From positions 1 to 64,000 of the forward strand of contig NZ_JPYA01000123.1 in assembly GCF_000750005.1 (NCBI RefSeq): a stretch of DNA of 64,000 bases. Direction: 5' to 3'. How positions within the stretch are numbered: position 1 is the first letter of the stretch; the number at the start of each line of letters is the position of its first letter. The position numbers were made by a program, and so were the translations under genes. This DNA comes from Geobacillus icigianus. GTDB taxonomy: Bacteria; Bacillota; Bacilli; Bacillales; Anoxybacillaceae. Below are positions 1 to 64,000 of this stretch, piece after piece. The notes under the pieces were generated by a model that saw nothing but the letters and a program-made list of their open reading frames with translations, was not told where the DNA came from and did not search any database.

Positions 1-2
1 GG

Positions 3-1301
3 GTGTTGCTAGAATCAGTAGTAGGTTATTTAGTAACTTTAATATTATCTTTAGTTTTAGCCATCTTACTTACCGAGGAACAATATTTTGGACTGTTTTT
101 ATTTACTATATTAGTTGTTGTATTTTCAGTTGTTTTTCGTAAATTTTTATACTTACACCAATTAGTATCTAACCGTGCCAACAAAGACCACCTCACCGGT
201 CTTTGTAACCACGGCTATTTCAAAGAAACGCTCAAGCAACAGTTCTCCGACTGCAAGGTGCTGAAGCAGCCGCTGACGTTGGCGTTTCTTGATTTGGACG
301 ATTTTAAAAAATATAACGATCGCAACGGCCATTTGCAAGGGGATCGGTTGTTAACGTTTTTTGGAAAGCTGCTGCAAAACGCGGTAGAGGGGACCAACTT
401 CACGGTTGCCCGCTATGGCGGAGAAGAGTTTGCCATTTTGATGCCCAATACCATAAAGGACGAGGCGTACGTGTTTTTAAACCGGCTGCGCAAGGAAGTG
501 AACGATACATATTTTGAAGGCGTTGAGCATATCCCGTACCGTTGTTTGTCGTTTTCGTGCGGCATCGCCGAGATGGAAAAGGATATGTATGAAAGCGAGG
601 AGCTGATTCATCGAGCCGATCAGGCGCTCTATTATGCAAAAGCGCAAGGAAAAAATAACGTGCAGCTGTACGATAAGCATCATATGAGATTGGATGAAAT
701 TCGTTTTAAACAAGATTTGGAAGCGCTCGAGCAACAAGTGAAGTTTTTCCTTTCAAAAGATGTGTATACATACCGCCATAGCAAACGAGTGTTTAAATAT
801 GCGCTTGAGTTTGGCAGCCGTCTCAGCGAGTTGACCGACCATGAGCGGCAGACCTTGATCTTGGGGGCGCTGATTCACGATATCGGCAAAATCGAGGTGC
901 CGCGCGATATCTTGAATAAGCGCGGAAAGTTGGAAAAGCATGAATGGGAAATTATTAAAAAACACGTGACGTGGGGACGCGAAATCGTAGCGGAGGAGAA
1001 GCGGTTTGATGACCTGCTTCCGCTGATTGAGCTTCACCATGAGCGGTATGATGGAAGAGGATATCCGTACGGGCTGAAAGGGGAAGAAATCCCAAAATTG
1101 GCCCGCATTTTGTGTATTATCGACTCGTTTGACGCCATGACGACGGAGCGGCCGTATCAGCCGACGAAAACGTTTGAAGAAGCGCTTGAGGAAATCGACC
1201 GTTGCGCGGGGACGCAGTTTGACCCGGTATACGCGACGAAGTTTATCGCGTTTGTTCGTGAACATTGTTTGCCGCTGATGGAACTGCAACAGTTGGAATA
1301 G
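3..1301 (+). CDS. GGDEF/HD-GYP cyclic-di-GMP protein, 5' end probably outside window
   Basis: Combined diguanylate cyclase and phosphodiesterase-type protein that would make or break cyclic-di-GMP at the membrane. Two hydrophobic helices (about residues 5-23 and 29-50) are followed by a GGDEF domain with an intact GGEEF motif at 139-143. I see no clear RxxD inhibitory site before it. An HD-GYP domain follows, with HD at 292-293 and GRGYP at 352-356 after HHERYD. The frame is open to the window edge. The GTG at position 3 may not be the true start, because such proteins usually carry more membrane helices. The first 180 bases are strikingly AT-rich compared with the rest of the gene. A strong terminator follows. 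Family assignment is secure; the direction of enzyme activity is not known. Confidence 0.88.
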   Translation: MLLESVVGYLVTLILSLVLAILLTEEQYFGLFLFTILVVVFSVVFRKFLYLHQLVSNRANKDHLTGLCNHGYFKETLKQQFSDCKVLKQPLTLAFLDLDDFKKYNDRNGHLQGDRLLTFFGKLLQNAVEGTNFTVARYGGEEFAILMPNTIKDEAYVFLNRLRKEVNDTYFEGVEHIPYRCLSFSCGIAEMEKDMYESEELIHRADQALYYAKAQGKNNVQLYDKHHMRLDEIRFKQDLEALEQQVKFFLSKDVYTYRHSKRVFKYALEFGSRLSELTDHERQTLILGALIHDIGKIEVPRDILNKRGKLEKHEWEIIKKHVTWGREIVAEEKRFDDLLPLIELHHERYDGRGYPYGLKGEEIPKLARILCIIDSFDAMTTERPYQPTKTFEEALEEIDRCAGTQFDPVYATKFIAFVREHCLPLMELQQLE

Positions 1302-1308
1302 AGGGAGG

Positions 1309-1340
1309 CACTTGCCGATGGCAAGTGTTTTTATTTTTTT
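1309..1340 (+). terminator. Rho-independent terminator after the GGDEF/HD-GYP gene
   Basis: Perfect 8-base stem CACTTGCC (1309-1316) and GGCAAGTG (1320-1327), a three-base loop, then a run of T. Confidence 0.9.
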
Positions 1341-1449
1341 CGGAAGCGGTTTGCCCTCCACTTGACTATGAATATGACCGTTTGCCAATAGGATGTCCGC
1401 CGAAAGTTTCCAGTGGTAGTTCGAAGAACATCGGTTTGGAAACGGAATG

Positions 1450-1544
1450 TTGATTGATTTTGATTGGTTTGTTTTTATTTTTTGATCGATATTGATAGAA
1501 ATTGAATGTTTTTGATTGATTTTTTCTCTCCTTTGGCGTATGAT
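1450..1544 (+). promoter_or_regulatory. fru operon promoter with repeated FruR-type operator sites
   Basis: A short AT-rich stretch carries the motif TTGATTGA or close variants several times: 1450-1465, 1481-1496 and 1511-1521. A sigma-A promoter fits with TTGATT at 1516-1521, a 17-base spacer and TATGAT at 1539-1544, so one repeat overlaps the -35. DeoR-family FruR proteins bind repeats of this kind and release DNA on binding fructose 1-phosphate. The placement implies autoregulation of fruR-fruK-fruA. Regulator and motif are matched by context, not by experiment. Confidence 0.65.
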
Positions 1545-1584
1545 AGAGTTGTAAGCGATATCGCCCTTCACGGGAGGTGGGAAC

Positions 1585-2337
1585 GTGTTGACCGAAGAGC
1601 GCCACCGCCTCATTTTGGAGCTTTTGGCGCAAAAAGAAGTGGTGAAGCTGCAAGAGCTCGTGGAGGCGACTGGTTCGTCCGAGTCGACGATTCGCCGCGA
1701 TTTGACGCAGCTTGAAAATGAAAAGAAGCTGCGCCGCGTGCATGGCGGGGCGGCGTTGTTGCAGCAAAAACGTGAAGAGTTAAGCGTATCGGAAAAATCG
1801 CTGAAGTATATCGAAGAAAAACGGCGGATCGCCGCCTATGCGGCCAGCTTGGTGCAAAAAGGGAACTGCATTTATTTGGATGCGGGGACGACAACGTGGG
1901 AAATGATCCCGCACTTGGCGGGCAAAGAAGTCACTGTCGTCACGAACGGTGTGATGCATGTCGAGCGGTTGCTTGAGCATAACGTGACGACGTATTTGAT
2001 TGGCGGCATGATCAAGCCGAAAACGAAGGCGTTGATCGGTCGCGGCGCCATCGAGTCGCTGCGGCAGTACCGCTTTGACCAATGCTTCATCGGCGCCAAC
2101 GGTGTTCATTACGACTACGGGTATACGACGCCGGATCCGGAAGAGGCGTTGGTGAAATATACGGCGATGCAGCTGGCGCAACGCGCGTATGTGCTGGCTG
2201 ACCATTCAAAGTTGAATGAAAGCGCGTTCGCGAAAATTGCCGATTTGCATGAGGCGGTTTTGATTACTGATCAGTTGGATGAAGATTGGCATCATTGGTA
2301 TGAGGCAAAAACGACGGTAGAGGTTGTGACATCATGA
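1585..2337 (+). CDS. fruR: DeoR-family transcriptional regulator of the fructose operon
   Basis: Repressor of the fructose genes (250 residues). The N-terminal DeoR winged helix-turn-helix lies at about residues 3-57 and contains the family pattern ESTIRRDLTQLE. The C-terminal DeoRC sensor domain has the usual GGMIKPKT and DQCFIGANG stretches that bind a phosphosugar. The GTG start lies 8 bases after GGGAGGTG. The stop overlaps the fruK start (ATGA), so the two are translationally coupled. First gene of fruR-fruK-fruA, as in Bacillus subtilis. Expected to repress until fructose 1-phosphate accumulates. Confidence 0.92.
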   Translation: MLTEERHRLILELLAQKEVVKLQELVEATGSSESTIRRDLTQLENEKKLRRVHGGAALLQQKREELSVSEKSLKYIEEKRRIAAYAASLVQKGNCIYLDAGTTTWEMIPHLAGKEVTVVTNGVMHVERLLEHNVTTYLIGGMIKPKTKALIGRGAIESLRQYRFDQCFIGANGVHYDYGYTTPDPEEALVKYTAMQLAQRAYVLADHSKLNESAFAKIADLHEAVLITDQLDEDWHHWYEAKTTVEVVTS

Positions 2338-3242
2338 TTTACACGTGTACGCTCAATCCATCGGTTGATTATATTGTCCATATGGATGAACTGCGCGTCG
2401 GTGAACTGAATCGTGCTTTGAAAACGTTGATATTTCCGGGTGGGAAAGGCATTAACGTGTCGCGGGTGCTCAAACGCCTCGGCGTCGACAGCACGGCGCT
2501 CGGGTTTGCCGGCGGATTTACCGGCGCGTTTATCGAAAGTGAGCTCCGGAACGAAGGGATCGCGTGCGATTTCGTTCACGTTCCCGGCCCGACGCGCATC
2601 AATGTGAAGCTAAAAGCCGGGCTTGAGACGGAAATTAACGGTCAAGGCCCGGTGATCGCCAGCGAGGAGGCGAGGCGGCTGATCGCGAAAATCGCGGCGC
2701 TTTCCGCCGGTGACGTCCTTGTGTTGGCGGGAAGTGCGCCACCTTCGTTGCCAGTGGAGGCATATGAACAGCTGGCTGCGGAGGCAGCGAAGCGGCAGGT
2801 CCGTCTTGTCATCGATACGAGCGGACCGGCGCTCCGGACGCTGCTGGCGTATCAGCCGTTTCTTGTCAAGCCGAACCATCATGAGCTGGCTGAGCTGTTT
2901 GGCGTCTCTGCACTGACGAAAGAAGAAGTCGTCATCTATGGCCGCCGTTTGGCCGAGATGGGCCGTCATGTCATTGTGTCGATGGGCGGCGCTGGCGCGT
3001 TTTATTTTGGCGAGGAGGCGGAACTGTTTGCCGAAGCGCCCGAGGGAACGGTCCGAAACTCGGTCGGGGCAGGCGATTCGATGGTCGCCGGGTTTTTAGC
3101 CGCCCACGCGAGCGGAAAATCGATCGAGGAAGTGTTCGCCTACAGCGTGGCCGCCGGAAGCGCGACGGCGTTTTCCGAGGATTTATGCACGAAAGAAGAA
3201 GTGGAAACGCTCGTTGGTCGCGTCCGCGTCGCGCGTTTATAA
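2334..3242 (+). CDS. fruK: 1-phosphofructokinase
   Basis: PfkB/ribokinase-family kinase of 302 residues that phosphorylates fructose 1-phosphate to fructose 1,6-bisphosphate in the cytoplasm. The N-terminal signature FPGGKGINVSRVL and the C-terminal anion-hole and catalytic motif VGAGDSMVAGF are both present. Its start overlaps the fruR stop, and fruA follows 24 bases downstream. Length and position between regulator and PTS transporter match the fru operon closely, which separates it from tagatose-6-phosphate kinase. Confidence 0.93.
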   Translation: MIYTCTLNPSVDYIVHMDELRVGELNRALKTLIFPGGKGINVSRVLKRLGVDSTALGFAGGFTGAFIESELRNEGIACDFVHVPGPTRINVKLKAGLETEINGQGPVIASEEARRLIAKIAALSAGDVLVLAGSAPPSLPVEAYEQLAAEAAKRQVRLVIDTSGPALRTLLAYQPFLVKPNHHELAELFGVSALTKEEVVIYGRRLAEMGRHVIVSMGGAGAFYFGEEAELFAEAPEGTVRNSVGAGDSMVAGFLAAHASGKSIEEVFAYSVAAGSATAFSEDLCTKEEVETLVGRVRVARL

Positions 3243-3266
3243 CCGGAAATCAAGGGGGATCACACA

Positions 3267-5138
3267 ATGAATATCACTGATTTGTTAACGAAAGAAACGA
3301 TCATTCTTCATCTTCAGGCGAAGACAAAGAGCGAAGTGATTGATGAGTTGGCGGCGAAGCTCGCCGAAGCGGGAGCGGTCAGCGATGTCGAGGCGTTCAA
3401 ACAAGCCATTTGGGCGCGCGAAAAGCAAAGCACGACCGGCGTCGGGGATGGCATCGCCATTCCGCACGCCAAAACAGCGGCGGTCAAGCGCCCAGCGGTG
3501 GCGTTCGGCCGTTCAGTCGCCGGCATTGATTACGAGTCGCTCGACGGCAAGCCAAGCCATTTGTTTTTTATGATCGCCGCGCCAGAAGGTGGGGAACAGA
3601 CGCATTTGCAGGCGCTGGCCCGATTGTCTTCGCTGCTGATGGATGCGTCGTTCCGCGCACGGCTTGAAAACGCTTCAAGCGAAGAGGAAGTCATCGGTTT
3701 GCTGGCGGCAAAAGAGAGCGAAGGAAACGCATCGTCGCCGCAGGCCGCATCGGCTGGCAGCGGCCGGAAGGTGCTTGCTGTCACCGCCTGCCCGACCGGG
3801 ATTGCCCATACGTATATGGCGGCGGATGCGCTGAAAGCGAAAGCGGCGGAAATGGGGGTGCCGATCAAAGTCGAGACAAACGGCTCCGACGGCGTGAAAA
3901 ACGCGCTGACGGCGCAGGAGATTGAAGAGGCAACGGCGATCATTGTCGCCGCCGATAAACAAGTCGAAATGGACCGCTTCGACGGCAAACACGTCATTCA
4001 AGTGCCGGTCGCCCAAGCGATTCGTCAGCCGGAAAAGCTGATCGAGCAGGCGCTGCGTCAAGACGCACCGATTTATCGGGCGAGCGGCCAAGTCCAGGGC
4101 AGCGCGGAAGGAGCGAAGCCGCGCACCGGTTTTTACAAGCATTTGATGAACGGTGTATCGAATATGCTTCCGTTTGTCGTCGGCGGCGGGATTTTGATTG
4201 CGCTTTCCTTCACCTTCGGTATTAAAGCGTTTGATCCGAAAGATCCGTCGTATCATCCGTTTGCGAAATTGTTGATGGACATTGGCAAAGGCAATGCCTT
4301 TGCGTTAATGGTTCCCGTGCTGGCCGCATTCATCGCCATGAGCATCGCCGACCGGCCAGGGTTTGCGCCGGGGATGGTCGGTGGGTTTCTGGCGGCGAAC
4401 GGCGGGGCGGGGTTCTTGGGCGGATTGATCGCTGGCTTTCTGGCCGGGTATTTGGTCGTCGGGCTGCGCCACCTGTTCAGCCGGTTGCCGCAGTCGCTGG
4501 AAGGGATTAAACCGGTGCTGCTCTATCCGGTATTCGGCATTTTTCTCACCGGCGTCATCATGATGTATGTCGTCATCGATCCTGTCAAGGCGTTGAATGA
4601 AGGGCTGAAACATTGGCTTTCCGGCATGGGCACCGCCAACTTAGTGCTGCTTGGCGCGGTGTTGGGCGGCATGATGGCGGTCGATATGGGCGGACCGATC
4701 AACAAAGCGGCGTATACGTTTGGCTTGGCGATGATTGAAGCGGGCAACTTTGCGCCGCATGCAGCGATTATGGCTGGCGGGATGGTGCCGCCGCTCGGAT
4801 TGGCGCTGGCGACAACGTTCTTTAAAAAGAAATTCACGAAAGCGGAGCGGGAAGCTGGAAAAACGTGCTATATCATGGGCGCTTCGTTCATTACCGAAGG
4901 GGCGATTCCGTTTGCCGCCGCGGACCCGGTGCGGGTCATTCCATCGATTATCATCGGCTCGGCGGTGGCGGGCGCGTTGACGATGTGGTTCCATATCGGG
5001 TTGCCGGCGCCGCACGGCGGGATTTTCGTCATCCCGATCGTCAAAGGCAGCGCATGGCTTTATATGTTGGCTATTTTGATTGGTTCCATCATCACGGCAT
5101 TGATGGTCGGGCTGTGGAAAAAAGAAGTGGAAGAATAA
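3267..5138 (+). CDS. fruA: PTS fructose-specific enzyme IIABC
   Basis: Membrane transporter that imports fructose and phosphorylates it to fructose 1-phosphate using phosphate from HPr (623 residues). Domain order is EIIA, EIIB, EIIC. The EIIA domain spans about 1-145, with phospho-His67 in AIPHAKT. The EIIB domain spans about 168-265, with phospho-Cys175 in TACPTGIAHT. The multi-span EIIC channel runs from about 285 to 620. The start follows AAGGGGGAT. A terminator lies directly downstream, making fruA the last gene of the operon. Confidence 0.95.
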   Translation: MNITDLLTKETIILHLQAKTKSEVIDELAAKLAEAGAVSDVEAFKQAIWAREKQSTTGVGDGIAIPHAKTAAVKRPAVAFGRSVAGIDYESLDGKPSHLFFMIAAPEGGEQTHLQALARLSSLLMDASFRARLENASSEEEVIGLLAAKESEGNASSPQAASAGSGRKVLAVTACPTGIAHTYMAADALKAKAAEMGVPIKVETNGSDGVKNALTAQEIEEATAIIVAADKQVEMDRFDGKHVIQVPVAQAIRQPEKLIEQALRQDAPIYRASGQVQGSAEGAKPRTGFYKHLMNGVSNMLPFVVGGGILIALSFTFGIKAFDPKDPSYHPFAKLLMDIGKGNAFALMVPVLAAFIAMSIADRPGFAPGMVGGFLAANGGAGFLGGLIAGFLAGYLVVGLRHLFSRLPQSLEGIKPVLLYPVFGIFLTGVIMMYVVIDPVKALNEGLKHWLSGMGTANLVLLGAVLGGMMAVDMGGPINKAAYTFGLAMIEAGNFAPHAAIMAGGMVPPLGLALATTFFKKKFTKAEREAGKTCYIMGASFITEGAIPFAAADPVRVIPSIIIGSAVAGALTMWFHIGLPAPHGGIFVIPIVKGSAWLYMLAILIGSIITALMVGLWKKEVEE

Positions 5139-5147
5139 TAGAAGAAG

Positions 5148-5177
5148 AGGCGTTTCGCCAAAGGCGGAGCGCCTTTT
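5148..5177 (+). terminator. Terminator of the fru operon
   Basis: AGGCGTTTCGCC pairs, with G-U pairs, to GGCGGAGCGCCT across an AAA loop and is followed by six T. Confidence 0.8.
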
Positions 5178-5213
5178 TTGTTATGGAGTGTATTATTTTT
5201 CTTACCAAATTTT

Positions 5214-5246
5214 CATGACAATGGTCATTTCTCATGATAAAATGAA
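5214..5246 (+). promoter_or_regulatory. Palindromic ATGA/TCAT sites upstream of ycgR
   Basis: ATGAC (5215-5219) and GTCAT (5224-5228) form a perfect inverted repeat 4 bases apart. A further TCATGA and AATGA follow within 18 bases, just before the ycgR ribosome site. A metal-sensing or other dimeric repressor would fit, but the motif does not match the classic Fur/Zur box I know. Confidence 0.35.
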
Positions 5247-5270
5247 CGGTTGTAAATGAGAGGAGAACCC

Positions 5271-6137
5271 ATGATGAACACGTTTTTGCAGCTGAATACG
5301 ATTTTTCTCAGCCTATTGATCGAATCGTTGCCGTTCGTTGTGCTCGGGGTGTTTGTTTCCGGAGTCATTCAAATGTTTGTCAGTGAAGAGACCGTCAAGC
5401 GGTGGGTGCCGAAAAACCGCTTGTTGGCCATTGTTTCTGCCACGTTGCTCGGGGTGTTTTTCCCTTCCTGCGAATGCAGCATCGTGCCGATCACTCGGCG
5501 GCTCGTCGCGAAAGGGGTGCCGCTTTACGCGGCCGTGCCGTTTATGTTAACGGCACCGGTCATCAATCCGGTTGTGCTGTTTTCGACGTATATCGCTTTC
5601 GGAAGCAGTTGGACGATGGTATTGTGTCGAGCTTTGTTTGCTTGCGCTGTCGCGGTCGCGGTCGGCGCCGTGGTGGCGATCTGGCATAAAGGTGGCGAGT
5701 TGCGCGACGAGCGGCGCGAGCTGTCACCGATGCCCCGCACGTGGAAAGAGAAACTGATCGGCACTCTGCGCCATACGATCGATGAATTTTTTGCGACCGG
5801 GAAGTATTTGATCATCGGGGCGTTCATTGCTTCGGCGATGCAAACGTATGTGAAAACGTCGGCGCTTGTTTCGATCGGCAATGGGAAAGCGGCGGCTTCT
5901 TTGGTCATGATGGCGCTTGCCTTTGTCTTGTCGCTCTGTTCGGAAGCGGACGCGTTTATTGCCTCGTCGTTTCAAAGCACGTTTCCGTTTCACGCGTTGG
6001 CCGCGTTTCTCGTTTTTGGGCCGATGCTTGATGTGAAAAATACGCTCATGTTGTTCCAGTCGTTCCGCGCCCGATTTGTGTGGAAGCTGATTGCTTATAT
6101 CACGTTGTTCGTGTTTGCCGGTTCGCTGTTGATCTAG
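5271..6137 (+). CDS. ycgR: Permease of the DUF318/YcgR family
   Basis: Multi-span membrane protein of about 288 residues resembling B. subtilis YcgR and the SO_0444-type permease family, whose substrate is unsettled. It has eight or so hydrophobic segments. Diagnostic features are the conserved FFPSCECSIVPITRRLV stretch with its paired cysteines, TAPVINPVVL, and CSEADAFIASSF. I start at ATG 5271 because AGGAGA lies 5 bases upstream; the earlier in-frame ATG at 5256 would place the ribosome site inside the gene. ycgQ follows 15 bases downstream, so the pair is an operon. The paired Cys residues suggest metal handling, but that is inference. Confidence 0.82.
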   Translation: MMNTFLQLNTIFLSLLIESLPFVVLGVFVSGVIQMFVSEETVKRWVPKNRLLAIVSATLLGVFFPSCECSIVPITRRLVAKGVPLYAAVPFMLTAPVINPVVLFSTYIAFGSSWTMVLCRALFACAVAVAVGAVVAIWHKGGELRDERRELSPMPRTWKEKLIGTLRHTIDEFFATGKYLIIGAFIASAMQTYVKTSALVSIGNGKAAASLVMMALAFVLSLCSEADAFIASSFQSTFPFHALAAFLVFGPMLDVKNTLMLFQSFRARFVWKLIAYITLFVFAGSLLI

Positions 6138-6152
6138 CAAGGAGGTGGCGGC

Positions 6153-7001
6153 ATGATTCGCATGTATCTTTTGCTTGGGTTTGCGTTTTTGTTTTTTCAT
6201 TTGTACATTACTGGAGAGTTGAGCCAATACATTAATATGCGATATTCGTATATTTCGTTTAGTGCGATGATTATGTTTGCTTTTTTAACGGTTGTGCAAT
6301 TTGTGCTGGCAAGCCGCAACGAGGAAGCGCGCGATCATGGGGAGGAGTGTTGCGGCCATCACCATCATGAGCCGTCCGCGCGCTGGAAGCGGGCGGTCCA
6401 TTACCTTATTTTTGTTTTTCCGCTTGTTTCCGCCTTCTTGTTTCCAGTGGCGACGCTAGATTCTGATATCGTTCGGGCGAAAGGAATCCATATTCCCGGG
6501 ATGGCGGCTGACAGCGGCGACCCGTTTGCCCAGCGGCAGTTTTTGCGTCCGGATTCGAGCATGTATTATGGACGGGACGATTATCAAAACGCCATGGACA
6601 AAGAGTTAAAGAAGTATCGTCGTCTCGCTCGCTTAGAGTTGAATGAGCAAAACTATTTAAATGTCATGGAAACGATTTATCAGTTTCCCGGTGCATTTGC
6701 CGCCCGCGACATTGAATTCACCGGGTTTGTTTACCGTGAGGAAACGGCGCGCGCCAATGAGGCGTTTCTCCTTCGCTTTGGAATCATTCATTGTGTGGCC
6801 GATTCCGGAGTGTATGGGTTGCTTGTTCAGTTTCCAAAGGCGGTGCCGCTGCAAAATGATGAGTGGGTTCATGTGAAAGGTACGTTATCGACTATGTATT
6901 ACCAGCCATTTCATCTGACGCTCCCGTATGTCAAGGTGACGTCATGGAAGCGGGTGGAAAAGCCGAAGGAGCCGTACGTATATCGTCAATTCAATGAATA
7001 A
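6153..7001 (+). CDS. ycgQ: TIGR03943/YcgQ-family membrane protein with His-rich loop
   Basis: Partner of the YcgR-type permease (282 residues). The N-terminus has two membrane helices (about 5-22 and 33-52), then a loop ECCGHHHHEP near residues 67-76 that looks able to bind metal. A third helix at about 87-107 is followed by a long extracytoplasmic domain of about 170 residues. The start follows AAGGAGGTGG. No catalytic motif is recognisable. Family members travel with ycgR. The His/Cys loop points to a metal ion as cargo or signal, but nothing here proves it. Confidence 0.8.
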   Translation: MIRMYLLLGFAFLFFHLYITGELSQYINMRYSYISFSAMIMFAFLTVVQFVLASRNEEARDHGEECCGHHHHEPSARWKRAVHYLIFVFPLVSAFLFPVATLDSDIVRAKGIHIPGMAADSGDPFAQRQFLRPDSSMYYGRDDYQNAMDKELKKYRRLARLELNEQNYLNVMETIYQFPGAFAARDIEFTGFVYREETARANEAFLLRFGIIHCVADSGVYGLLVQFPKAVPLQNDEWVHVKGTLSTMYYQPFHLTLPYVKVTSWKRVEKPKEPYVYRQFNE

Positions 7002-7032
7002 GAGCGGGCCGCCGACGGGATGGCCCGCTCTT
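7000..7032. terminator. Bidirectional terminator between ycgQ and the metallo-hydrolase gene
   Basis: Perfect 11-base stem AAGAGCGGGCC/GGCCCGCTCTT with an 11-base loop, lying between two convergent genes. Its T-run is short (TTCT). Confidence 0.75.
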
Positions 7033-7077
7033 CTCCGTGAATCCCGCCGCCCGCGGCACTGTTGCGCGTGACGATCA

Positions 7078-8061
7078 TTATGTCTGTTGTTTTTCCGTAG
7101 TTTGACTGGGCGCACGGGTGAATGAGACGGTCGCCAACGCTTGGGTAGTATCGATCACCTCGCCGAGCTTCAGGCAAAGCAGGCGGGCATCGTCCAGCTC
7201 GCGCCGCCGCCATTCGGCCCATAGGCGGTCAAGCGCCTCTTTTGGCGTATCGTCGGCGAGGCGGAACGTGCCGTAATGCATCGGCACGAACAGGCGGGCG
7301 CGGCAGTCCAAAAACGCCTGCACCGCTTCTTCCGGTGTGGTGTGCTGCGGTCCCATAAACCATTCCGGCTCATACGCGCCAATTGGCAAGAGCGCATAGT
7401 CGATGGAAAAGCGTTCGCCGATGTCGCGAAAACCGCGGAAATAACCGCTGTCACCGGCGAAGTAGATGGTGGGGGCGGCGTCTGCCTCGATCACCCATCC
7501 ACCCCAGTGTGAGGTGTTCGTGTCCCACAACGTCCGCCGTGTCCAATGTTGGGCGGGAACGAACGTCAAGGACAGACCGCAGAAAGACGCCGTTTCCCAC
7601 CATGACAGTTCGGTGACATGGCGGTAGCCGCGGCGGCGGAATAGGCGGCCGAGCCCCTCGGGCACGAACATGTGCGGGTCGCCGGGCAAACGGCGGAGGC
7701 TGCCGAAATGCAAATGGTCATAATGGCCGTGGGAAATGAGCACGACGTCAACAGGCGGCATCTTATCAAGCGGCACACCCGGGGCCGACAGGCGTTTGGC
7801 CGTTCCCATCCACTTCGCCCAGACAGGATCGGTGACGATCGTAATGTCGTTCATCTGCACGATGAATGTCGAATGGCCGATCCAACAGAGCTGGGGCCGT
7901 CCGTTCGGCTTCTGAAGCCGCTCATATTGAGCGGGGGAAACATGCGGTACGACGTATGACAAATCTTTTCGTTTTTGTTTTCGCTCCTGCTGCCAGCGGC
8001 GAAAGTCGGCCCATGTTTTGTGCGTAGATACATTGTCTAAATTTTCGTATCGTTTCGGCAT
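7078..8061 (-). CDS. Metallo-beta-lactamase-fold hydrolase, NAPE-PLD/UlaG-like
   Basis: Cytoplasmic metal-dependent hydrolase of 327 residues. The zinc motif HGHYDH occupies 111-116. Further ligands follow in VPAQHW, FAGDSGY and VPMHYGTF, the pattern of the NAPE-phospholipase-D-like branch of the superfamily. The N-terminal 40 residues are basic and precede the fold. The start follows AAGGAGAGG. It converges with ycgQ and stands alone on the minus strand. The substrate cannot be predicted: relatives cleave phosphodiesters or lactones. Confidence 0.8.
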
Positions 8062-8150
8062 CGTGGTCCTCTCCTTGTTTTTGCGCTATGATTAGAGTAG
8101 CAAACCTTTCTTTTCAATACAAAATGTTTGCCCAGGCAGGGGGGGAATGT

Positions 8151-8552
8151 ATGCTTCGTTCGTTTGCAATCTGCACTGCCAAGCGGGATGAAATGATCGA
8201 CATTACTTCATTCGTCGAGGAGACGGTGCGCCAGGCTAATGTGACCGAAGGGGTCGCTGTTGTCTATTGTCCGCACACGACGGCGGGAATCACGATCAAC
8301 GAAAACGCGGATCCCGATGTTAAGCGCGACATGATGCGCCGCTTTGATGACATCTATCCGTGGGAGCATCCGCTTGATCGCCATATGGAAGGAAACACGG
8401 CCGCCCATATGAAAGCGAGCACGGTTGGCGCCTCGCAGCACGTCATCATTCACGAAGGCCGGCTGCTGCTTGGACGGTGGCAAGGGGTCTATTTTTGTGA
8501 ATATGATGGGCCGCGCCAACGGACGTTTTACGTGAAAGTTATCAGGGGATGA
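8151..8552 (+). CDS. YjbQ family protein (UPF0047)
   Basis: Small single-domain protein of 133 residues in the YjbQ/UPF0047 family. Some members have been called secondary thiamine-phosphate synthase; the physiological role is unclear. Conserved stretches are [15 protein letters not shown] near 39-53, then HMKAS and [18 protein letters not shown] towards the end. I start at ATG 8151 because a G-rich ribosome site (AGGGGGGAA) lies just upstream and the length then matches the family. An upstream extension from 8088 has no ribosome site. It is convergent with the aminopeptidase gene. Confidence 0.85.
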
Positions 8553-8635
8553 AACCATAATTTTATTATGTAAACATTAAAACAAGGAAAAAGGATAGCT
8601 GAATCATATCGTCAGCCAATGGGAAAAAGCATAGA

Positions 8636-8667
8636 AAAGCCCCCGGGCCATCATTGCCCGGGTTTTT
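8636..8667. terminator. Bidirectional terminator between yjbQ and map
   Basis: AAAAGCCC-type flank, stem CCCGGGC (8642-8648) and GCCCGGG (8656-8662), T5 on the right and A4 on the left, so it can serve both convergent genes. Confidence 0.85.
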
Positions 8668-8699
8668 CTGTTGGCAAACAGCCGGTTGGTGTTGCCATC

Positions 8700-9449
8700 T
8701 TACGCCAGCGTCGTTAAAATGAGCGGTCCGTTTTTCGTAATGGCGATCGTATGTTCATATTGCGCTGAATACGAGCCGTCGATCGTCCGCGCCGTCCAGC
8801 CGTTCGCATCCATTTTGCTTTGCCATGCCCCCATGTTGACCATCGGTTCGATCGTGATGACCATCCCTTCCTTTAAGCGCATCCCTTTTCCTTTTTCACC
8901 GAAGTGGGGGACGTACGGCTCTTCGTGGATCGTCGGTCCGATGCCGTGCCCGGTGAAATCGCGGACGACGGAAAAGCCGTGCGCTTCAACATACGTTTGA
9001 ATGGCGTGGCCGATGTCGCCGATTCGATTGCCGAGAACCGCTTGTTCGATCCCTTTATAGAGCGACTGTTCGGTGACGTCAAGCAGCTTTTTCACGTCTT
9101 TGTCAACCTCGCCGACGGCGTACGTCCAGGCGGAATCGGCGAGCGCCCCGCGCCAGTTGACGACAAAGTCGATCGTGACGATATCGCCTTCTTTCAGCGG
9201 CTCATTGCGCGGAAACCCGTGGCAAATTTCATCGTTAATGGAAGCGCATGTCGCATACGGATAGCCGCGGTATCCTTTTTGTTCCGGTTTGGCGCCGTAT
9301 TTAGCCAAAAACGTCTCGACGAACCGGTCGATTTCCATCGTGGTCACTCCCGGTCTGATCCGTTTGGCGATTTCTTGATGGCAGGCGGCCAAGAGTTTCC
9401 CCGCCTCGCGCATCAATTGAATCTCCCGTTCGGTTTTGACGTGAATCAT
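8700..9449 (-). CDS. map: Type I methionine aminopeptidase
   Basis: Removes initiator methionine from new proteins (249 residues). All five metal ligands of the family are in place: Asp in TIDFVV, Asp in LADSAWT, His in TGHGIG, Glu in ITIEPMV and Glu in QYEHTIAI. I start at ATG 9449 (MIHVKTEREI) because GGAGA lies 7 bases upstream; a longer reading to 9596 adds 49 non-conserved residues. Length fits the second Bacillus enzyme (YflG/MapB), and this copy stands away from any ribosomal-protein cluster. It is probably the accessory paralogue, which is inference. Confidence 0.93.
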   Translation of the reverse strand: MIHVKTEREIQLMREAGKLLAACHQEIAKRIRPGVTTMEIDRFVETFLAKYGAKPEQKGYRGYPYATCASINDEICHGFPRNEPLKEGDIVTIDFVVNWRGALADSAWTYAVGEVDKDVKKLLDVTEQSLYKGIEQAVLGNRIGDIGHAIQTYVEAHGFSVVRDFTGHGIGPTIHEEPYVPHFGEKGKGMRLKEGMVITIEPMVNMGAWQSKMDANGWTARTIDGSYSAQYEHTIAITKNGPLILTTLA

Positions 9450-9605
9450 GCAACTGTCTCCTTTTCCTCGATGTGTTTCGCTTCGATAGTATTGTAGCAA
9501 AAAGAACGGTGATGTGAAACCGCGGCGATTTGTTCTAAATGGAAAGAAGGCTGGTGACCGAAAGGGAAGGACCGCTCCCCGAGATCGTTTCGCCAATCTT
9601 CTCTG

Positions 9606-10910
9606 TCACAAAGCGGCAAACAGCTGCTTTTCCTTATCGGAAATCGTTGCGGAAGAAGGAGACGGAGCGAGCGGCAAATAAATCGACACCGTCGTCCCTT
9701 TATGTATCTCGCTTTCGATTCGAATCGTGCCGTTCATCGATTCAATGATGCGGTAGACGACCATCATTCCAAGGCCGGTGCCTTTGATGCCCTTCGTCGT
9801 AAAGTACGGCTCGCCCAACCGTTCGAGCTGTTCTTTCGTCATGCCGACGCCGGTGTCGGCGATGCGGATGAGCAACCGCCCTTGTTCAACAGAGACGTAT
9901 ACGTGCAAAATTCCGCCGTTGGGCATCGCTTCAATAGCGTTTTTCATCACGTTGAGCAAACATTGGCGGAATTTTTCCCGTTCGCCGATGACGGAAAAAG
10001 GGGCGAGCGTTGCCTTAACGTCAACGCAGCTCATGTTCGCCAGCGGGCGGATGATGTCGATGACCCGCTCGATTTCGAGCTTGACGTTCAGTTTCTCTGG
10101 TGTTTCCGGCGCCGGTTTGGCAAAGGTTAAATAATCGGTGATGATCGCTTCGGCCCGATCGAGCTCTTCCATGGCGATGCGCGCGTACTGGCGGCGCTTA
10201 TCGGCGGCAAGCGGCTGCTCTTCGATCAGTTGGATAAACCCGCGCGCCGCGGTGAGCGGGTTGCGGATTTCATGAGAGATGGACGCGGCGAGATGGGTGA
10301 TGGCCTCCATTTTCTCGGCGCGAATAATCCGCTTGCGCAGCGCGATATTATGGTGCACCATTTCTTGAAACAGACAGGCGACGGCCATGCTGGCCGGCTG
10401 CATAAGCAAAAAAAGGAGTGAGACGGAAAGCGGGGGACGGTCCGGAGTGTTGATCCACACCGTCAAGATGGTCGTCAACAGGCCGGAAGCAAAGCTGAGC
10501 GCTGTCGCCAGCAGCGTTCGCTGTTTGGTCGGCAGCCGTACAAACGTTTTTGTCAATACACTGCTTGCCGCTGCGATGGCGATGGACACGAGAGCATTGA
10601 CCAGCACGCCCGCTCCGCCGAATAGGGAACGATAGACAATCGCCGTGCACGACAAAAACGCTGCCGCTCCTGCTCCGCCATACAAACTGCCAAGCCAAAG
10701 AGGGATTTGCCGCAAGTCGAAAATAAAGCTGCTTCCCGCCCCGACAGGCAGGGTCATGCATAAAACGATCACGGCGGCGTAACAAGCCGTCGGCAAGTAA
10801 AGGCGGAGGCGCTCCGTCCCCTTTTCTCGCTCCATCCAGAATGGAACGAGAAACACCGGTAGGAGAATGAAGAATACGTTGAGCAAAAAATCTTTGAAAA
10901 TACTGATCAT
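9606..10910 (-). CDS. Membrane sensor histidine kinase, KinB-like
   Basis: Two-component sensor of 434 residues. Six hydrophobic helices fill residues 1-185 with almost no external domain, as in the sporulation kinase KinB and the LytS-type 5TM fold. The H-box SISHEIRNPLT places the phosphorylated His at 213. The N-box NVMKNAIEAM, G1 DTGVGM and G2 GTGLGM complete the kinase domain. No response regulator lies next to it, which fits a kinase feeding the Spo0F phosphorelay. Sporulation-kinase function is inferred from architecture; a nutrient or metabolic sensor is also possible. Confidence 0.85.
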   Translation of the reverse strand: MISIFKDFLLNVFFILLPVFLVPFWMEREKGTERLRLYLPTACYAAVIVLCMTLPVGAGSSFIFDLRQIPLWLGSLYGGAGAAAFLSCTAIVYRSLFGGAGVLVNALVSIAIAAASSVLTKTFVRLPTKQRTLLATALSFASGLLTTILTVWINTPDRPPLSVSLLFLLMQPASMAVACLFQEMVHHNIALRKRIIRAEKMEAITHLAASISHEIRNPLTAARGFIQLIEEQPLAADKRRQYARIAMEELDRAEAIITDYLTFAKPAPETPEKLNVKLEIERVIDIIRPLANMSCVDVKATLAPFSVIGEREKFRQCLLNVMKNAIEAMPNGGILHVYVSVEQGRLLIRIADTGVGMTKEQLERLGEPYFTTKGIKGTGLGMMVVYRIIESMNGTIRIESEIHKGTTVSIYLPLAPSPSSATISDKEKQLFAAL

Positions 10911-11086
10911 CGCGGCACCTTCTTTCCATCGTCAGCTGCATAGCCGAAATTCTACAAAAACTGCGAATATACTACATTGTAACCGGAAAACCAGTAGGAT
11001 GTTAAGGCGGATTTCGTAGCCTTTTTTTGATATAAATCTTGTTTTTTCGACAAAAAAGGTTCTGATTTTTCGCTTCCGTTTTCATC

Positions 11087-11224
11087 TAAAAGGGCGGTGA
11101 TTTAAGGAAACAGGCCGCTTACTAGCCTTGTTTTTCCAATAGAAAAGCCCTGTCGCACCCAAGATCGGCTTTCAAACGCTCCCCTGTTGTTTAAGAGAAA
11201 CAACCGTTTTTCACCAGCCTTCTA
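11087..11224 (+). repeat. Intergenic repeat, copy A of a short element with inverted ends
   Basis: A 138-base non-coding stretch that reappears, strongly similar and in the same orientation, at 26082-26219. It begins near TAAAAGGGCGGTGATTT and ends TTTTTCACCAGCCTTCTA; these ends are imperfect inverted repeats of each other. Inside is a perfect hairpin, GTTGTTT-AAGAG-AAACAAC (11188-11206). It sits in the 579-base gap between the divergent kinase and uroporphyrinogen-III synthase-like genes; the rest of the gap holds AT-rich sequence and presumably both promoters. It resembles a miniature transposable element, but no transposase is present. Confidence 0.7.
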
Positions 11225-11489
11225 AAAGCAAGCTGATATGGTATAAAACGACGAGCGATCAGCAAGATGTCGAATAAAAATGCCATGTATCATAGGTAAA
11301 AAGGGCTGTTTTTGTGAAAACAGTCTATTTCCTCTTGCGGTTGTTTTTTTAGGGAGCAAACATTCGTTCACGGATCTTTGGAATGGTGCGCAAAACCGTT
11401 CGGGGCGTTTCGGTCTCGTTTCTTGCATAGGCAGGGGCGATTTTTTTAGAATGAAAACGACAACGGCTAGACGATCGGAGGGAAAACGG

Positions 11490-12296
11490 ATGCGTGGCAA
11501 ACGAATTGCGTTGTGCGCCTCACGCAAACTGGATGAGATGACGACTCTTATTGAAAAGCAAGGAGGAACGGCCGTCATTCGCCCGGCGCAAGGAACGGTA
11601 TTGGCGAAAGGAAACGAGTTGGGGGAAGAAATACGAACCACCATTGCGATGCGTCCGGACTGGATCGTGTTTACGACCGGCATTGGATTTGCGGCGCTTT
11701 GGGAAGCGGCCGAAAGAGAAGGGATCATCAACGAGTGGAGGCGGGCGATCGAGAATGCTTGTGTCGCCGCCCGTGGCTATAAAACGGTAACGGCGTTGAA
11801 ACAAATCGGCGTCACCCCGGTGGCCGCAAGTGAGGACGGGACGACGAAAGGGGTGATTGCTGTTCTTCGCAGGCACGACTTTGCGAACCAAAACGTGGTT
11901 GTGCAGCTGTACGGCGACACGGCTCCGGCGCTTCGCCAATTTTTTCTTGAGCGGGGCGCGTCCTATACGGAACTGCTTCCATACCGGCATGTCGCTCCAG
12001 ATGAAGAGACGCTTGAGACGCTATACAACGAAGTGGTCGGTCGCGAGGTCGATGCTGTCTGTTTTACCTCGGCGATGCAAGTCCGTTTTTTCTTTTCGTT
12101 TGCCCGCGAGAAAAAAGAGATCGCCCCGCTGCTTGAGGCGTTCGGCGCCGATGTTGTCGCCTGCGCCGTCGGCAAAGTGTCAAAAGAGGCGTTGGAAGAA
12201 GAGGGAGTCCATCGCGTCATCGCTCCCGAACATGAGCGGATGGGGGCGATGATCGTGACGCTTGCCCGTTATTTTCAACAATCGATCGCGTTTTGA
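11490..12296 (+). CDS. Uroporphyrinogen-III synthase-like protein
   Basis: HemD-family protein of 268 residues, whose members close the linear tetrapyrrole hydroxymethylbilane into uroporphyrinogen III. Two alternating Rossmann-like lobes are visible: FTTGIGFAAL and AARGYKTVTALKQIG in the first half, and VCFTSAMQVRFFF and ACAVGKVSKEALEEEGV in the second. The start at ATG 11490 has GGAGGG 8 bases upstream; longer readings to 11280 lack one. It is a single gene, converging on narI, with its own terminator. Siroheme or heme supply for nitrate/nitrite reduction is a reasonable guess from position. It could be a second HemD paralogue or a diverged enzyme. Confidence 0.75.
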   Translation: MRGKRIALCASRKLDEMTTLIEKQGGTAVIRPAQGTVLAKGNELGEEIRTTIAMRPDWIVFTTGIGFAALWEAAEREGIINEWRRAIENACVAARGYKTVTALKQIGVTPVAASEDGTTKGVIAVLRRHDFANQNVVVQLYGDTAPALRQFFLERGASYTELLPYRHVAPDEETLETLYNEVVGREVDAVCFTSAMQVRFFFSFAREKKEIAPLLEAFGADVVACAVGKVSKEALEEEGVHRVIAPEHERMGAMIVTLARYFQQSIAF

Positions 12297-12327
12297 GCGC
12301 TTTTGCTTCCGGGGGTGATAATGGAAA

Positions 12328-12362
12328 ACAGGATGCCCCAAACGACGGGCATCCCGTTTTTA
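12328..12362 (+). terminator. Terminator after the HemD-like gene
   Basis: GGATGCCC (12331-12338) pairs with GGGCATCC (12347-12354), extended by AAC/GTT, and is followed by a T-run. Confidence 0.85.
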
Positions 12363-12530
12363 TTATTGGCTCATTTGTTGGCAGTTTGTTATGCATGATT
12401 GTTAGGATATGCGGATGCGCACGTTGTTTCGTTCCCGCTGTTAAAGTTGACAGGCCGCCTGTTAGGCAATCGGCTGGCCCCCTCCCCCGCCTGTTCAGTT
12501 TAGGGTTTCTGGGTGACACATGCCGCTCGC

Positions 12531-13235
12531 TTATTTGGCGTGGTTGACCGGCTCTGCTTGTTTTGGCATACGCTTCCGGTAGACGACATAGCTGCGCTGC
12601 AAGTAACGGAGCGGAAAGCTGAACACGTGAACGAGGCGGGTGAACGGCCAGACAGCAAACAAACCGAACGCAGCGAGAATATGAATTTGAAACCAAAGCG
12701 GCACCGTTTCCATATAAGCTGGGTTCGGACGGAACGTAAGAAGGCCGCGAAACCACGGACCGATCGTCGTCCGGTAATCAAACCCGTGCGAATCGATGTT
12801 CAGAAACGTCGACGACAGCCCGCTGGCGATGACAGCAAGCAAAAATCCAAGAGCAACCCAGTCGCCGGTGCTGCTTGTCGCCCGCACGCGCTTTACCGTG
12901 AGGCGGCGGCGGAAAAGGATCACGAAACCACCGAAGGCCGCCAAGCCGGCCGGAATGCCGCCCGCCAAGGCGATGACGTGGTACATCTCCTCGGTAACGC
13001 CTAACGCCGTGTAAAACGGTTCCGGAATGAGAATGCCCATCACGTGGCCGACGAAGACGAACAAAATGCCCCAGTGGAAGAGAAGGCTTCCAAGGCGCAA
13101 CTGCCGTTTTTCGAGCAGTTCGCTTGATTTGGATGTCCAGCCGAACTGGTCGCGCTGGTATCGCCAAATATGGCCGGCGATAAAGAGCACTAGCGCCAAA
13201 TAAGGAACGATCACCCAGAGAAATTGACGAGCCAT
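12531..13235 (-). CDS. narI: Respiratory nitrate reductase gamma subunit (cytochrome b)
   Basis: Membrane anchor of nitrate reductase A (234 residues) that takes electrons from menaquinol and passes them through two b hemes to NarH. Five hydrophobic helices are visible. Conserved histidines that ligate heme lie in the HWGILFVFVGH stretch near 53-63 and in IHILAAFGLFAV near the end. Last gene of narGHJI, with its start overlapping the narJ stop by 25 bases. The 175 bases between it and the facing terminator hold no gene I can support. Confidence 0.93.
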   Translation of the reverse strand: MARQFLWVIVPYLALVLFIAGHIWRYQRDQFGWTSKSSELLEKRQLRLGSLLFHWGILFVFVGHVMGILIPEPFYTALGVTEEMYHVIALAGGIPAGLAAFGGFVILFRRRLTVKRVRATSSTGDWVALGFLLAVIASGLSSTFLNIDSHGFDYRTTIGPWFRGLLTFRPNPAYMETVPLWFQIHILAAFGLFAVWPFTRLVHVFSFPLRYLQRSYVVYRKRMPKQAEPVNHAK

Positions 13236-13789
13236 GTCGTTGCACTTCCTTTCGGGATCGGCGTGACGCCGAGTTGGGTAAAGGTAATGTCGAGCGTTTC
13301 AAACAGCTGTACGTACGGGCTGCCGGCGGCCGCCAACCGCCCGCCGATTTCGCGGATATGGCCGGCATAATCGGCGAGCAAGGAGATGGCATGAGGCTCC
13401 TCCGCATAGGCGAGAAATTCAAGCATGAGCGGCAAGTAGTCGGGCAGCTCGCGGTCGGAGACGGCGAATCCGGCCGCCTCGTAGCGCGCTTTTAAGGCGA
13501 CGAGCTCGATTCCGCGCTCGCGTTGTTCACCGTTTGTCATATACGTAAGATACAAATTCGTTTTTTTGCCGAAATCGAATGTTTCGACATATTGCTCCAT
13601 CCGCTCTCGAGCCGGGGTGGCCGCAAGCTGTTCGGCCACTGCCAAAAGTGGTGTGCGGACGGTTTCATCCTCGAGCGAACGGATGGCCTCGAGGCAGTCG
13701 GGAAGCGATTCAGCCCACTGTTCGTCCGGGTAGGACAACAGATAGGCCACACATAAAAAGACAATTTGCCGTTGTTCGCTGTTCATCAT
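13211..13789 (-). CDS. narJ: Nitrate reductase assembly chaperone
   Basis: Cytoplasmic chaperone of about 192 residues that helps insert molybdenum cofactor and mature the NarGH complex before it joins NarI. Typical family stretches are LLSYPDEQWAESL at the N-terminus and YLPLMLEFLAY in the middle. GGAGG lies 4 bases before ATG 13789 and 7 before the adjacent in-frame ATG 13786, so either may be used. Upstream extension into the narH end has no support. It follows narH and overlaps narI. Confidence 0.9.
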   Translation of the reverse strand: MMNSEQRQIVFLCVAYLLSYPDEQWAESLPDCLEAIRSLEDETVRTPLLAVAEQLAATPARERMEQYVETFDFGKKTNLYLTYMTNGEQRERGIELVALKARYEAAGFAVSDRELPDYLPLMLEFLAYAEEPHAISLLADYAGHIREIGGRLAAAGSPYVQLFETLDITFTQLGVTPIPKGSATTWLVNFSG

Positions 13790-13836
13790 GCATCCTCCAT
13801 TTTTGTTGTGTAAGGGGAAGGGGGCACGGCCCGCCC

Positions 13837-15309
13837 TCATGAAAGCGTGCCGCAGGCGCCCGGACCGCCGGCAAATGCAAGCCCGCAGCTACCTTGTTCG
13901 GCGTAGAGGTCAGCGACTTCCTCGCGATGCGATGCCGGAATGACGAAGCGGTCTTCGTATTTGGCAATCGCAAGCAAACGGTACATCTCTTCAATGTCTT
14001 CACGGCTTAAGCCGAACGATTCAATGAGGCGGATGTCCGGCTGTTTGTTCGTTTGTTTCGCCCGCATATACGAACGCATCGCCGCCATTTTTTTCAATGT
14101 CGTGCGGATGTGCGCTGTATCGCCCGCCGTCAGCAAATTTGCCAAATATTCGATCGGAATGCGCATTTTATCAATGGCCGGGAAGATGTCATCGGCGTTC
14201 GCTTGGCTTCCTTTTCCTTCGATCGTATTCATGATCGGGCTCAGCGGCGGAATGTACCATACCATTGGCAGCGTCCGGTATTCCGGATGCAGCGGCAAAG
14301 CGATTTTCCAATCGACGATCATTTTGTAAATCGGCGAGCGTTGCGCCGCGGCCATCCATTCATCTGGGATTCCGGCTTTTTTCGCCTCAGCGATGACAGT
14401 TGGATCGTTCGGATCAAGGAAAATATCCAGTTGAGCGTGATATAGCTGTTTCTCATCGGCGACGCTCGCCGCTTCTTTCACTTGATCTGCATCATACAGC
14501 ATGACGCCGATGTAGCGGATGCGGCCGACGCACGTTTCCGAGCAAATCGTCGGCAGGCCGGCTTCGATGCGCGGGAAACAGAGCGTACATTTTTCTGCTT
14601 TGTTCGTTTGCCAGTTGAAATATACTTTTTTGTACGGGCAGCTCGTGACACAATACCGCCAAGCGCGGCAGGCGTTTTGGTCGACGAGGACGATGCCGTC
14701 CTCGTCACGTTTGTACATGGCGCCCGACGGGCAGCTCGATACGCATGACGGATTGAGGCAATGTTCGCAAATGCGCGGCAAATACATCATAAAGACATCC
14801 TCAAATTCCGCTTGGATCGCCTGCTCCATTTTGACAACGTTCGGGTCGCGCAAACCGGTGATATGGGCGCCGGCCAGGTCGTCTTCCCAGTTCGGCCCCC
14901 ACGATACTTCCATCCATTCGCCGGTGATGGCCGATTTCGGCCGAGCGACCGGCTGATGCCGTTTTTGCGGGCTGTTCGTCAATGTTTCGTAGTCGTAGTT
15001 CCACGGTTCGTAGTAATCATCGATCGTCGGCTGGTACGGGTTGTAGAACAAGTTGACGAGCCGCATCGCTTTTGAGCCGGACTTAAGCCGCAATTCGCCG
15101 TCTTTTAACTCCCAGCCGCCTTTATATTTCTCTTGGTTTTCCCACTGTTTCGGATAGCCGATCCCCGGCTTTGTTTCGACGTTATTAAAGTACATATATT
15201 CCGCGCCGGGACGGTTCGTCCACGTGTTTTTGCATGTGACGCTGCACGTGTGGCAGCCAATGCATTTATCCAAGTTCATGACCATGCCAACTTGCGCTTT
15301 CATCTTCAA
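13837..15309 (-). CDS. narH: Respiratory nitrate reductase beta subunit (iron-sulfur)
   Basis: Electron-transfer subunit of about 490 residues with four iron-sulfur clusters. Cysteine groups are CIGCHTCSVTCK near the N-terminus, CEHCLNPSCVSSCP, CRAWRYCVTSCP and CTLCFPR. The Trp in CRAWRYC replaces one cysteine, the known mark of the 3Fe-4S cluster in NarH. I choose TTG 15309, giving MKMKAQVGMV, because GAGGAGG lies 9 bases upstream. The ATG two codons later is too far away and a TTG at 15318 too close. The gene overlaps the narG end by 44 bases. Confidence 0.95.
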   Translation of the reverse strand: MKMKAQVGMVMNLDKCIGCHTCSVTCKNTWTNRPGAEYMYFNNVETKPGIGYPKQWENQEKYKGGWELKDGELRLKSGSKAMRLVNLFYNPYQPTIDDYYEPWNYDYETLTNSPQKRHQPVARPKSAITGEWMEVSWGPNWEDDLAGAHITGLRDPNVVKMEQAIQAEFEDVFMMYLPRICEHCLNPSCVSSCPSGAMYKRDEDGIVLVDQNACRAWRYCVTSCPYKKVYFNWQTNKAEKCTLCFPRIEAGLPTICSETCVGRIRYIGVMLYDADQVKEAASVADEKQLYHAQLDIFLDPNDPTVIAEAKKAGIPDEWMAAAQRSPIYKMIVDWKIALPLHPEYRTLPMVWYIPPLSPIMNTIEGKGSQANADDIFPAIDKMRIPIEYLANLLTAGDTAHIRTTLKKMAAMRSYMRAKQTNKQPDIRLIESFGLSREDIEEMYRLLAIAKYEDRFVIPASHREEVADLYAEQGSCGLAFAGGPGACGTLS

Positions 15310-18300
15310 GCCAATCAACCTCCTCTAATTTGCGGATGACAACGAACAAGTCGCGTTGGTTGCCCGTCGGTCCGTAATAGTTGAATCCGTAGCTTAATTG
15401 CGCGTATCCGCCGATCATATGCGTCGGTTTCACATGGATGCGTGTCGGGCTGTTGTGCGTGCCGCCACGGTTGTTCGTCAGCTTCGTGCCCGGCACGTTA
15501 ATATGGCGGTCTTGCGCGTGGTGCATAAACGCCATGCCGCGCGGCAGCCGGTGCGAGACGACGGCGCGGGCGACGACGACGCCGTTTTCGTTGAAACATT
15601 CAATCCAGTCGTTGTCCGCAATGCCGGCTTCGGCTGCGTCGTCTTTGTTCATCCAGACGGTCGGCCCGCCGCGGAACAGCGTCAACATCGGCAGCGAATC
15701 GAAATACATGCTGTGAACCGACCATTTGTTATGCGGCGTCAAATAGTTTAAAACGACTTCTTTTCCGTTTTTCGTCGGCCGTTTGTTCGAGAACGGACGG
15801 TGCGGCAAGACCGGTTTGAACGTTGCCATCGCTTCGCCGAACTCGCGCATCAGTTCATGGTCGATGTAAAACGACTGCCGGCCGGTCAACGTCCGCCATG
15901 GGATGAGCCGTTCGACGTTCGTCGTAAACGGTGAATAGCGGCGCCCCCCTTTTTCCGAACCGCTGAATGCCGGTGACGTGATGACCGTTTTCGGCTGCGC
16001 GGTGATTTGTTCAAACGTGAAGCACTCTTCTTCGCGTTCTTTCGCCAAGTCGGCAAGCTCCAAATTCGTCTTTTTCTCGAGCGCTTCCCATGCCTTGACG
16101 GCCATTTTTCCGTTTGTGGTCGATGACAGCGTCAAAATCGCTTCGACCGCTTTTTTCGCTTCGCTGATGTCCGGGCAGCCATCGGCGATCGAGGCGCGCG
16201 GGACGGTACCAAGCCGGCGTTTCAGCTGTTCGTATTCCTCTTTCGCCGTCCAGGCGATCCCTTTTGTGCCGATCGGCTGGCGGGCGACATTTGTACCTAA
16301 GGCAGTCATTTGATCGTAAAGAAGCGTATAGTCGCGTTCAATGACGTGAATGTTCGGCATCGTTTTGCCCGGGATCGGTTCGGTTTCGCCTTTGCTCCAG
16401 TCTTTCACCTCGCCAAACGGCTGCGCCAGCTCTTGCGCCGTATCGTGTAAAAGCGGGGTGGCGACGACTTCTTTTATCGGCTTCAAGCCGGCTTGTTTGG
16501 CGACATCGGATACGGCTTTCGCGAGCGATTTGAAAATATCCCAGTCCGAGCGCGCTTCCCAGAGCGGAGGCACGGCCGGATTGAACGGGTGAATGAACGG
16601 ATGCATATCCGTGCTGCTTAAGTCATGTTTTTCATACCATGTCGCTGCCGGCAGGACGACATCGGAGTAGAGCGCGGTGCCGGCCATGCGGAAGTCCAGG
16701 TTGACAAGCAGATCGAGCTTGCCTTCCGGCGCTTCGTCGCGCCAGCGGATTTCTTCCGGGCGCAGGCTGTTGCGGTCATCGTTTAACAAGCCGTTCGTCG
16801 TACCAAGCAAATGTTTTAAGAAGTATTCGTGCCCTTTGCCGGAGCTTGAGATTAAGTTGGCGCGCCAAACGATCAAGTTGCGCGGGAAGTTCGCCTCGTT
16901 GTCCGGATCTTCGATCGCAAACTGCAATTCTTTCTTTTTCAGCTGTTTCGCAACATAGGCGCCGATCTCTTCCGGCGTGCGGGCTCCATGGCTTACCGCT
17001 TCGTTGTACAGCTCGATGCCGTTTTTGTTAAACGTCGGGTACGACGGCAGCCAGCCGAGCCGGGCGGCTAACACGTTGTAATCGCCAGGGTGCGAATAGC
17101 GCGCTTTTTTGGCCAGCGGCGAGACGAGCTCATCGATCGGCCGCTCTTCATAGCGCCATTGGTCGGTCGCAAAGTAAAAGAACGACGTGCCGTTTTGCAG
17201 TTTCGCCGGTCCGACCCAGTCGCGCGCTAGGGCGATCGTCTGCCATCCTTCCGCCGGGCGCAGCTTTTCTTGCCCGACGTAATGAGCCCAGCCGCCGCCA
17301 TTCACCCCTTGAGCGCCGACGAACAAGACAAGGTTCAGCACAGCGCGGTAAATCGTATCGGAGTGAAACCAATGGTTAATGCCGGCCCCGACGATGATCA
17401 TCGACCGGCCGTTCGTATCGATCGCATTGTCGGCAAACTCGCGGGCGATTTTCACGACGAGTTCGCGGTCCACGCCGGTGATCGCTTCTTGCCACGCCGG
17501 GGTGAACGGCACCTCGTCATCGTACGAGCGGGCAACGACGCCGCCGATGCCGCGGTCGATGCCGTAGTTGGCCAAAATCAAGTCATAGACGGTCGTGACA
17601 TAAACGTCGCCCGCTTCGGTGTGCACTTTTTTCACCGGGACCGCGCGTTCGATCGTTTTTCCGCCTTCAGCGGTGAAATACGGAAGCTTTATCGACATGA
17701 CCGCATCTTCGCTTCCTAAAAACGACAGGCGCGGCTCAAGCGGCTGTTCCGTTTCCTCATCAACAAGGCGCAAGTTCCATTTTCCTTTGTCTTCCCAGCG
17801 CGTGCCGATCGTTCCGTTCGGCACGGCAAACGTGCCGGTGTTCTCGTCATAGATGACCGGTTTCCATTCGGCGTTTCCCGTTTGTTTGCCAAGATCTTTC
17901 GCCAATAAGAAGCGGCCGGCCGTCCATGCGCCGCCGTCTTGTTTTAACGTGACGACAAATGGAAAATCGGTATACGTTTTTGCATATTGTTCAAAATACG
18001 GGACAGTCCGTTTGACATAATATTCGTTTAAAATGACGTGCCCCATCGCCATCGCTAAAGCGCCGTCCGTTCCTTGTTTCACCGACAGCCAATCATCGGC
18101 AAATTTCGTCGACTCGGCGTAATCCGGGCTGACGGACACGACTTTCGTGCCGCGGTAGCGCACTTCCGCTAAAAAGTGGGCGTCCGGCGTTCGGGTGAGC
18201 GGGACGTTTGAGCCCCACGTGATGATGTAGCCGGCGTTGTACCAGTCGCTCGATTCCGGCACGTCCGTTTGGTCGCCCCAAATTTGCGGCGATGCCGGCG

Positions 18301-18985
18301 GCAAGTCGGCGTACCAATCATAAAAGCTTAATATCGGGCCGCCCATCAGCTGCATAAACCGCGCCCCAGCGGCATGGCTGACCATCGACATGGCTGGAAT
18401 CGGGGAGAAGCCGACGTTGCGGTCCGGGCCGTATTTGACGACCGTATACAATAAAGAAGCGGCGACAAGCGTCAATGCTTCATCCCAGCTGACACGCACG
18501 AATCCGCCTTTCCCGCGCGCCTGTTTGTAGCGCTTCGCTTTTTCGCGGTCTTCAACGATGCTTTTCCACGCCTCAAGCGGGTTGTTTGGATGATGGGAGA
18601 GCGCCTCGCGCCACATGTCAAGCAAAATGCCGCGGATATACGGGTATTTGACGCGCAGCGGGCTGTACATATACCACGAGAAGCTCGCGCCGCGCGGGCA
18701 GCCGCGCGGTTCAAAGTCCGGCATATCTGGCCCGGTCGACGGATAGTCGAGCTGCTGCCCTTCCCAGGTGACGATGCCGTTTTTGACGTAAATGTTCCAG
18801 CTGCACGACCCCGTGCAGTTGACGCCATGGGTCGAGCGGACGACTTTGTCGTGCTGCCAGCGGCGGCGGTACGCGTCTTCCCAGGCGCGGTCGCCGTAGG
18901 TTGTTTCGCTATGGCCGTCGGCTTGGCGCTCGATCGGCCGAATATATTTGAAACGGTTGGTGAGCGGAGATCGTTTTCGTTTCAT
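15266..18985 (-). CDS. narG: Respiratory nitrate reductase alpha subunit (molybdenum)
   Basis: Catalytic subunit of 1239 residues that reduces nitrate to nitrite at a bis-molybdopterin guanine dinucleotide centre on the inner face of the membrane. The FS0 cluster ligands, one His and three Cys, are visible as His53, Cys57, Cys61 and Cys96. The molybdenum-ligand Asp lies in SFYDWYADLPP. I start at ATG 18985, 9 bases after AAGGAG; a GTG three codons earlier touches the ribosome site. Full length with no lesion. First gene of narGHJI, supporting anaerobic nitrate respiration. Confidence 0.96.
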   Translation of the reverse strand: MKRKRSPLTNRFKYIRPIERQADGHSETTYGDRAWEDAYRRRWQHDKVVRSTHGVNCTGSCSWNIYVKNGIVTWEGQQLDYPSTGPDMPDFEPRGCPRGASFSWYMYSPLRVKYPYIRGILLDMWREALSHHPNNPLEAWKSIVEDREKAKRYKQARGKGGFVRVSWDEALTLVAASLLYTVVKYGPDRNVGFSPIPAMSMVSHAAGARFMQLMGGPILSFYDWYADLPPASPQIWGDQTDVPESSDWYNAGYIITWGSNVPLTRTPDAHFLAEVRYRGTKVVSVSPDYAESTKFADDWLSVKQGTDGALAMAMGHVILNEYYVKRTVPYFEQYAKTYTDFPFVVTLKQDGGAWTAGRFLLAKDLGKQTGNAEWKPVIYDENTGTFAVPNGTIGTRWEDKGKWNLRLVDEETEQPLEPRLSFLGSEDAVMSIKLPYFTAEGGKTIERAVPVKKVHTEAGDVYVTTVYDLILANYGIDRGIGGVVARSYDDEVPFTPAWQEAITGVDRELVVKIAREFADNAIDTNGRSMIIVGAGINHWFHSDTIYRAVLNLVLFVGAQGVNGGGWAHYVGQEKLRPAEGWQTIALARDWVGPAKLQNGTSFFYFATDQWRYEERPIDELVSPLAKKARYSHPGDYNVLAARLGWLPSYPTFNKNGIELYNEAVSHGARTPEEIGAYVAKQLKKKELQFAIEDPDNEANFPRNLIVWRANLISSSGKGHEYFLKHLLGTTNGLLNDDRNSLRPEEIRWRDEAPEGKLDLLVNLDFRMAGTALYSDVVLPAATWYEKHDLSSTDMHPFIHPFNPAVPPLWEARSDWDIFKSLAKAVSDVAKQAGLKPIKEVVATPLLHDTAQELAQPFGEVKDWSKGETEPIPGKTMPNIHVIERDYTLLYDQMTALGTNVARQPIGTKGIAWTAKEEYEQLKRRLGTVPRASIADGCPDISEAKKAVEAILTLSSTTNGKMAVKAWEALEKKTNLELADLAKEREEECFTFEQITAQPKTVITSPAFSGSEKGGRRYSPFTTNVERLIPWRTLTGRQSFYIDHELMREFGEAMATFKPVLPHRPFSNKRPTKNGKEVVLNYLTPHNKWSVHSMYFDSLPMLTLFRGGPTVWMNKDDAAEAGIADNDWIECFNENGVVVARAVVSHRLPRGMAFMHHAQDRHINVPGTKLTNNRGGTHNSPTRIHVKPTHMIGGYAQLSYGFNYYGPTGNQRDLFVVIRKLEEVDWLEDESASWHGHELG

Positions 18986-19054
18986 TTGCTTCACTCCTTA
19001 TTCGTGTTGTGTACTTTTAACGATAGCCATGATGTCAATAACGCGATGTTAACT

Positions 19055-19080
19055 TTGTCACACCTAGCGCCATTGTCACA
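19055..19080 (-). promoter_or_regulatory. Tandem TGTGACAA sites upstream of narG
   Basis: On the narG strand TGTGACAA occurs twice in the same direction, 18 bases apart (19073-19080 and 19055-19062), about 70-95 bases before the narG start. Direct TGTGA-type half-sites resemble ResD-binding sequences of redox-controlled Bacillus promoters more than a palindromic FNR box. A TTGACA follows at 19043-19048 as a possible -35 with a weak -10. The regulator is inferred. Confidence 0.45.
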
Positions 19081-19157
19081 AATTCGTCAAAGAAACGAAC
19101 AAATATTCTTTGCTATGGTATAATGGGGAAAACGATGGAAGTTTGAGGGGATGTTTG

Positions 19158-19661
19158 TTGCGATACTCCAGCCATGTCATTGCTACATTATGTCTCGGCG
19201 CGGCGGTTTCCGCCCATACCGAGCTTCCGTTTACCGCTGCTTATACGGCGGGGCTTGTCATCGGCAGCCTTCTTCCTGACATCGATGAGCCGTCGTCGTA
19301 TGTCGGCCGCCGTTCGTTCGGCGTCGCGGGGAAAGTAAAAGAAGCGTTCGGCCATCGCGGGATGACGCATTCGCTCATCGTCTGGGGGGTGCTTGCTGCG
19401 CTTGTTTGGCGCGAATCGGCGTCACCGTTTGCTGCTGGGGTTGTGCTTGGCTATTTGTTTCACATTATCGAAGACTTTTTTTCCGTCCAAGGGGTGCCGT
19501 TGTTTTGGCCGTTTTCGTCCAAGCGGTGGAAAGTGCCGCTCTATCGGACGGGAAAAGGGATGGAAAAGCTGTTCGTGGCTGCTGCCTGGGTCGGCTTCGT
19601 TTATTTCGGCGTCAGCGGGCTGTTTTACGAATGGTGGCGGTCACTTTTGGCCATTTGGTAA
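19158..19661 (+). CDS. YdjM-like membrane-bound metal-dependent hydrolase family protein
   Basis: Integral membrane protein of about 167 residues in the YdjM/DUF457 family, annotated as metal-dependent hydrolases of unknown substrate. Several hydrophobic helices surround conserved His and Asp residues: SLLPDIDEPSSYVGRR, GHRGMTHSLI and YLFHIIEDFFS. I start at TTG 19158 (or the adjacent TTG 19155) because GAGGGG lies 4-7 bases upstream. A TATAAT at 19119-19124 could be its -10. It is divergent from narG and precedes the lipase by 80 bases. Confidence 0.72.
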   Translation: MRYSSHVIATLCLGAAVSAHTELPFTAAYTAGLVIGSLLPDIDEPSSYVGRRSFGVAGKVKEAFGHRGMTHSLIVWGVLAALVWRESASPFAAGVVLGYLFHIIEDFFSVQGVPLFWPFSSKRWKVPLYRTGKGMEKLFVAAAWVGFVYFGVSGLFYEWWRSLLAIW

Positions 19662-19741
19662 TCAATTTGAAAAAGGAAAATGGGACAAAACGGCGAATCA
19701 CCTATGTGGACAGCCAAAAATGGACAGGGGGAGAGGGGAAA

Positions 19742-20494
19742 ATGAGCGAACAATATCCTGTATTGCCTGGCGCCGAGCCGTTTTACGTCGAAAACGGGCC
19801 GGTCGGAGTGCTGCTATCGCACGGATTTACGGGCACGCCCCACAGCATGCGCCCGCTCGCTGAAGCGTATGCGAAAGCCGGTTATACCGTTTGTCTGCCG
19901 CGTTTAAAAGGGCACGGGACGCACTACGAAGACATGGAGCGGACGACGTTCCACGATTGGATCGCCTCGGTCGAAGAAGGATACGAGTGGCTGAAACAAC
20001 GGTGCTCAACCATTTTTGTCACCGGATTGTCGATGGGCGGGACGCTCACGCTTTATTTGGCGGAACGGCATCCGGAAATCCGCGGGATCGTGCCGATTAA
20101 CGCCGCGGTCGACATCCCGGCCATCGCCGCTGGAATGGCGGGCGGGGGCGAGGTGCCGCGGTATCTTGACTCGATCGGATCGGACATAAAAAACCCCGAT
20201 GTGAAAGAGCTGGCGTACGAAAAAACGCCGACGGCATCGCTCCTTCAGCTCGTCCAATTGATGGAGCGCGTGAAAAACGAACTCGGGCGCATCACCTGCC
20301 CGGCGCTGATTTTCGTTTCCGATGAAGACCATGTCGTGCCGCCCGGGAATGCTGATCTCATCTTTCAAGGCATTCGTTCGTCAGAGAAGGAAATGGTCCG
20401 CCTTCACAACAGCTATCATGTGGCAACGCTCGATTACGATCAGCCGCTCATCATTGAACGATCGCTGCAGTTTTTCGCCAACCATGCCGGTTGA
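19742..20494 (+). CDS. Monoacylglycerol lipase (alpha/beta hydrolase)
   Basis: Serine hydrolase of 250 residues that splits monoacylglycerols into fatty acid and glycerol. From memory it closely resembles the thermostable Bacillus sp. H257 enzyme from its first residues MSEQYPVL. The nucleophile Ser lies in GLSMGG, the acid in SDEDHVVP and the His in NSYHVAT. HGFTGTPHSMRP forms the oxyanion-hole region. No signal peptide, so probably cytoplasmic. The start has GGGGGAGAGGGG just upstream; the frame runs open further back over the previous gene but without support. Confidence 0.9.
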   Translation: MSEQYPVLPGAEPFYVENGPVGVLLSHGFTGTPHSMRPLAEAYAKAGYTVCLPRLKGHGTHYEDMERTTFHDWIASVEEGYEWLKQRCSTIFVTGLSMGGTLTLYLAERHPEIRGIVPINAAVDIPAIAAGMAGGGEVPRYLDSIGSDIKNPDVKELAYEKTPTASLLQLVQLMERVKNELGRITCPALIFVSDEDHVVPPGNADLIFQGIRSSEKEMVRLHNSYHVATLDYDQPLIIERSLQFFANHAG

Positions 20495-20508
20495 GCGGCC
20501 AGCCTATG

Positions 20509-20546
20509 GCCGGTCCTGTTCAAAACGGGGCCGGCTATTTGTTTTT
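20509..20546 (+). terminator. Terminator after the lipase gene
   Basis: GCCGGTCC (20509-20516) pairs with GGGCCGGC (20528-20535, one G-U pair), followed by TATTTGTTTTTTG. Confidence 0.75.
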
Positions 20547-20653
20547 TGTCGTTATTTTTGTGAAAAAATAGATGGTCGTTTCCGAAAAATTCGTCTAAAC
20601 TTATAGTATAGTAGAAGTGGAAAAGCCTAATTTCGAAAAGGAGCTCCGACTTT

Positions 20654-23600
20654 ATGAATATAGAACGCATCCGTTTGCTTGTTCAGGAAAAGAAAATCGT
20701 GGACGCTCTCGCCGAAGTGCGGCCGCAGCTAGAAAAAGCCGAACCGTTCGGATGGCGGCCGTTATTGGCGTCATGGGACAGCATTGAACCGTTCCGGGCG
20801 CTCGTCCGGCTGTTTGATTATGCGCTCATGTACCGTCATAGCGGGATTGTGGCCCGCTATGCCCATCGCCGGCTGAACACGCTGCAGACGTTGGCTTGGG
20901 TGTGCGATGAGTGGCTGGACAGCCGGCGGCCGCTCGATGTCGAAGAGGCGCTGGGGCCGCGCCTAGCCGAAGCGTTGGACGGGCGAACCGCTGAGCCGCA
21001 GGAGGCGGTGGCGCGGGCGGCGTTTGTATTCGTGCGCGCGCTGCTCGATATGCAGCGGATTGATGAGGCGCGGGAATGGATGGAGGTGGTGGCCCGCTAT
21101 GAGACGGCGTCCATGCATGATAAATGGGGGTATTTTTATATCGAGGCCGGCGACCGGCAGAAGGCCGAACAAGTGATTCGGGCCGGGCTGGACGATCCGG
21201 AGCGCGGCGACCTATGTCATTTGCTTCTTGCCGATTTGTATGCGCTCGATGGGCGTCATCATGAGGCGCTAGCCGTCTTGGAAGAAGGGCGGCGGCGCTT
21301 TCCGCAAGTGCTGTCGTTTTACGCGGAGCGCGTGCGCCGGCTTCGCGATGTGCGCGCCCACCGTGAGGCGTTGGCGGCGATGGAGGAGCTTGACCGCTTG
21401 AATCCGTTCCATATGCATCGCCGTTATTTCAACCATTTGCGCGCTGAACTGTATTATCAGCTCGGGGAATGGGAGAAGCTGGAGTCGTTGGTGAGCGCCG
21501 TGCCGCAGCTTGAGAAAACGCCGTACGCCCGCGCGGTGGGGAGAACGAACGAGCGGGCGGTCGTGCTGCCGCTTGTTCCGGTCGTGCAAAAGCATAACTA
21601 TTGCGTGCCGGCGAGCGTCGAAATGATGCTTCGCGTCCTTGGCGCTCCGCGGACGCAAGATGAGGTGGCCGAACAGATTTTTGATGTGCGCGGCTCCAAA
21701 TTATCGACGACGGTTCATTATCTCGAAGGGCTTGGATTCGTCTGCCGCTTTTTCATCGGTTCGCCTGCGCGCTGGAAGCGGCTTATTGATGAAGGGATTC
21801 CCGTGCTTTTAAGCGTTGACTATGAGCAGTCGTCCCATGTGCAAGTGCTGTTCGGCTACGATGAGCGGCTTGAGGCGTTTTATGTGCAAGACCCTAACGT
21901 CTTTGAACCGTTTGTGGTTTCGGAAAACGAGCTCGAAAAATGGTACGCGGGAACACATTATTTGTCGATCGTTGCGCTTCCCCGGGAAAAAGCGGCGCTC
22001 GCTATCGAGCTTCCTGACGAGGAGGACCGCTATTTCCGCGCGCTCCACGCTTTTGCCGAAAAAATGGATGAAGATGAACGAGCCCATTTCGCGGCGTTTG
22101 TCGCTTTTTTGCGCCGCCATGAGCACATTCCGTATACATGGCTGTATGTCATGAAACATTTTAGCAGCGACGAGGCGAAACCGCTCGTGTTGGATTATAC
22201 GGAGCGGGTCTTGACCAAGTATCCTGAGCACGACGATTTGCGGCTGGTGGCGGCGAAAGCATACGTGTATGCCCAAGAGATGGAACGGGCGGAACAAGCG
22301 CTCAAGCAGGCAAAAGGAAAAAGCCAAAGCCCGCTCTATCATTACTTGCGCGGCCGCATCGCCTTTTTCGCGAGCCGCTATGAAGAGGCGGCCCGCTATT
22401 TCCGCGCCTCGCTCCAGTTGGATCCAGACCAGCCGGAAGTGTGGAGCTATTTGGCGCTTGCTTTGGCGTATGCCGGCCGTACGGAGCGCGGGCTTGTCTG
22501 TTCACAAGTGGCCGTCCGCTTGTATCCGGGCGATCTGTTTATTGAAACGAATCATGGTGTGCTGCTGTTCCACGCCAAGCGCACGGCTGAGGCGCGCGCC
22601 TGGTTTGACATGCTTGTGCGCCGCGAACGGCGCGATGCCCAGCTTTGGTATGAGCGAGCTCGCTGCGATATGGAGCTTGGCCGCCGGCGCAAGGCGGAGC
22701 GCGGGTTTTACGTAGCTAAGGCGCTCGATCCGCGCGAACCGCATCCATATGGGATGTTAGCCGATTTGTATCATGAAGCCGGTGAGCGTGAAAAGGCGAA
22801 GCAGCTGCTGCAAGAGGGGATTGCCGCCGCCGAACGGCCGGCGCCGCTTTACGTTCGGCTTGGCGATTTCTATATCGATGAAGGGGAAGCGGAAAAAGCG
22901 GCCGCCTGCTACGAGCAGGCGCTGGCTTTGGATGAGGATGACGTGTTCGCCCATCTCGGACTGGCCTCGGCTTTGGCGGAGCGGGGAGAGCGAGAGGCGG
23001 CAAGACGGCGCGTGGCTGAACTATGCACCCGTTTTTCCAACAACAGCGAGTATTGGCTGAATGTGGGCAAGTGGCTGATGGCTTACGGCTTCGCCGATGA
23101 TGAAGAGGGGCGAGCGACGGCGCTCGCATGGCTTGAGGAAGGGCTGCGCCTCGCTCAGTTTGACGTGGAAGAGGCGTACGAGTTTTACATCAGCCAGCTG
23201 ACTACCCCGTCGCTCACAAGACGCGGCCTCCAGTTTTTGGAGAGGCTCGCTGCCGACCGTCCCCGCCTCGCCGCCGCTCGCTGCGCCCTTGGTGTTCTTT
23301 ATGAGCGGCAACATCGGCCGGCTAAGGCTATGGCCGCATACCGCGAGGGCGCTGCCATGGGCCACCCGCTTTCGCTGTTCCGTCTCGCCGAGCTGTGCGC
23401 GTCGCTTGGGCGCGAAAACGAGGCGAAGCAGCATTACGAAGCGTGCCTCGGCGCCGATCCGTCCTTTGCCCTTTGCCATTTTCGGTTGGCTGTGTTATAC
23501 GGAGGGGAAGGAAAGGAAGAAGAGGAGCGCGCCCATTTGCTTCAAGCGGTCCGCCTCGCCCCGCTGCGCGCCGATATCGAATCGATGGCGGCGCTCATCG

Positions 23601-24814
23601 AACCGTCGGCGCTTCTTTCGGCGTTGGCTGACGCCCGCCGGCAGGCTGGGGAGGCGTGGTATTATGACAACCTCGGCTACGTATATGGAGCGCTCGGGCA
23701 GAACGAGCGGGAGAAAGAAGCGGTGGAAAAGGCGCTCTCGCTCGCTCCGCACGATCACGAGGCGCTTCACCATTACGCCAAAGTGATGATAAAGGAAGGA
23801 AAAGCGAAAGAAGCGATGGAGATGCTCGAGTCGTTGATCGTCGAGCAGCCGGGCGATGAATCGCTGTATGTTACTTATCTCGCCCTGTTTCCGAAACATG
23901 GGCGCGGCTTGGCGCAGCTGCGCCGCCGACTGGAGCGTTTGCAGACTGACCGCCAGCGAAAACGCGCGATCTATGTGCGTGCTGCCGCAGCTCTTCTTCC
24001 CTATTGGGAAGAGGAGTTAGGGAGGATGGATGAAATGCCCGGGCGGTGGTGGACGAAAATGAAGGCATGGGTCGGGAAGTTTTCGTTGTTTTCCGCCATT
24101 GTTGATTTGTACGAAGAGGCGATCAGCCTTGACCGCGAAAACCCGGAAGCGTATGCCGAGCTGGCTCGCTTTTATGCGGCGGTTGAACTGGAGGACGATG
24201 CCGCGAAAATGTGGCGCAAGGCGCTGGCGCGCGGCGAGGAGCCTGAATTGGCGCGGGAATTTGTCAAGCATTTGTTGGCGGCTGACGACGTCAATCAACG
24301 TCAAGAGGCGCAAACATGGCTCGATCGGCTGCGCGCCGATGATCCCGATGATGTCGAGCTGCGCGTTTTGCAGGCCATCGTTTGGCTTCAGGACGGGCGG
24401 CAGGAACAAGCCGAACGGCAGTTGCAGGCGATCGTGGCGGAAGAGCCGCTCTCCCGTGGCGCGCTCTTCCTGCTTGCCGAGCGATATGAGGAAACAGGGC
24501 GCTGGCAAGAAGCGACAGCGCTTTGGGAACGATACGCCGATTGGTATTCGGAAGACGGAGAGTGGCATCTGCACCTCGCCGCGATGTACGAAGAAATGGG
24601 GCGTCTCGACAAGGCGCTGGCCGCCATCGACTGGTGCGTTCGTGCCAAGGAAGATGTCCGTCTTCAGTATGAGCGCGCTCGCTATCTTGCTCTGCTTGGG
24701 CGTTTCGATGAAGCGAAGCGGGAACTGGACCGGGTTCTTTCCGACGATGAAAGCGGGGAGTGGGCGGCGCTGGCGGCCGAGGAGCCGGCCTTTCAGCGCA
24801 TGGCTCGGGTGTGA
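20654..24814 (+). CDS. Giant TPR protein with embedded C39-like cysteine peptidase domain
   Basis: A 1386-residue protein with no signal peptide or membrane helix, so probably cytoplasmic. An N-terminal helical and TPR-like region spans residues 1-300. A C39-like papain-fold domain spans about 308-440. Its candidate triad is Cys317 in HNYCVPASVEMML, His395 in SSHVQVLFGYD and Asp413 in VQDPN. Long arrays of TPR units fill about 500-1380, with repeated signatures such as PLYHYLRGRIAFFASRYEEA and YVRLGDFYIDEGEAEKAA. The start follows AAGGAGCTCCG. It stands alone between a terminator and the yidC leader. TPRs suggest a scaffold or binding platform; the peptidase may process or only bind a peptide. 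Substrate and role are unknown. Confidence 0.8.
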   Translation: MNIERIRLLVQEKKIVDALAEVRPQLEKAEPFGWRPLLASWDSIEPFRALVRLFDYALMYRHSGIVARYAHRRLNTLQTLAWVCDEWLDSRRPLDVEEALGPRLAEALDGRTAEPQEAVARAAFVFVRALLDMQRIDEAREWMEVVARYETASMHDKWGYFYIEAGDRQKAEQVIRAGLDDPERGDLCHLLLADLYALDGRHHEALAVLEEGRRRFPQVLSFYAERVRRLRDVRAHREALAAMEELDRLNPFHMHRRYFNHLRAELYYQLGEWEKLESLVSAVPQLEKTPYARAVGRTNERAVVLPLVPVVQKHNYCVPASVEMMLRVLGAPRTQDEVAEQIFDVRGSKLSTTVHYLEGLGFVCRFFIGSPARWKRLIDEGIPVLLSVDYEQSSHVQVLFGYDERLEAFYVQDPNVFEPFVVSENELEKWYAGTHYLSIVALPREKAALAIELPDEEDRYFRALHAFAEKMDEDERAHFAAFVAFLRRHEHIPYTWLYVMKHFSSDEAKPLVLDYTERVLTKYPEHDDLRLVAAKAYVYAQEMERAEQALKQAKGKSQSPLYHYLRGRIAFFASRYEEAARYFRASLQLDPDQPEVWSYLALALAYAGRTERGLVCSQVAVRLYPGDLFIETNHGVLLFHAKRTAEARAWFDMLVRRERRDAQLWYERARCDMELGRRRKAERGFYVAKALDPREPHPYGMLADLYHEAGEREKAKQLLQEGIAAAERPAPLYVRLGDFYIDEGEAEKAAACYEQALALDEDDVFAHLGLASALAERGEREAARRRVAELCTRFSNNSEYWLNVGKWLMAYGFADDEEGRATALAWLEEGLRLAQFDVEEAYEFYISQLTTPSLTRRGLQFLERLAADRPRLAAARCALGVLYERQHRPAKAMAAYREGAAMGHPLSLFRLAELCASLGRENEAKQHYEACLGADPSFALCHFRLAVLYGGEGKEEEERAHLLQAVRLAPLRADIESMAALIEPSALLSALADARRQAGEAWYYDNLGYVYGALGQNEREKEAVEKALSLAPHDHEALHHYAKVMIKEGKAKEAMEMLESLIVEQPGDESLYVTYLALFPKHGRGLAQLRRRLERLQTDRQRKRAIYVRAAAALLPYWEEELGRMDEMPGRWWTKMKAWVGKFSLFSAIVDLYEEAISLDRENPEAYAELARFYAAVELEDDAAKMWRKALARGEEPELAREFVKHLLAADDVNQRQEAQTWLDRLRADDPDDVELRVLQAIVWLQDGRQEQAERQLQAIVAEEPLSRGALFLLAERYEETGRWQEATALWERYADWYSEDGEWHLHLAAMYEEMGRLDKALAAIDWCVRAKEDVRLQYERARYLALLGRFDEAKRELDRVLSDDESGEWAALAAEEPAFQRMARV

Positions 24815-24957
24815 GCGGCGGCCGTGTGAGTAAAGTATTTGTGGTGACGTTCAAGAAGGATCCCCGACGAGGGGGCGAACTTTTGTTTTTCAAACTTTTC
24901 TTTTGCCGAGAAGTTTGCTATTGTGAGAAGAGAGGCTAAGGGAGGTGAACGGGACGG

Positions 24958-25221
24958 ATGGAAGCGCCGATCGAATTATTCGTCTATATGTCGCTTGTCG
25001 GGGCATTGTGGATGATCGTAAAAGGGCATAAGGGCGTGCGTCGGAGAGCCGCTTCACTGTTTTGTGAGCCAATGTTGGCCTCTGTTCGCGAGCAAGGGGC
25101 GAATGGGAGCGCCATGGGCGCGGCGCTTCCATCGCGCCCGCTGTTTTTGCCGCGGCGGCGGAAAATCCCGATGCGGGAACAGGCCAGCCGAACGGATGAA
25201 GATGGAAGGCCCTCTCCTTGA
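24958..25221 (+). CDS. Probable MifM-like regulatory leader peptide upstream of yidC2
   Basis: Encodes 87 residues: one hydrophobic helix (about 5-22), then a basic stretch (KGHKGVRRR) that predicts an N-out, C-in span. A long polar tail rich in Arg ends RTDEDGRPSP. A strong ribosome site, GGGAGGTGA, precedes ATG 24958. Its last three codons and stop form the left arm of a hairpin that hides the yidC2 ribosome site. B. subtilis MifM has this plan: it stalls when YidC insertion activity is low, opens the hairpin and turns on yidC2. I see no clear sequence identity to MifM beyond an acidic DE-rich C-terminus after basic residues. Function is inferred. Confidence 0.6.
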   Translation: MEAPIELFVYMSLVGALWMIVKGHKGVRRRAASLFCEPMLASVREQGANGSAMGAALPSRPLFLPRRRKIPMREQASRTDEDGRPSP

Positions 25222-25257
25222 TGAACGCGCATCATGTTTGGACAAGATCAAGGAGGG
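25212..25257 (+). promoter_or_regulatory. Hairpin sequestering the yidC2 ribosome-binding site
   Basis: CCTCTCCTTGAT (25211-25222) pairs with ATCAAGGAGGG (25247-25257): nine perfect pairs plus G-T and G-C. The right arm contains the AAGGAGGG ribosome site, 7 bases before the yidC2 ATG at 25264. The left arm contains the final codons and stop of the leader. A ribosome paused near the leader end would melt it. Confidence 0.75.
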
Positions 25258-25263
25258 TTTTTT

Positions 25264-26013
25264 ATGAAGAAATGGATCATGATTTTATTGGGCGCTGTTT
25301 TGCTTCTTTCCGGTTGCAGCCGCAACGAACCGATCGACGAACATAGTCAAGGCATTTGGAACCATTATTTTGTCTACCCGATGTCGAAGCTTTTGTTGAC
25401 GCTTGGCCATTGGTTTGGCGACAACTACGGCATCGCCATTATCGTGCTGACGCTTATCGTTCGCTTTTGCTTGCTGCCGCTCATTTTGAAGCAGTTTCGC
25501 GCCTCGCTCGCCATGCAAAAACTGCGTCCGGAATTGTTGAAGCTGCAAGAAAAATATAAAAGCAAAGATCCGGAAACGCAGCGCAAGCTCCAGCAAGAAA
25601 TGATGCAGCTGTATCAAAAACACGGCGTCAACCCGGCGAGCGGCTGCCTGCCGGTGCTCATTCAAATGCCGATTTTTATGGCGCTTTATTATGCGATTTC
25701 GCGGACGCAGGCAATCAAAACCCATTCGTTTTTGTGGGTCGAACTCGGCCATCGCGATCCGTATTTCGTTTTGCCGGTATTGGCGGCGTTGACGACGTTC
25801 ATCTCACTCCGCCTGTCGCCATCGATGACCGAAGAACAACTGCCGCAAATGGCGATGATGTCATACATCATGCCGGTGATGATCTTTATCGGCGCCAGCT
25901 CCGTCCCATCGGCGCTGTCGCTCTATTGGGTCGTCGGGGGCTGCTTCTCGATCATTCAGTCGCTCCTTTTGCGCAGTCAGCTGAAAACGGCGAAAGCGGC
26001 GGAAAACAACTAG
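25264..26013 (+). CDS. yidC: YidC/Oxa1-family membrane protein insertase (YidC2-type)
   Basis: Inserts and folds membrane proteins (249 residues). A lipoprotein signal peptide ends in LLLSGC, so Cys19 should be lipid-anchored. The conserved five-helix core follows, including IIVLTLIVRFCLLPL with the hydrophilic-groove Arg, the coiled region rich in Lys and Gln, GCLPVLIQMPIFMALYYAI and ALSLYWVVGG. I start at ATG 25264, giving a proper signal peptide with AAGGAGGG upstream. Upstream leader and hairpin mark it as the regulated paralogue (B. subtilis YqjG/YidC2); the other copy is not in this window. Confidence 0.93.
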   Translation: MKKWIMILLGAVLLLSGCSRNEPIDEHSQGIWNHYFVYPMSKLLLTLGHWFGDNYGIAIIVLTLIVRFCLLPLILKQFRASLAMQKLRPELLKLQEKYKSKDPETQRKLQQEMMQLYQKHGVNPASGCLPVLIQMPIFMALYYAISRTQAIKTHSFLWVELGHRDPYFVLPVLAALTTFISLRLSPSMTEEQLPQMAMMSYIMPVMIFIGASSVPSALSLYWVVGGCFSIIQSLLLRSQLKTAKAAENN

Positions 26014-26017
26014 CCCG

Positions 26018-26068
26018 CATCCCCTGTTTGCTTTCCAAACCAAAAGCAGGCAGGGGATGTGTTTGTTA
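26018..26068 (+). terminator. Terminator-like hairpin after yidC2
   Basis: CATCCCCTG (26018-26026) and CAGGGGATG (26051-26059) pair perfectly, with an inner TTTGCTTT/AAAAGCA match. The tail is TGTTTGTT, so the T-run is weak. Confidence 0.65.
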
Positions 26069-26081
26069 AATCACCTCCCCT

Positions 26082-26219
26082 CAAGGAGACCGGTGATTTA
26101 AGGGGACAAGCCGCTTATCAAGACCGTTTCTCAAATAGAAAAGCCTTGTCGCATCAGGATTACCTTTCAAACGATCTCCCATTGCTCAAAAGGAACAACC
26201 GTTTTTCACCAGCCTTCTA
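26082..26219 (+). repeat. Intergenic repeat, copy B of the short element
   Basis: Second copy of the 138-base element seen at 11087-11224, same orientation. It shares GGTGATTTAAGG near the left end, AATAGAAAAGCC in the middle and AACAACCGTTTTTCACC plus AGCCTTCTA at the right end. It lies between the yidC2 terminator and the pncA promoter. The left end is the less conserved part. Confidence 0.7.
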
Positions 26220-26308
26220 GAAAATCGCTGCAAAAATGATTCGGACAAAAAAGCCATAAGGGAAGGCTCGATGGACTCGCTCGTTGATGGCTTCTGCTTG
26301 CCCAAATT

Positions 26309-26338
26309 TTGCATGTTGGAGTAGAGTAAAAGTATAGC
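26309..26338 (+). promoter_or_regulatory. Candidate promoter of pncA
   Basis: TTGCAT (26309-26314), an 18-base spacer and TATAGC (26333-26338), about 47 bases before the pncA start. Just upstream AAGCCAT (26251-26257) and ATGGCTT (26287-26293) form a perfect inverted repeat of unknown use. Confidence 0.4.
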
Positions 26339-26384
26339 AGTGCCAATGTACAATGTGATCGACAAATACACGGGAGGGATGTTG

Positions 26385-26936
26385 ATGGAGAGAGCACTGA
26401 TCATCATCGACTACACGGTCGATTTTATCGCCGATGACGGCGCGCTGACATGCGGCAAACCGGGGCAGGCAATCGAGGCCGAACTGGTGCGCGTGACGAA
26501 ACAGTTTATAGATCATGGCGACTTTGTCGTGTTTGCCATTGATCAACATACGGCAGGGGATCGTTACCATCCCGAATCGAAGCTGTTTCCGCCGCACAAC
26601 ATTGAAGGGACAGAAGGCCGAAAGCTGTACGGAGAGCTTGAAGCCGTCTATGAGGCGAACAAGCATAAAGACCATGTGTACTGGATCGACAAAACGCGCT
26701 ACAGCGCATTCGCCGGAACCGATTTGGAGATCAAATTGCGCGAGAGAGGCATTACGGAAGTGCATTTGGTCGGCTGCTGCACCGATATTTGCGTTCTCCA
26801 TACGGCCGTCGATGCCTACAACAAAGGGTTTCGCATCGTCGTTCACCGGCGGGCGGTCGCGAGTTTTGACCCGGCGGGACACGAGTGGGCGCTTCGCCAT
26901 TTTCGCCATACGTTGGGCGCGGAAATAGTGGAATAA
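26385..26936 (+). CDS. pncA: Nicotinamidase
   Basis: Isochorismatase-fold hydrolase of 183 residues that converts nicotinamide to nicotinate for NAD salvage. The catalytic triad is visible: Asp in LIIIDYTVDF, Lys in IDKTRYSAF and Cys in GCCTDICVLHT. The metal-binding stretch DQHTAGDRYHPES is also present. I start at ATG 26385, 6 bases after GGGAGGG; an ATG two codons earlier touches the ribosome site. pncB follows after 81 bases, so both salvage steps sit together as in B. subtilis yueJ-yueK. Confidence 0.92.
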   Translation: MERALIIIDYTVDFIADDGALTCGKPGQAIEAELVRVTKQFIDHGDFVVFAIDQHTAGDRYHPESKLFPPHNIEGTEGRKLYGELEAVYEANKHKDHVYWIDKTRYSAFAGTDLEIKLRERGITEVHLVGCCTDICVLHTAVDAYNKGFRIVVHRRAVASFDPAGHEWALRHFRHTLGAEIVE

Positions 26937-27017
26937 TGGCGAAAACGTGATAGAATAGACGATGAACGTTCTCTTTTGCTGCGGCGCAGTCATTTGTACG
27001 TTGGAGGTTCTGCATTC

Positions 27018-28490
27018 ATGAACGGAAAATATGCCGATGACAGTTTGATGCTTCATACGGACTTATATCAAATCAATATGGTCGAAACGTACTGGGAAGA
27101 CGGGATGCATGAGCGCCGCGCCGTGTTTGAGGTGTTTTTCCGCAAGCTGCCGTTTGGCAACGGCTATGCGGTGTTCGCTGGGTTGGAGCGCGTCATCCAG
27201 TTTTTGCAACAGTTCCGCTTCTCGGCCAGCGACATCGACTATTTGCGGCAAGAACTTGGCTACCGCGACGATTTTTTGGATTATTTGCGGACGCTTCGCT
27301 TCACCGGCACGGTCCGTTCGATGCGCGAAGGGGAAGTGGTGTTTGCCAACGAACCGATCATGCGCATTGAGGCGCCGCTCGCCGAGGCGCAGCTCATTGA
27401 AACGGCCATTTTAAACATCATCAATTTTCAGACGCTCATCGCCACGAAAGCGTCGCGCATTAAGCATATTCTCGGGGACGAACCGGCTTTGGAGTTCGGC
27501 AGCCGGCGGGCGCAGGAGATGGACGCCGCGCTTTGGGGCGCGCGCGCGGCGTACATCGGCGGGATAGAGGCGACATCGAACGTGCGCGCTGGCAAGCTGT
27601 TTGGTATTCCGGTCGCCGGAACGCACGCCCATTCGATGATTCAAGCGTATCACGATGAATACACCGCCTTTTTGAAGTATGCCCGCCGCCATAAAGATTG
27701 CGTTTTTCTTGTCGATACGTATGATACGTTGAAATCGGGAGTGCCCAACGCCATTCGCGTCGCTAAGGAGTTGGGCGACCGAATCAACTTTATCGGCATC
27801 CGCATCGACAGCGGCGACTTGGCCTATTTGTCGAAGGAAGCGCGGAAAATGCTCGATGAAGCCGGATTCCCGAACGCGAAAATTTTTGCCTCAAACGATT
27901 TGGACGAAGATACGATTTTAAACTTGAAGTCGCAAGGGGCGAAAATCGATGTCTGGGGGATCGGCACAAAGCTCATTACCGCGTACGATCAGCCAGCGCT
28001 CGGCGCCGTGTACAAAATGGTGGTGATCGAAAACGAACAAGGGGAAATGGTCGATACGATCAAAATCAGCGGCAATCCGGAAAAAGTGACGACCCCGGGG
28101 TTGAAGCGGGTGTACCGCATCGTCAACAAAATCAACCAGAAAGCGGAAGGCGACTACATCGCCTTAGAGAGCGAAAACCCGCAGCAAGAAGAACGATTGA
28201 AAATGTTTCATCCAGTGTACACATTCATCAGCAAATTCGTCACCAATTTCGAAGCGCGCGATTTGCATGTGACCGTTTTCGACCATGGCAGACTTGTCTA
28301 TACGTCGCCGCCGCTTGCCGACATTCAGGCGTATGCGAAAGAAAGCTTGCGCTTGTTTTGGGAGGAGTACAAACGGACGCTCAATCCCGAGCAATATCCG
28401 GTCGATTTAAGCCAGGCGTGCTGGGACAATAAGATGGAAAACATCCGCAAAGTGAAAGAAGCGGTGGCGCGCATGTCGATGAACGAGTAG
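27018..28490 (+). CDS. pncB: Nicotinate phosphoribosyltransferase
   Basis: Makes nicotinate mononucleotide from nicotinate and PRPP, with ATP hydrolysis (490 residues). N-terminal LHTDLYQINMVETYW and internal ALEFGSRRAQEMDAALWGARAA and HAHSMIQAYHDE regions fit the family; length equals the Bacillus YueK type. ATG 27018 follows TTGGAGG by 10 bases. It takes the nicotinate made by the upstream nicotinamidase. A hairpin about 110 bases downstream probably ends the unit. Confidence 0.94.
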   Translation: MNGKYADDSLMLHTDLYQINMVETYWEDGMHERRAVFEVFFRKLPFGNGYAVFAGLERVIQFLQQFRFSASDIDYLRQELGYRDDFLDYLRTLRFTGTVRSMREGEVVFANEPIMRIEAPLAEAQLIETAILNIINFQTLIATKASRIKHILGDEPALEFGSRRAQEMDAALWGARAAYIGGIEATSNVRAGKLFGIPVAGTHAHSMIQAYHDEYTAFLKYARRHKDCVFLVDTYDTLKSGVPNAIRVAKELGDRINFIGIRIDSGDLAYLSKEARKMLDEAGFPNAKIFASNDLDEDTILNLKSQGAKIDVWGIGTKLITAYDQPALGAVYKMVVIENEQGEMVDTIKISGNPEKVTTPGLKRVYRIVNKINQKAEGDYIALESENPQQEERLKMFHPVYTFISKFVTNFEARDLHVTVFDHGRLVYTSPPLADIQAYAKESLRLFWEEYKRTLNPEQYPVDLSQACWDNKMENIRKVKEAVARMSMNE

Positions 28491-28598
28491 CCGGCCGCTG
28501 GACGCGGACAAGCTGAGAGGCCGGTCGGCGCTCGCGCGACAGGCGGCGATGGGATGGTGAACCCACTAGGCGTCTCGCTGTACCTCGTTCTCGGCTGG

Positions 28599-28635
28599 TG
28601 GAGCGGCGGATGACGCACCGCCTCCTTTTTGTTTG
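28599..28635 (+). terminator. Probable terminator after pncB
   Basis: GGAG-CGG pairs imperfectly with CCGCCTCC across a short loop, followed by TTTTTGTTTG. It lies 110 bases after the pncB stop. Confidence 0.5.
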
Positions 28636-28701
28636 TCGCGGATGGCGGAAGTTGCGGGTGCAACGCCATGGGCTTGCCGTCCGGAAAACAGCGGGACGGC
28701 C

Positions 28702-28811
28702 GCCACGACGAAAGCAAGGTGTGCGGAATCGGCACGGGATGAGAAACGGATTGGTCAATGACGAGCTGAACAGCCACGACGAAAGCAGGGTGTCCCGAAT
28801 CGGCACGGGAC
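28702..28811 (+). repeat. Pair of 39-base imperfect direct repeats
   Basis: GCCACGACGAAAGCAAGGTG... (28702-28740) recurs as GCCACGACGAAAGCAGGGTG... (28773-28811), 71 bases apart with only a few changes. Both copies contain GAATCGGCACGGGA. Only the second forms a perfect hairpin. They lie in the 369-base gap between pncB and pepF. Confidence 0.75.
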
Positions 28812-28815
28812 ACCC
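28788..28815 (-). terminator. Hairpin downstream of pepF, possible terminator
   Basis: GGGTGTCCCG (28788-28797) and CGGGACACCC (28806-28815) form a perfect 10-base stem 45 bases beyond the pepF stop. On the pepF strand the tail is TGCTTTC, so the T-run is poor. Confidence 0.45.
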
Positions 28816-28859
28816 TCTTCCATCGCGACATCGTACGTATAGAACGTTTTGCTTGAGAC

Positions 28860-30752
28860 TTATGAAGACAGCCGCCCTTTTAAGTTAGTCTCTTGCAGTG
28901 TGGACGGTTGCCGGTTTTGGCTTGACAGCTGCCGATCGAGTTCGTCAACGAGGAAGGCGAAATGGCGCAAGACGCGCTCGACCGGTTCGGGGCTTGTCAT
29001 ATCCACTCCGGCCCGCTTAAGCAGACGGATCGGGTCATCGGATGCGCCGGCGCGCAAAAATTGTTTGTACCGCTTTACCGCTTCGCCGCTTTGATCGGTT
29101 TTGATAGCGCGCACAATGGCGTGCGAGGCCGCGAGCGAAGTGGCATATTTGTATACATAAAAGGCGTCGTAAAAATGCGGGATGCGCAGCCAGCCGCGCG
29201 CGGCGCCGGGATCGGCAGCGTACGCCGGGCCGTAATACGTTTTGAGCAGGCCAAGCCAAAGATCGTTCAATTCGTCCGCCGTGAGACTGCCGCCTTGGCG
29301 CACCTTGTCGTGAATCGTTCGCTCAAATTCAGAATACATCACTTGCGTGTACAATGTGCCGCGAATTTGCTCGATTTGTTCGATGAGCAGGCGGAGTTTT
29401 TCTTCTTTTGTTTTCGCCTGTTTGTACAAATAATCGAGCAGGAGCCATTCGTTCGCCGTTGATGCCACTTCCGCGGTGAAAATCGAATGGCCGGAATAAT
29501 GGTACGGCTGCGTCTCGTTCGTGTACACGGAATGCATGGCGTGCCCAAGTTCGTGGGCCATCGTCAACACGCTGTCAAGCGAACCGTTGTAATTGAGCAA
29601 GATGAACGGATGGGTGTCATACGCTCCGGTGTTATAGCCGCCCGTATATTTTTTCGGGCGCGGGTAGACGTCCAACCATCGTTCTTGAAACGCGCGGTGC
29701 ACGCGGCGAATATAGTCGGCACCGAGCGGCTTGAGCCCTTCCATGATGAGCGTCTTCGCCGTTTCAACAGGAATTGGCTTCATTGTTTCACTGACAAGCG
29801 GTACGTACAAGTCATAGCTATGGACGCGGTCCAGCCCGAGCGCGCGCCGCCGCAGTTCGACATAGCGGTGAAGCGCCGGCAAGTGGCGGCGGGTGGCGGC
29901 GATCAAATGATCAAACACTTCCTTCGGTACGTCATCGGCGGCGAGGGCGGCGGCGAGGCCGGACGGATAGCGGCGCACGTTCGCATACAATTCATCCGCT
30001 TTGACCGAAGCATACAGCGTCGCGGCGGCGGTTTGTTCCATGGCTTCATAGCTTTTGGCTTTCGCTTCAAACGCTGCTTTTCGATAGCGGCGGTCCGAGT
30101 GTTCAAGCATGGCGGCGTATTGGTCGTCGGTCAATGTCACCGTTTTTCCGTTCGGCATCTTGACAGACGGCGGCTCATAATCGCCGCGGGCGGCGTGGTC
30201 ATAAATGTTCTCCGCTTCCCCGAGCGCCGGCGATAGTTTCGCGAGCAGCTGCTCTTCGCGTTTCGTGAGCGTATGCGGTTTTTGTTCGCACAACTCATGG
30301 AAGTAATAGCGGTACGCCTTCAGCGGCTCGCTTGTTTGCAGCTTTCTGAGCGTTCGCTCCGGGAGGGCGAGCAGCTCTGGCTCGATAAACGCTGTTTTCG
30401 CCGCATAGTGGGCGGCGAGCGCTTCCACTTTTGCCCCGAGCCGCGCGGCCGTCTTGTCTTCGATGTTCAAGTCGCGTTTTAAATGGGCGTAAAGCGACAG
30501 TTTTTCGAGCTTGCGGGCCGTTTGTTCGTTGAGGGCGAACAGTTGGGCGATCGTCTTGGCATCGTCAAGCTTCCCTGCAAACGCCGCCAGTTTCGGCAAG
30601 GCGTTTTGCACCGCCTGATAGTCGCGCATCCACTCGTGCTCGGATGGGTAAATGTCAGCTACATTCCATTCGTATGCGGTTTCGGCGGCCGATGTCGGCC
30701 ATGGGGAGGTTAAAAGAAGCCCGGCAGCGAGCCCAAGGAGCCAGCGCTTCAT
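28860..30752 (-). CDS. pepF: Oligoendopeptidase F family metallopeptidase with signal peptide
   Basis: M3-family zinc peptidase of 630 residues that cleaves short peptides. The zinc site is HELGHAMH, with the downstream Glu in FTAEVASTANEWL; the substrate-binding YKYATSLAAS lies near the C-terminus. I start at ATG 30752 (MKRWLLGLAAG), with AAAGGA 8 bases upstream. The first 24 residues then form a clear export signal ending in TSAAE. Ordinary PepF is cytoplasmic, so this copy is probably secreted or wall-associated. Convergent with pncB and divergent from the aldo/keto reductase gene. Confidence 0.88.
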   Translation of the reverse strand: MKRWLLGLAAGLLLTSPWPTSAAETAYEWNVADIYPSEHEWMRDYQAVQNALPKLAAFAGKLDDAKTIAQLFALNEQTARKLEKLSLYAHLKRDLNIEDKTAARLGAKVEALAAHYAAKTAFIEPELLALPERTLRKLQTSEPLKAYRYYFHELCEQKPHTLTKREEQLLAKLSPALGEAENIYDHAARGDYEPPSVKMPNGKTVTLTDDQYAAMLEHSDRRYRKAAFEAKAKSYEAMEQTAAATLYASVKADELYANVRRYPSGLAAALAADDVPKEVFDHLIAATRRHLPALHRYVELRRRALGLDRVHSYDLYVPLVSETMKPIPVETAKTLIMEGLKPLGADYIRRVHRAFQERWLDVYPRPKKYTGGYNTGAYDTHPFILLNYNGSLDSVLTMAHELGHAMHSVYTNETQPYHYSGHSIFTAEVASTANEWLLLDYLYKQAKTKEEKLRLLIEQIEQIRGTLYTQVMYSEFERTIHDKVRQGGSLTADELNDLWLGLLKTYYGPAYAADPGAARGWLRIPHFYDAFYVYKYATSLAASHAIVRAIKTDQSGEAVKRYKQFLRAGASDDPIRLLKRAGVDMTSPEPVERVLRHFAFLVDELDRQLSSQNRQPSTLQETNLKGRLSS

Positions 30753-30839
30753 ATGATCACGTCCTTTGCCTGTTTTCCTCTTGTTGGTAGTATGCGCAAG
30801 CAGCACGATTTTAGCCAAAAAAAGAAAGGGAGACGATCC

Positions 30840-31730
30840 ATGGAACGAATCCGTTTAGCAGACGATTTGACTTTTTCTCGCCTGATTCACGGCTGTTCGC
30901 GGCTTGCCGACTGGGGCTATTCGGCCGAGCAGCTGCTCGGGCTCATCGAATTTTGCCTTGAGCGCGGCATCACCACGTTTGACCATGCCGATATTTACGG
31001 CAACTACACGTGCGAATCGCGCTTTGGCGAGGCGTTGGCGTTACAGCCAAGCTGGCGCGGCCAGATGGAGATCGTGACGAAATGCGGCATTAAGCGGCCA
31101 TCGAAGTACGGAATGAAGTCGTACGATACAAGCAAAGATCATATCATCGCTTCGGTCGAGCAGTCGCTGCGGAATTTCCGCACCGATTATATCGATGTGC
31201 TGCTCATCCACCGCCCCGATCCATTCATGAACCCCGAAGAGGTGGCCGAGGCGTTTTTGCGGCTGAAACAGGATGGAAAGGTGCGTTATTTTGGCGTCTC
31301 GAACTTTAAACGTTCGCAGTGGGAAATGTTGCAGTCGTATTTGCCGTTTCCTCTCGTCACCAACCAAATCGAAGCATCGGCGTACCGGCTCGAAAATTTT
31401 GCAGACGGCACAGTGGATCTTTGTCTGGAAAAGCGGGTTCCGCCGATGGTGTGGTCGCCGCTTGCCGGTGGAGCGATTTTTTCCGCTGACGATGACCGGG
31501 CGGTGCGTCTGCGCGGGACGCTTGAACAAGTGCGGGGCGAAGCGGGCGCTGCGACGATCGATGAAGTGCTGTATGCGTGGCTTCTCGTTCATCCAGCGCG
31601 GATGATGCCGATTGTCGGATCGGGAAAACGAGAACGCATCGAGCGGGCGGTGCGGGCGCTGTCTTTGCCGCTTTCCCGCGAGCAATGGTTCGCCATTTGG
31701 CAAAGTTCCATGGGGCATGAGGTGCCATAA
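30840..31730 (+). CDS. Aldo/keto reductase, YdhF-like
   Basis: NADPH-dependent oxidoreductase of 296 residues resembling Escherichia coli YdhF. The catalytic tetrad can be seen as Asp and Tyr in TTFDHADIYGNY, Lys in IVTKCGI and His in LLIHRPDP. The C-terminal cofactor-binding stretch is MMPIVGSGKRERI. I start at ATG 30840 after GGGAGA; the longer reading from 30753 overlaps the divergent pepF start and lacks a ribosome site. topB starts 12 bases after its stop. The physiological substrate is unknown. Confidence 0.87.
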   Translation: MERIRLADDLTFSRLIHGCSRLADWGYSAEQLLGLIEFCLERGITTFDHADIYGNYTCESRFGEALALQPSWRGQMEIVTKCGIKRPSKYGMKSYDTSKDHIIASVEQSLRNFRTDYIDVLLIHRPDPFMNPEEVAEAFLRLKQDGKVRYFGVSNFKRSQWEMLQSYLPFPLVTNQIEASAYRLENFADGTVDLCLEKRVPPMVWSPLAGGAIFSADDDRAVRLRGTLEQVRGEAGAATIDEVLYAWLLVHPARMMPIVGSGKRERIERAVRALSLPLSREQWFAIWQSSMGHEVP

Positions 31731-31742
31731 GGGGAGAAGCCG

Positions 31743-33899
31743 ATGAAAGTCATTATTGCGGAAAAACCGGACCAAGGGGCGACGCTCGCCTCGATTTTTC
31801 AGACGAAAAAACGGCAAGGCTATATCGAAATTTTGCCGAATGACTTGTTTCCGGATGGGGCGTATATGACATGGGCGATCGGGCATTTGTTCCAGCTCGC
31901 CCCGCCCGAGCGGTACCGCCCGGAGTGGAAACGGTGGACGCTCAACACGTTGCCGATCGTCCCGGAACGGTTCGAGTATGAGATCGAAAAAGCGAAGGCG
32001 AAACAGTTTCAAGTGATTAAGGAGTTGCTGCGGAAGCCGGAAGTGACGGAAATCATCCATGCGGGAGACGCCGGGCGCGAAGGGGAGCTCATTGTACGTA
32101 ACGTGATCCGCCTGAGCGGCGTTAACAAGCCGATCAAGCGGCTTTGGCTGTCGTCATTAACCCCGAAGGCCATCGCGGAAGGGTTCCGCCGTTTGCTTGA
32201 CGAGAGGACGACGCGTCCGCTCTATGAAGAAGCGTACGCCCGCGCCTGCGCGGATTGGCTCGTCGGCATGAACGCTTCGCGCGTGTACAGCCTGTTGCTG
32301 AAAGAGCGCGGGATGAACGATGTGTTCTCCGTCGGGCGCGTGCAGACGCCGACCTTGGCTCTTATTGTCCGGCGCGAGCGGGAAATTGAGCAGTTCCGCT
32401 CGGAGCCGTTTTGGGAAGTCGTCGCTTCGTTTGTCATCGGCGATAAGCGCTATGAAGGAAAATGGACCGATGAAAACGGTCAAACGCGCCTCAAGGACGA
32501 GGAGATGGCGAAACAAATCGCGGCCTTTTGCCAAGGAAAACGAGCGGAAGTCGCCGACGTCCGCACCGAGCGGAAAACGTATCAGCCGCCGCTGTTGTTC
32601 AACTTATCGACGCTGCAGGCGACAGCGAACAAGCTGTACCGCTTCTCGCCGAAAAAAACGCTCGATGTGCTGCAATCGCTCTACCAAAAAGGAATCGTTT
32701 CGTACCCGCGTTCGGATTCGATGCATGTGACTAGGGGAGAGGCGGAAACGTTCCCGGCCATCTTGCAAAAGCTGTCGTCGTTTCCGGCGTACGCTTCGTA
32801 TTTTCCGCTGCCGCGGCCGTCGATTTTACAGAATAAACGTTATGTAAACGAGAAAAAAGTGACCGACCACTACGCGATCATTCCGACGGAACAGGTCGTT
32901 GACCCGGAGAAGCTGTCGGCCGACGAGCGAAAAGTGTACGATTTAGTCGTCCGCCGCTTGCTCGCCGCCCACCATCAAGCGGCGGTCATGGATTATACGA
33001 CCGTCACGACGTTGGTTGACGGTCGGGCTCGCTTCGTTTCGAAAGGAAGGCAAGTCGTTGACGAGGGGTGGCGCACCGTCATCCGTCCGCATGAGGAGGA
33101 GAAAGACGCGGTGTTGCCGCCGCTCGAGCGGGGCGAAGCGGGGGAGGCGGCCGCTGTCAAGGTGAAAGAAGGGAAAACCGAGCCGCCGAAACGGTATACG
33201 GAAGGCGAACTCATCACCTTGATGAAAACGGCGGGAACATTTTTGGACGATGAGGAGCTGGAAAAAGTGCTCGCCAAAACGGAAGGGCTTGGCACGGAAG
33301 CAACAAGGGCGGCGATCATTACGATGCTGAAGGAACGAAAATACATTGAAGTAAAAAATAACCTCGTCTATCCGACGGACAAGGCGAAAGTATTGATCGA
33401 GGCGCTTGGCGGCACGATTCTCGCCTCGCCGGAAATGACAGCGAAATGGGAGCAGCGCCTAAGCGAAATCGGCGAAGGAGCGGCCTCGCCCGCCGCGTTT
33501 ATGGAACAGGTGAAAAAGCTGGCGCAAAAAGTGGTCGCTGACGCCATCGCCGCCGCCCCAGCTTGGAATTTCAACGGGGTCAACACCGCCTCGATCCAGC
33601 GGACGAGAACGAAAAAAACGATCGGTGAGAAGCTCGGGCCGTGCCCGCTTTGCGGAGGGACCGTCATCGACAAAGGAACGTTGTACGGTTGCGACCAGTA
33701 CGCGAAAACAAAATGCTCGTTTACGATCGCCAAACGCATTCTCGGCAAATCGATTTCGGCGGCCAATGTGAAAAAGCTGCTGGCAAAAGGAAAAACCAAT
33801 GTCATTAAAGGATTCAAAAAAGGCGGAAAAACGTTTGACGCTGTCCTTGTGTGGGATGAAAACGAGAAGAAATTGTCGTTTCAGTTTCCGAAGCGGTAA
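31743..33899 (+). CDS. topB: DNA topoisomerase III
   Basis: Type IA topoisomerase of 718 residues that decatenates and relaxes DNA. The Toprim domain has IIAEKPDQ at the N-terminus and HAGDAGREGELIVRNV near 106-121. The catalytic Tyr lies in GIVSYPRSDSMH. GLGTEATRAAII is another family block. The C-terminus has one CPLCGG plus C-x8-C type zinc-ribbon remnant followed by a basic tail. ATG 31743 follows GGGGAGAA. Probably cotranscribed with the aldo/keto reductase gene. Complete, with no lesion. Confidence 0.95.
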   Translation: MKVIIAEKPDQGATLASIFQTKKRQGYIEILPNDLFPDGAYMTWAIGHLFQLAPPERYRPEWKRWTLNTLPIVPERFEYEIEKAKAKQFQVIKELLRKPEVTEIIHAGDAGREGELIVRNVIRLSGVNKPIKRLWLSSLTPKAIAEGFRRLLDERTTRPLYEEAYARACADWLVGMNASRVYSLLLKERGMNDVFSVGRVQTPTLALIVRREREIEQFRSEPFWEVVASFVIGDKRYEGKWTDENGQTRLKDEEMAKQIAAFCQGKRAEVADVRTERKTYQPPLLFNLSTLQATANKLYRFSPKKTLDVLQSLYQKGIVSYPRSDSMHVTRGEAETFPAILQKLSSFPAYASYFPLPRPSILQNKRYVNEKKVTDHYAIIPTEQVVDPEKLSADERKVYDLVVRRLLAAHHQAAVMDYTTVTTLVDGRARFVSKGRQVVDEGWRTVIRPHEEEKDAVLPPLERGEAGEAAAVKVKEGKTEPPKRYTEGELITLMKTAGTFLDDEELEKVLAKTEGLGTEATRAAIITMLKERKYIEVKNNLVYPTDKAKVLIEALGGTILASPEMTAKWEQRLSEIGEGAASPAAFMEQVKKLAQKVVADAIAAAPAWNFNGVNTASIQRTRTKKTIGEKLGPCPLCGGTVIDKGTLYGCDQYAKTKCSFTIAKRILGKSISAANVKKLLAKGKTNVIKGFKKGGKTFDAVLVWDENEKKLSFQFPKR

Positions 33900-34149
33900 T
33901 GAAGGCAACAGAGGAAATAGGGAGCGGGGCGCTTGGCGCAAGGGCGGACCGATGGCGTCCCGTCCTTTTTTGCCGGTTCCCCCGTTTGCGTCTCTTGAAT
34001 CCGTTCCATCAGCCGCTCCGGCTCGCTTGGCGCGGCGGCCTCCTTTTTCATAAAGGATACACCGAATCGGATCAGATGGAAATGATTTTGTTTTTAAACA
34101 ATAATAATATTATGTAAACTAAAATTCCGGTCTTCTCTCTGAAGGCTAG

Positions 34150-34275
34150 TCAATGGTCGGGCGGCCGGCGGCAAGCGGCGATGCGAGCTGGGCGGTCGGG
34201 ATAGTCGGTAAAGATCCCGTCCACGCCCATGGCGCATAGGCGCGCCAGATCGTGCGGGGCCGTTTTTTCGTTCAT
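34150..34275 (-). pseudogene. C-terminal remnant of a glycerophosphodiester phosphodiesterase
   Basis: Reading the minus strand gives 41 residues and a stop: MNEKTAPHDLARLCAMG, then VDGIFTDYPDRPARIAACRR and a short tail. NEK followed by G-V-D-G-I-F-T-D-Y-P-D-R is the C-terminal signature of GDPD enzymes. The TIM-barrel core and the preceding Trp-Thr-Val are missing, and no ribosome site precedes the fragment. Sequence upstream on this strand is AT-richer and unrelated, so the gene was cut by a deletion near 34276. It is the only recognisable content of the 525-base gap between topB and rraA. Confidence 0.7.
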
Positions 34276-34424
34276 CGGACAGCGAGGACGAGCCAATACG
34301 TTCAACGTCTAGTTTAGCAAACTCCACATCTTTTTCAAATATAAACAGCGCCGCAAAAAAAAGCGTAGTCGGCAGGACTTTGGCGAATGGCGGCGAATGC
34401 AAAAAGGGAAAGGGGAGAGCGACA

Positions 34425-34910
34425 ATGAAAACAGCCGATTTATGCGATCAATTTTTAGACGAGCTGCAAGTATGCGAGGTGCCGTTCCAATCATATGGGG
34501 GAAAACAGATGTTTTCCGGACCGATTGCGACAGTTGACGTGTTGGAGGACAACGTGCTTGTCCGCGAAGCGCTCGAGACCGTTCCAGCGGGGACGGTGTT
34601 GGTTGTCGACGGAAAAGGGTCGCGCCGCGTTGCGTTATTCGGCGACCGATTGGCGCAAATTGCCTGCGAGAGAGGGCTCGCTGGCGTCATCATCCACGGC
34701 TGCATCCGCGATTCCGCAGAAATCGGTGCGATGCCGATCGGCGTCATGGCCATTGGCACGTGCCCGGTCAAAAGCCGAAAAGAAGGAAAAGGCGCCCGCG
34801 ACGTTGCGCTCGAGTTTGGCGGCGTCCGTTGGGAACCGGGAGCGTACGTCTACGCCGATGCGGATGGCATCGTCGTGGCCCGCGCCGATTTGTCGGCAAA
34901 AAACGGTTGA
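34425..34910 (+). CDS. rraA: RraA family protein
   Basis: RraA/methyltransferase-like fold protein of 161 residues, the same length as E. coli RraA. It contains GLAGVIIHGCIRDSAEIGAMPIG, the family core with the GxIRD motif. In firmicutes these proteins may act as 4-hydroxy-4-methyl-2-oxoglutarate or oxaloacetate aldolases, not as RNase E regulators, since bacilli lack the E. coli partner. ATG 34425 has AAGGGGAGA upstream. Its stop overlaps the -35 of the cobalamin operon promoter. Confidence 0.9.
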   Translation: MKTADLCDQFLDELQVCEVPFQSYGGKQMFSGPIATVDVLEDNVLVREALETVPAGTVLVVDGKGSRRVALFGDRLAQIACERGLAGVIIHGCIRDSAEIGAMPIGVMAIGTCPVKSRKEGKGARDVALEFGGVRWEPGAYVYADADGIVVARADLSAKNG

Positions 34911-34936
34911 CGGTAGCGTTTTGCTTGTACTACGAT
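34907..34936 (+). promoter_or_regulatory. Candidate promoter of the cobalamin operon
   Basis: TTGACG (34907-34912), 18-base spacer and TACGAT (34931-34936), about 48 bases before the riboswitch core. The -35 overlaps the rraA stop codon. Confidence 0.5.
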
Positions 34937-34983
34937 GGAGACAGATGCTTGTTCCATGACAGTGTAGATATGGTGAAGAACCC

Positions 34984-35151
34984 ACAAGGTGCCTGAGCTC
35001 GTCAAACCGGCTCGGGTGAAAAAGGGAAGTCCGGTGAAAATCCGGCACGGTGCCCGCCACTGTGATGGGGAGCGTTGCGGCAACAAGTCACTGAAGAGAA
35101 CTTCGGGAAGGCGCCGCAAGCGATGATCCTAAGTCAGGAGACCTGCCTTGT
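34984..35151 (+). ncRNA. Adenosylcobalamin riboswitch
   Basis: The aptamer is complete. P1 is ACAAGG (34984-34989) with CCTTGT (35146-35151). GGAAGTCCGGTGAAAATCCGG and the B12-box GCCCGCCACTGTGATGGGG are followed by AAGTCAGGAGACCTGCC. It lies upstream of cbiW and a terminator, so bound adenosylcobalamin should switch the operon off. Confidence 0.96.
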
Positions 35152-35256
35152 TTGGGTCGGACGGATGCCTACGGGACTATAGGCAGACGTGCGGGAGAAT
35201 GAGGGCTGCATAAGGCCTGTTTGGGTCGTTTAAGACTTTTTTGTATACATTTTTCT

Positions 35257-35287
35257 GCACCTCTGCTGTAGAGGTGCTTTTTCTTTT
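35257..35287 (+). terminator. Riboswitch-controlled terminator before cbiW
   Basis: Perfect 8-base stem GCACCTCT (35257-35264) and AGAGGTGC (35270-35277), then TTTTTCTTTT. Its position between aptamer and first gene makes it the likely expression platform. Confidence 0.88.
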
Positions 35288-35350
35288 GCCTGAAACCTGC
35301 TCGTCTGTCTGCATCTGAATTCTATCATTCTAGCCAAAAGGGGGGATTCG

Positions 35351-35755
35351 ATGGCGACGTGGGATTTGCGGGGAATGAGGCATCATTTGTTCATTTGCAA
35401 CGGCGGGACGTGCCTCCGTCATGGCGGGGAGGAAGTGACGCTGGCGGTGCGCGAAGAGATCGCCCGTCTTGGTTTGGACGATCTTGTTCATACGACACGA
35501 ACGCGCTGCAACGGCCGCTGCCAGGATGCATGCGTGATGATCGTCTATCCGGAGGGCGTCTGGTACCGAGAAATGACGCCGGAAAAAGCGCGGGAGGTGG
35601 TGCGCATCCATCTTTGTGAAGGGGCGCCGATTCGCGAATGGGCGACGTATGAGTTTGATGAGGAGGCAGGATGCAAATGGGCGCCAGCAGGGGAAAGCGA
35701 GGCGCCGGTTGGGAAGCGGAAAACGGCCAATGAACCGAAGGAGGCGAATCGATAA
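35351..35755 (+). CDS. cbiW: CbiW-type [2Fe-2S] ferredoxin-like protein
   Basis: Thioredoxin-like [2Fe-2S] ferredoxin-fold protein of 134 residues. Cysteines in [10 protein letters not shown] near 15-22 and in [12 protein letters not shown] near 52-63 supply the cluster. The first gene of the Bacillus megaterium cob operon, CbiW, has this pattern and position; its exact role in corrin synthesis is not settled. ATG 35351 follows AGGGGGGATT. The last 25 residues are polar and look unstructured. Its stop overlaps the cbiM start (TAATG). Confidence 0.85.
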
Positions 35756-36498
35756 TGATGCGAACAAGCCGTTGGGTTGTCATCGCAGCGCTATTGACAA
35801 GTTACTTCTTCTTGACGAATGAACAAGACGCGTACGCCATGCACATTATGGAAGGATTTTTGCCAGCGAAATGGGCGCTGTTTTGGTGGGGATTGTTTCT
35901 CCCATTTTTCTTGGTTGGTTTACGTCGTCTCGTCCGCACGCTGAAAGAGCATCCGGAGCAAAAGCTGCTCATGGCCTTGGCCGGGGCGTTTACGTTCGTG
36001 TTGTCGGCGCTGAAAATTCCGTCCGTCACCGGCAGCAGTTCCCACCCGACCGGCATCGGCTTCGGAGCCGCGTTGTTTGGGCCGTGGGTGATGGTTGTCA
36101 TCGGCACGCTAGTTCTTCTGTTCCAAGCGTTGCTGCTTGCTCATGGCGGATTGACGACATTGGGGGCGAACGCTTTGTCGATGGCGGTCGTTGGGCCGCT
36201 GGTTGCGTTTAGTGTGTATCAGCTGCACCGACGCGGTCTTGTTTCACATCGGGTGGCGCTATTTTTAGCTGCCTGTTTGTCAGATTTGGCGACCTATGTC
36301 ACTACATCCGTTCAATTGGCAGTCGCGTTTCCAGCGCCGGATGGCGGCGTGCTCGCTTCGTTTTTAAAATTTGCCGGCATTTTTGCCATCACTCAAGTGC
36401 CGCTGGCGGTGACGGAAGGTATTTTGACGGTGATGGTCTGGAACTGGCTCGCTTCATACCAAGCTTCTCCGCTATTTGAACGGGAAAAGGGGGCGTGA
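35755..36498 (+). CDS. cbiM: Cobalt ECF transporter S component CbiM
   Basis: Substrate-specific membrane component of the CbiMNQO cobalt importer (247 residues). A cleavable N-terminal segment ends near [13 protein letters not shown]; the mature MHIMEGF N-terminus is the Co-binding loop of this family. [19 protein letters not shown] and [12 protein letters not shown] are further signatures. Six or seven hydrophobic helices. It begins inside the cbiW stop codon and is followed by cbiN 5 bases downstream. Confidence 0.95.
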
Positions 36499-36502
36499 TT
36501 CG

Positions 36503-36796
36503 ATGAAGAAAAACCGGTGGTTGTTCGCTTTCGCCTTGGTGTTGATCCTTCTTCCGCTTTGGTGGGCGCGCGGCTCGGAATTTGGCGGCACCGATGACCA
36601 GGCGGAACGGGCGATTCAAACGCTCGCTCCGCATTACCGGCCGTGGTTTGAATCGATTTTCACCCCGCCGGGCGGCGAAGTGGAAACGCTGCTGTTTTCG
36701 CTGCAAGCCGCCCTTGGCGCCGGCGTCATCGGCTACGTGATCGGCCTGTATAAAGGGCGGTCGGAACGGAAGAACGGGCATGATTCGCGAGTTTGA
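36503..36796 (+). CDS. cbiN: Cobalt transport auxiliary protein CbiN
   Basis: Small two-helix membrane protein of 97 residues that works with CbiM to admit cobalt. The first helix is near the N-terminus, an external stretch EFGGTDDQAERAI follows, then a second helix VIGYVIGLYKG. I start at ATG 36503 (MKKNRWLF) with AAAAGGGGG upstream. It overlaps cbiQ by 17 bases. Confidence 0.92.
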   Translation: MKKNRWLFAFALVLILLPLWWARGSEFGGTDDQAERAIQTLAPHYRPWFESIFTPPGGEVETLLFSLQAALGAGVIGYVIGLYKGRSERKNGHDSRV

Positions 36797-37508
36797 TCGG
36801 TTCGCCTACGACAATCGGCTGCGAACGTGGCGAGCGGAATGGAAGCTGGCGATGGCGCTGATTTTGTTGGTGCTTGGGATGATAAGCAGCTGGCGCGAAC
36901 AGCTGCTCATTATGGCGGGGATGACGTATTGGATCATCGGTCGCGCCGGTGTACCGCTTTCGCTGTATGGAAAAGCAATGGCCGCCGCTTCAGTTTTTTT
37001 AGGAGTCAGCTTATTGACCATGGTCATTTCTATTTCCCTTCCCTTTCATTTGTCTATTTCCTATAGCCAGCTGCGGCCGGCCGCTGAATTGGCCGTGCGC
37101 TCGTTGGCGGCGTGGTCTTGTTTGTTTTTCCTTTTGATCACTACGCCGGCGCCGGAATGGTTTGCCGTCCTGCGGCGTTGCCGTCTTCCGGCGGCGGTTA
37201 TTGAGCTTTGTTTTTTGATGTACCGCTTCATCTTTTTGCTTGAGCAGGCGGCGGCTGAGCTGTGGCTGGCGTTGCGCGCCCGCAACGGGGGAACACATTG
37301 GCGGCATGGGGGGATGCTCATGTACCAATTGTGGCTGAAGGCCGGGCAATCGTACGAAGCGCTCGGGCGTGCGCTTACCGCTCGCGGAGGAATCGACTCG
37401 TTTGTCTATCGGCATCAGCCGTTGGACACAAAACCACATAGCATTGATATGGCGGCCGGCGCCGCGTTAATCGGGCTGCTGCTCGGCATGGTTTGGTGGA
37501 AAGGGTGA
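36780..37508 (+). CDS. cbiQ: Energy-coupling membrane protein CbiQ
   Basis: Transmembrane coupling protein of the cobalt ECF transporter (242 residues). It begins MIREFDRFAYDNR, has five or six hydrophobic helices and carries the cytoplasmic coupling-helix motifs ALRARNG near 161-167 and YEALGRALTARG near 190-201 that contact the ATPase. Overlaps cbiN at its start and cbiO at its end. Confidence 0.93.
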   Translation: MIREFDRFAYDNRLRTWRAEWKLAMALILLVLGMISSWREQLLIMAGMTYWIIGRAGVPLSLYGKAMAAASVFLGVSLLTMVISISLPFHLSISYSQLRPAAELAVRSLAAWSCLFFLLITTPAPEWFAVLRRCRLPAAVIELCFLMYRFIFLLEQAAAELWLALRARNGGTHWRHGGMLMYQLWLKAGQSYEALGRALTARGGIDSFVYRHQPLDTKPHSIDMAAGAALIGLLLGMVWWKG

Positions 37509-38329
37509 AAAAGGTGCTGCTACGGATGGAACAAGTGCGCTATGCTTACGATTCCTCGCGCGATGTGCTCAACGGGGTTGATTGGGAAATTCCAGCAGGA
37601 AAAAAATGCGCGCTCATCGGCGCAAACGGCTGCGGCAAAACGACGCTGTTTCTTCATCTGAACGGATTGCTGCGGGCACGGTCGGGCGCGCTGTATTGGA
37701 AAGGGAGCAACATGTATGAGCGCGGGGCCGATTGGCGGCGCTGGCGGCGTGAAGTCAGCCTCGTTTTTCAAAATCCGGAACATCAGCTGATTGCGCCGCT
37801 CGTGCGCGATGAATTGGCGATTAGCCTCGCTCACGCTGGGTTCAATGAAGAACAGATGAGAACCGCTTTGTCGGCGCTTGTTGATGAATACGGACTCGGT
37901 GATTGGCTCGATCGCCCGACCCACCAGCTCAGCCTTGGACAGAAAAAGTGGCTGACGCTTTGTTCGGCGATGGCGACAAAGCCGGACTTGCTTGTGTTGG
38001 ATGAACCGACGGCGTATTTGGACCAGCATCAAACGAAACAGTTTTTGCGGCAAATCGATGTCATTCATCAAAAGGGAACGACCGTCCTTATCGCCACACA
38101 TGACATGGATTTCGTCTGGCAATGGGCCGATTGGGTCGCCGTCATGCACGGAGGCCGGATTGTCAAGCAAGGACCGCCGGAAGACGTTTTTGCCGATCGC
38201 CGCCAGCTGCTCGCGGTCCGTTTGGATGTGCCGCTGTTTGTTCGGTTCTGGAAGGAGTGGGGGCCGAAGGGAGTTTCGATGCCGCGGCCATGGCCAGAAG
38301 AACAAGGAGGGGAAACGCATGGGAGGTAA
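37505..38329 (+). CDS. cbiO: Cobalt transporter ATP-binding protein CbiO
   Basis: ABC ATPase of about 274 residues that powers CbiMNQ. Walker A is GANGCGKTTL, the Q-loop lies in LVFQNPEHQL, the signature is LSLGQKKW, Walker B is LLVLDEPTAYLD and the switch His is in ATHDMDF. GTG 37505 overlaps the cbiQ stop; ATG 37526 is a possible alternative, each with a weak ribosome site. Its end overlaps cbiH60 by 11 bases. Confidence 0.93.
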   Translation: MKKVLLRMEQVRYAYDSSRDVLNGVDWEIPAGKKCALIGANGCGKTTLFLHLNGLLRARSGALYWKGSNMYERGADWRRWRREVSLVFQNPEHQLIAPLVRDELAISLAHAGFNEEQMRTALSALVDEYGLGDWLDRPTHQLSLGQKKWLTLCSAMATKPDLLVLDEPTAYLDQHQTKQFLRQIDVIHQKGTTVLIATHDMDFVWQWADWVAVMHGGRIVKQGPPEDVFADRRQLLAVRLDVPLFVRFWKEWGPKGVSMPRPWPEEQGGETHGR

Positions 38330-40052
38330 GTTGTTGATCGTCGGCTTCGGACCCGGCAGTGTTGACCATATGACGAAGCGGGCCCGCGAAGCCATTGAAG
38401 AAAGCGACGTCATCATTGGCTACAAAACATACATTGAGCTGGTGCGCGATTTGATCGCCGGAAAGGAAATCATCAGCACTGGCATGACCGAAGAAGTAAG
38501 CCGCGCCCAAGCGGCGGTGAAATGGGCGGAGCGCGGCAAAACGGTCGCCGTCATTTCCAGCGGCGACGCCGGGCTGTACGGCATGGCCGGGCTCGTCTAC
38601 GAAGTGTTGATTGAAAAAGGCTGGACGAAAGACGATCCGATTGAAGTGGAAGTCATTCCGGGCATTTCCGCCATTCACTCGTGCGCCGCTTTGCTTGGGG
38701 CGCCGATTATGCACGATGCGTGCACGATCAGCTTGAGCGACCATTTGACGCCGTGGGAGCTGATTGAAAAGCGGCTCGAAGCCGCGGCGGCGGCCGATTT
38801 TGTCATCGCGCTTTACAACCCGAAAAGCGGGCGGCGCACGCGGCAAATTGTGGAAGCGCAGCGCATTCTGCTTCGCCACCGGTCGCCCGAGACGCCAGTC
38901 GGACTAGTGAAAAGCGCGTACCGCGAACGCCAGCAGATCGTCCTCACCGACTTAGCCCATATGCTTGATCATGAAATCGGCATGTTGACGACGGTCATTA
39001 TCGGCAATTCAACGACGTTTGTTCACGATGGGCTCATGATCACGCCGCGCGGCTATCAGCGCAAATATCATTTGACCGCGGCCGTCCAGCCGCTCAAACC
39101 GCATGAGCGGCTGCGCAAAGAAGCGGAGCCGTGGGCGCTCGAACAGACGAAGCCGTTGAACGGTGGCCCCGTTCTTGAACCCACCAGCGAGCCAGAGACT
39201 GAGCGACCCCGTGTTTCTCTGCCATCCGCGTCTCTACCTCTCTCTGCTTCGAGCGCCCCTCTGCCGGCAGCGGCCCGACAGGCGAAGGAGTCGGGTTCGG
39301 CCATACCGCCTGTGCAAACGGAAGGAAACCGTCCCATGGCGGCGAAAGAAGTTGCCGAAGACGCGCTCGCTGCCTTAACCCACCGGTCTATGCGCCCAGT
39401 CCCGGTGCTGTTCGAGGCGGCCGTCAGTCCGGGCGTGGCCAATAAACAATTCACTCCGGAACAGCTTATCGTGCTCGCGGAAGTAGTCGGGCCGGATGGA
39501 AAGATGACTTACACTCCGGACCATTATATGAAAATTGAACGGTTAACAGAGGATCCGGCTGGGCTGACGGCCCGTCTTGTGGCCGCCGGACTGACAGTGA
39601 TGCCGGTCGGCGAAGTGCTGACCGTGAAGGCATGCGACTTTTGTGACGGGGAGAAAAAAGACGCCATTCCATACGCCGAGGAATTGGCGCGGCGATTGGG
39701 CGGGATGACGCTGCCGAAAGAGTTGAAGCTCGGCGTCAACGGCTGCGGGATGGCGTGCTACGGCGCGGTGCGCGAAGACATCGGCATCGTGTATCGGAAA
39801 GGAAAATTTGATTTGTTTTTAGGAGGAAAGACGGTCGGCCGCAACGCTCACCCTGGCCAGCTTGTCGCCGAGGGCATTCCAAAAGAAGAAATCATTACCG
39901 TCATTGCTGATATTATTGAATACTATAAAGAACACGGTCATCCGAACGAACGGTTTCATAAGTTTTTCGCCCGCGTCAAGCAAATCGGCCCGTTTCGTCA
40001 CGAAGAAGCAACGGCTGCCGCTGCTGTGGAAACGGCCGCCTGCGGCGACTGA
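38319..40052 (+). CDS. cbiH60: CbiH60: precorrin-3B C17-methyltransferase fused to a [4Fe-4S] domain
   Basis: Ring-contracting methyltransferase of the anaerobic B12 pathway (577 residues). The N-terminal CbiH domain spans 1-250, with IVGFGPGS, ISSGDAGLYGMA and EVIPGISAIHSCAALLGAP. A Pro/Ser/Glu-rich linker spans about 255-345. The C-terminal domain resembles nitrite/sulfite reductases, with Cys439, Cys442, Cys476 and Cys480 as the likely cluster ligands. B. megaterium CbiH60 has this architecture and converts cobalt-factor III to cobalt-precorrin-4. ATG 38319 follows AAGGAGGGG. A 173-base gap holding a repeat element follows. Confidence 0.93.
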   Translation: MGGKLLIVGFGPGSVDHMTKRAREAIEESDVIIGYKTYIELVRDLIAGKEIISTGMTEEVSRAQAAVKWAERGKTVAVISSGDAGLYGMAGLVYEVLIEKGWTKDDPIEVEVIPGISAIHSCAALLGAPIMHDACTISLSDHLTPWELIEKRLEAAAAADFVIALYNPKSGRRTRQIVEAQRILLRHRSPETPVGLVKSAYRERQQIVLTDLAHMLDHEIGMLTTVIIGNSTTFVHDGLMITPRGYQRKYHLTAAVQPLKPHERLRKEAEPWALEQTKPLNGGPVLEPTSEPETERPRVSLPSASLPLSASSAPLPAAARQAKESGSAIPPVQTEGNRPMAAKEVAEDALAALTHRSMRPVPVLFEAAVSPGVANKQFTPEQLIVLAEVVGPDGKMTYTPDHYMKIERLTEDPAGLTARLVAAGLTVMPVGEVLTVKACDFCDGEKKDAIPYAEELARRLGGMTLPKELKLGVNGCGMACYGAVREDIGIVYRKGKFDLFLGGKTVGRNAHPGQLVAEGIPKEEIITVIADIIEYYKEHGHPNERFHKFFARVKQIGPFRHEEATAAAAVETAACGD

Positions 40053-40112
40053 CAACCGCAAGCCGTTTCCGACGGCGGCGGAAACAGCGGCCGGCTTCAT
40101 TGCCGCTTGCGT

Positions 40113-40182
40113 TAGAAGGTCGGTGAAAAACCGCAGAAATGATCCCAAAAAGCGGTTGCGCGAGTGAATCACCGTCCTTCTA
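40113..40182 (-). repeat. Intergenic repeat, short copy C of the element
   Basis: A 70-base element between cbiH60 and cbiX with near-perfect 14-base inverted ends: TAGAAGGTCGGTGA (40113-40126) and TCACCGTCCTTCTA (40169-40182), 13 of 14 matching. Read on the minus strand its left GGTGATT, internal CCGCTTTTT and right GGTTTTTCACC match the ends of copies A and B. It looks like an internally deleted relative. Confidence 0.65.
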
Positions 40183-40225
40183 GAAGGCAAGAGGCGAGCC
40201 AATACATGAAGAAGGAGAGAAAACG

Positions 40226-41059
40226 ATGAAAGCCATTTTATTTGTCGGCCATGGAAGCCGCGATCCGGAGGGAAACGAACAAGTGGTGCAGTTTGTTGAG
40301 CGGCTGCGGCCGCGCCTTGCTGCTTCCTTTCATGTCGAAACGTGCTTCCTTGAATTTGGCCGTCCGTCGATCGGCGAAGGAATCGAACGGTGCGCGGCGG
40401 CCGGGGCGACGGACGTCGCGGTCATTCCGCTCATTTTATTGCCGGCTGGGCATTCGAAGCTCCATATTCCAGCGGAAATCGACGAAGCGAAAGCGCGCTA
40501 TCCGCATATCACGTTTCGCTACGGCCGCCCCATCGGCATTCATGAGCAGACGTTTGCCATTTTGCGCGACCGGCTGCAGGAAATCGGCGAGCGTCCGGAA
40601 CAGCCGGGCGACGGAACGGCGGTCATTTTGCTCGGCCGCGGCGGCAGCGATCCAGACGCGAACAGCGATTTATACAAAATCGCCCGCTTGTTTTGGGAAC
40701 AGACCGATTATTCGCTCGTTGAGCCGGCGTTTATGGGCGTGACCACCCCGTCGCTCGATGATGCCGTTCACCGCTGTTTGGCGCTTGGGGCGAAACGGAT
40801 CGTCATCTTGCCGTATTTTTTGTTCACCGGCGTGCTCATCAAGCGGCTTGAGCGGCAAGTGGCGCAATACCAAGCTGAGCACTCGCATCTCTCATTTGCG
40901 CTTGCCGGCTATTTCGGCTTTCATCCGAAGCTGGCTGACATTGTGCTCGACCGGCTCGAGGAGGCGCTCGGGCAAACAGCGGCGATGAACTGTGATGTCT
41001 GCCAATACCGAATTCACGCCGCCCATCACCATCACCACCATCATCACCATCATCATTGA
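40226..41059 (+). CDS. cbiX: Sirohydrochlorin cobaltochelatase CbiX, long form with poly-His tail
   Basis: Inserts cobalt into sirohydrochlorin (277 residues). Two chelatase repeats are present: VGHGSRDPEGNEQ with PAGHSKLHIPAEI in the first half, and LLGRGGSDPDANSDLY with LPYFLFTGVLIKRL in the second. The C-terminus has MNCDVCQYR, the MxCxxC iron-sulfur motif known from B. megaterium CbiX, and then eleven consecutive His residues to the stop. The His tail may store or hand on cobalt. ATG 40226 follows AAGGAGAG. Confidence 0.94.
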   Translation: MKAILFVGHGSRDPEGNEQVVQFVERLRPRLAASFHVETCFLEFGRPSIGEGIERCAAAGATDVAVIPLILLPAGHSKLHIPAEIDEAKARYPHITFRYGRPIGIHEQTFAILRDRLQEIGERPEQPGDGTAVILLGRGGSDPDANSDLYKIARLFWEQTDYSLVEPAFMGVTTPSLDDAVHRCLALGAKRIVILPYFLFTGVLIKRLERQVAQYQAEHSHLSFALAGYFGFHPKLADIVLDRLEEALGQTAAMNCDVCQYRIHAAHHHHHHHHHHH

Positions 41060-41074
41060 AAGGGGGAAGCAGTG

Positions 41075-41851
41075 ATGATTTTGTTGTTGGCTGGAACAAG
41101 CGATGCCCGCGAATTAGCGGTGATGATTCAGCACGCCGGATATGACGTGACGGCGACCGTCGTCACCGATCACGCTGCGGAACAGTTGCGAGCCGCGGGC
41201 ATTCGAACGTACGTCGGGCGGCTGGACGCCTTTCAGCTGGCCGAACTCGCCAAAGCGGAAGGGGCGAAGGTGATTGTCGACGCGAGCCATCCGTTTGCCG
41301 AAGAGGCGTCGAAAAACGCCATGCAGGCGGCAGCGGAGATGGATTTGCCGTACATCCGCTATGAGCGGCGCGAGACAGCGATTGCCTCGGAGCGGGTGAC
41401 ATTTGTCGACAGCTATGAAGAAGCGGCGGACTTGGCGGCGGAAAAGGGCGGCGTCGTCATGCTCACCACCGGCAGCAAAACGCTTGACATTTTCGCCACT
41501 AGGCTCATCGGCCGCCCGAACGTCAAGGTGATCGCGCGAATGCTGCCGCGCAAAGACAATCTTGATAAATGCGAGCGGCTCGGTTTTTCCCAAGAGCAGA
41601 TCGTCATGATGCAAGGGCCGTTCACCAAAGAGCTCGACCGGGCGCTGTACCGCCATTTTGGCGTCACGGTCGTGGTGACGAAAGAAAGCGGCAAAGTCGG
41701 GTTTGTCGATGAGAAAATCGCCGCCGCCGAGGAGCTCGGCATCGATGTCATCGTCATCCGCCGTCCGCGCTTGGCGTACGGCATTGTGCATCACGAGTTT
41801 GCCGGCGTGCTGGCGGCATTGAAAGAGCGCGTTCCGCTCCCCGCGGGCTGA
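41075..41851 (+). CDS. cbiJ: Cobalt-precorrin-6A reductase
   Basis: NAD(P)H-dependent reductase of about 258 residues that reduces the corrin macrocycle. It opens with ILLLAGTSDARELA, then IVDASHPFAEEASKNA, LTTGSKTLDIF and VVVTKESGKVGFVDEKI, all typical of CbiJ/CobK. ATG 41075 is 8 bases after AGGGGG; a GTG one codon earlier at 41072 is also possible. A hairpin-rich 179-base gap separates it from cbiC. Confidence 0.93.
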   Translation: MILLLAGTSDARELAVMIQHAGYDVTATVVTDHAAEQLRAAGIRTYVGRLDAFQLAELAKAEGAKVIVDASHPFAEEASKNAMQAAAEMDLPYIRYERRETAIASERVTFVDSYEEAADLAAEKGGVVMLTTGSKTLDIFATRLIGRPNVKVIARMLPRKDNLDKCERLGFSQEQIVMMQGPFTKELDRALYRHFGVTVVVTKESGKVGFVDEKIAAAEELGIDVIVIRRPRLAYGIVHHEFAGVLAALKERVPLPAG

Positions 41852-41870
41852 GGCGCGCCGCCCAAACGTC

Positions 41871-41903
41871 CCGCGCGGCGGCAAACGATTGCCGCCCGCG
41901 CGC
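41871..41903 (+). other. Strong intra-operon hairpin between cbiJ and cbiC
   Basis: GGCGGCAA (41877-41884) and TTGCCGCC (41889-41896) pair perfectly over a 4-base loop, extended by GCGC pairs around one bulge. The tail is CTTGTCTTC, too poor in T for a normal terminator. It may stabilise or attenuate the long transcript. Confidence 0.55.
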
Positions 41904-42030
41904 TTGTCTTCATTTCCTTCGTTTCTGCAGCGACAGGAAGCGGTTCGGCCTTCATTCTCTTCTTCGCCGCGGCGGGGAAAAGAGACGGAACGCACGTGTG
42001 GATATGGAAAAAGGAAAGGAGCGAGTGAGC

Positions 42031-42678
42031 ATGGAATTTCATACAACATTTCGCCCGGTGACCGTCCAACCGGAACAGATCGAAGCGCGCAGTTTCCAAA
42101 TCATTGACGAGGAGATCGGCGAGCACTCCTTTACGGCTGAGCAATATCCGATCGTCCAGCGCGTCATTCACGCCTCGGCTGATTTTGAGCTCGGAAAAAG
42201 CCTTCTCTTTCATCCCGACGCCGTTCGCGCCGGCATTGACGCCATTCGCAGCGGCAAGCTTGTCGTTGTCGATGTGCAAATGGTGCAAGCGGGCGTCAAT
42301 CAAGCGCGCCTTGCGAAATTCGGCAGTTCGGTGCGCGTGTATATTTCCGATGAAGATGTTATCGCTGAAGCGAAGCGGCTCAATACGACGCGGGCGATCG
42401 TCGCCATGCGCAAAGCAGTGAAGGAGGCGGAAGGCGGCATTTTCGCCATCGGCAACGCCCCGACCGCGCTGCTGGAGCTCATTCGTTTGATCAAGGAAGG
42501 AAAAGCGCGGCCCGGATTGATCATCGGCTTGCCGGTCGGATTTGTGTCGGCGGCGGAGTCAAAGGAGGAGCTCGCGAAACTCGATGTGCCGTTTATTACC
42601 AACCGGGGGCGCAAAGGGGGAAGCACGGTGACCGTCGCCGCTTTAAACGCTTTATCGCTGTTGGCCGAACGGGTGTGA
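42031..42678 (+). CDS. cbiC: Cobalt-precorrin-8 methylmutase
   Basis: Moves the C11 methyl group to C12 to give cobyrinate (215 residues). RVIHASADFELGKSLLF contains the catalytic His of CbiC/CobH. VVVDVQMVQAGVN, AIGNAPTALLEL and GLPVGFVSAAESKEEL follow in the family order. I start at ATG 42031 with AAAGGAG upstream; the reading from 41998 lacks a ribosome site. cbiD follows 6 bases after the stop. Confidence 0.95.
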   Translation: MEFHTTFRPVTVQPEQIEARSFQIIDEEIGEHSFTAEQYPIVQRVIHASADFELGKSLLFHPDAVRAGIDAIRSGKLVVVDVQMVQAGVNQARLAKFGSSVRVYISDEDVIAEAKRLNTTRAIVAMRKAVKEAEGGIFAIGNAPTALLELIRLIKEGKARPGLIIGLPVGFVSAAESKEELAKLDVPFITNRGRKGGSTVTVAALNALSLLAERV

Positions 42679-42684
42679 CGGGCG

Positions 42685-43803
42685 ATGGGGGCAAACAAAA
42701 CGCTGCGGGAAGGGTACACGACCGGATCGTGTGCGACGGCGGCAACGAAAGCGGCCCTCACCGCGCTCGTTACCGGTCAGGTGCAGACGGAGGCGACGAT
42801 TCGGCTGCCGATCGGCCGGGTCGTCACTTTCGCTGTTGAATCGTGCGTGGTCCACGGCGCGGCGGCGACCGCGGCGGTGGTGAAAGACGGCGGCGATGAC
42901 CCGGATGCGACGCATGGCGCCCGCATCGTTGCCACCGTTTCTTGGGCGCCGGAGCCCGGAGTCCATCTTGACGGCGGAGAAGGGGTCGGGCGGGTCACGA
43001 AGCCGGGATTGCCGGTACCGGTCGGCGAAGCGGCGATCAATCCAGTACCGCGCAAAATGATTCACGAAGCCGTCAACGAAGTGCTCGCGCAACACGGCGT
43101 TGACCGCGGGGTGAATGTCGTCATTTCCGTGCCGGGCGGCGAAGAGATTGCGAAAAAAACGTTGAATGCTCGTCTGGGGATCATCGGCGGCATATCGATT
43201 TTAGGAACGCGCGGCATCGTCGTTCCGTTTTCCACCGCCGCTTATCGGGCGAGCATCGTGCAGGCGCTGCAAGTGGCGAAGGCGAACGGCTGCCGCCATG
43301 TCGTCATTACAACCGGGGGGCGGAGCGAGAAATACGCCATGCAAGAATATCCCCATTTGCCGGAAGAAGCGTTTATCGAAATGGGCGATTTTGTCGGATT
43401 TACGTTAAAGCAGTGCAAACGGCTCGGCATGGAAATGGTGTCGATGGTCGGCATGATGGGGAAGTTTTCCAAAGTCGCCCAAGGCGTCATGATGGTGCAC
43501 TCGAAAAGCGCGCCGGTTGACTTCGGTTTTTTGGCAGCGCTCGCTCGACAAGCCGGGGCTTCCAAGGAGCTGGTTGACGCCGTGCGAGGGGCGAATACAG
43601 CGGCGCAAGTCGGCGACATGATGCAAGAAGCCGGCTGCACGAAGTTTTTCGAGCTGTTGTGCGAAGCGTGCTGCCAGGCGGCGCTCAACGAAGTCGGGGG
43701 CGGCTTGAACGTGGCTGTGTCCATTTACACGATGAACGGACAACGATTAGGAAAGGCGGTGCTGTTGGATGGCGACGATGAAGTTGATCGGAGTGGGAGC
43801 TGA
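42685..43803 (+). CDS. cbiD: Cobalt-precorrin-5B C1-methyltransferase
   Basis: Methylates C1 in the anaerobic corrin pathway (372 residues). Family marks are [19 protein letters not shown] at the N-terminus, [20 protein letters not shown], and [12 protein letters not shown]. It starts 6 bases after cbiC with only a weak GACGGGCG ribosome site, so translation may depend on coupling. Its end overlaps cbiET by 35 bases. Confidence 0.94.
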
Positions 43804-44974
43804 CGGGCCAGCGAGCCTTCCTGAGCTGTATCGACGCTGGATTGACGAAAGCGAATTGCTTGTCGGCGGCGAACGGCAGCTGGCGATGTTTCCGGCATAT
43901 GAAGGAGAAACGATCGTGATTCGCAGCGGGCTGAGCGAGCTCGTCGAGCGGCTCCGCCATGAAACGCGCAACACGGTCGTGCTCGCTTCCGGTGATCCGC
44001 TTTTTTATGGAATCGGCAGTTATTTAGCCGGCAAACTGCCGATCGAAGTGTATCCGGCTGTCAGCTCGGTGCAATGGGCGTTTGCCAAAATGGGCGAGTC
44101 TTGGCAAGACGCGGTGTTCCTCAGCGTCCATGGCCGGCCGTTAACGGGCTTGGCCCAACGGATTGACGGGAGGCGCAAAGTCGCGATTTTAACGGATGAG
44201 ACAAATTCACCAGCCGCCATCGCCCGCTACTTGCTGGCATACGGCATGACGGAGTATGAGGCGTTTGTCGGCGAGGAGCTCGGCGGGCCGAATGAGCGGT
44301 GTCGGTTTTTCAAACTAGAAGAAATGGCGGAAGCCGAGTTTCTTCCATTAAATGTAGTGGTGCTGCGGAGGACGGCGCCCAGTCCTTCTTGGCCGCTCGG
44401 CATTGAGGATGATGAGTTTTTCCAGCGCAAACCAGACAAAGGGTTGATTACGAAAAAAGAAGTGCGCGTGCTCAGCTTGAGCGCTTTGCGTTTGCGCCCG
44501 GACAGCGTCGTCTGGGATATTGGCACGTGCACCGGTTCGGTCGCGATTGAAGCGGCGAAAATCGCTCGCGACGGGGCGGTGTTCGCCATTGAAAAAAATG
44601 AACATGATGTGGAAATTTGCCGGCAAAACTTGCGCAAATTCCGCGTCGACATCACGCTTGTGCACGGCAAGGCCCCTGATCGGCTTGATGAGTTTGCTGA
44701 TCCGGATGCCATCTTTATCGGCGGCACGTCAGGGGCGATGGCGCCGCTGTTGGACGTCTGTGCGAAACGGCTGAAGAAAAACGGGCGCATCGTGATCAAC
44801 GCAGCGACGGTGGAGACGCTTGCCGAAGCGTGCGCCGCTTTGCGCGAGCGCGGGTTTCAAGTGGACATTACGCTGGCGCAAGCATCGCGCAGCAAACCGA
44901 TTTTGGACTTGACGCGCTTTGAGGCGTTAAATCCGGTTTATATCATCACGGCAAAACGGGAGGGAGACGAATGA
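43769..44974 (+). CDS. cbiET: Fused CbiE-CbiT: C5-methyltransferase and C15-methyltransferase/decarboxylase
   Basis: Bifunctional enzyme of 401 residues. The N-terminal CbiE tetrapyrrole-methylase domain (about 1-205) has [13 protein letters not shown] and [14 protein letters not shown]. The C-terminal CbiT Rossmann domain (about 215-400) has [17 protein letters not shown] and [15 protein letters not shown] and removes the acetate side-chain carboxyl while methylating C15. ATG 43769 lies inside the cbiD end; ATG 43778 is an alternative start. Its stop overlaps the cbiL start. Confidence 0.94.
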
Positions 44975-45672
44975 CCGGCACGTTGTACGGCGTTGGCGTC
45001 GGTCCCGGTGATCCGGAGCTCATGACGGTGAAGGCGTATCGCCGCCTGAAAGAAGCGGACGTGATCGCGTATCCGAAGAAAGGGCGACAAAGCAAAAGTT
45101 ACGCGGAACAAATGGTTGACGCCTATTTTGCTCCGGATGAAAAGCGGCGTCTCGGCTTGCATTTTCCAATGACAAAAGACCCAGCAGTGCTTGAGCCGAA
45201 ATGGGACGAGGCGGCGGACGCCATCTGGGCGGAACTGGCGGCCGGACGCGATGTGGCGTTTGTGACCGAAGGCGATCCGCTGCTGTACAGCACGTTCATC
45301 CATTTGATGCGCGTGATGGAACAGCGTTATCCAGAAGCGCCGATTGAAGTCATCCCAGGGATCAGTTCGGCGAACGCTGCCGCCGCTCGGCTGCGTCTGC
45401 CGTTGGCGGATGGGGATGAAACGGTGGCGATCGTGCCGGCGCGCGACGATTACGAGGCGATGAAAGCCGCGCTTCTTCGACACGATTGCGTCGTTTTTTT
45501 TAAGGTGGCGAAAGTGATCGATCTCCTGCTCGACTTGCTGCGGGAGCTCGATTTGCTTCAGCGCGCCGCCGTCATCACGAAAGTGACGTCCGGCGAGGAA
45601 GTGGTGTGGAACGTTGAGGAATTGGCTGGCGCGTCGCTCGAATATTTGACATTGATGGTGGTGAGAAAGTGA
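44971..45672 (+). CDS. cbiL: Precorrin-2/cobalt-factor II C20-methyltransferase
   Basis: SAM-dependent methyltransferase of 233 residues acting at C20. [32 protein letters not shown] and [17 protein letters not shown] are typical of the tetrapyrrole methylase fold and the CbiL branch. Start and stop both overlap neighbours (ATGA with cbiET, GTGA with cbiF), indicating tight coupling. Confidence 0.94.
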
Positions 45673-46457
45673 AGCTGTATATCGTAGGGGCGGGGCCGGG
45701 AGCGCCGGACTTGATCACCGTCCGCGGCGCCGCGCTTTTGGCTGCGGCGGATGCCATTTTTTACACCGATTCGTTGGTGAGCGAGGAATTGATTGAACGC
45801 TACCGGAAGCCGGAAGCGGACGTTTTTCATACCGCCGGCATGCATTTGGAAGAAATGGTCGCGGCGATGGTTGAGCAAGTAAAGCAAGGCCGGCTTGTCG
45901 TGCGCGTCCATACCGGTGATCCATCGATTTACGGGGCAACGCTTGAGCAAATCGCTTTGTTGAAAGAAGAAGGAGTGGAAGTGGAAATCGTCCCCGGCGT
46001 CAGTTCGGCGTTTGCCGCCGCCGCCGCTGTGCAGGCTGAACTCACCGTTCCGGAACTGACGCAGACGGTCATTTTCACGCGCGCTGAGGGGCGGACGCCG
46101 GTGCCGCCGCGCGAACGATTGGAAGAGCTGGCCAAACATCATTGCACCCTCGTCTTGTTTTTAAGCGCGACATTGGCGAAAAAAGTGAGCGCGGCGCTGC
46201 TTGACGCCGGCTGGAGCGGCGATACCCCAGCAGTGATCGTCTACAAGGCGACATGGCCGGATGAGCGGATCATTTGCACGACCGTCGCCGCTATGGCGGA
46301 AGAGATGCGCCGTCATCGAGTGACGAAGCACGCGATTATGCTGATCGGTTGGGCGCTTGACCCGTCCGTTCATGAACGTGGCTACCGTTCGCGCCTGTAC
46401 GACCGCACGTTTACGCACGGATACCGGAAGGGGGAAGGACAGCGTGAACAAGATTGA
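45669..46457 (+). CDS. cbiF: Cobalt-precorrin-4 C11-methyltransferase
   Basis: Tetrapyrrole methylase of 262 residues that methylates C11. It has YIVGAGPGAPDLITVRGA, VVRVHTGDPSIYGATLEQ and VEIVPGVSSAFAAAAA, and the branch-specific IICTTVAAMAEEM. GTG 45669 overlaps the cbiL stop, and the end overlaps the cbiG start by 14 bases. Confidence 0.94.
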   Translation: MKLYIVGAGPGAPDLITVRGAALLAAADAIFYTDSLVSEELIERYRKPEADVFHTAGMHLEEMVAAMVEQVKQGRLVVRVHTGDPSIYGATLEQIALLKEEGVEVEIVPGVSSAFAAAAAVQAELTVPELTQTVIFTRAEGRTPVPPRERLEELAKHHCTLVLFLSATLAKKVSAALLDAGWSGDTPAVIVYKATWPDERIICTTVAAMAEEMRRHRVTKHAIMLIGWALDPSVHERGYRSRLYDRTFTHGYRKGEGQREQD

Positions 46458-47616
46458 GGAACACGGACGATATGCGGTTGTCGCCATTACGAAGCATGGG
46501 GTGGAGACTGCCCGTCGGCTGGGCCGCACCCTAGCTGGAGCAGACGTCTATTATACGGACAAGTTTGCTCGCGGCGACGAACAAGAACAACAGATTCGCC
46601 TGTTTTCCGGCAACGTCCGGGCGCTGTTGCCGGAACTGTTCGCCCGCTATGACGGCCTTATTTGCCTCATTTCGCTTGGCGCTGTCGTGCGGATGATCGC
46701 CCCGCTCTTAAAAGACAAAAAGACCGATCCGGCGGTCGTTGTCATCGATGATAAGGCGGAGCATGTGATCAGCGTGCTGTCCGGTCATTTAGGCGGGGCA
46801 AACGACTTGACGCGGCGCGTCGCTGCGATTCTTGGCGCCCGCCCGGTGATTACGACCGCTTCTGACGTGCAGCAGACGATCGCCGTTGATTTGTTCGGCC
46901 GCCAGTTCGGCTGGGAATGGGAGTCGGATGCCAAGCTGACGCCGGTGAGTGCTGCGGTCGTGAACGAAGAGCCGGTGGCGATCGTGCAAGAGTCCGGGGA
47001 ACCGGATTGGTGGCCGGAGGGGCGGCCGCTGCCGAAAAACATCACCGTGTACGGCTCAATTGCGGAGGCGCTTGCCGCCCGTCCGGCGGCCGCGCTCGTG
47101 GTCACTCATCGTCTGCTTGAGCCGGATGAAGAGGCGATTTTGCAAAACGGCGTGCTGTACCGCCCGAAGGTGATCGCCCTTGGCATCGGCTGCAACCGCG
47201 GCACAGCGGCTGATGAAATCGAAGCGGTCATCCTCGAGACGCTCCATGAGCTGCGTTTTTCGCCCAAAAGCGTCAAAGCGGTGTGCACGATCGATTTGAA
47301 AAAAGACGAGCCCGGGCTTCGCGAAGTTGTCGGCAAATACGGCTGGGAGTTCGTCACGTACACGCCGGAGGAGCTGAACGCGGTGCCGATCGAAGCGCCG
47401 TCCGAGACCGTCTACCGCTACACCGGCGCGTATGGGGTGAGCGAGCCGGCGGCGAAATTGTACAGCGGGGCCGAGCGGATGGCGCTCGTGAAAAAGAAAG
47501 CGGGCAATGTGACGATTTCCGTGGCGTTGATTCGCCATAGACGAGGAAAGGGGAGCGAGTCATGCGACGATTGGTCATCGCCGCCCCGGGAAGCGGCGCC
47601 GGCAAAACAACGGTGA
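46444..47616 (+). CDS. cbiG: Cobalt-precorrin-5A hydrolase
   Basis: Opens the lactone ring and releases the C20 fragment as acetaldehyde (390 residues). The N-terminal CbiG region includes ICLISLGAVVRMIAPLL and LSGHLGGANDLTRRVA. The C-terminal domain includes ALGIGCNRGTAADEIEA and GVSEPAAKL. I start at GTG 46444 because a long AAGGGGGAAGG ribosome site precedes it. The last 17 or so residues overlap cbiA by 55 bases and look unrelated to the family, so they are probably a read-through tail. Confidence 0.92.
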   Translation: MNKIEEHGRYAVVAITKHGVETARRLGRTLAGADVYYTDKFARGDEQEQQIRLFSGNVRALLPELFARYDGLICLISLGAVVRMIAPLLKDKKTDPAVVVIDDKAEHVISVLSGHLGGANDLTRRVAAILGARPVITTASDVQQTIAVDLFGRQFGWEWESDAKLTPVSAAVVNEEPVAIVQESGEPDWWPEGRPLPKNITVYGSIAEALAARPAAALVVTHRLLEPDEEAILQNGVLYRPKVIALGIGCNRGTAADEIEAVILETLHELRFSPKSVKAVCTIDLKKDEPGLREVVGKYGWEFVTYTPEELNAVPIEAPSETVYRYTGAYGVSEPAAKLYSGAERMALVKKKAGNVTISVALIRHRRGKGSESCDDWSSPPREAAPAKQR

Positions 47617-48926
47617 CACTCGGCTTGATGGCGGCGCTGAAGCAGCGAGGCTATACGGTGCAAGGGTTTAAATGCGGCCCGGACTACATCGATCCGACTT
47701 ACCATACGGCGGTCACCGGCCGGCCGGCGCGCAACTTGGACAGCTGGATGATGGGAAGCGAAGCGGTCAAAACGGTGCTCACCAACGGCTGTCAAGGAGC
47801 GGATATCGCCATCATCGAGGGTGTGATGGGGCTGTTTGACGGGAAACAGCCGCTCTCGGATGAAGGATCGACGGCGGAAATTGCCGTGCTGACGCAAAGC
47901 CCGGTGTTGCTTGTCGTCGATTGTTCCGGGATGGCCCGCAGCGCGGCCGCCATCGTTCGCGGCTTTCAGACGTTCCGTCCCGACGTGCATATTGCTGGCG
48001 TATTTGCCAACCGCGTTGGCAGCGAAGGGCATTTTCGGCTCGTCAAAGCGGCGATTGAGCAGATGTGTGGAATACCGGTCGTCGGCTATTTGCCAAAAGC
48101 GGAAGAGCTGACCTTGCCGGAGCGCCATCTAGGGTTGGTGCCGTCCGTAGAGCGGGGGGAGCTCGACTCGTTTTTTGCCGAACTGGGAAAAAAAGTGATG
48201 CGCACGATCGATTGGGAGTTGCTGCTTTCCATCGCCGAAGCGCCGGCTTTCGGACCGTCCGCGCCGCTCATTCGCCCCTCGCGGCCGTATCGGGCGCGCA
48301 TAGCGGTCGCGAAAGATGCCGCGTTTCATTTTTACTATCCTGAAAATCTAGAAATGCTTTCGGCCTGCGGCGCGGAGCTAGTCTACTTTTCCCCGCTCGC
48401 CGGCGAACCGCTTCCTGATCGGGTGAACGGCTTGTACATCGGCGGCGGGTTTCCGGAGGAGTTTGCCGACCAGCTCGCGCGCCAGACGGCGGTCAAGCAG
48501 TCGATCCGCGCCGCCATCGAACGCGGGCTGCCGACGCTCGCCGAATGCGGTGGGTTTATGTTTCTCACGGAACAGCTTGTCGCGACGGACGACACGGCTT
48601 ATGAGATGGCCGGCGTCATCCCGGGGCGGGTCGTGATGAAAACGAAGCTGGCTGCTCTTGGATATCGTGAAGTGCACGGAAGAAAAGGAAACGTTCTTTT
48701 GCCGGAGGGAGAGCAGGCGCGCGGCCATGAGTTTCACTATTCCGTGTACGAACCGCGGGGCGAGGTGCCGTTTGCCTACGAAACGAGCGGCCGGAAAGGA
48801 ACGAAACCGGACGGGTATTTGGCGCACCGGCTCGTTGCCGGCTATGTCCACTTCCATTTTGCGTCCGCACCGATGATGGTTGAGCGCTGGCTCGCTGAAT
48901 GCGAGAAGGTGACGATCCATGGCTAA
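47562..48926 (+). CDS. cbiA: Cobyrinate a,c-diamide synthase
   Basis: Glutamine- and ATP-dependent amidase of 454 residues acting on the a and c side chains of cobyrinate. The N-terminal ATP-binding half has APGSGAGKTTVTLGLMAAL. The C-terminal glutaminase half has the catalytic Cys in LAECGGFMFLTEQL and the His in AGYVHFHFAS. ATG 47562 follows AGGAAAGGGGAG inside the cbiG end, and its stop overlaps cbiP by 8 bases. Confidence 0.95.
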   Translation: MRRLVIAAPGSGAGKTTVTLGLMAALKQRGYTVQGFKCGPDYIDPTYHTAVTGRPARNLDSWMMGSEAVKTVLTNGCQGADIAIIEGVMGLFDGKQPLSDEGSTAEIAVLTQSPVLLVVDCSGMARSAAAIVRGFQTFRPDVHIAGVFANRVGSEGHFRLVKAAIEQMCGIPVVGYLPKAEELTLPERHLGLVPSVERGELDSFFAELGKKVMRTIDWELLLSIAEAPAFGPSAPLIRPSRPYRARIAVAKDAAFHFYYPENLEMLSACGAELVYFSPLAGEPLPDRVNGLYIGGGFPEEFADQLARQTAVKQSIRAAIERGLPTLAECGGFMFLTEQLVATDDTAYEMAGVIPGRVVMKTKLAALGYREVHGRKGNVLLPEGEQARGHEFHYSVYEPRGEVPFAYETSGRKGTKPDGYLAHRLVAGYVHFHFASAPMMVERWLAECEKVTIHG

Positions 48927-50421
48927 AGCGCTGCCCATCATGTTTCAAGGCACCCATTCCGATGCCGGTAAAAGCGTCATCGCCACCGCTTTTTGCCGGC
49001 TGTTTGCCCAAGCCGGCTGGAAAACGGCCCCGTTCAAGGCGCAAAACATGTCGCTGAACGCCTACGTTACGCCGGACGGGAAAGAAATCGGACGGGCGCA
49101 AGGCATTCAGGCCGAAGCCGCCGGTGTGCCGGCGCGGGCGGAAATGAATCCGATTTTGCTGAAGCCAAGCCGAATGAATGAATCGCAAGTGGTTGTGCTC
49201 GGCCGACCGTACGCCACCATGCCGGCGATGGCTTACCGAAGTGAATTTTTTGAGCAAGGATTGGCCATCATTCGCCAGTCGCTTGACACGTTAATGAGCG
49301 AGTATGAGCGGATCGTCATCGAAGGAGCGGGCAGCCCGGCCGAGGTGAATTTAAACGACCGTGAGCTCGTCAACATGCGCGTCGCCCGGCTTGCCAACGC
49401 CCCGGTCGTGCTGATTGGCGACATTGAGCGGGGTGGGGTGTTCGCGAGCCTCGTTGGAACGTTGACGCTGCTGGAACCTAGGGATCGAAAGCGGGTCATT
49501 GGCGTGATCATCAACAAGTTCCATGGCGATCGGTCGCTTTTGCAGCCGGGCCTCGATTGGTTTGAGCGTTACACCGGGGTGCCGGTGCTCGGCGTCGTTC
49601 CGTACTTGCCCGATTTGGCAATCGATGCCGAAGATTCGCTGGCGCTAGAGCGTTTCGCCGCCTCATCTGGTGGCGAGCGGGCGATTGACATCGCTGTCAT
49701 CCGCTGTCCGAAAATCGCCAATTTCACCGATATTGACCCGCTGCTCGCTGAACCGGATTGCCGCGTCCGGCTAGTGACACACGCCGCCGAGCTTGGCGAG
49801 CCGGATGTCATCGTGCTTCCCGGCAGCAAAAACACGATCGAAGACCTTGTGTACATGAAACAGCGCGGGCTCGCCTCCCGCATCGCCGCGCTTGTCGCCG
49901 AAGGCAAAACAAGGGTTGTCGGGATATGCGGCGGCTATCAAATGCTCGGAGCGGTCATCCGCGATCCCCATGGGGTCGAGACATCGCTTCCCGAGGTCAA
50001 AGGACTCGGGCTGTTGCCGATCGAGACGACGCTGGAGCGGACGAAAGTGACCGTTCGTTCGAAAGCGGTGCTGACATGGAACGGGAACCGATTGGCCGTG
50101 CAAGGATACGAGATTCATATGGGGCGCTCGACACCGCTTGCCGGTTATGTTCCGCTGATGGAGGACGATGGGGGCCAGATGGGGGCGAAGCGCGACGATG
50201 GCCGCGTTCTCGGCACCTATATGCACGATTTGTTTCATAACGATGCGTTTCGCGCGGCGTTTTTCAACGACATTCGCAAGGAAAAAGGGCTGTCGTTATC
50301 GGAACCCGTCCCGTTTCGCGCTCTCAAGGAAGCGGCGTTTGACCGGTTAGCCGCCCACGTTTGCCGACATGTGGCGGTCGAACGGATCGAACAGATGATG
50401 CGGCAATTTCAGCATGAGTAA
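48919..50421 (+). CDS. cbiP: Cobyric acid synthase
   Basis: Amidates the b, d, e and g side chains using glutamine and ATP (500 residues). The start has MFQGTHSDAGKSVIATAFCR, then APFKAQNMSLNAYVT and IEGAGSPAEVNL. The glutaminase Cys lies in VVGICGGYQMLG and the His in LGTYMHDLFHND. Overlaps cbiA. A 240-base gap follows in which I find no supportable gene. Confidence 0.95.
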   Translation: MAKALPIMFQGTHSDAGKSVIATAFCRLFAQAGWKTAPFKAQNMSLNAYVTPDGKEIGRAQGIQAEAAGVPARAEMNPILLKPSRMNESQVVVLGRPYATMPAMAYRSEFFEQGLAIIRQSLDTLMSEYERIVIEGAGSPAEVNLNDRELVNMRVARLANAPVVLIGDIERGGVFASLVGTLTLLEPRDRKRVIGVIINKFHGDRSLLQPGLDWFERYTGVPVLGVVPYLPDLAIDAEDSLALERFAASSGGERAIDIAVIRCPKIANFTDIDPLLAEPDCRVRLVTHAAELGEPDVIVLPGSKNTIEDLVYMKQRGLASRIAALVAEGKTRVVGICGGYQMLGAVIRDPHGVETSLPEVKGLGLLPIETTLERTKVTVRSKAVLTWNGNRLAVQGYEIHMGRSTPLAGYVPLMEDDGGQMGAKRDDGRVLGTYMHDLFHNDAFRAAFFNDIRKEKGLSLSEPVPFRALKEAAFDRLAAHVCRHVAVERIEQMMRQFQHE

Positions 50422-50661
50422 GCTCTGAAAAACGAGGCGCTCGCATGACTGACCCGCGCTTCGACCTTTGCGGTTTTCCGGAGTCCGGCGCCGGCGAAGC
50501 GAGCCCGGTCGCGCGCTTGAGGCAGGAAGTGGAAAGCAAGTGTTGTTCGTTCGTTTCTTTTCCCACGGCACCGGCTGAAAATAAAGGCTTTTGCGCTCCT
50601 GCAATCCTAGATGAGAAAGGAGGAAGCGCCTATTCCCGTAAAAAGGGAGGATGGCGCGTCC

Positions 50662-51720
50662 ATGATGAACGTTTCCATCCCGCCGATCCGCCGCGAAATG
50701 GCGGAACAAGCCCGTGCTTATATTGATCAATTGACCAAACCGCCCGGCAGCCTTGGCCGGCTTGAAGACATAGCGGCTGAGCTCGCCGGCATGACGGGGG
50801 AGCTTCTCCCGCGCGTCACTCCGCCCGGAGTGCTTGTGTTTGCGGCCGATCATGGCGTGGCTGCCGAAGGGGTATCGGCCTATCCAGCTGAAGTAACAGC
50901 GCAAATGGTGTCCAATTTTGCCAACGGTGGAGCGGCCATCAACGCCTTCAGCCGGCACATCGGCGCGTTGCTTCAGGTGATCGATGTCGGTGTCGCCGCA
51001 CCAATCGCTGATGAACGCGTGATTCAGAAAAAGGTGCGCCCGGGGACAAACAATTTCGCCACCATGGAAGCGATGACGATGTCTGAGGCAGAACAGGCGC
51101 TTCATGTCGGCTACGAGCAAGCGGTGTCCGTCATTGGCCAAGGCGGCCGCACGCTCATTGTCGGCGAGATGGGCATCGGCAACACCACCGCCGCCAGCGC
51201 CTTGTTGGCCACCTTGACCGATGAGCCGCTTGAACGCATTGTCGGCAAAGGAAGCGGGATTCGGGAAGAGAGATTGGCTCATAAACGGGACGTCATCCGT
51301 CGAGCACTTTTGCTTCATCAGCCGGATCCGGCGAAGCCGATCGAATGGCTGGCGAAAATCGGCGGGCTGGAGATCGCGGCGATGGCTGGAGCGATGTTGG
51401 CCGCAGCGGAGCGGCGCATTCCGATTTTGCTTGATGGCTTTATTTGCACGGTGGCTGCCCTTGTGGCCCGCCAATTTGCCCCCAACGTCGCAGAGTATAT
51501 GATCGCTGGCCATCGTTCGCAAGAGCTGGGGCACGACATCGCTCTTCGCTTGCTTGGCAAAGAGCCGCTGTTGGATTTGCGCATGCGGCTTGGCGAAGGA
51601 AGCGGAGCCGCTGTAGCGTTCCCGCTCTTCGTGGCGGCAACCGCCATGGTGAATGAGATGGCGACGTTTGCGTCCGCCGGCATTTCGACAGGGGAAGAGA
51701 AAGGGGAGAAACAAGCATGA
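50662..51720 (+). CDS. cobT: Nicotinate-nucleotide-dimethylbenzimidazole phosphoribosyltransferase
   Basis: Makes alpha-ribazole phosphate for the lower ligand of B12 (352 residues). LTKPPGSLGRLEDIAAEL, VLVFAADHGVAAEGVSAYP and GEMGIGNTTAASALLA are the family blocks; the catalytic Glu should lie near the C-terminus in RLGEGSGAAVAF. ATG 50662 follows GGGAGG by 11 bases, so the start could also be the next ATG. Its stop overlaps the cobA start (ATGA). Confidence 0.93.
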   Translation: MMNVSIPPIRREMAEQARAYIDQLTKPPGSLGRLEDIAAELAGMTGELLPRVTPPGVLVFAADHGVAAEGVSAYPAEVTAQMVSNFANGGAAINAFSRHIGALLQVIDVGVAAPIADERVIQKKVRPGTNNFATMEAMTMSEAEQALHVGYEQAVSVIGQGGRTLIVGEMGIGNTTAASALLATLTDEPLERIVGKGSGIREERLAHKRDVIRRALLLHQPDPAKPIEWLAKIGGLEIAAMAGAMLAAAERRIPILLDGFICTVAALVARQFAPNVAEYMIAGHRSQELGHDIALRLLGKEPLLDLRMRLGEGSGAAVAFPLFVAATAMVNEMATFASAGISTGEEKGEKQA

Positions 51721-52487
51721 CCGTCGGCAAAGTGTATTTGGTCGGCGCCGGACCGGGGGATGAAAGGCTCATCACGGTTTACGGCCGCGAATGCCTAGAA
51801 CGGGCGGACGTTGTCGTTTACGACCGGCTCATCAACCGGAAGCTGCTCCGCTATGCGAAGCCCGGCGCCGAGCTTCTTTACTGCGGAAAGGAGCCGGGAA
51901 AACATGATACGGTGCAGGAACAGATTCATGACTTGCTCGTTGACCGCGCGCGTCAAGGCCAGACGGTCGTCCGCTTAAAAGGCGGCGATCCGTGCGTCTT
52001 TGGCCGCGTCGGTGAAGAGGCGGAAGTGTTGGCGAAAGCCGGAATTCCGTTTGAAATCGTTCCAGGGGTGACATCCGGCATCGCGGTGCCGGCGTACGCT
52101 GGCATTCCCGTCACCCACCGTGATTACGCCGCCTCGGTGGCGATGGTCAGCGGCCATCGGAGCGAGCGGATCGACTGGGAGGCCCTCGCCCGCGGCTGCG
52201 ATACGATCGTCGTGTACATGGGAGCGGCCAACTTGCCGGATATTTGCGGCCGGCTGCTGGCGGCCGGAAAGCCGGCGAATACGCCGGCGGCCATCATCGA
52301 ATGGGGGACGACGGAGCGGCAGCGCACGGTAGCGGCGCCGCTTTCGACACTGCCAGACGAGGCGAAAAAAGCGGGCATTTCCCATCCGGCCATCATCATC
52401 ATCGGTGAGGTCGTTCGTCTGCGTGAGACGCTCCAATGGTTTCCCGAGCGGCAAGGGGGCATGGTCGATGCCGACGCCTCGTCGTAG
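51717..52487 (+). CDS. cobA: Uroporphyrinogen-III C-methyltransferase (SUMT)
   Basis: Methylates uroporphyrinogen III at C2 and C7 to precorrin-2, the entry to B12 and siroheme (256 residues). VYLVGAGPGDERLITVYG, VRLKGGDPCVFGRVGEEAE, VPGVTSGIAVPAYAGIPVTHR and YMGAANLPDI mark the SUMT branch. It is a single-domain form without the CysG dehydrogenase part. Start and end overlap cobT and btuR. Confidence 0.95.
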   Translation: MTVGKVYLVGAGPGDERLITVYGRECLERADVVVYDRLINRKLLRYAKPGAELLYCGKEPGKHDTVQEQIHDLLVDRARQGQTVVRLKGGDPCVFGRVGEEAEVLAKAGIPFEIVPGVTSGIAVPAYAGIPVTHRDYAASVAMVSGHRSERIDWEALARGCDTIVVYMGAANLPDICGRLLAAGKPANTPAAIIEWGTTERQRTVAAPLSTLPDEAKKAGISHPAIIIIGEVVRLRETLQWFPERQGGMVDADASS

Positions 52488-53013
52488 CGGGCGGGTCATC
52501 GTTTATACCGGCGATGGAAAAGGGAAAACGACGGCCGCCTTGGGCTTGGCGTTGCGCGCCGTCGGCCGAGGAATGCGAGTCGCTGTGCTGCAGTTTATCA
52601 AGTCACCTGAGCGTACGTATGGCGAGCAGTTGGCGTTGCGGCGTCTCGGTGTCGAAGTGCGCCAGCTCGGCGCCGGCTTCACATGGACGAAAACGCCGGA
52701 AGTGCACCGCGAAGCGCTGCGGCGCGCTTGGGCAGTGACGAACGAGTATGTCCATTCCAGCCGGTATGACGTCATCGTGTTAGATGAATTGAACAACGCC
52801 TTGGCGATTGACCGGTTTCCGATCAGCGACATCTTATCAGTCAATGATGTGCTGGAACTGATCCGCACCCGACCGCCGGCGCTCCACCTTGTCATCACGG
52901 GCCGCGCGGCGCACCCCGAGCTGATGGCGGCCGCCGATATCGCCACGGAAATGAAGCTAGTGAAGCACGACTATGAACAAGGGACAACGGCGATGAAAGG
53001 GATTGAATTTTAG
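52468..53013 (+). CDS. btuR: Cob(I)alamin adenosyltransferase, CobA/BtuR type
   Basis: Attaches the adenosyl group to reduced cobalt (181 residues). The P-loop is YTGDGKGKTTAALGLALRA, followed by VLDELNNAL and LVITGRAAHPELM. I start at ATG 52468 with AAGGGGG upstream; the reading from 52405 runs deep into the previous gene. Last gene of the cobalamin run, directly before a strong terminator. Its product is the ligand of the riboswitch that controls the operon. Confidence 0.94.
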   Translation: MPTPRRSGRVIVYTGDGKGKTTAALGLALRAVGRGMRVAVLQFIKSPERTYGEQLALRRLGVEVRQLGAGFTWTKTPEVHREALRRAWAVTNEYVHSSRYDVIVLDELNNALAIDRFPISDILSVNDVLELIRTRPPALHLVITGRAAHPELMAAADIATEMKLVKHDYEQGTTAMKGIEF

Positions 53014-53019
53014 TAGCAC

Positions 53020-53050
53020 AAAAAAGCGGCGCAACCAAGGCCGCTTTTTT
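53020..53050. terminator. Terminator at the end of the cobalamin operon
   Basis: AAAAAAGCGGC and GCCGCTTTTTT pair perfectly over a 9-base loop, with T6 in one direction and A6 in the other, so it also serves the convergent small gene. Confidence 0.92.
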
Positions 53051-53055
53051 GCAGG

Positions 53056-53205
53056 TTACGGATGTTCATCGGTTTTGTCATGTTGGGCTTTGTTTTGCCG
53101 CCGCCCTTTGCTGTTGTCACCGGAAACCGGACCGTCGAGCAGCGCCATCGGATCTTGCGTCGGCGTGTTTTGCTTCCGGCTTCCTTTATTTGGCCGCTTC
53201 GTCAT
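53056..53205 (-). CDS. Small basic hydrophilic protein, possibly spore-associated
   Basis: A 49-residue protein, MTKRPNKGSRKQNTPTQ and so on, ending HDKTDEHP. It is rich in Lys, Gln, Asn and Asp, with no hydrophobic core. An excellent ribosome site, AAGGAGGTGG, lies 8 bases before the ATG, and a bidirectional terminator lies just past its stop, so I regard it as real. Composition is like minor small acid-soluble spore proteins such as SspP, but I cannot claim homology. The yjcZ-like gene lies upstream on the same strand. Confidence 0.6.
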   Translation of the reverse strand: MTKRPNKGSRKQNTPTQDPMALLDGPVSGDNSKGRRQNKAQHDKTDEHP

Positions 53206-53276
53206 CGCCGCCACCTCCTTATTGCGCCGGGTTGCATCATTAGCATCCGCCTCTCAACCGATTTTATTCGCGAACG

Positions 53277-53315
53277 CAAAAAAACGGGGCAACGCCATCA
53301 GCGGCGTCTCCCCGT
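53277..53315 (-). terminator. Terminator after the yjcZ-like gene
   Basis: On the minus strand ACGGGG and inner GACGCC pair with GGCGTT and CCCCGT, followed by seven T. Confidence 0.8.
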
Positions 53316-53358
53316 CGTTCGTTCGGATGCTGGCAAACAAGCGGCCAAGGCGAACAGG

Positions 53359-53454
53359 TTAGTAAGCGTAACCGCCGAAAGCGGCACCGACAATAATCAA
53401 CAAAATAAACAAGACGACGATCAAGGCAAATCCGTTGCCATACCAAGCGCCCAT
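53359..53454 (-). CDS. YjcZ-family small sporulation membrane protein
   Basis: A 31-residue peptide: MGAWYGNGFA, one hydrophobic span LIVVLFILLIIVGAAF and the tail GGYAY. The F-ALIVVLFILLIIVGA core is the hallmark of the YjcZ family, small membrane peptides of bacilli linked with sporulation. GGGGAGGTGA stands at a proper distance before ATG 53454 and a terminator follows. Too short for routine gene calling. Confidence 0.85.
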   Translation of the reverse strand: MGAWYGNGFALIVVLFILLIIVGAAFGGYAY

Positions 53455-53543
53455 CCCGATTCACCTCCCCATCAAGCCTACCATATGATATGCCGCATCG
53501 GCGTGAATGACTGAGGGAATTGTCGATAGGTGACGAAAATGAG

Positions 53544-53577
53544 AAAAACGCCTTGCCAGAACAGCGAAGGCGTTTTT
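53544..53577. terminator. Terminator downstream of metA
   Basis: AAAACGCCTT and AAGGCGTTTTTT pair over a 12-base loop, with T-runs on both strands. It lies 81 bases past the metA stop. Confidence 0.85.
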
Positions 53578-53657
53578 TCGACATGTTCTTTCTTTTCGCG
53601 GGCGAGCGCGGCATCGTCCGGGTGGCCAAGCGAGCCGCTTTTTCGCCGACATGCCGC

Positions 53658-54566
53658 TTATTCCCACTCGTAAGGCGTCTCTTGATAAACGTAATAGTTC
53701 AGCCAGTTGATAAACAGCAAATTGGCGTGCGAACGCCATGTATTGAGCGGCATCTGGCTCGGGTCGTCGTTTGGAAAATACGATTCCGGCGGTTGGATGG
53801 GCAGCCCTTTCGCCAAATCTCGTTCATACTCTTCTTTCAGCGTCGTGGCGTCATATTCCGGATGGCCGGTCAAGAAAATTTGCCGGCCGTCGTTTGAGGT
53901 GACGAGACAAACGCCTGCTTGTTCAGCCATCGACAAAATCGTCAGCTCCGGCACCTTTTCGATGTCTTCGCGCTTGACATCCGTATGGCGCGAATGCGGC
54001 ATGCGAAACACATCGTCGAAGCCGCGCAACAGCTTAACGTTTTTCACTTCCACCGTATGGTTGAACACGCCGAAACATTTTTCCGGCAGCGGATATTTCG
54101 GAATCCCGTAATGGTAATACAAGCCGGCTTGCGCTCCCCAACAAATATGTAACGTTGAAGTGACGTTCGTTTTCGTCCATTCCATAATGTTTGTCAATTC
54201 ATCCCAATACGTCACTTCTTCAAACGGCAGTTGTTCGACCGGCGCTCCGGTGATGATCATCCCGTCGAACTTTCGATGGCGGATTTGCGGAAAAATGGTA
54301 TAAAATTGATCCAAATGATGTTTGCTTGTCGTTTTCGGTTCATGGGTCGCCGGGCGCAAAAAGGTGATGTTCACTTGCAGCGGCGAGTTGCCGAGCAGCC
54401 TAAGCAGCTGCGTCTCCGCTTTTTCTTTTTCCGGCATCAAGTTTAAAATGACGATGTTGAGCGGGCGGATGTCTTGCGAGTAAGCCCGTTCTTCGTCCAT
54501 GACGAAAATGTTTTCCTGTTCGAGTATTTCCTTGGCCGGCAAGTCTTTTGGAATGTTGATTGGCAA
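53658..54566 (-). CDS. metA: Homoserine O-acetyltransferase (MetA family)
   Basis: Activates homoserine for methionine synthesis (302 residues). [15 protein letters not shown] contains the catalytic Cys; MPHSRHTDV and [13 protein letters not shown] contain the catalytic His and Glu. Residue 111 is Glu (GAPVEQL), which in the B. cereus enzyme was linked to acetyl-CoA use, while E. coli has Gly and uses succinyl-CoA. The start is TTG 54566 ([10 protein letters not shown]), 7 bases after GGAGGGG. No SAM riboswitch is visible upstream. Confidence 0.93.
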
Positions 54567-54596
54567 TGGTTGTCCCCTCCGTTTCGGTCTCGCTAT

Positions 54597-54626
54597 TAAA
54601 TATCTTAATTATAAAAACTTTGTCAA
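54597..54626 (-). promoter_or_regulatory. Candidate metA promoter
   Basis: On the minus strand TTGACA (54626-54621), an 18-base AT-rich spacer and TATTTA (54602-54597), 31 bases before the TTG start. Confidence 0.5.
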
Positions 54627-54685
54627 CATTCTTCAATGGCTTTTTTGCTCTGAAACCGCTCGCGAATCAAAAGGAGGGATGGCAA

Positions 54686-55198
54686 TTGGATCCGACGGCG
54701 TTTGACAATTTAAAAACAGTGCTGGAAGGGGCCGTGTACGACGCGGACTTGCAAGGGCGCATCGCCGTCGTCGACCGCCGCGATCTTGTCGATTTGGCTC
54801 GTTTGTTGCGGGAGTACGCCATTTCATTTCGGCTCAATGATGCGCCGGATCCGTTCGTCGTCTGCACCGCGCGGCTTTCGCTCGATTTTGCTGAGCTCGC
54901 CAACGAGCGGTTCTATCGCGGCCAAGCCGGCTGCCGACTCGCTCTTTTGTTTGCCCTGCCGGTTCGCCGTTCGTCCGTTTGTCCGTTCATTGAAGGCACG
55001 CTGCGGACGATTTGGGGACGGGAGCGAATCATCCGACAAACGCTCCGCTTTCCATTTCCATATGAACAAGGTCCGTATGAAAATGAAGTCGCGGTTGAGT
55101 TTGCCCGCCTCATTTATGAAGAAAATGCGGCCGATTTGCCGGCGATGGTGCCGTATATGATTGCGTCGCTCGAGCAGCTGCAATCGTTCGTTGACTAG
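54686..55198 (+). CDS. Uncharacterised cytoplasmic protein
   Basis: A 170-residue soluble protein I do not recognise. TTG 54686 is the best start: AAGGAGGG lies exactly 7 bases upstream, and the body begins LDPTAFDNLKTVLEGAV. The middle has RRDLVDLARLLREYAISF and the end PAMVPYMIASLEQLQSFVD. No membrane span, signal or metal motif is visible. It is divergent from metA, and the glutathione peroxidase gene follows after 63 bases. Confidence 0.7.
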   Translation: MDPTAFDNLKTVLEGAVYDADLQGRIAVVDRRDLVDLARLLREYAISFRLNDAPDPFVVCTARLSLDFAELANERFYRGQAGCRLALLFALPVRRSSVCPFIEGTLRTIWGRERIIRQTLRFPFPYEQGPYENEVAVEFARLIYEENAADLPAMVPYMIASLEQLQSFVD

Positions 55199-55261
55199 CA
55201 GCGATGCAAAAAGTGGAACGAAACGATAAAATCCGTTATGATGGGGATGAGGTGAAAAATC

Positions 55262-55753
55262 ATGAGTGTATATCAATTTAGCGCCAAAACGATTCGTGGT
55301 GAGGAACAACCGCTTTCCGTCTATCAAGGCAAGGTGCTGTTGATTGTCAACACGGCGAGCCGTTGCGGTTTTACGCCGCAGTATAAAGAACTGCAAGAGC
55401 TGTATGACGACTATCGCGATCGCGGGTTTGTGGTGCTCGGCTTTCCGTGCAACCAGTTCGGCGGCCAAGAGCCGGGGACGGAAGAGGAAATTGAGCAATT
55501 TTGCCAGCTCAATTACGGCGTGACGTTCCCGTTGTTTGCGAAAGTGGATGTAAATGGCGATCACGCCCACCCGCTGTTTCACTATTTGAAAGAGCAAGCG
55601 CCGGGCGCATTAGGAACAAAGGCGATCAAATGGAACTTTACGAAGTTTTTGGTCGACCGTAACGGCGAGGTTGTCGCTCGTTTCGCCCCGCAAACGAAGC
55701 CGAACGAGTTGAGAAAGGAAATTGAAAAGCTGCTGTCAAACAAGGAGGGGTGA
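55262..55753 (+). CDS. bsaA: Glutathione peroxidase-family thiol peroxidase
   Basis: Peroxide-reducing enzyme of 163 residues. The peroxidatic Cys lies in [12 protein letters not shown] near residue 36, and the Gln/Trp partners lie in [13 protein letters not shown] and [14 protein letters not shown]. It uses Cys, not selenocysteine; such bacterial forms usually take electrons from thioredoxin. ATG 55262 follows GAGGTG. cvfC starts 3 bases after its stop, so both form an operon. Confidence 0.93.
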
Positions 55754-55756
55754 CGT

Positions 55757-56911
55757 TTGCGCATTCAAGCGATTGAACCGACGCCAAGCCCGAACACGAT
55801 GAAAATCTTGCTTGATGAAGAGTTGCCATCCGGCGTGCGCCATAACTATAAATCGGACAACATCAGCGAAGCGCCGCCGCTCATTCAAGCATTGTTGCGC
55901 ATTGACGGGGTGAAAAGCATCTACCATGTCGCCGACTTTTTGGCGATTGAGCGCCATCCGAAATACGACTGGCGCGACATTTTGGCGAACGTGCGCAAAG
56001 TGTTCGGCGAGGAAGCGGATGACGGCGCCGCGGCCAAGCCGAAAGGAAACGAACATTTCGGCGAAGTGAAAGTGTTCGTGCAAATGTTGTACGGCTTGCC
56101 GATGCAAGTGAAGCTTGTCGACGGGGAGCGCGAGCATCGCGTCGGGCTGCCGAAACCGTTTATGGACGCGGTCATTGAGGCGCAAAAATACGCGGGAAAT
56201 GTCGTGTTTGAGCGAAAATGGGTCGAAAAAGGAGTGCGCTACGGCACGTTTGAGGAAATCGGCCGCGAAATCGTCGATGAGCTGTCGGCCGCCTATCCGC
56301 CCGAGCGGCTCGAGCGGATCGTCAACATGTTCCGCCGCGGCGAGCAGGAAAAAACGGCGCAAAAGCGGCCAAGCCTCAAAGTGACGAGCGAGATGCTCGA
56401 TGACCCGGACTGGCGCAAACGGTATGCCGCGCTCGAACAGATGGCTGAGCCGACCGAGGACGATATCCCGGTGTTGGCGAAGGCGCTTAAGGATGAAAAA
56501 ATGGCCATCCGCCGTTTGGCGACCGCGTATCTTGGCATGATCGGCGGCAAAAAGGTGCTTCCGTATTTGTACGAAGCGTTAAACGATCCGGCCGTTGCGG
56601 TCCGCCGCACCGCCGGCGACTGTTTGTCCGACATCGGCGATCCGGAGGCCATTCCGGCCATGATCAAAGCGCTAAAGGACGAAAGCAAGCTCGTCCGTTG
56701 GCGCGCGGCCATGTTTTTGTACGAGGTCGGCGATGAATCGGCGCTCGCGGCGTTAAAAGCGGCGGAAAACGATCCGGAGTTTGAAGTGAGTTTGCAAGTG
56801 AAAATGGCGATTGAACGGATCGAAGGCGGTGAAGCGGCGAAAGGGTCGGTTTGGAAACAAATGACCGAAAGCCGGAAAAAAGAAACAGAGGCGGAAAAAG
56901 AGGTTGACTGA
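55757..56911 (+). CDS. ypgR: Conserved virulence factor C family protein (YpgR), Nfu-like plus HEAT repeats
   Basis: A 384-residue cytoplasmic protein. The N-terminus (about 1-85) resembles the Nfu/NifU N-terminal scaffold domain (IQAIEPTPSPNTMKILLDEE). A middle region is specific to the family. HEAT-like repeats fill about 225-355 (KALKDEKMAIRRLATAYLGM, EALNDPAVAVRRTAGDCLSD). Staphylococcus CvfC and Bacillus YpgR share this plan; the biochemical role is unknown. The start is TTG 55757, after AAGGAGGGGTG and 3 bases past bsaA. Confidence 0.87.
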   Translation: MRIQAIEPTPSPNTMKILLDEELPSGVRHNYKSDNISEAPPLIQALLRIDGVKSIYHVADFLAIERHPKYDWRDILANVRKVFGEEADDGAAAKPKGNEHFGEVKVFVQMLYGLPMQVKLVDGEREHRVGLPKPFMDAVIEAQKYAGNVVFERKWVEKGVRYGTFEEIGREIVDELSAAYPPERLERIVNMFRRGEQEKTAQKRPSLKVTSEMLDDPDWRKRYAALEQMAEPTEDDIPVLAKALKDEKMAIRRLATAYLGMIGGKKVLPYLYEALNDPAVAVRRTAGDCLSDIGDPEAIPAMIKALKDESKLVRWRAAMFLYEVGDESALAALKAAENDPEFEVSLQVKMAIERIEGGEAAKGSVWKQMTESRKKETEAEKEVD

Positions 56912-57051
56912 AGAGGCCGGTGCTGTGGGGAAGCATGCCGTTTTCCGGCATCGCTGGTTTTGTCCGGGCCGGCCGCCGTCTTCGTTGCTTTTCTTGCTTG
57001 AAATGTAGTATGCTGATGACGCGATCACGATGAGATGGAGGGATGATGGTC

Positions 57052-57489
57052 ATGTCGATGGCGTACGAAGACTATATGCGCCAGCTCGTGCAACCGATGC
57101 GCGACGAGCTCGTCCGCGCCGGCTTCCGCGAACTGCGCACGAGCGAGGAAGTCGAGCAGTTTATGGAACAAGTGGAAGGAACGACGTTTGTTTTTGTCAA
57201 CTCGGTGTGCGGCTGTGCGGCTGGGTTGGCGCGTCCGGCGGCGACGCAAGCGGTGCTGCAAAGCGAGAAAAAGCCGGATCATTTGGTGACGGTGTTCGCC
57301 GGCCAAGATAAAGAGGCGACGACGAAAATGCGCGAGTACTTTGTCGGCTATCCGCCGTCCTCGCCGTCGATGGCGCTCTTAAAAGGAAAAGAAGTCGTTC
57401 ATTTCATTCCCCGTGAAGAGATTGAATTTCATTCGTTAGAAGAGGTCATGGCCAATATTGTCTCCGCCTTTCAAACGCATTGCCGCTAA
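57052..57489 (+). CDS. brxA: Bacilliredoxin BrxA
   Basis: Thioredoxin-fold protein of 145 residues that removes bacillithiol from oxidised proteins. The active motif is CGC in VNSVCGCAAGLARPA near 53-55; SSPSMALLKGKEVVHFIPR follows. ATG 57052 (MSMAYEDYMRQ) is 9 bases after TGGAGGG and matches the known B. subtilis N-terminus, while two earlier ATGs are too close. It follows cvfC after a weak hairpin. Confidence 0.93.
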   Translation: MSMAYEDYMRQLVQPMRDELVRAGFRELRTSEEVEQFMEQVEGTTFVFVNSVCGCAAGLARPAATQAVLQSEKKPDHLVTVFAGQDKEATTKMREYFVGYPPSSPSMALLKGKEVVHFIPREEIEFHSLEEVMANIVSAFQTHCR

Positions 57490-57637
57490 TGGCCGTTGCG
57501 TCCGCCTCTTTGCCGCCGGGGCCGCCTCGCGGGCGGTTGGGTGCGCCGGCATCCGCTCCCGAACAGACGCGCTGTCCTTCTTGGCTTTCGCATACGGAGG
57601 CGCGCCGCCGGGAACGATAAAGACGGAGGTGATCGGC

Positions 57638-57769
57638 GTGCCGAAGCGGAAAAAAGATCGTTCGAAAACGGGCATCAGCGCCCCGGACGTCAGAGGACAA
57701 GGGACGACACAAGCGGAAACAGGCGCTTATGAGCTTGACTCCGCCCGCAAAAAAACGAAAGTGGACTAA
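57638..57769 (+). CDS. Small Lys-rich hydrophilic protein
   Basis: A 43-residue peptide, MPKRKKDRSKTGISAPDVRG followed by a Gln/Thr/Glu stretch and ending DSARKKTKVD. Highly charged, with no hydrophobic segment. GTG 57638 has the strong ribosome site ACGGAGGTGA 6 bases upstream. I do not recognise the family; the composition is of the kind seen in minor spore proteins of bacilli. Confidence 0.5.
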   Translation: MPKRKKDRSKTGISAPDVRGQGTTQAETGAYELDSARKKTKVD

Positions 57770-57858
57770 AAAAGGAGCTGACCCAAAAGGTCGCCTTCCT
57801 TCCAGATAGGCACAACATAGTATGGCAGAAGCAGTCAGTACGTATATATAGCGAGAAA

Positions 57859-57895
57859 GAGGGCGTCCCGGTCCATTGGGGATGCCCTCTTTTTC
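57859..57895 (+). terminator. Terminator downstream of the small Lys-rich gene
   Basis: GAGGGCGTCCC (57859-57869) pairs with GGGGATGCCCTC (57878-57889, with G-U pairs), then TTTTTCTTT. The 90 bases before it hold no gene. Confidence 0.82.
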
Positions 57896-57905
57896 TTTGC
57901 CCCTG

Positions 57906-57980
57906 TTAGGCATTGGCGATGCAGCTGTAAATGAAATACAACAACGTAATGAGGCTGGCCGCAAAAAAGATCGTATTCAT
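57906..57980 (-). CDS. Possible 24-residue membrane peptide
   Basis: MNTIFFAASLITLLYFIYSC plus a short tail, a single hydrophobic span. AAGGCGGGAAA lies upstream of ATG 57980 at a workable distance. Small single-span peptides of this kind are common in bacilli, but nothing else supports it. Confidence 0.3.
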   Translation of the reverse strand: MNTIFFAASLITLLYFIYSCIANA

Positions 57981-58016
57981 ACCCCATTTTCCCGCCTTTC
58001 TGTCTATATTTTCCCC

Positions 58017-58058
58017 TTGAACATATGGTACACTATTCATATAACCATAGTATATACC
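58017..58058 (+). promoter_or_regulatory. Promoter with overlapping inverted repeat before the aminotransferase gene
   Basis: TTGAAC (58017-58022), a 17-base spacer and TATAAC (58040-58045). A dyad TATGGT (58024-58029) and ACCATA (58044-58049) spans the spacer and -10, embedded in a longer imperfect palindrome GGTACACTAT/ATAGTATATACC. It looks like an operator for a dimeric repressor. Confidence 0.5.
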
Positions 58059-58113
58059 AACGAAAGCAAAAAGGAAAAGCGGTTTTTGTCTTGGCAAGGG
58101 GAGAGGAATGGCC

Positions 58114-59298
58114 ATGAAAAAAGCGAAGCGAATGGCCGCGTTTTCGGCGTCTGTGTTTGCCGAGCTTGCGGCGTATCGAAAACAGCGGCATCATCTTCAC
58201 GACGAATGGATCGATTTAAGCGTCGGCAGCCCGGATTTGCCGCCGGCGCCGTTTGTGCGCGAGGCGCTCGCTCGCTACGCTCATGAACCAAACGCGTATG
58301 GCTATACATTAAAAGGCATTCGCGAGTTTCATGAAGCGGTCGCGGAATATTACCGGACTTCGCACGGCGTCACGCTCGATCCGGAAACGGAAGTGACGTA
58401 CGTCATCGGGTCGCAGGATGGGCTTGTGCATTTGCCGATCGTGTTCGCCGACCCGGGCGATGTGATTTTGCTGCCGGACCCCGGGTATCCAGCGTACGCC
58501 GCGGGAGTGGCCATGGCGGAGGCGGAGCCGTATTTTCTGCCGCTTAAGGAGGAAAACGGATTTTTGCCCGACTTGGGAGCCATTCCGGAAGAGATCGCCA
58601 AACGGGCGGTAATCATGTTTTTGAACTTTCCCGGCAACCCGGTGCCCGCTATGGCGACGGAATGGTTTTACCGCGAAGTAGTTGAGTTTGCGAAACGCTA
58701 CGACGTGCTTGTCGTCTCCGATTTTGCCTACGGCGAGCTGTATTATGACGGAAACAAGCCGGTGAGTTTTCTTTCTGTTCCAGGCGCAAAGGACGTTGGT
58801 GTGGAGATCAATTCGTTGTCAAAAAGCTACCATATGGCCGGCTGCCGTGTCGGCTACGTATGCGGCAATGCCGAGGTGGTCCGCGCCTTCGCTGAATTCA
58901 AATCAAATTTGGATTACGGCATTTTTTGGCCGATTCAAAAGGCGGCTGCCGACGCGCTTCGTTACGGTGCTCCTTTTTGCGCCCAAACTCGCGCCATCTA
59001 CCAAGCGCGCCGCGACGCGCTCGTTTCCGGGCTGGCCGAAATCGGTTGGCACGTGGACCGTCCACAAGCCGGCATGTTCGTGTGGGCAAAAATTCCGGAC
59101 GGGTTTACATCGCTGTCGTTTACGAACGAACTGATTGACCGCGCCGGCGTCGTGGTGACGCCTGGGCACGCGTTTGGGCCGAGCGGTGAAGGGTACGTGC
59201 GCATCGCCCTCGTTCAGCCGGAAGAAGTGTTGCGCCGCGCGGTGGCGAAATTAAGCGCGACCGGCTTGTTCGCGTCTTCAGCCGCTAGGCGGCGGTAA
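58114..59298 (+). CDS. Class I/II PLP-dependent aminotransferase
   Basis: Aminotransferase of 394 residues, similar overall to the aspartate/LL-diaminopimelate group. DLSVGSPDLPPAPFV opens the fold, LPDPGYPAYAAGV and LNFPGNPVPA bind substrate, and the PLP Lys is in NSLSKSYHMAGCRVGY. FNxxGNP reads LNFPGNP, so the cofactor-binding Asn is kept. ATG 58114 is 7 bases after GGGGAGAGG; ATG 58108 is an alternative. A repressor-type dyad precedes it. The amino-acid substrate is unknown. Confidence 0.85.
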   Translation: MKKAKRMAAFSASVFAELAAYRKQRHHLHDEWIDLSVGSPDLPPAPFVREALARYAHEPNAYGYTLKGIREFHEAVAEYYRTSHGVTLDPETEVTYVIGSQDGLVHLPIVFADPGDVILLPDPGYPAYAAGVAMAEAEPYFLPLKEENGFLPDLGAIPEEIAKRAVIMFLNFPGNPVPAMATEWFYREVVEFAKRYDVLVVSDFAYGELYYDGNKPVSFLSVPGAKDVGVEINSLSKSYHMAGCRVGYVCGNAEVVRAFAEFKSNLDYGIFWPIQKAAADALRYGAPFCAQTRAIYQARRDALVSGLAEIGWHVDRPQAGMFVWAKIPDGFTSLSFTNELIDRAGVVVTPGHAFGPSGEGYVRIALVQPEEVLRRAVAKLSATGLFASSAARRR

Positions 59299-59313
59299 CG
59301 GGAGGTGAAAGCG

Positions 59314-59898
59314 ATGAAACTGCCGGCTTGGCTGCGAAAAGCGCTTGTTGCCGCCATTACCGTTTCCACGTTTGGACTTGTCACGCCGCCCGCCTCATTG
59401 CTGGCCGCCAAAGAGCCGCCGTCAGACGATGCCTCGTCTCCCGATTGGCAACACAATTCAGTCGGTCGTGCCGATGAAGCCGGCTCCTTGACGCGCGCCC
59501 AATTCATTGAGCAGACGATCGAAAAGGCCGCTACCCAGTCGCATGAAAAATTCGGTCGCAAAATCGCTCCGGTTATTGAAGAGGAGTTTCGCACCGTCAT
59601 TTTGCCGCGCATCGAAACGGTGATCGCCGAGCTTGCCGAGCGTTATCCAGAGGACGAACTTCGCTATTTGGCGGTTTCAGAAAATCCGTCCGGCGGGCAA
59701 GGGGAACGCATCTTTCATTTGTATCGGGTCGATACGGGGGAAGATCTGCTCCGCTTTCACGTCCGCCGCGAGCATCCGCCGCAAGACGGCTATTGGTTTC
59801 AGTTCCACTATCATACTTGTGAGGACGGCTTTCAAGCCCACTATGAGCTTGGGAAAATTTACTGGTCCAAAAATACGCCGCCGAACTGGCGCACCTAA
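59314..59898 (+). CDS. ypjP: YpjP-like exported protein
   Basis: A 194-residue protein with a signal peptide (residues 1-30, ending SLLAAKE). The mature part holds a helical region (FIEQTIEKAATQSHEKFG) and a conserved end, DGYWFQFHYHTCEDGFQ and GKIYWSKNTPPNW. B. subtilis ypjP lies in the same thymidylate neighbourhood. Function unknown. ATG 59314 follows GGGAGGTG by 6 bases. Confidence 0.82.
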   Translation: MKLPAWLRKALVAAITVSTFGLVTPPASLLAAKEPPSDDASSPDWQHNSVGRADEAGSLTRAQFIEQTIEKAATQSHEKFGRKIAPVIEEEFRTVILPRIETVIAELAERYPEDELRYLAVSENPSGGQGERIFHLYRVDTGEDLLRFHVRREHPPQDGYWFQFHYHTCEDGFQAHYELGKIYWSKNTPPNWRT

Positions 59899-59994
59899 GC
59901 GGTTCGCGGTTCTTTCCTAATTTTGCGCGTTTTTCCCCGCTTCGTTCTATGTTATGATTTTCATAGATTGAAAGAAAAAGAAGCGGGGGAAACC

Positions 59995-60699
59995 ATGATG
60001 AAACGGCTGCTTATGAGCTTGCTAGTGGCGCTGTTTGCCGTTCCGCTTCTGTCGCTCTCACCGTACCCGGCCGCACATGGCGTGCTGCTCAACGAAAGCG
60101 GCTTGAAGGTGCGAACGATTCCGTCGCACGATCTGCTTGGCCGCATCGTCATCGTGCCGGAAGCGGACTTTTCTGCCGCTCAAGCCACCAAGACGATTCG
60201 CACGCTTGCCCGCATTGATCGCGCCATTTTGGAGCAGGCGGCTGCTCATCATATTTACATCCAGCTGGTGACGGGCCCGATCACGAATGAGCCGACCGCT
60301 CGTCACTTGCGCGGGAAGACGCCGCGCGGCTATGCGCCGGGATCCAAAACATGGGATGAGGTGCCGGGGCTCGGCGGATCGCAGTTAGTGCTCGTCCGCC
60401 TCGGCCATAGCGAGAAAGGAAAAGGGCACGGCTCGGTCAATTTGGAGCTGCATGAGTTTGCCCATTCGCTTGATTCCATCGTTTTTGACGGCATTCACCG
60501 TTCAAGCGCCTTTCAAGCGATTTGGCGGGAGGAGGCGCCGCGGCTGTTTCCGGGCGAGTCTTATTTTTTAACGTATCCCGAGGAGTATTTCGCTGAATCG
60601 TTCGCCTATTACTACGCCAGCGATGAAACGCGGGACAAGCTGCGGGCGTTGGCCCCGAACACGTATGCATTCATCCGTCGGCTGGCGGAGCGGGGCTAG
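59995..60699 (+). CDS. Secreted zinc metallopeptidase related to anthrax lethal factor (ATLF-like)
   Basis: A 234-residue protein with an export signal (about 1-28). The zinc motif HEFAH (153-157) lies in NLELHEFAHSLD, and the downstream Glu ligand in the YPEEYFAESFAYYY stretch near 194-207. This arrangement matches the lethal-factor-like metallopeptidase domain found in small secreted proteins of bacilli. It has no protective-antigen-binding domain, so it is not a toxin by itself. ATG 59995 follows GGGGG; ATG 59998 is equally possible. Lies between ypjP and thyA. Substrate unknown. Confidence 0.78.
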   Translation: MMKRLLMSLLVALFAVPLLSLSPYPAAHGVLLNESGLKVRTIPSHDLLGRIVIVPEADFSAAQATKTIRTLARIDRAILEQAAAHHIYIQLVTGPITNEPTARHLRGKTPRGYAPGSKTWDEVPGLGGSQLVLVRLGHSEKGKGHGSVNLELHEFAHSLDSIVFDGIHRSSAFQAIWREEAPRLFPGESYFLTYPEEYFAESFAYYYASDETRDKLRALAPNTYAFIRRLAERG

Positions 60700-60844
60700 A
60701 CCAACACGTCGCCCGCTTGCAAAAGATCGGCGCAACCGGTCATGCGGCCGATAGAGCAAGCCCGTGTTTTCGCCGCGGTGTTTTGCGCGAAAAATCGTTG
60801 CTTGCTGCCGTCCTTATGGTATGATAAAGCGTGAGGTGAGGACA

Positions 60845-61639
60845 TTGCGGCAATACTTGCAGCTGTTGGAAGATATTTTGGAAAACGGCGTCGAAAAAGA
60901 GGACCGGACCGGCGTCGGCACGCTGTCGGTGTTCGGCCGCCAGCTGCGCTTTAACTTGCAGGACGGATTCCCGCTCGTGACGACGAAAAAGTTGCATATC
61001 CGCTCGATCATTTATGAACTGCTCTGGTTTTTAAAAGGCGACACGAATGTCCGCTATTTGCAGGAAAACGGCGTGACGATTTGGGACGAGTGGGCGGATG
61101 AAAACGGCGACCTCGGTCCCATTTACGGCGCGCAATGGCGGTCGTGGAAAGGAGCGGACGGGAAAACGATCGACCAGATCGCTTGGGTCGTTGAGGAGAT
61201 CAAGCGAAATCCGAACTCGCGCCGGCTGCTCGTGAGCGCTTGGAACGTTGGAGAGCTGGATAACATGAAGTTGCCGCCGTGCCATTATGCGTTTCAGTTT
61301 TATGTGGCGGGCGGCCGGCTGTCGTGCATGTGGCAGCAACGTTCCGTCGATACGTTTTTAGGCTTGCCGTTTAACATCGCCAGCTACGCGCTGTTGACGC
61401 ACATGATCGCCGAGCAGTGCGGACTTGATGTCGGTGAACTCATTTTCACCGGCGGCGACGTCCATTTGTATAAAAATCATCTTGAGCAAGCGAAATTGCA
61501 GCTGACGCGCGAGCCGCGCCCGCTCCCGAAACTCGTCATTAAACGGAAGCCGCCGTCCATTTTCGATTACGAATACGACGATTTCGAAATTGTCGGCTAT
61601 GACCCGCATCCGGCGATACCGGCGCCGGTGGCGGTGTAA
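60845..61639 (+). CDS. thyA: Thymidylate synthase (ThyA)
   Basis: Methylates dUMP to dTMP using methylene-tetrahydrofolate (264 residues, the length of the E. coli enzyme). [18 protein letters not shown] opens the fold, the catalytic Cys is in [13 protein letters not shown], and [19 protein letters not shown] binds the folate. TTG 60845 gives [12 protein letters not shown] with GAGGTGAG just upstream; the longer reading from 60764 is not conserved. dfrA follows after 13 bases, so dihydrofolate made here is recycled by the next gene. Confidence 0.95.
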
Positions 61640-61652
61640 AGGAGCGGAAGCG

Positions 61653-62147
61653 ATGATCTCGCACATTGTCGCGATGGCCGAAAACCGGGTGATCGGCCAA
61701 GACAACCGGCTGCCGTGGCATTTGCCGGGCGATTTAGCGTATTTCAAACGGGTAACGATGGGGCATGCCATCGTGATGGGGCGCAAAACGTTTGAAGCGA
61801 TCGGCCGCCCGCTTCCCGGCCGGGAAAACGTCGTCGTCACGCGCAACCCGCAGTTTCGCCCGGACGGTTGCGTTGTGCTTCATTCGCTCGAAGAGGTCAA
61901 GCAATGGATCGCGGTGCGCCGCGATGAAGTGTTTGTGATCGGTGGGGCCGAATTGTTTCGGGCGACGATGCCGATGGCCGACCGGCTGTATGTCACGAAC
62001 ATTTTCGCTTCGTTCCCCGGCGATGCGTTTTACCCGCCCATTTCCGAAAAAGAGTGGAAAATCGTCTCCTGTACGCCGGGAATCAAAGACGAAAAAAATC
62101 CATATGAGCACGCCTTTCTCATTTATGAGCGGAAAAAAGCGGAGTGA
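61653..62147 (+). CDS. dfrA: Dihydrofolate reductase
   Basis: Reduces dihydrofolate to tetrahydrofolate with NADPH (164 residues). ISHIVAMAENRVIGQDNRLP, LPWHLPGDLAYFKRVT with the active-site Asp, IVMGRKTFEAIGRPLPGR and VIGGAELFRATMP are present. ATG 61653 follows AAAGGAG. Forms an operon with thyA and ends in a terminator. Confidence 0.95.
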   Translation: MISHIVAMAENRVIGQDNRLPWHLPGDLAYFKRVTMGHAIVMGRKTFEAIGRPLPGRENVVVTRNPQFRPDGCVVLHSLEEVKQWIAVRRDEVFVIGGAELFRATMPMADRLYVTNIFASFPGDAFYPPISEKEWKIVSCTPGIKDEKNPYEHAFLIYERKKAE

Positions 62148-62153
62148 GCGGAA

Positions 62154-62194
62154 AAACAGGGCGCTTGTTGCCAAACGGCAAGGCGCCCTGTTTG
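62154..62194 (+). terminator. Terminator after dfrA
   Basis: AAACAGGGCGC (62154-62164) and GCGCCCTGTTT (62183-62193) pair perfectly around an inner TTGCC/GGCAA hairpin. Confidence 0.85.
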
Positions 62195-62260
62195 CATAGA
62201 AGCGGGGCAAAAAAGACACGATAACGGTATACGAACGATGCTTGGAAATGGAGGAAGACG

Positions 62261-62710
62261 ATGAAGCATATCGTTCCGTTTGTCGTCAAGTTGGCCGCTT
62301 GGAGCGTCGTCTTGTTTTCGATATTTACGATTTTTAATGCTCCGCTCTCGTTGATTTCAGTCATGACGATCATCACGGCGCTCGTTTCCTACGTCATCGG
62401 CGATTTGTTCGTGTTGCCGCGCTTCGGCCATTTTGTCGCCGCCGCTGTTGACGTGCCGCTTTCCTTTTTGCTTATTTGGCCGGCCAGTGTGGCCCTCATT
62501 GCCCCGTCCGTCAACATGGCGTACGGCGCGTTTTTCAGCGCCTTGGCCATCGGGGCGGTCGAAGCGTTTTTCCATCTGTATATGGAAAACCACGTGCTTG
62601 AAGAAGCGGGACGGGAGGAGGCGCACCGGTGGTATGATGAAGGAAGATGGGCGATGGAGTTGGCTGAAGAGGAAGAATTTGATCAAGATCGAGATCAAGA
62701 TCGGCGGTAG
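62261..62710 (+). CDS. yndM: YndM-like DUF2512 membrane protein
   Basis: Four-helix membrane protein of 149 residues of the YndM/DUF2512 family, function unknown. Helices fill residues 5-110. A charged cytoplasmic tail follows (YMENHVLEEAGREEAHRWYD) and ends DQDRDQDRR, coded by two GATCAAGATC units. ATG 62261 follows GGAGGAAGACG. A terminator lies across its stop. Confidence 0.82.
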   Translation: MKHIVPFVVKLAAWSVVLFSIFTIFNAPLSLISVMTIITALVSYVIGDLFVLPRFGHFVAAAVDVPLSFLLIWPASVALIAPSVNMAYGAFFSALAIGAVEAFFHLYMENHVLEEAGREEAHRWYDEGRWAMELAEEEEFDQDRDQDRR

Positions 62711-62725
62711 CGCCGGTCTTTTTTT
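62699..62725 (+). terminator. Terminator overlapping the yndM stop
   Basis: GATCGGCG and CGCCGGTC (one G-U pair) flank a short loop and are followed by seven T. The stem includes the last yndM codons. Confidence 0.8.
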
Positions 62726-62869
62726 GTTTGGCGGCCGGCGAACAACTGTTTTCTTTGGAAGACGTGCCGTTGTTTCGCGCCAACCACCTACCGAGGCGGG
62801 ACCGCACGGATGAGGCATTCGCTCGCCCCGGCACAAAAACTTTTCGAAAATTCCCTTTTCTTTTTGCGA

Positions 62870-62882
62870 ATTTGTGATATAA
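62870..62882 (+). promoter_or_regulatory. Extended -10 promoter of ilvA
   Basis: TGATATAAT ending at 62882 is an extended -10 (TG-N-TATAAT) with a poor -35, 43 bases before the ilvA ATG. Confidence 0.55.
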
Positions 62883-62925
62883 TCTACAAATCAAAGACAA
62901 CTTAGAAAAGAAAGGGAACGAGAGC

Positions 62926-64000
62926 ATGGAACAGCAACTGAAACGAAAGCAAGGAGCGGTATACGTCGAGGACATTTTGATCGCGTACCACACGCTCAAA
63001 GATGTCGTTTTCCATACGCCGCTGCAAAAAAACCCACTCTTGTCCGAACGTTACGGGTGCAACGTTTATTTGAAGCGTGAAGATTTGCAAGTCGTCCGCT
63101 CGTTTAAGCTGCGGGGCGCGTACAACCGGATGAAGCATTTAACCGATGAGGAGCGGCGCAACGGAATTGTATGCGCCAGCGCCGGCAACCATGCCCAAGG
63201 CGTGGCTTACTCGTGCCGGGCGCTCGGCGTGCACGGGAAAATTTATATGCCGGCGACGACGCCGCGGCAAAAGGTGTCACAAGTGCAGCTGTTCGGCAAA
63301 GACATGGTCGAGATCGTCCTTGTCGGCGACACGTTTGACGACTCATACAACGAGGCGGTGAAATGCGCGGAAGCGGAAGGGCGTGCGTTTATCCACCCGT
63401 TTGATGACGAATACGTTATCGCCGGACAAGGGACGATTGGTGTCGAGGTGCTGAACGATTGCGACGAACCGATCGACTTTTTGTTCGCCAGCATCGGCGG
63501 CGGGGGGCTGATGGCCGGGCTGGGAACGTACGTGAAAAGCATTTCTCCGTCCACCAAAGTCATCGGCGTCGAACCGGCCGGCGCCCCGTCGATGAAAGCG
63601 GCGCTCGAGCGCGGCCATGTCGTGACGCTTGCGGAAATCGACAAGTTCGTGGACGGAGCCGCGGTCAAAACGGTCGGGGACAAGACGTTTGCGTTATGCT
63701 GTGGGGTGCTGGATGACATCGTCGTCGTTCCGGAAGGGAAAGTGTGCACGACGATTTTGGAGTTGTACAACGAAAACGCCATTGTCGCCGAACCGGCGGG
63801 GGCGTTGCCGATCGCCGCGCTTGATTTTTACAAGGAACAAATCCGCGGCAAAACGGTCGTCTGCGTCGTCAGCGGCGGCAACAACGACATCGACCGGATG
63901 CAGGAAATTAAAGAGCGCTCGATGATTTACGAAGGGCTGCAGCACTATTTCATCGTCAACTTCCCGCAGCGGGCCGGGGCGCTGCGCGAGTTTTTGGATG
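62926..64000 (+). CDS. ilvA: Threonine ammonia-lyase (threonine deaminase), cut by window end
   Basis: PLP enzyme that turns threonine into 2-oxobutanoate, the first step of isoleucine synthesis; 358 codons are visible and the frame stays open to the edge. The PLP Lys is in VVRSFKLRGAYNRM, CASAGNHAQGVAYSC follows, and the phosphate-binding glycine loop is SIGGGGLMAGL. The last visible residues, YFIVNFPQRAGALREF, begin the C-terminal ACT-like regulatory domain, so this is the biosynthetic, isoleucine-inhibited form. ATG 62926 follows AAAGGGAACG. Confidence 0.94.
   Translation, partial: MEQQLKRKQGAVYVEDILIAYHTLKDVVFHTPLQKNPLLSERYGCNVYLKREDLQVVRSFKLRGAYNRMKHLTDEERRNGIVCASAGNHAQGVAYSCRALGVHGKIYMPATTPRQKVSQVQLFGKDMVEIVLVGDTFDDSYNEAVKCAEAEGRAFIHPFDDEYVIAGQGTIGVEVLNDCDEPIDFLFASIGGGGLMAGLGTYVKSISPSTKVIGVEPAGAPSMKAALERGHVVTLAEIDKFVDGAAVKTVGDKTFALCCGVLDDIVVVPEGKVCTTILELYNENAIVAEPAGALPIAALDFYKEQIRGKTVVCVVSGGNNDIDRMQEIKERSMIYEGLQHYFIVNFPQRAGALREFLD

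Follow-up and report, generated by a model that had tools for sequence, protein, structure and literature searches.

The closest described counterpart of the locus reported here is the MifM system of Bacillus subtilis, in which, according to the available text of the source papers, most ribosome stalls fall on codons 89-92, on and beyond the DEED cluster (PMC6037786), MifM needs the sequence RIxxWIxxxxxMNxxxxDEED (PMC7897499), and residue M90 of uL22 decides stalling (PMC4423224). CliM has been demonstrated to monitor YidC, using a stem-loop (PMC13183943), and its motif is given as KYxIW, that of ApcA as RAPG (PMC10987492). The same survey, in its accessible portion, counts 572 MifM sequences across 592 Firmicutes genomes, with a median of 54 residues from the membrane span to the acids. 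Its class rule asks for a mean charge below -0.3 over five residues in the region 70-100, an N-terminal signal, and a tail of at least 30 residues, and includes a clustering step (PMC10987492). The literature search on MifM in Geobacillus pointed to a single review (PMC9360617) and that on Bacillaceae to another paper (PMC6881298); in the parts available to us of the literature on MifM and yidC arrest peptides, we found no description of the altered, RKIP-type motif presented below.

Here, we analyzed a 64,000-nucleotide stretch of Geobacillus icigianus DNA (contig NZ_JPYA01000123.1, positions 1 to 64,000; hereafter, the window), which carries a short leader open reading frame (ORF) directly upstream of a gene for a second YidC. 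The leader is, with a probability of about 0.82, a strongly diverged MifM that would serve as a sensor of YidC activity, a reading based on a chain of profile matches through the leaders of other Bacillales, with which the YidC2 tree agrees. Most likely, the locus retains the circuit of MifM and has a rewritten arrest motif.

The leader, yidC2, and their neighborhood

The leader and its ribosome site had been proposed originally from the DNA letters, and both were confirmed. The ORF, here called divergent mifM, has 87 codons and an ATG start (24958..25221; all features lie on the + strand), and its ribosome site, GGGAGGTG, can be read ten bases 5' of that ATG (24940..24947). The only hydrophobic stretch of the encoded peptide lies close to its N-terminus, at approximately residues 5-21 (codons 24970..25020, from hydropathy); by eye, acidic residues precede it and KGHKGVRRR comes after. 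Because of these flanking charges and the positive-inside rule, the leader would appear, by eye, to be N-out/C-in, with one N-terminal span and a cytosolic tail. The C-terminal end reads RRRKIPMREQASRTDEDGRPSP, and the presumed arrest motif, RRRKIPMREQASRTDEDGR (residues 66-84, 25153..25209), is marked by residue conservation and dN/dS. Approximately 60 residues separate the span from the acids.

Searches for other identities of this stretch gave little. The leader has no Pfam or NCBIfam family; true Bacillus MifM sequences likewise produced only chance matches below the cut-off, and so the lack of a match carries no information. An Rfam search of 24500-26400 returned no match, and neither the window leader nor a leader from Bacillus pakistanensis matched any of the solved structures, which do include B. 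subtilis MifM (3j9w). Among 21 database relatives, 17 bear a name, which is 'hypothetical protein' in all 17. A scan for sigma-70-like promoters inside the leader found none. A terminator-like site within the leader (25115-25140) was rejected as not above chance, the pattern scan having found four such sites in the stretch where 2.0 ± 1.3 are expected.

The downstream gene, yidC2 (25264..26013), encodes the second YidC/Oxa1-type insertase of the genome (249 aa; Pfam 60KD_IMP, E 4.1e-56; also placed by the tree below), and its ribosome site, AAGGAGGG, can be read at 25250..25257, before the ATG at 25264. The genome has one further YidC gene (G000:C10), located between rnpA-like and jag-like genes, which makes the name yidC2 apt for the window gene; the order around this other copy, which we take to be rnpA, yidC, jag, mnmE, would make it SpoIIIJ. 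The placement is therefore of the MifM type, with a leader directly upstream of yidC2 and a SpoIIIJ-type YidC elsewhere in the genome. Upstream, 20654-24814 encodes a 1386-residue TPR-repeat protein in which residues 310-415 form a peptidase C39-like domain; the gene ends ~140 bases before the leader. Immediately 3' of yidC2 lies a 19-pair terminator-like hairpin (26016..26061), another of the sites from the pattern scan. Farther downstream, at 26340-28490, are a gene for an isochorismatase-family protein and a 504-codon ORF resembling, by eye, nicotinate phosphoribosyltransferase; the two look as if they were a nicotinamide salvage pair.

Conservation in the Geobacillus family

Across 41 genomes of Geobacillus, Parageobacillus, and Anoxybacillus (the Geobacillus family below), the leader was located in 33 by single-sequence search and in 40 by a profile of 26 leaders, and YidC2 was found at no less than 71% identity in 39. 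By coordinates, every one of the 39 family genomes whose YidC2 is uninterrupted has the leader directly upstream of it, and G009, the sole family genome to lack a leader, lacks YidC2 as well. One genome (G022, L004:1740-2900) has an intact leader, 92% identical to that of the window, next to a yidC2 frame that is interrupted after approximately eight codons by DNA coding, by eye, for a TnpB-like (IS200/IS605-type) protein; YidC2 has no match elsewhere in that genome. In another genome, a decayed second leader copy with one internal TGA lies beside a yidC2 fragment (G007:C25:1249-1689), and the intact pair is on C14.

The original prediction had proposed looking for a conserved C-terminus behind a variable middle, and this pattern was found. 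Over nine Geobacillus rows, dN/dS was 0.16 for codons 1-23, 0.45 for codons 24-61, and 0.19 for codons 62-84; by this measure, the span and the C-terminus are conserved and the middle is variable. The conserved C-terminus of the family leaders reads RKIPxRER-x4-DE(E/D)GR. Across 32 distinct leaders, K69 and P71 are invariant (32/32), R68 is present in 31 and E74 in 30, and the spacing from the K to the first acid is 11 in 31; the rows behind these residue counts, like those behind dN/dS, are related and not independent. Residues after the acidic cluster vary; one leader (L027) ends right after DEEGR, and two of the 32 run past the yidC2 start. The codons directly after the acidic cluster (25204-25209) are GGA in 34/34 and AGG in 31/34 family rows, which are again related rather than independent; this GGA-AGG is kept also where it is unpaired in the hairpin, and it resembles the purine tract of a ribosome site.

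A hairpin over the yidC2 ribosome site

The last leader codons and the stop pair with the yidC2 ribosome site, as had been predicted, and do so through two helices. In the minimum-energy fold, a 5' arm made of these codons and the stop (25202..25221) faces a 3' arm that takes in the ribosome site and extends two bases into the yidC2 ATG (25248..25265), an arrangement that recurs in relatives. Eleven pairs join 25202-25212 with 25255-25265, and seven join 25215-25221, which contains the stop codon, with 25248-25254. The fold energy of the whole hairpin is modestly unusual (z = -1.61; 14/200 shuffles fold equally well). Opening six bases of the ribosome site is predicted to cost 14.3 kcal/mol; when the upstream part was shuffled 300 times, the cost was 3.7 ± 2.6 kcal/mol (p = 0.010).

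Among the family rows, the ribosome site was sequestered beyond chance (p < 0.05) in 23 of 31, a set from which L005 is absent (its site, GGGAGG, was missed by the pattern) and in which L035 and L008, identical in that stretch, are each counted. Above the threshold were L040 (0.053), L037 (0.066), L041 (0.070), L039 (0.120), L049 (0.130), L019 (0.223), L042 (0.601), and L018 (0.857). The last two are plain failures, with an opening cost no better than that of shuffles, yet their leader motif is conserved. Outside the family, the site was sequestered beyond chance in 28 of 38 rows, a set defined with L127 and L134 excluded by the acid pattern, L130 without a detected start, and L132, L133, and L148 anchored too far upstream.

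In Geobacillus, the arms pair GGAAGGCCC with GGGCTTTTC, and in Anoxybacillus, CTCCTTGTT with AACAAGGAG. The Parageobacillus arms are GGAGACC and GGTCTCT; there, the leader contains an extra Arg codon, and the bases 3' of the ribosome site differ to match. Given these genus-specific arms, the Leu-Leu-Val that follows the acidic cluster in Anoxybacillus leaders is probably a feature of the RNA. The check proposed originally, which also called for covarying arms, came out mostly positive, the exception being covariation of individual base pairs. Strict covariation, which we do not claim, is weak, because 8 of the 12 pairs never vary: in 14 Anoxybacillus-type rows, both sides changed in 2/12 pairs (97/500 shuffles as high), the covariation score was reached by 11/500 shuffles, and paired cells amounted to 89.3% (33/500). 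The core of the arm is frozen by the ribosome site, while the arms differ between genera.

The growth range of G. icigianus is around 60 °C. The predicted opening cost in the window falls from 14.3 kcal/mol at 37 °C to 9.4 at 60 °C and 7.5 at 65 °C, and the mean predicted for nine Geobacillus rows at 60 °C is 9.7 kcal/mol. These 60 °C values lie near the 10.1 kcal/mol predicted for one Bacillus mifM hairpin at 37 °C, which goes down to 4.5 at 55 °C; a second Bacillus hairpin still costs 9.1 kcal/mol at 55 °C, and we therefore claim no general temperature rule. In two family rows (L038:1697-2071 and L041:1688-2077), the leader ORF has no stop before the ribosome site and, in a frame other than that of yidC2, overruns the start of that gene, as it also does in L120, L131, L133, and L136 outside the family. 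A non-stalling ribosome on such an ORF would also sweep the hairpin.

The presumed arrest motif and its relation to MifM

The B. subtilis consensus RIxxWIxxxxxMNxxxxDEED does not fit the window leader, which has DEDG in place of DEED and neither W-I nor M-N at matching spacing. At the consensus spacing, 13 and 12 residues before the acids, each of the 32 distinct family leaders carries R, K, or Q. When two extra residues are allowed, the position in question is the fourth before the K, where one leader (L043) has Trp and five have Phe; Phe six before the K, present in 27/32, might be a stand-in for Trp. In the interval from 16 to 10 residues ahead of the acids, Trp occurs in 17/30 other Bacillales leaders versus 1/32 of the family; since the remaining 13/30 are also without Trp, the MifM class may be broader than the strict consensus. 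The window leader contains no C-terminal KYxIW, RAPG, or RAPP-like motif, and none was seen in 26 aligned leaders. uL22 retains F85 and M90 and is therefore of the Bacillus kind at those places, whereas the peptide is not. On the charge and tail-length criteria of the class rule alone, the window leader qualifies, with TDEDG at -0.6 (by hand) and a tail of sufficient length; the MifM-like leaders of the family may therefore already be implicit in the 572-sequence set. The thermophile-specific stalling sequence suggested originally survives in a narrower sense, namely, as a motif specific to the Geobacillus, Parageobacillus, and Anoxybacillus rows.

For comparison, Bacillus MifM sequences (L098-L107) were collected by searching 397 genomes for the arrest motif, which PDB 3j9w confirms, and 40 YidC loci of other families were chosen by hand (34 and 6 from two lists). 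A leader-like ORF with an N-terminal span was found at 36 of these 40, in most cases with a C-terminus that is basic and then acidic, e.g., HWINSKVKRKEAPDDDSD. Of the other four, L149 is SpoIIIJ, and L122, L126, and L135, all of family f40, are YidC2 genes with no MifM-type leader ORF upstream. Five leaders, L144-L147 and Priestia endophytica L054, share the form K(K/R)PxKE...D(D/E)ED.

Profiles were compared for 24 of the 34 family loci, with long ORFs trimmed to 95-100 residues. Of the six profile pairs, four had column-shuffle controls; the other two were direct comparisons of low probability. Those two amounted to nothing: the hhalign probability of the family leaders was 1.98 against Bacillus MifM and 3.42 against 32 other Bacillales leaders. 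The K(K/R)P-type leaders against Bacillus MifM gave 16.8, which is within chance (1/100 shuffles as good). A connection emerged in three steps, at each of which 0/100 column shuffles were as good: family leaders matched the five K(K/R)P-type leaders (probability 96.7, 84 columns), these matched the 32 other leaders (91.7), and four Bacillus MifM sequences matched those same 32 (95.2). The original description of the leader as not recognizably MifM thus stands for direct profile comparison and fails once intermediates are used. In an unrooted tree of 54 YidC sequences, the family YidC2 groups with the five K(K/R)P-type YidC2 (95/84), and the seven rows with rnpA upstream, plus four more, fall on one side of a 100/99 branch.

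Alternative explanations

An arrest peptide of separate origin that had converged on the same circuit was part of the original prediction, and such an origin would account for the direct profile comparison of 1.98 and for the departure from the B. subtilis arrest consensus. The three-step chain argues against it, as do the leader-like ORFs at 36/40 of the chosen loci from other families and the grouping of the family YidC2 with that of the nearest leader type, although the tree, being unrooted, leaves room for a separate YidC duplication. With both the leader and YidC2 linked to other Bacillales leader-yidC2 pairs, the proposal of independence is not supported, and we regard convergence as improbable. 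In another reading, the RNA would act alone, the hairpin being a thermosensor or simple coupling device and the peptide non-stalling. In its favor, the peptide varies beyond its acidic cluster and the hairpin is conserved, and the predicted strength of the hairpin in the window drops by 65 °C to 7.5 kcal/mol from the 14.3 of 37 °C. We nevertheless consider this reading very unlikely, since purifying selection acts on the C-terminal part of the peptide (dN/dS 0.19), the invariant residues K69 and P71 (32/32) are encoded upstream of the paired bases, the opening cost is still 9.4 kcal/mol at 60 °C, and the conserved hydrophobic span would be left unexplained.

Slightly less credible still is the view of the leader as an ordinary small membrane protein that has its own function and is translationally coupled to yidC2. 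The conserved span and C-terminus and the strict linkage to yidC2 would suit such a protein; a variable middle, variable residues after the acidic cluster, the two leaders of 32 that overrun the yidC2 start, the end of L027 after DEEGR, and leader 3' codons that double as a hairpin arm would not. The run TTTTTT that comes after the ribosome site in the window could, together with the hairpin, suggest a transcription attenuator. We rejected this possibility almost completely, because only the window has the six T there among 30 aligned rows; moreover, the loop is long, and the hairpin is absent from the terminator-like sites found by the pattern scan.

Proposed mechanism and significance

We return to a diverged MifM as the preferred reading. 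The MifM-type logic of the original prediction holds at the level of sequence, with an anchored leader, a conserved C-terminus, a hairpin over the yidC2 ribosome site, and a SpoIIIJ-type YidC elsewhere, and these features make leader arrest the likely mode of yidC2 control. The span of the leader would be inserted by YidC (SpoIIIJ or YidC2) while the tail is still in the exit tunnel. Insertion would pull the chain, the ribosome would finish, and the hairpin would close over the yidC2 ribosome site. Under slow insertion, RKIPxRER-x4-DE(E/D)G would arrest the ribosome on the acidic cluster or immediately beyond it, the footprint of the stalled ribosome would cover the 5' arm, and the site at 25250-25257 would be freed for YidC2 to be made. 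The window equivalent of the B. subtilis stall codons would be codons 82-85. A ribosome usually reaches ~15 bases ahead of its P site; one stalled there would cover up to approximately 25216-25225, and with it the 5' arm, and leave 25250-25257 free.

As the arrest motif is unlike that of B. subtilis MifM, the tunnel contacts probably differ too. A more specific version, to which we give slightly less than even odds, is that the circuit was inherited and the motif rewritten, so that RKIPxRER-x4-DE(E/D)GR would stall via contacts other than W-I/M-N in a tunnel whose uL22 residues are unchanged, GGA-AGG adding an RNA element. If true, the part of an arrest peptide that touches the ribosome can be exchanged with no change in sensor, target gene, or RNA switch. 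The series of leaders, with Trp, of the K(K/R)P type, and of the RKIP type, would then allow the mapping of exchangeable tunnel contacts, and the Geobacillus leader would offer a YidC sensor that must function at ~60 °C and, with it, a test of RNA-switch strength at that temperature.

Comparison with known systems

B. subtilis MifM (YqzJ), upstream of yidC2/yqjG, has 95 codons versus 87 in the window leader; as far as the available text describes it, the two have in common an N-terminal span, an acidic cluster near residue 80-90, a hairpin over the yidC2 ribosome site, and a downstream second YidC (PMC6037786). They differ in that the window leader has RKIPxRER and no W-I/M-N, and no direct similarity between them is detectable. 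With CliM of Clostridia and ApcA of Actinobacteria, which are arrest peptides upstream of yidC, the window leader shares the regulatory idea. The K(K/R)P-type leaders resemble those of the Geobacillus family in their K-x-P block, a full-length profile match, and a sister YidC2; in these leaders, the gap from the basic block to the acids is two residues shorter, and the cluster ends in Asp, whereas that of the Geobacillus family ends in Gly.
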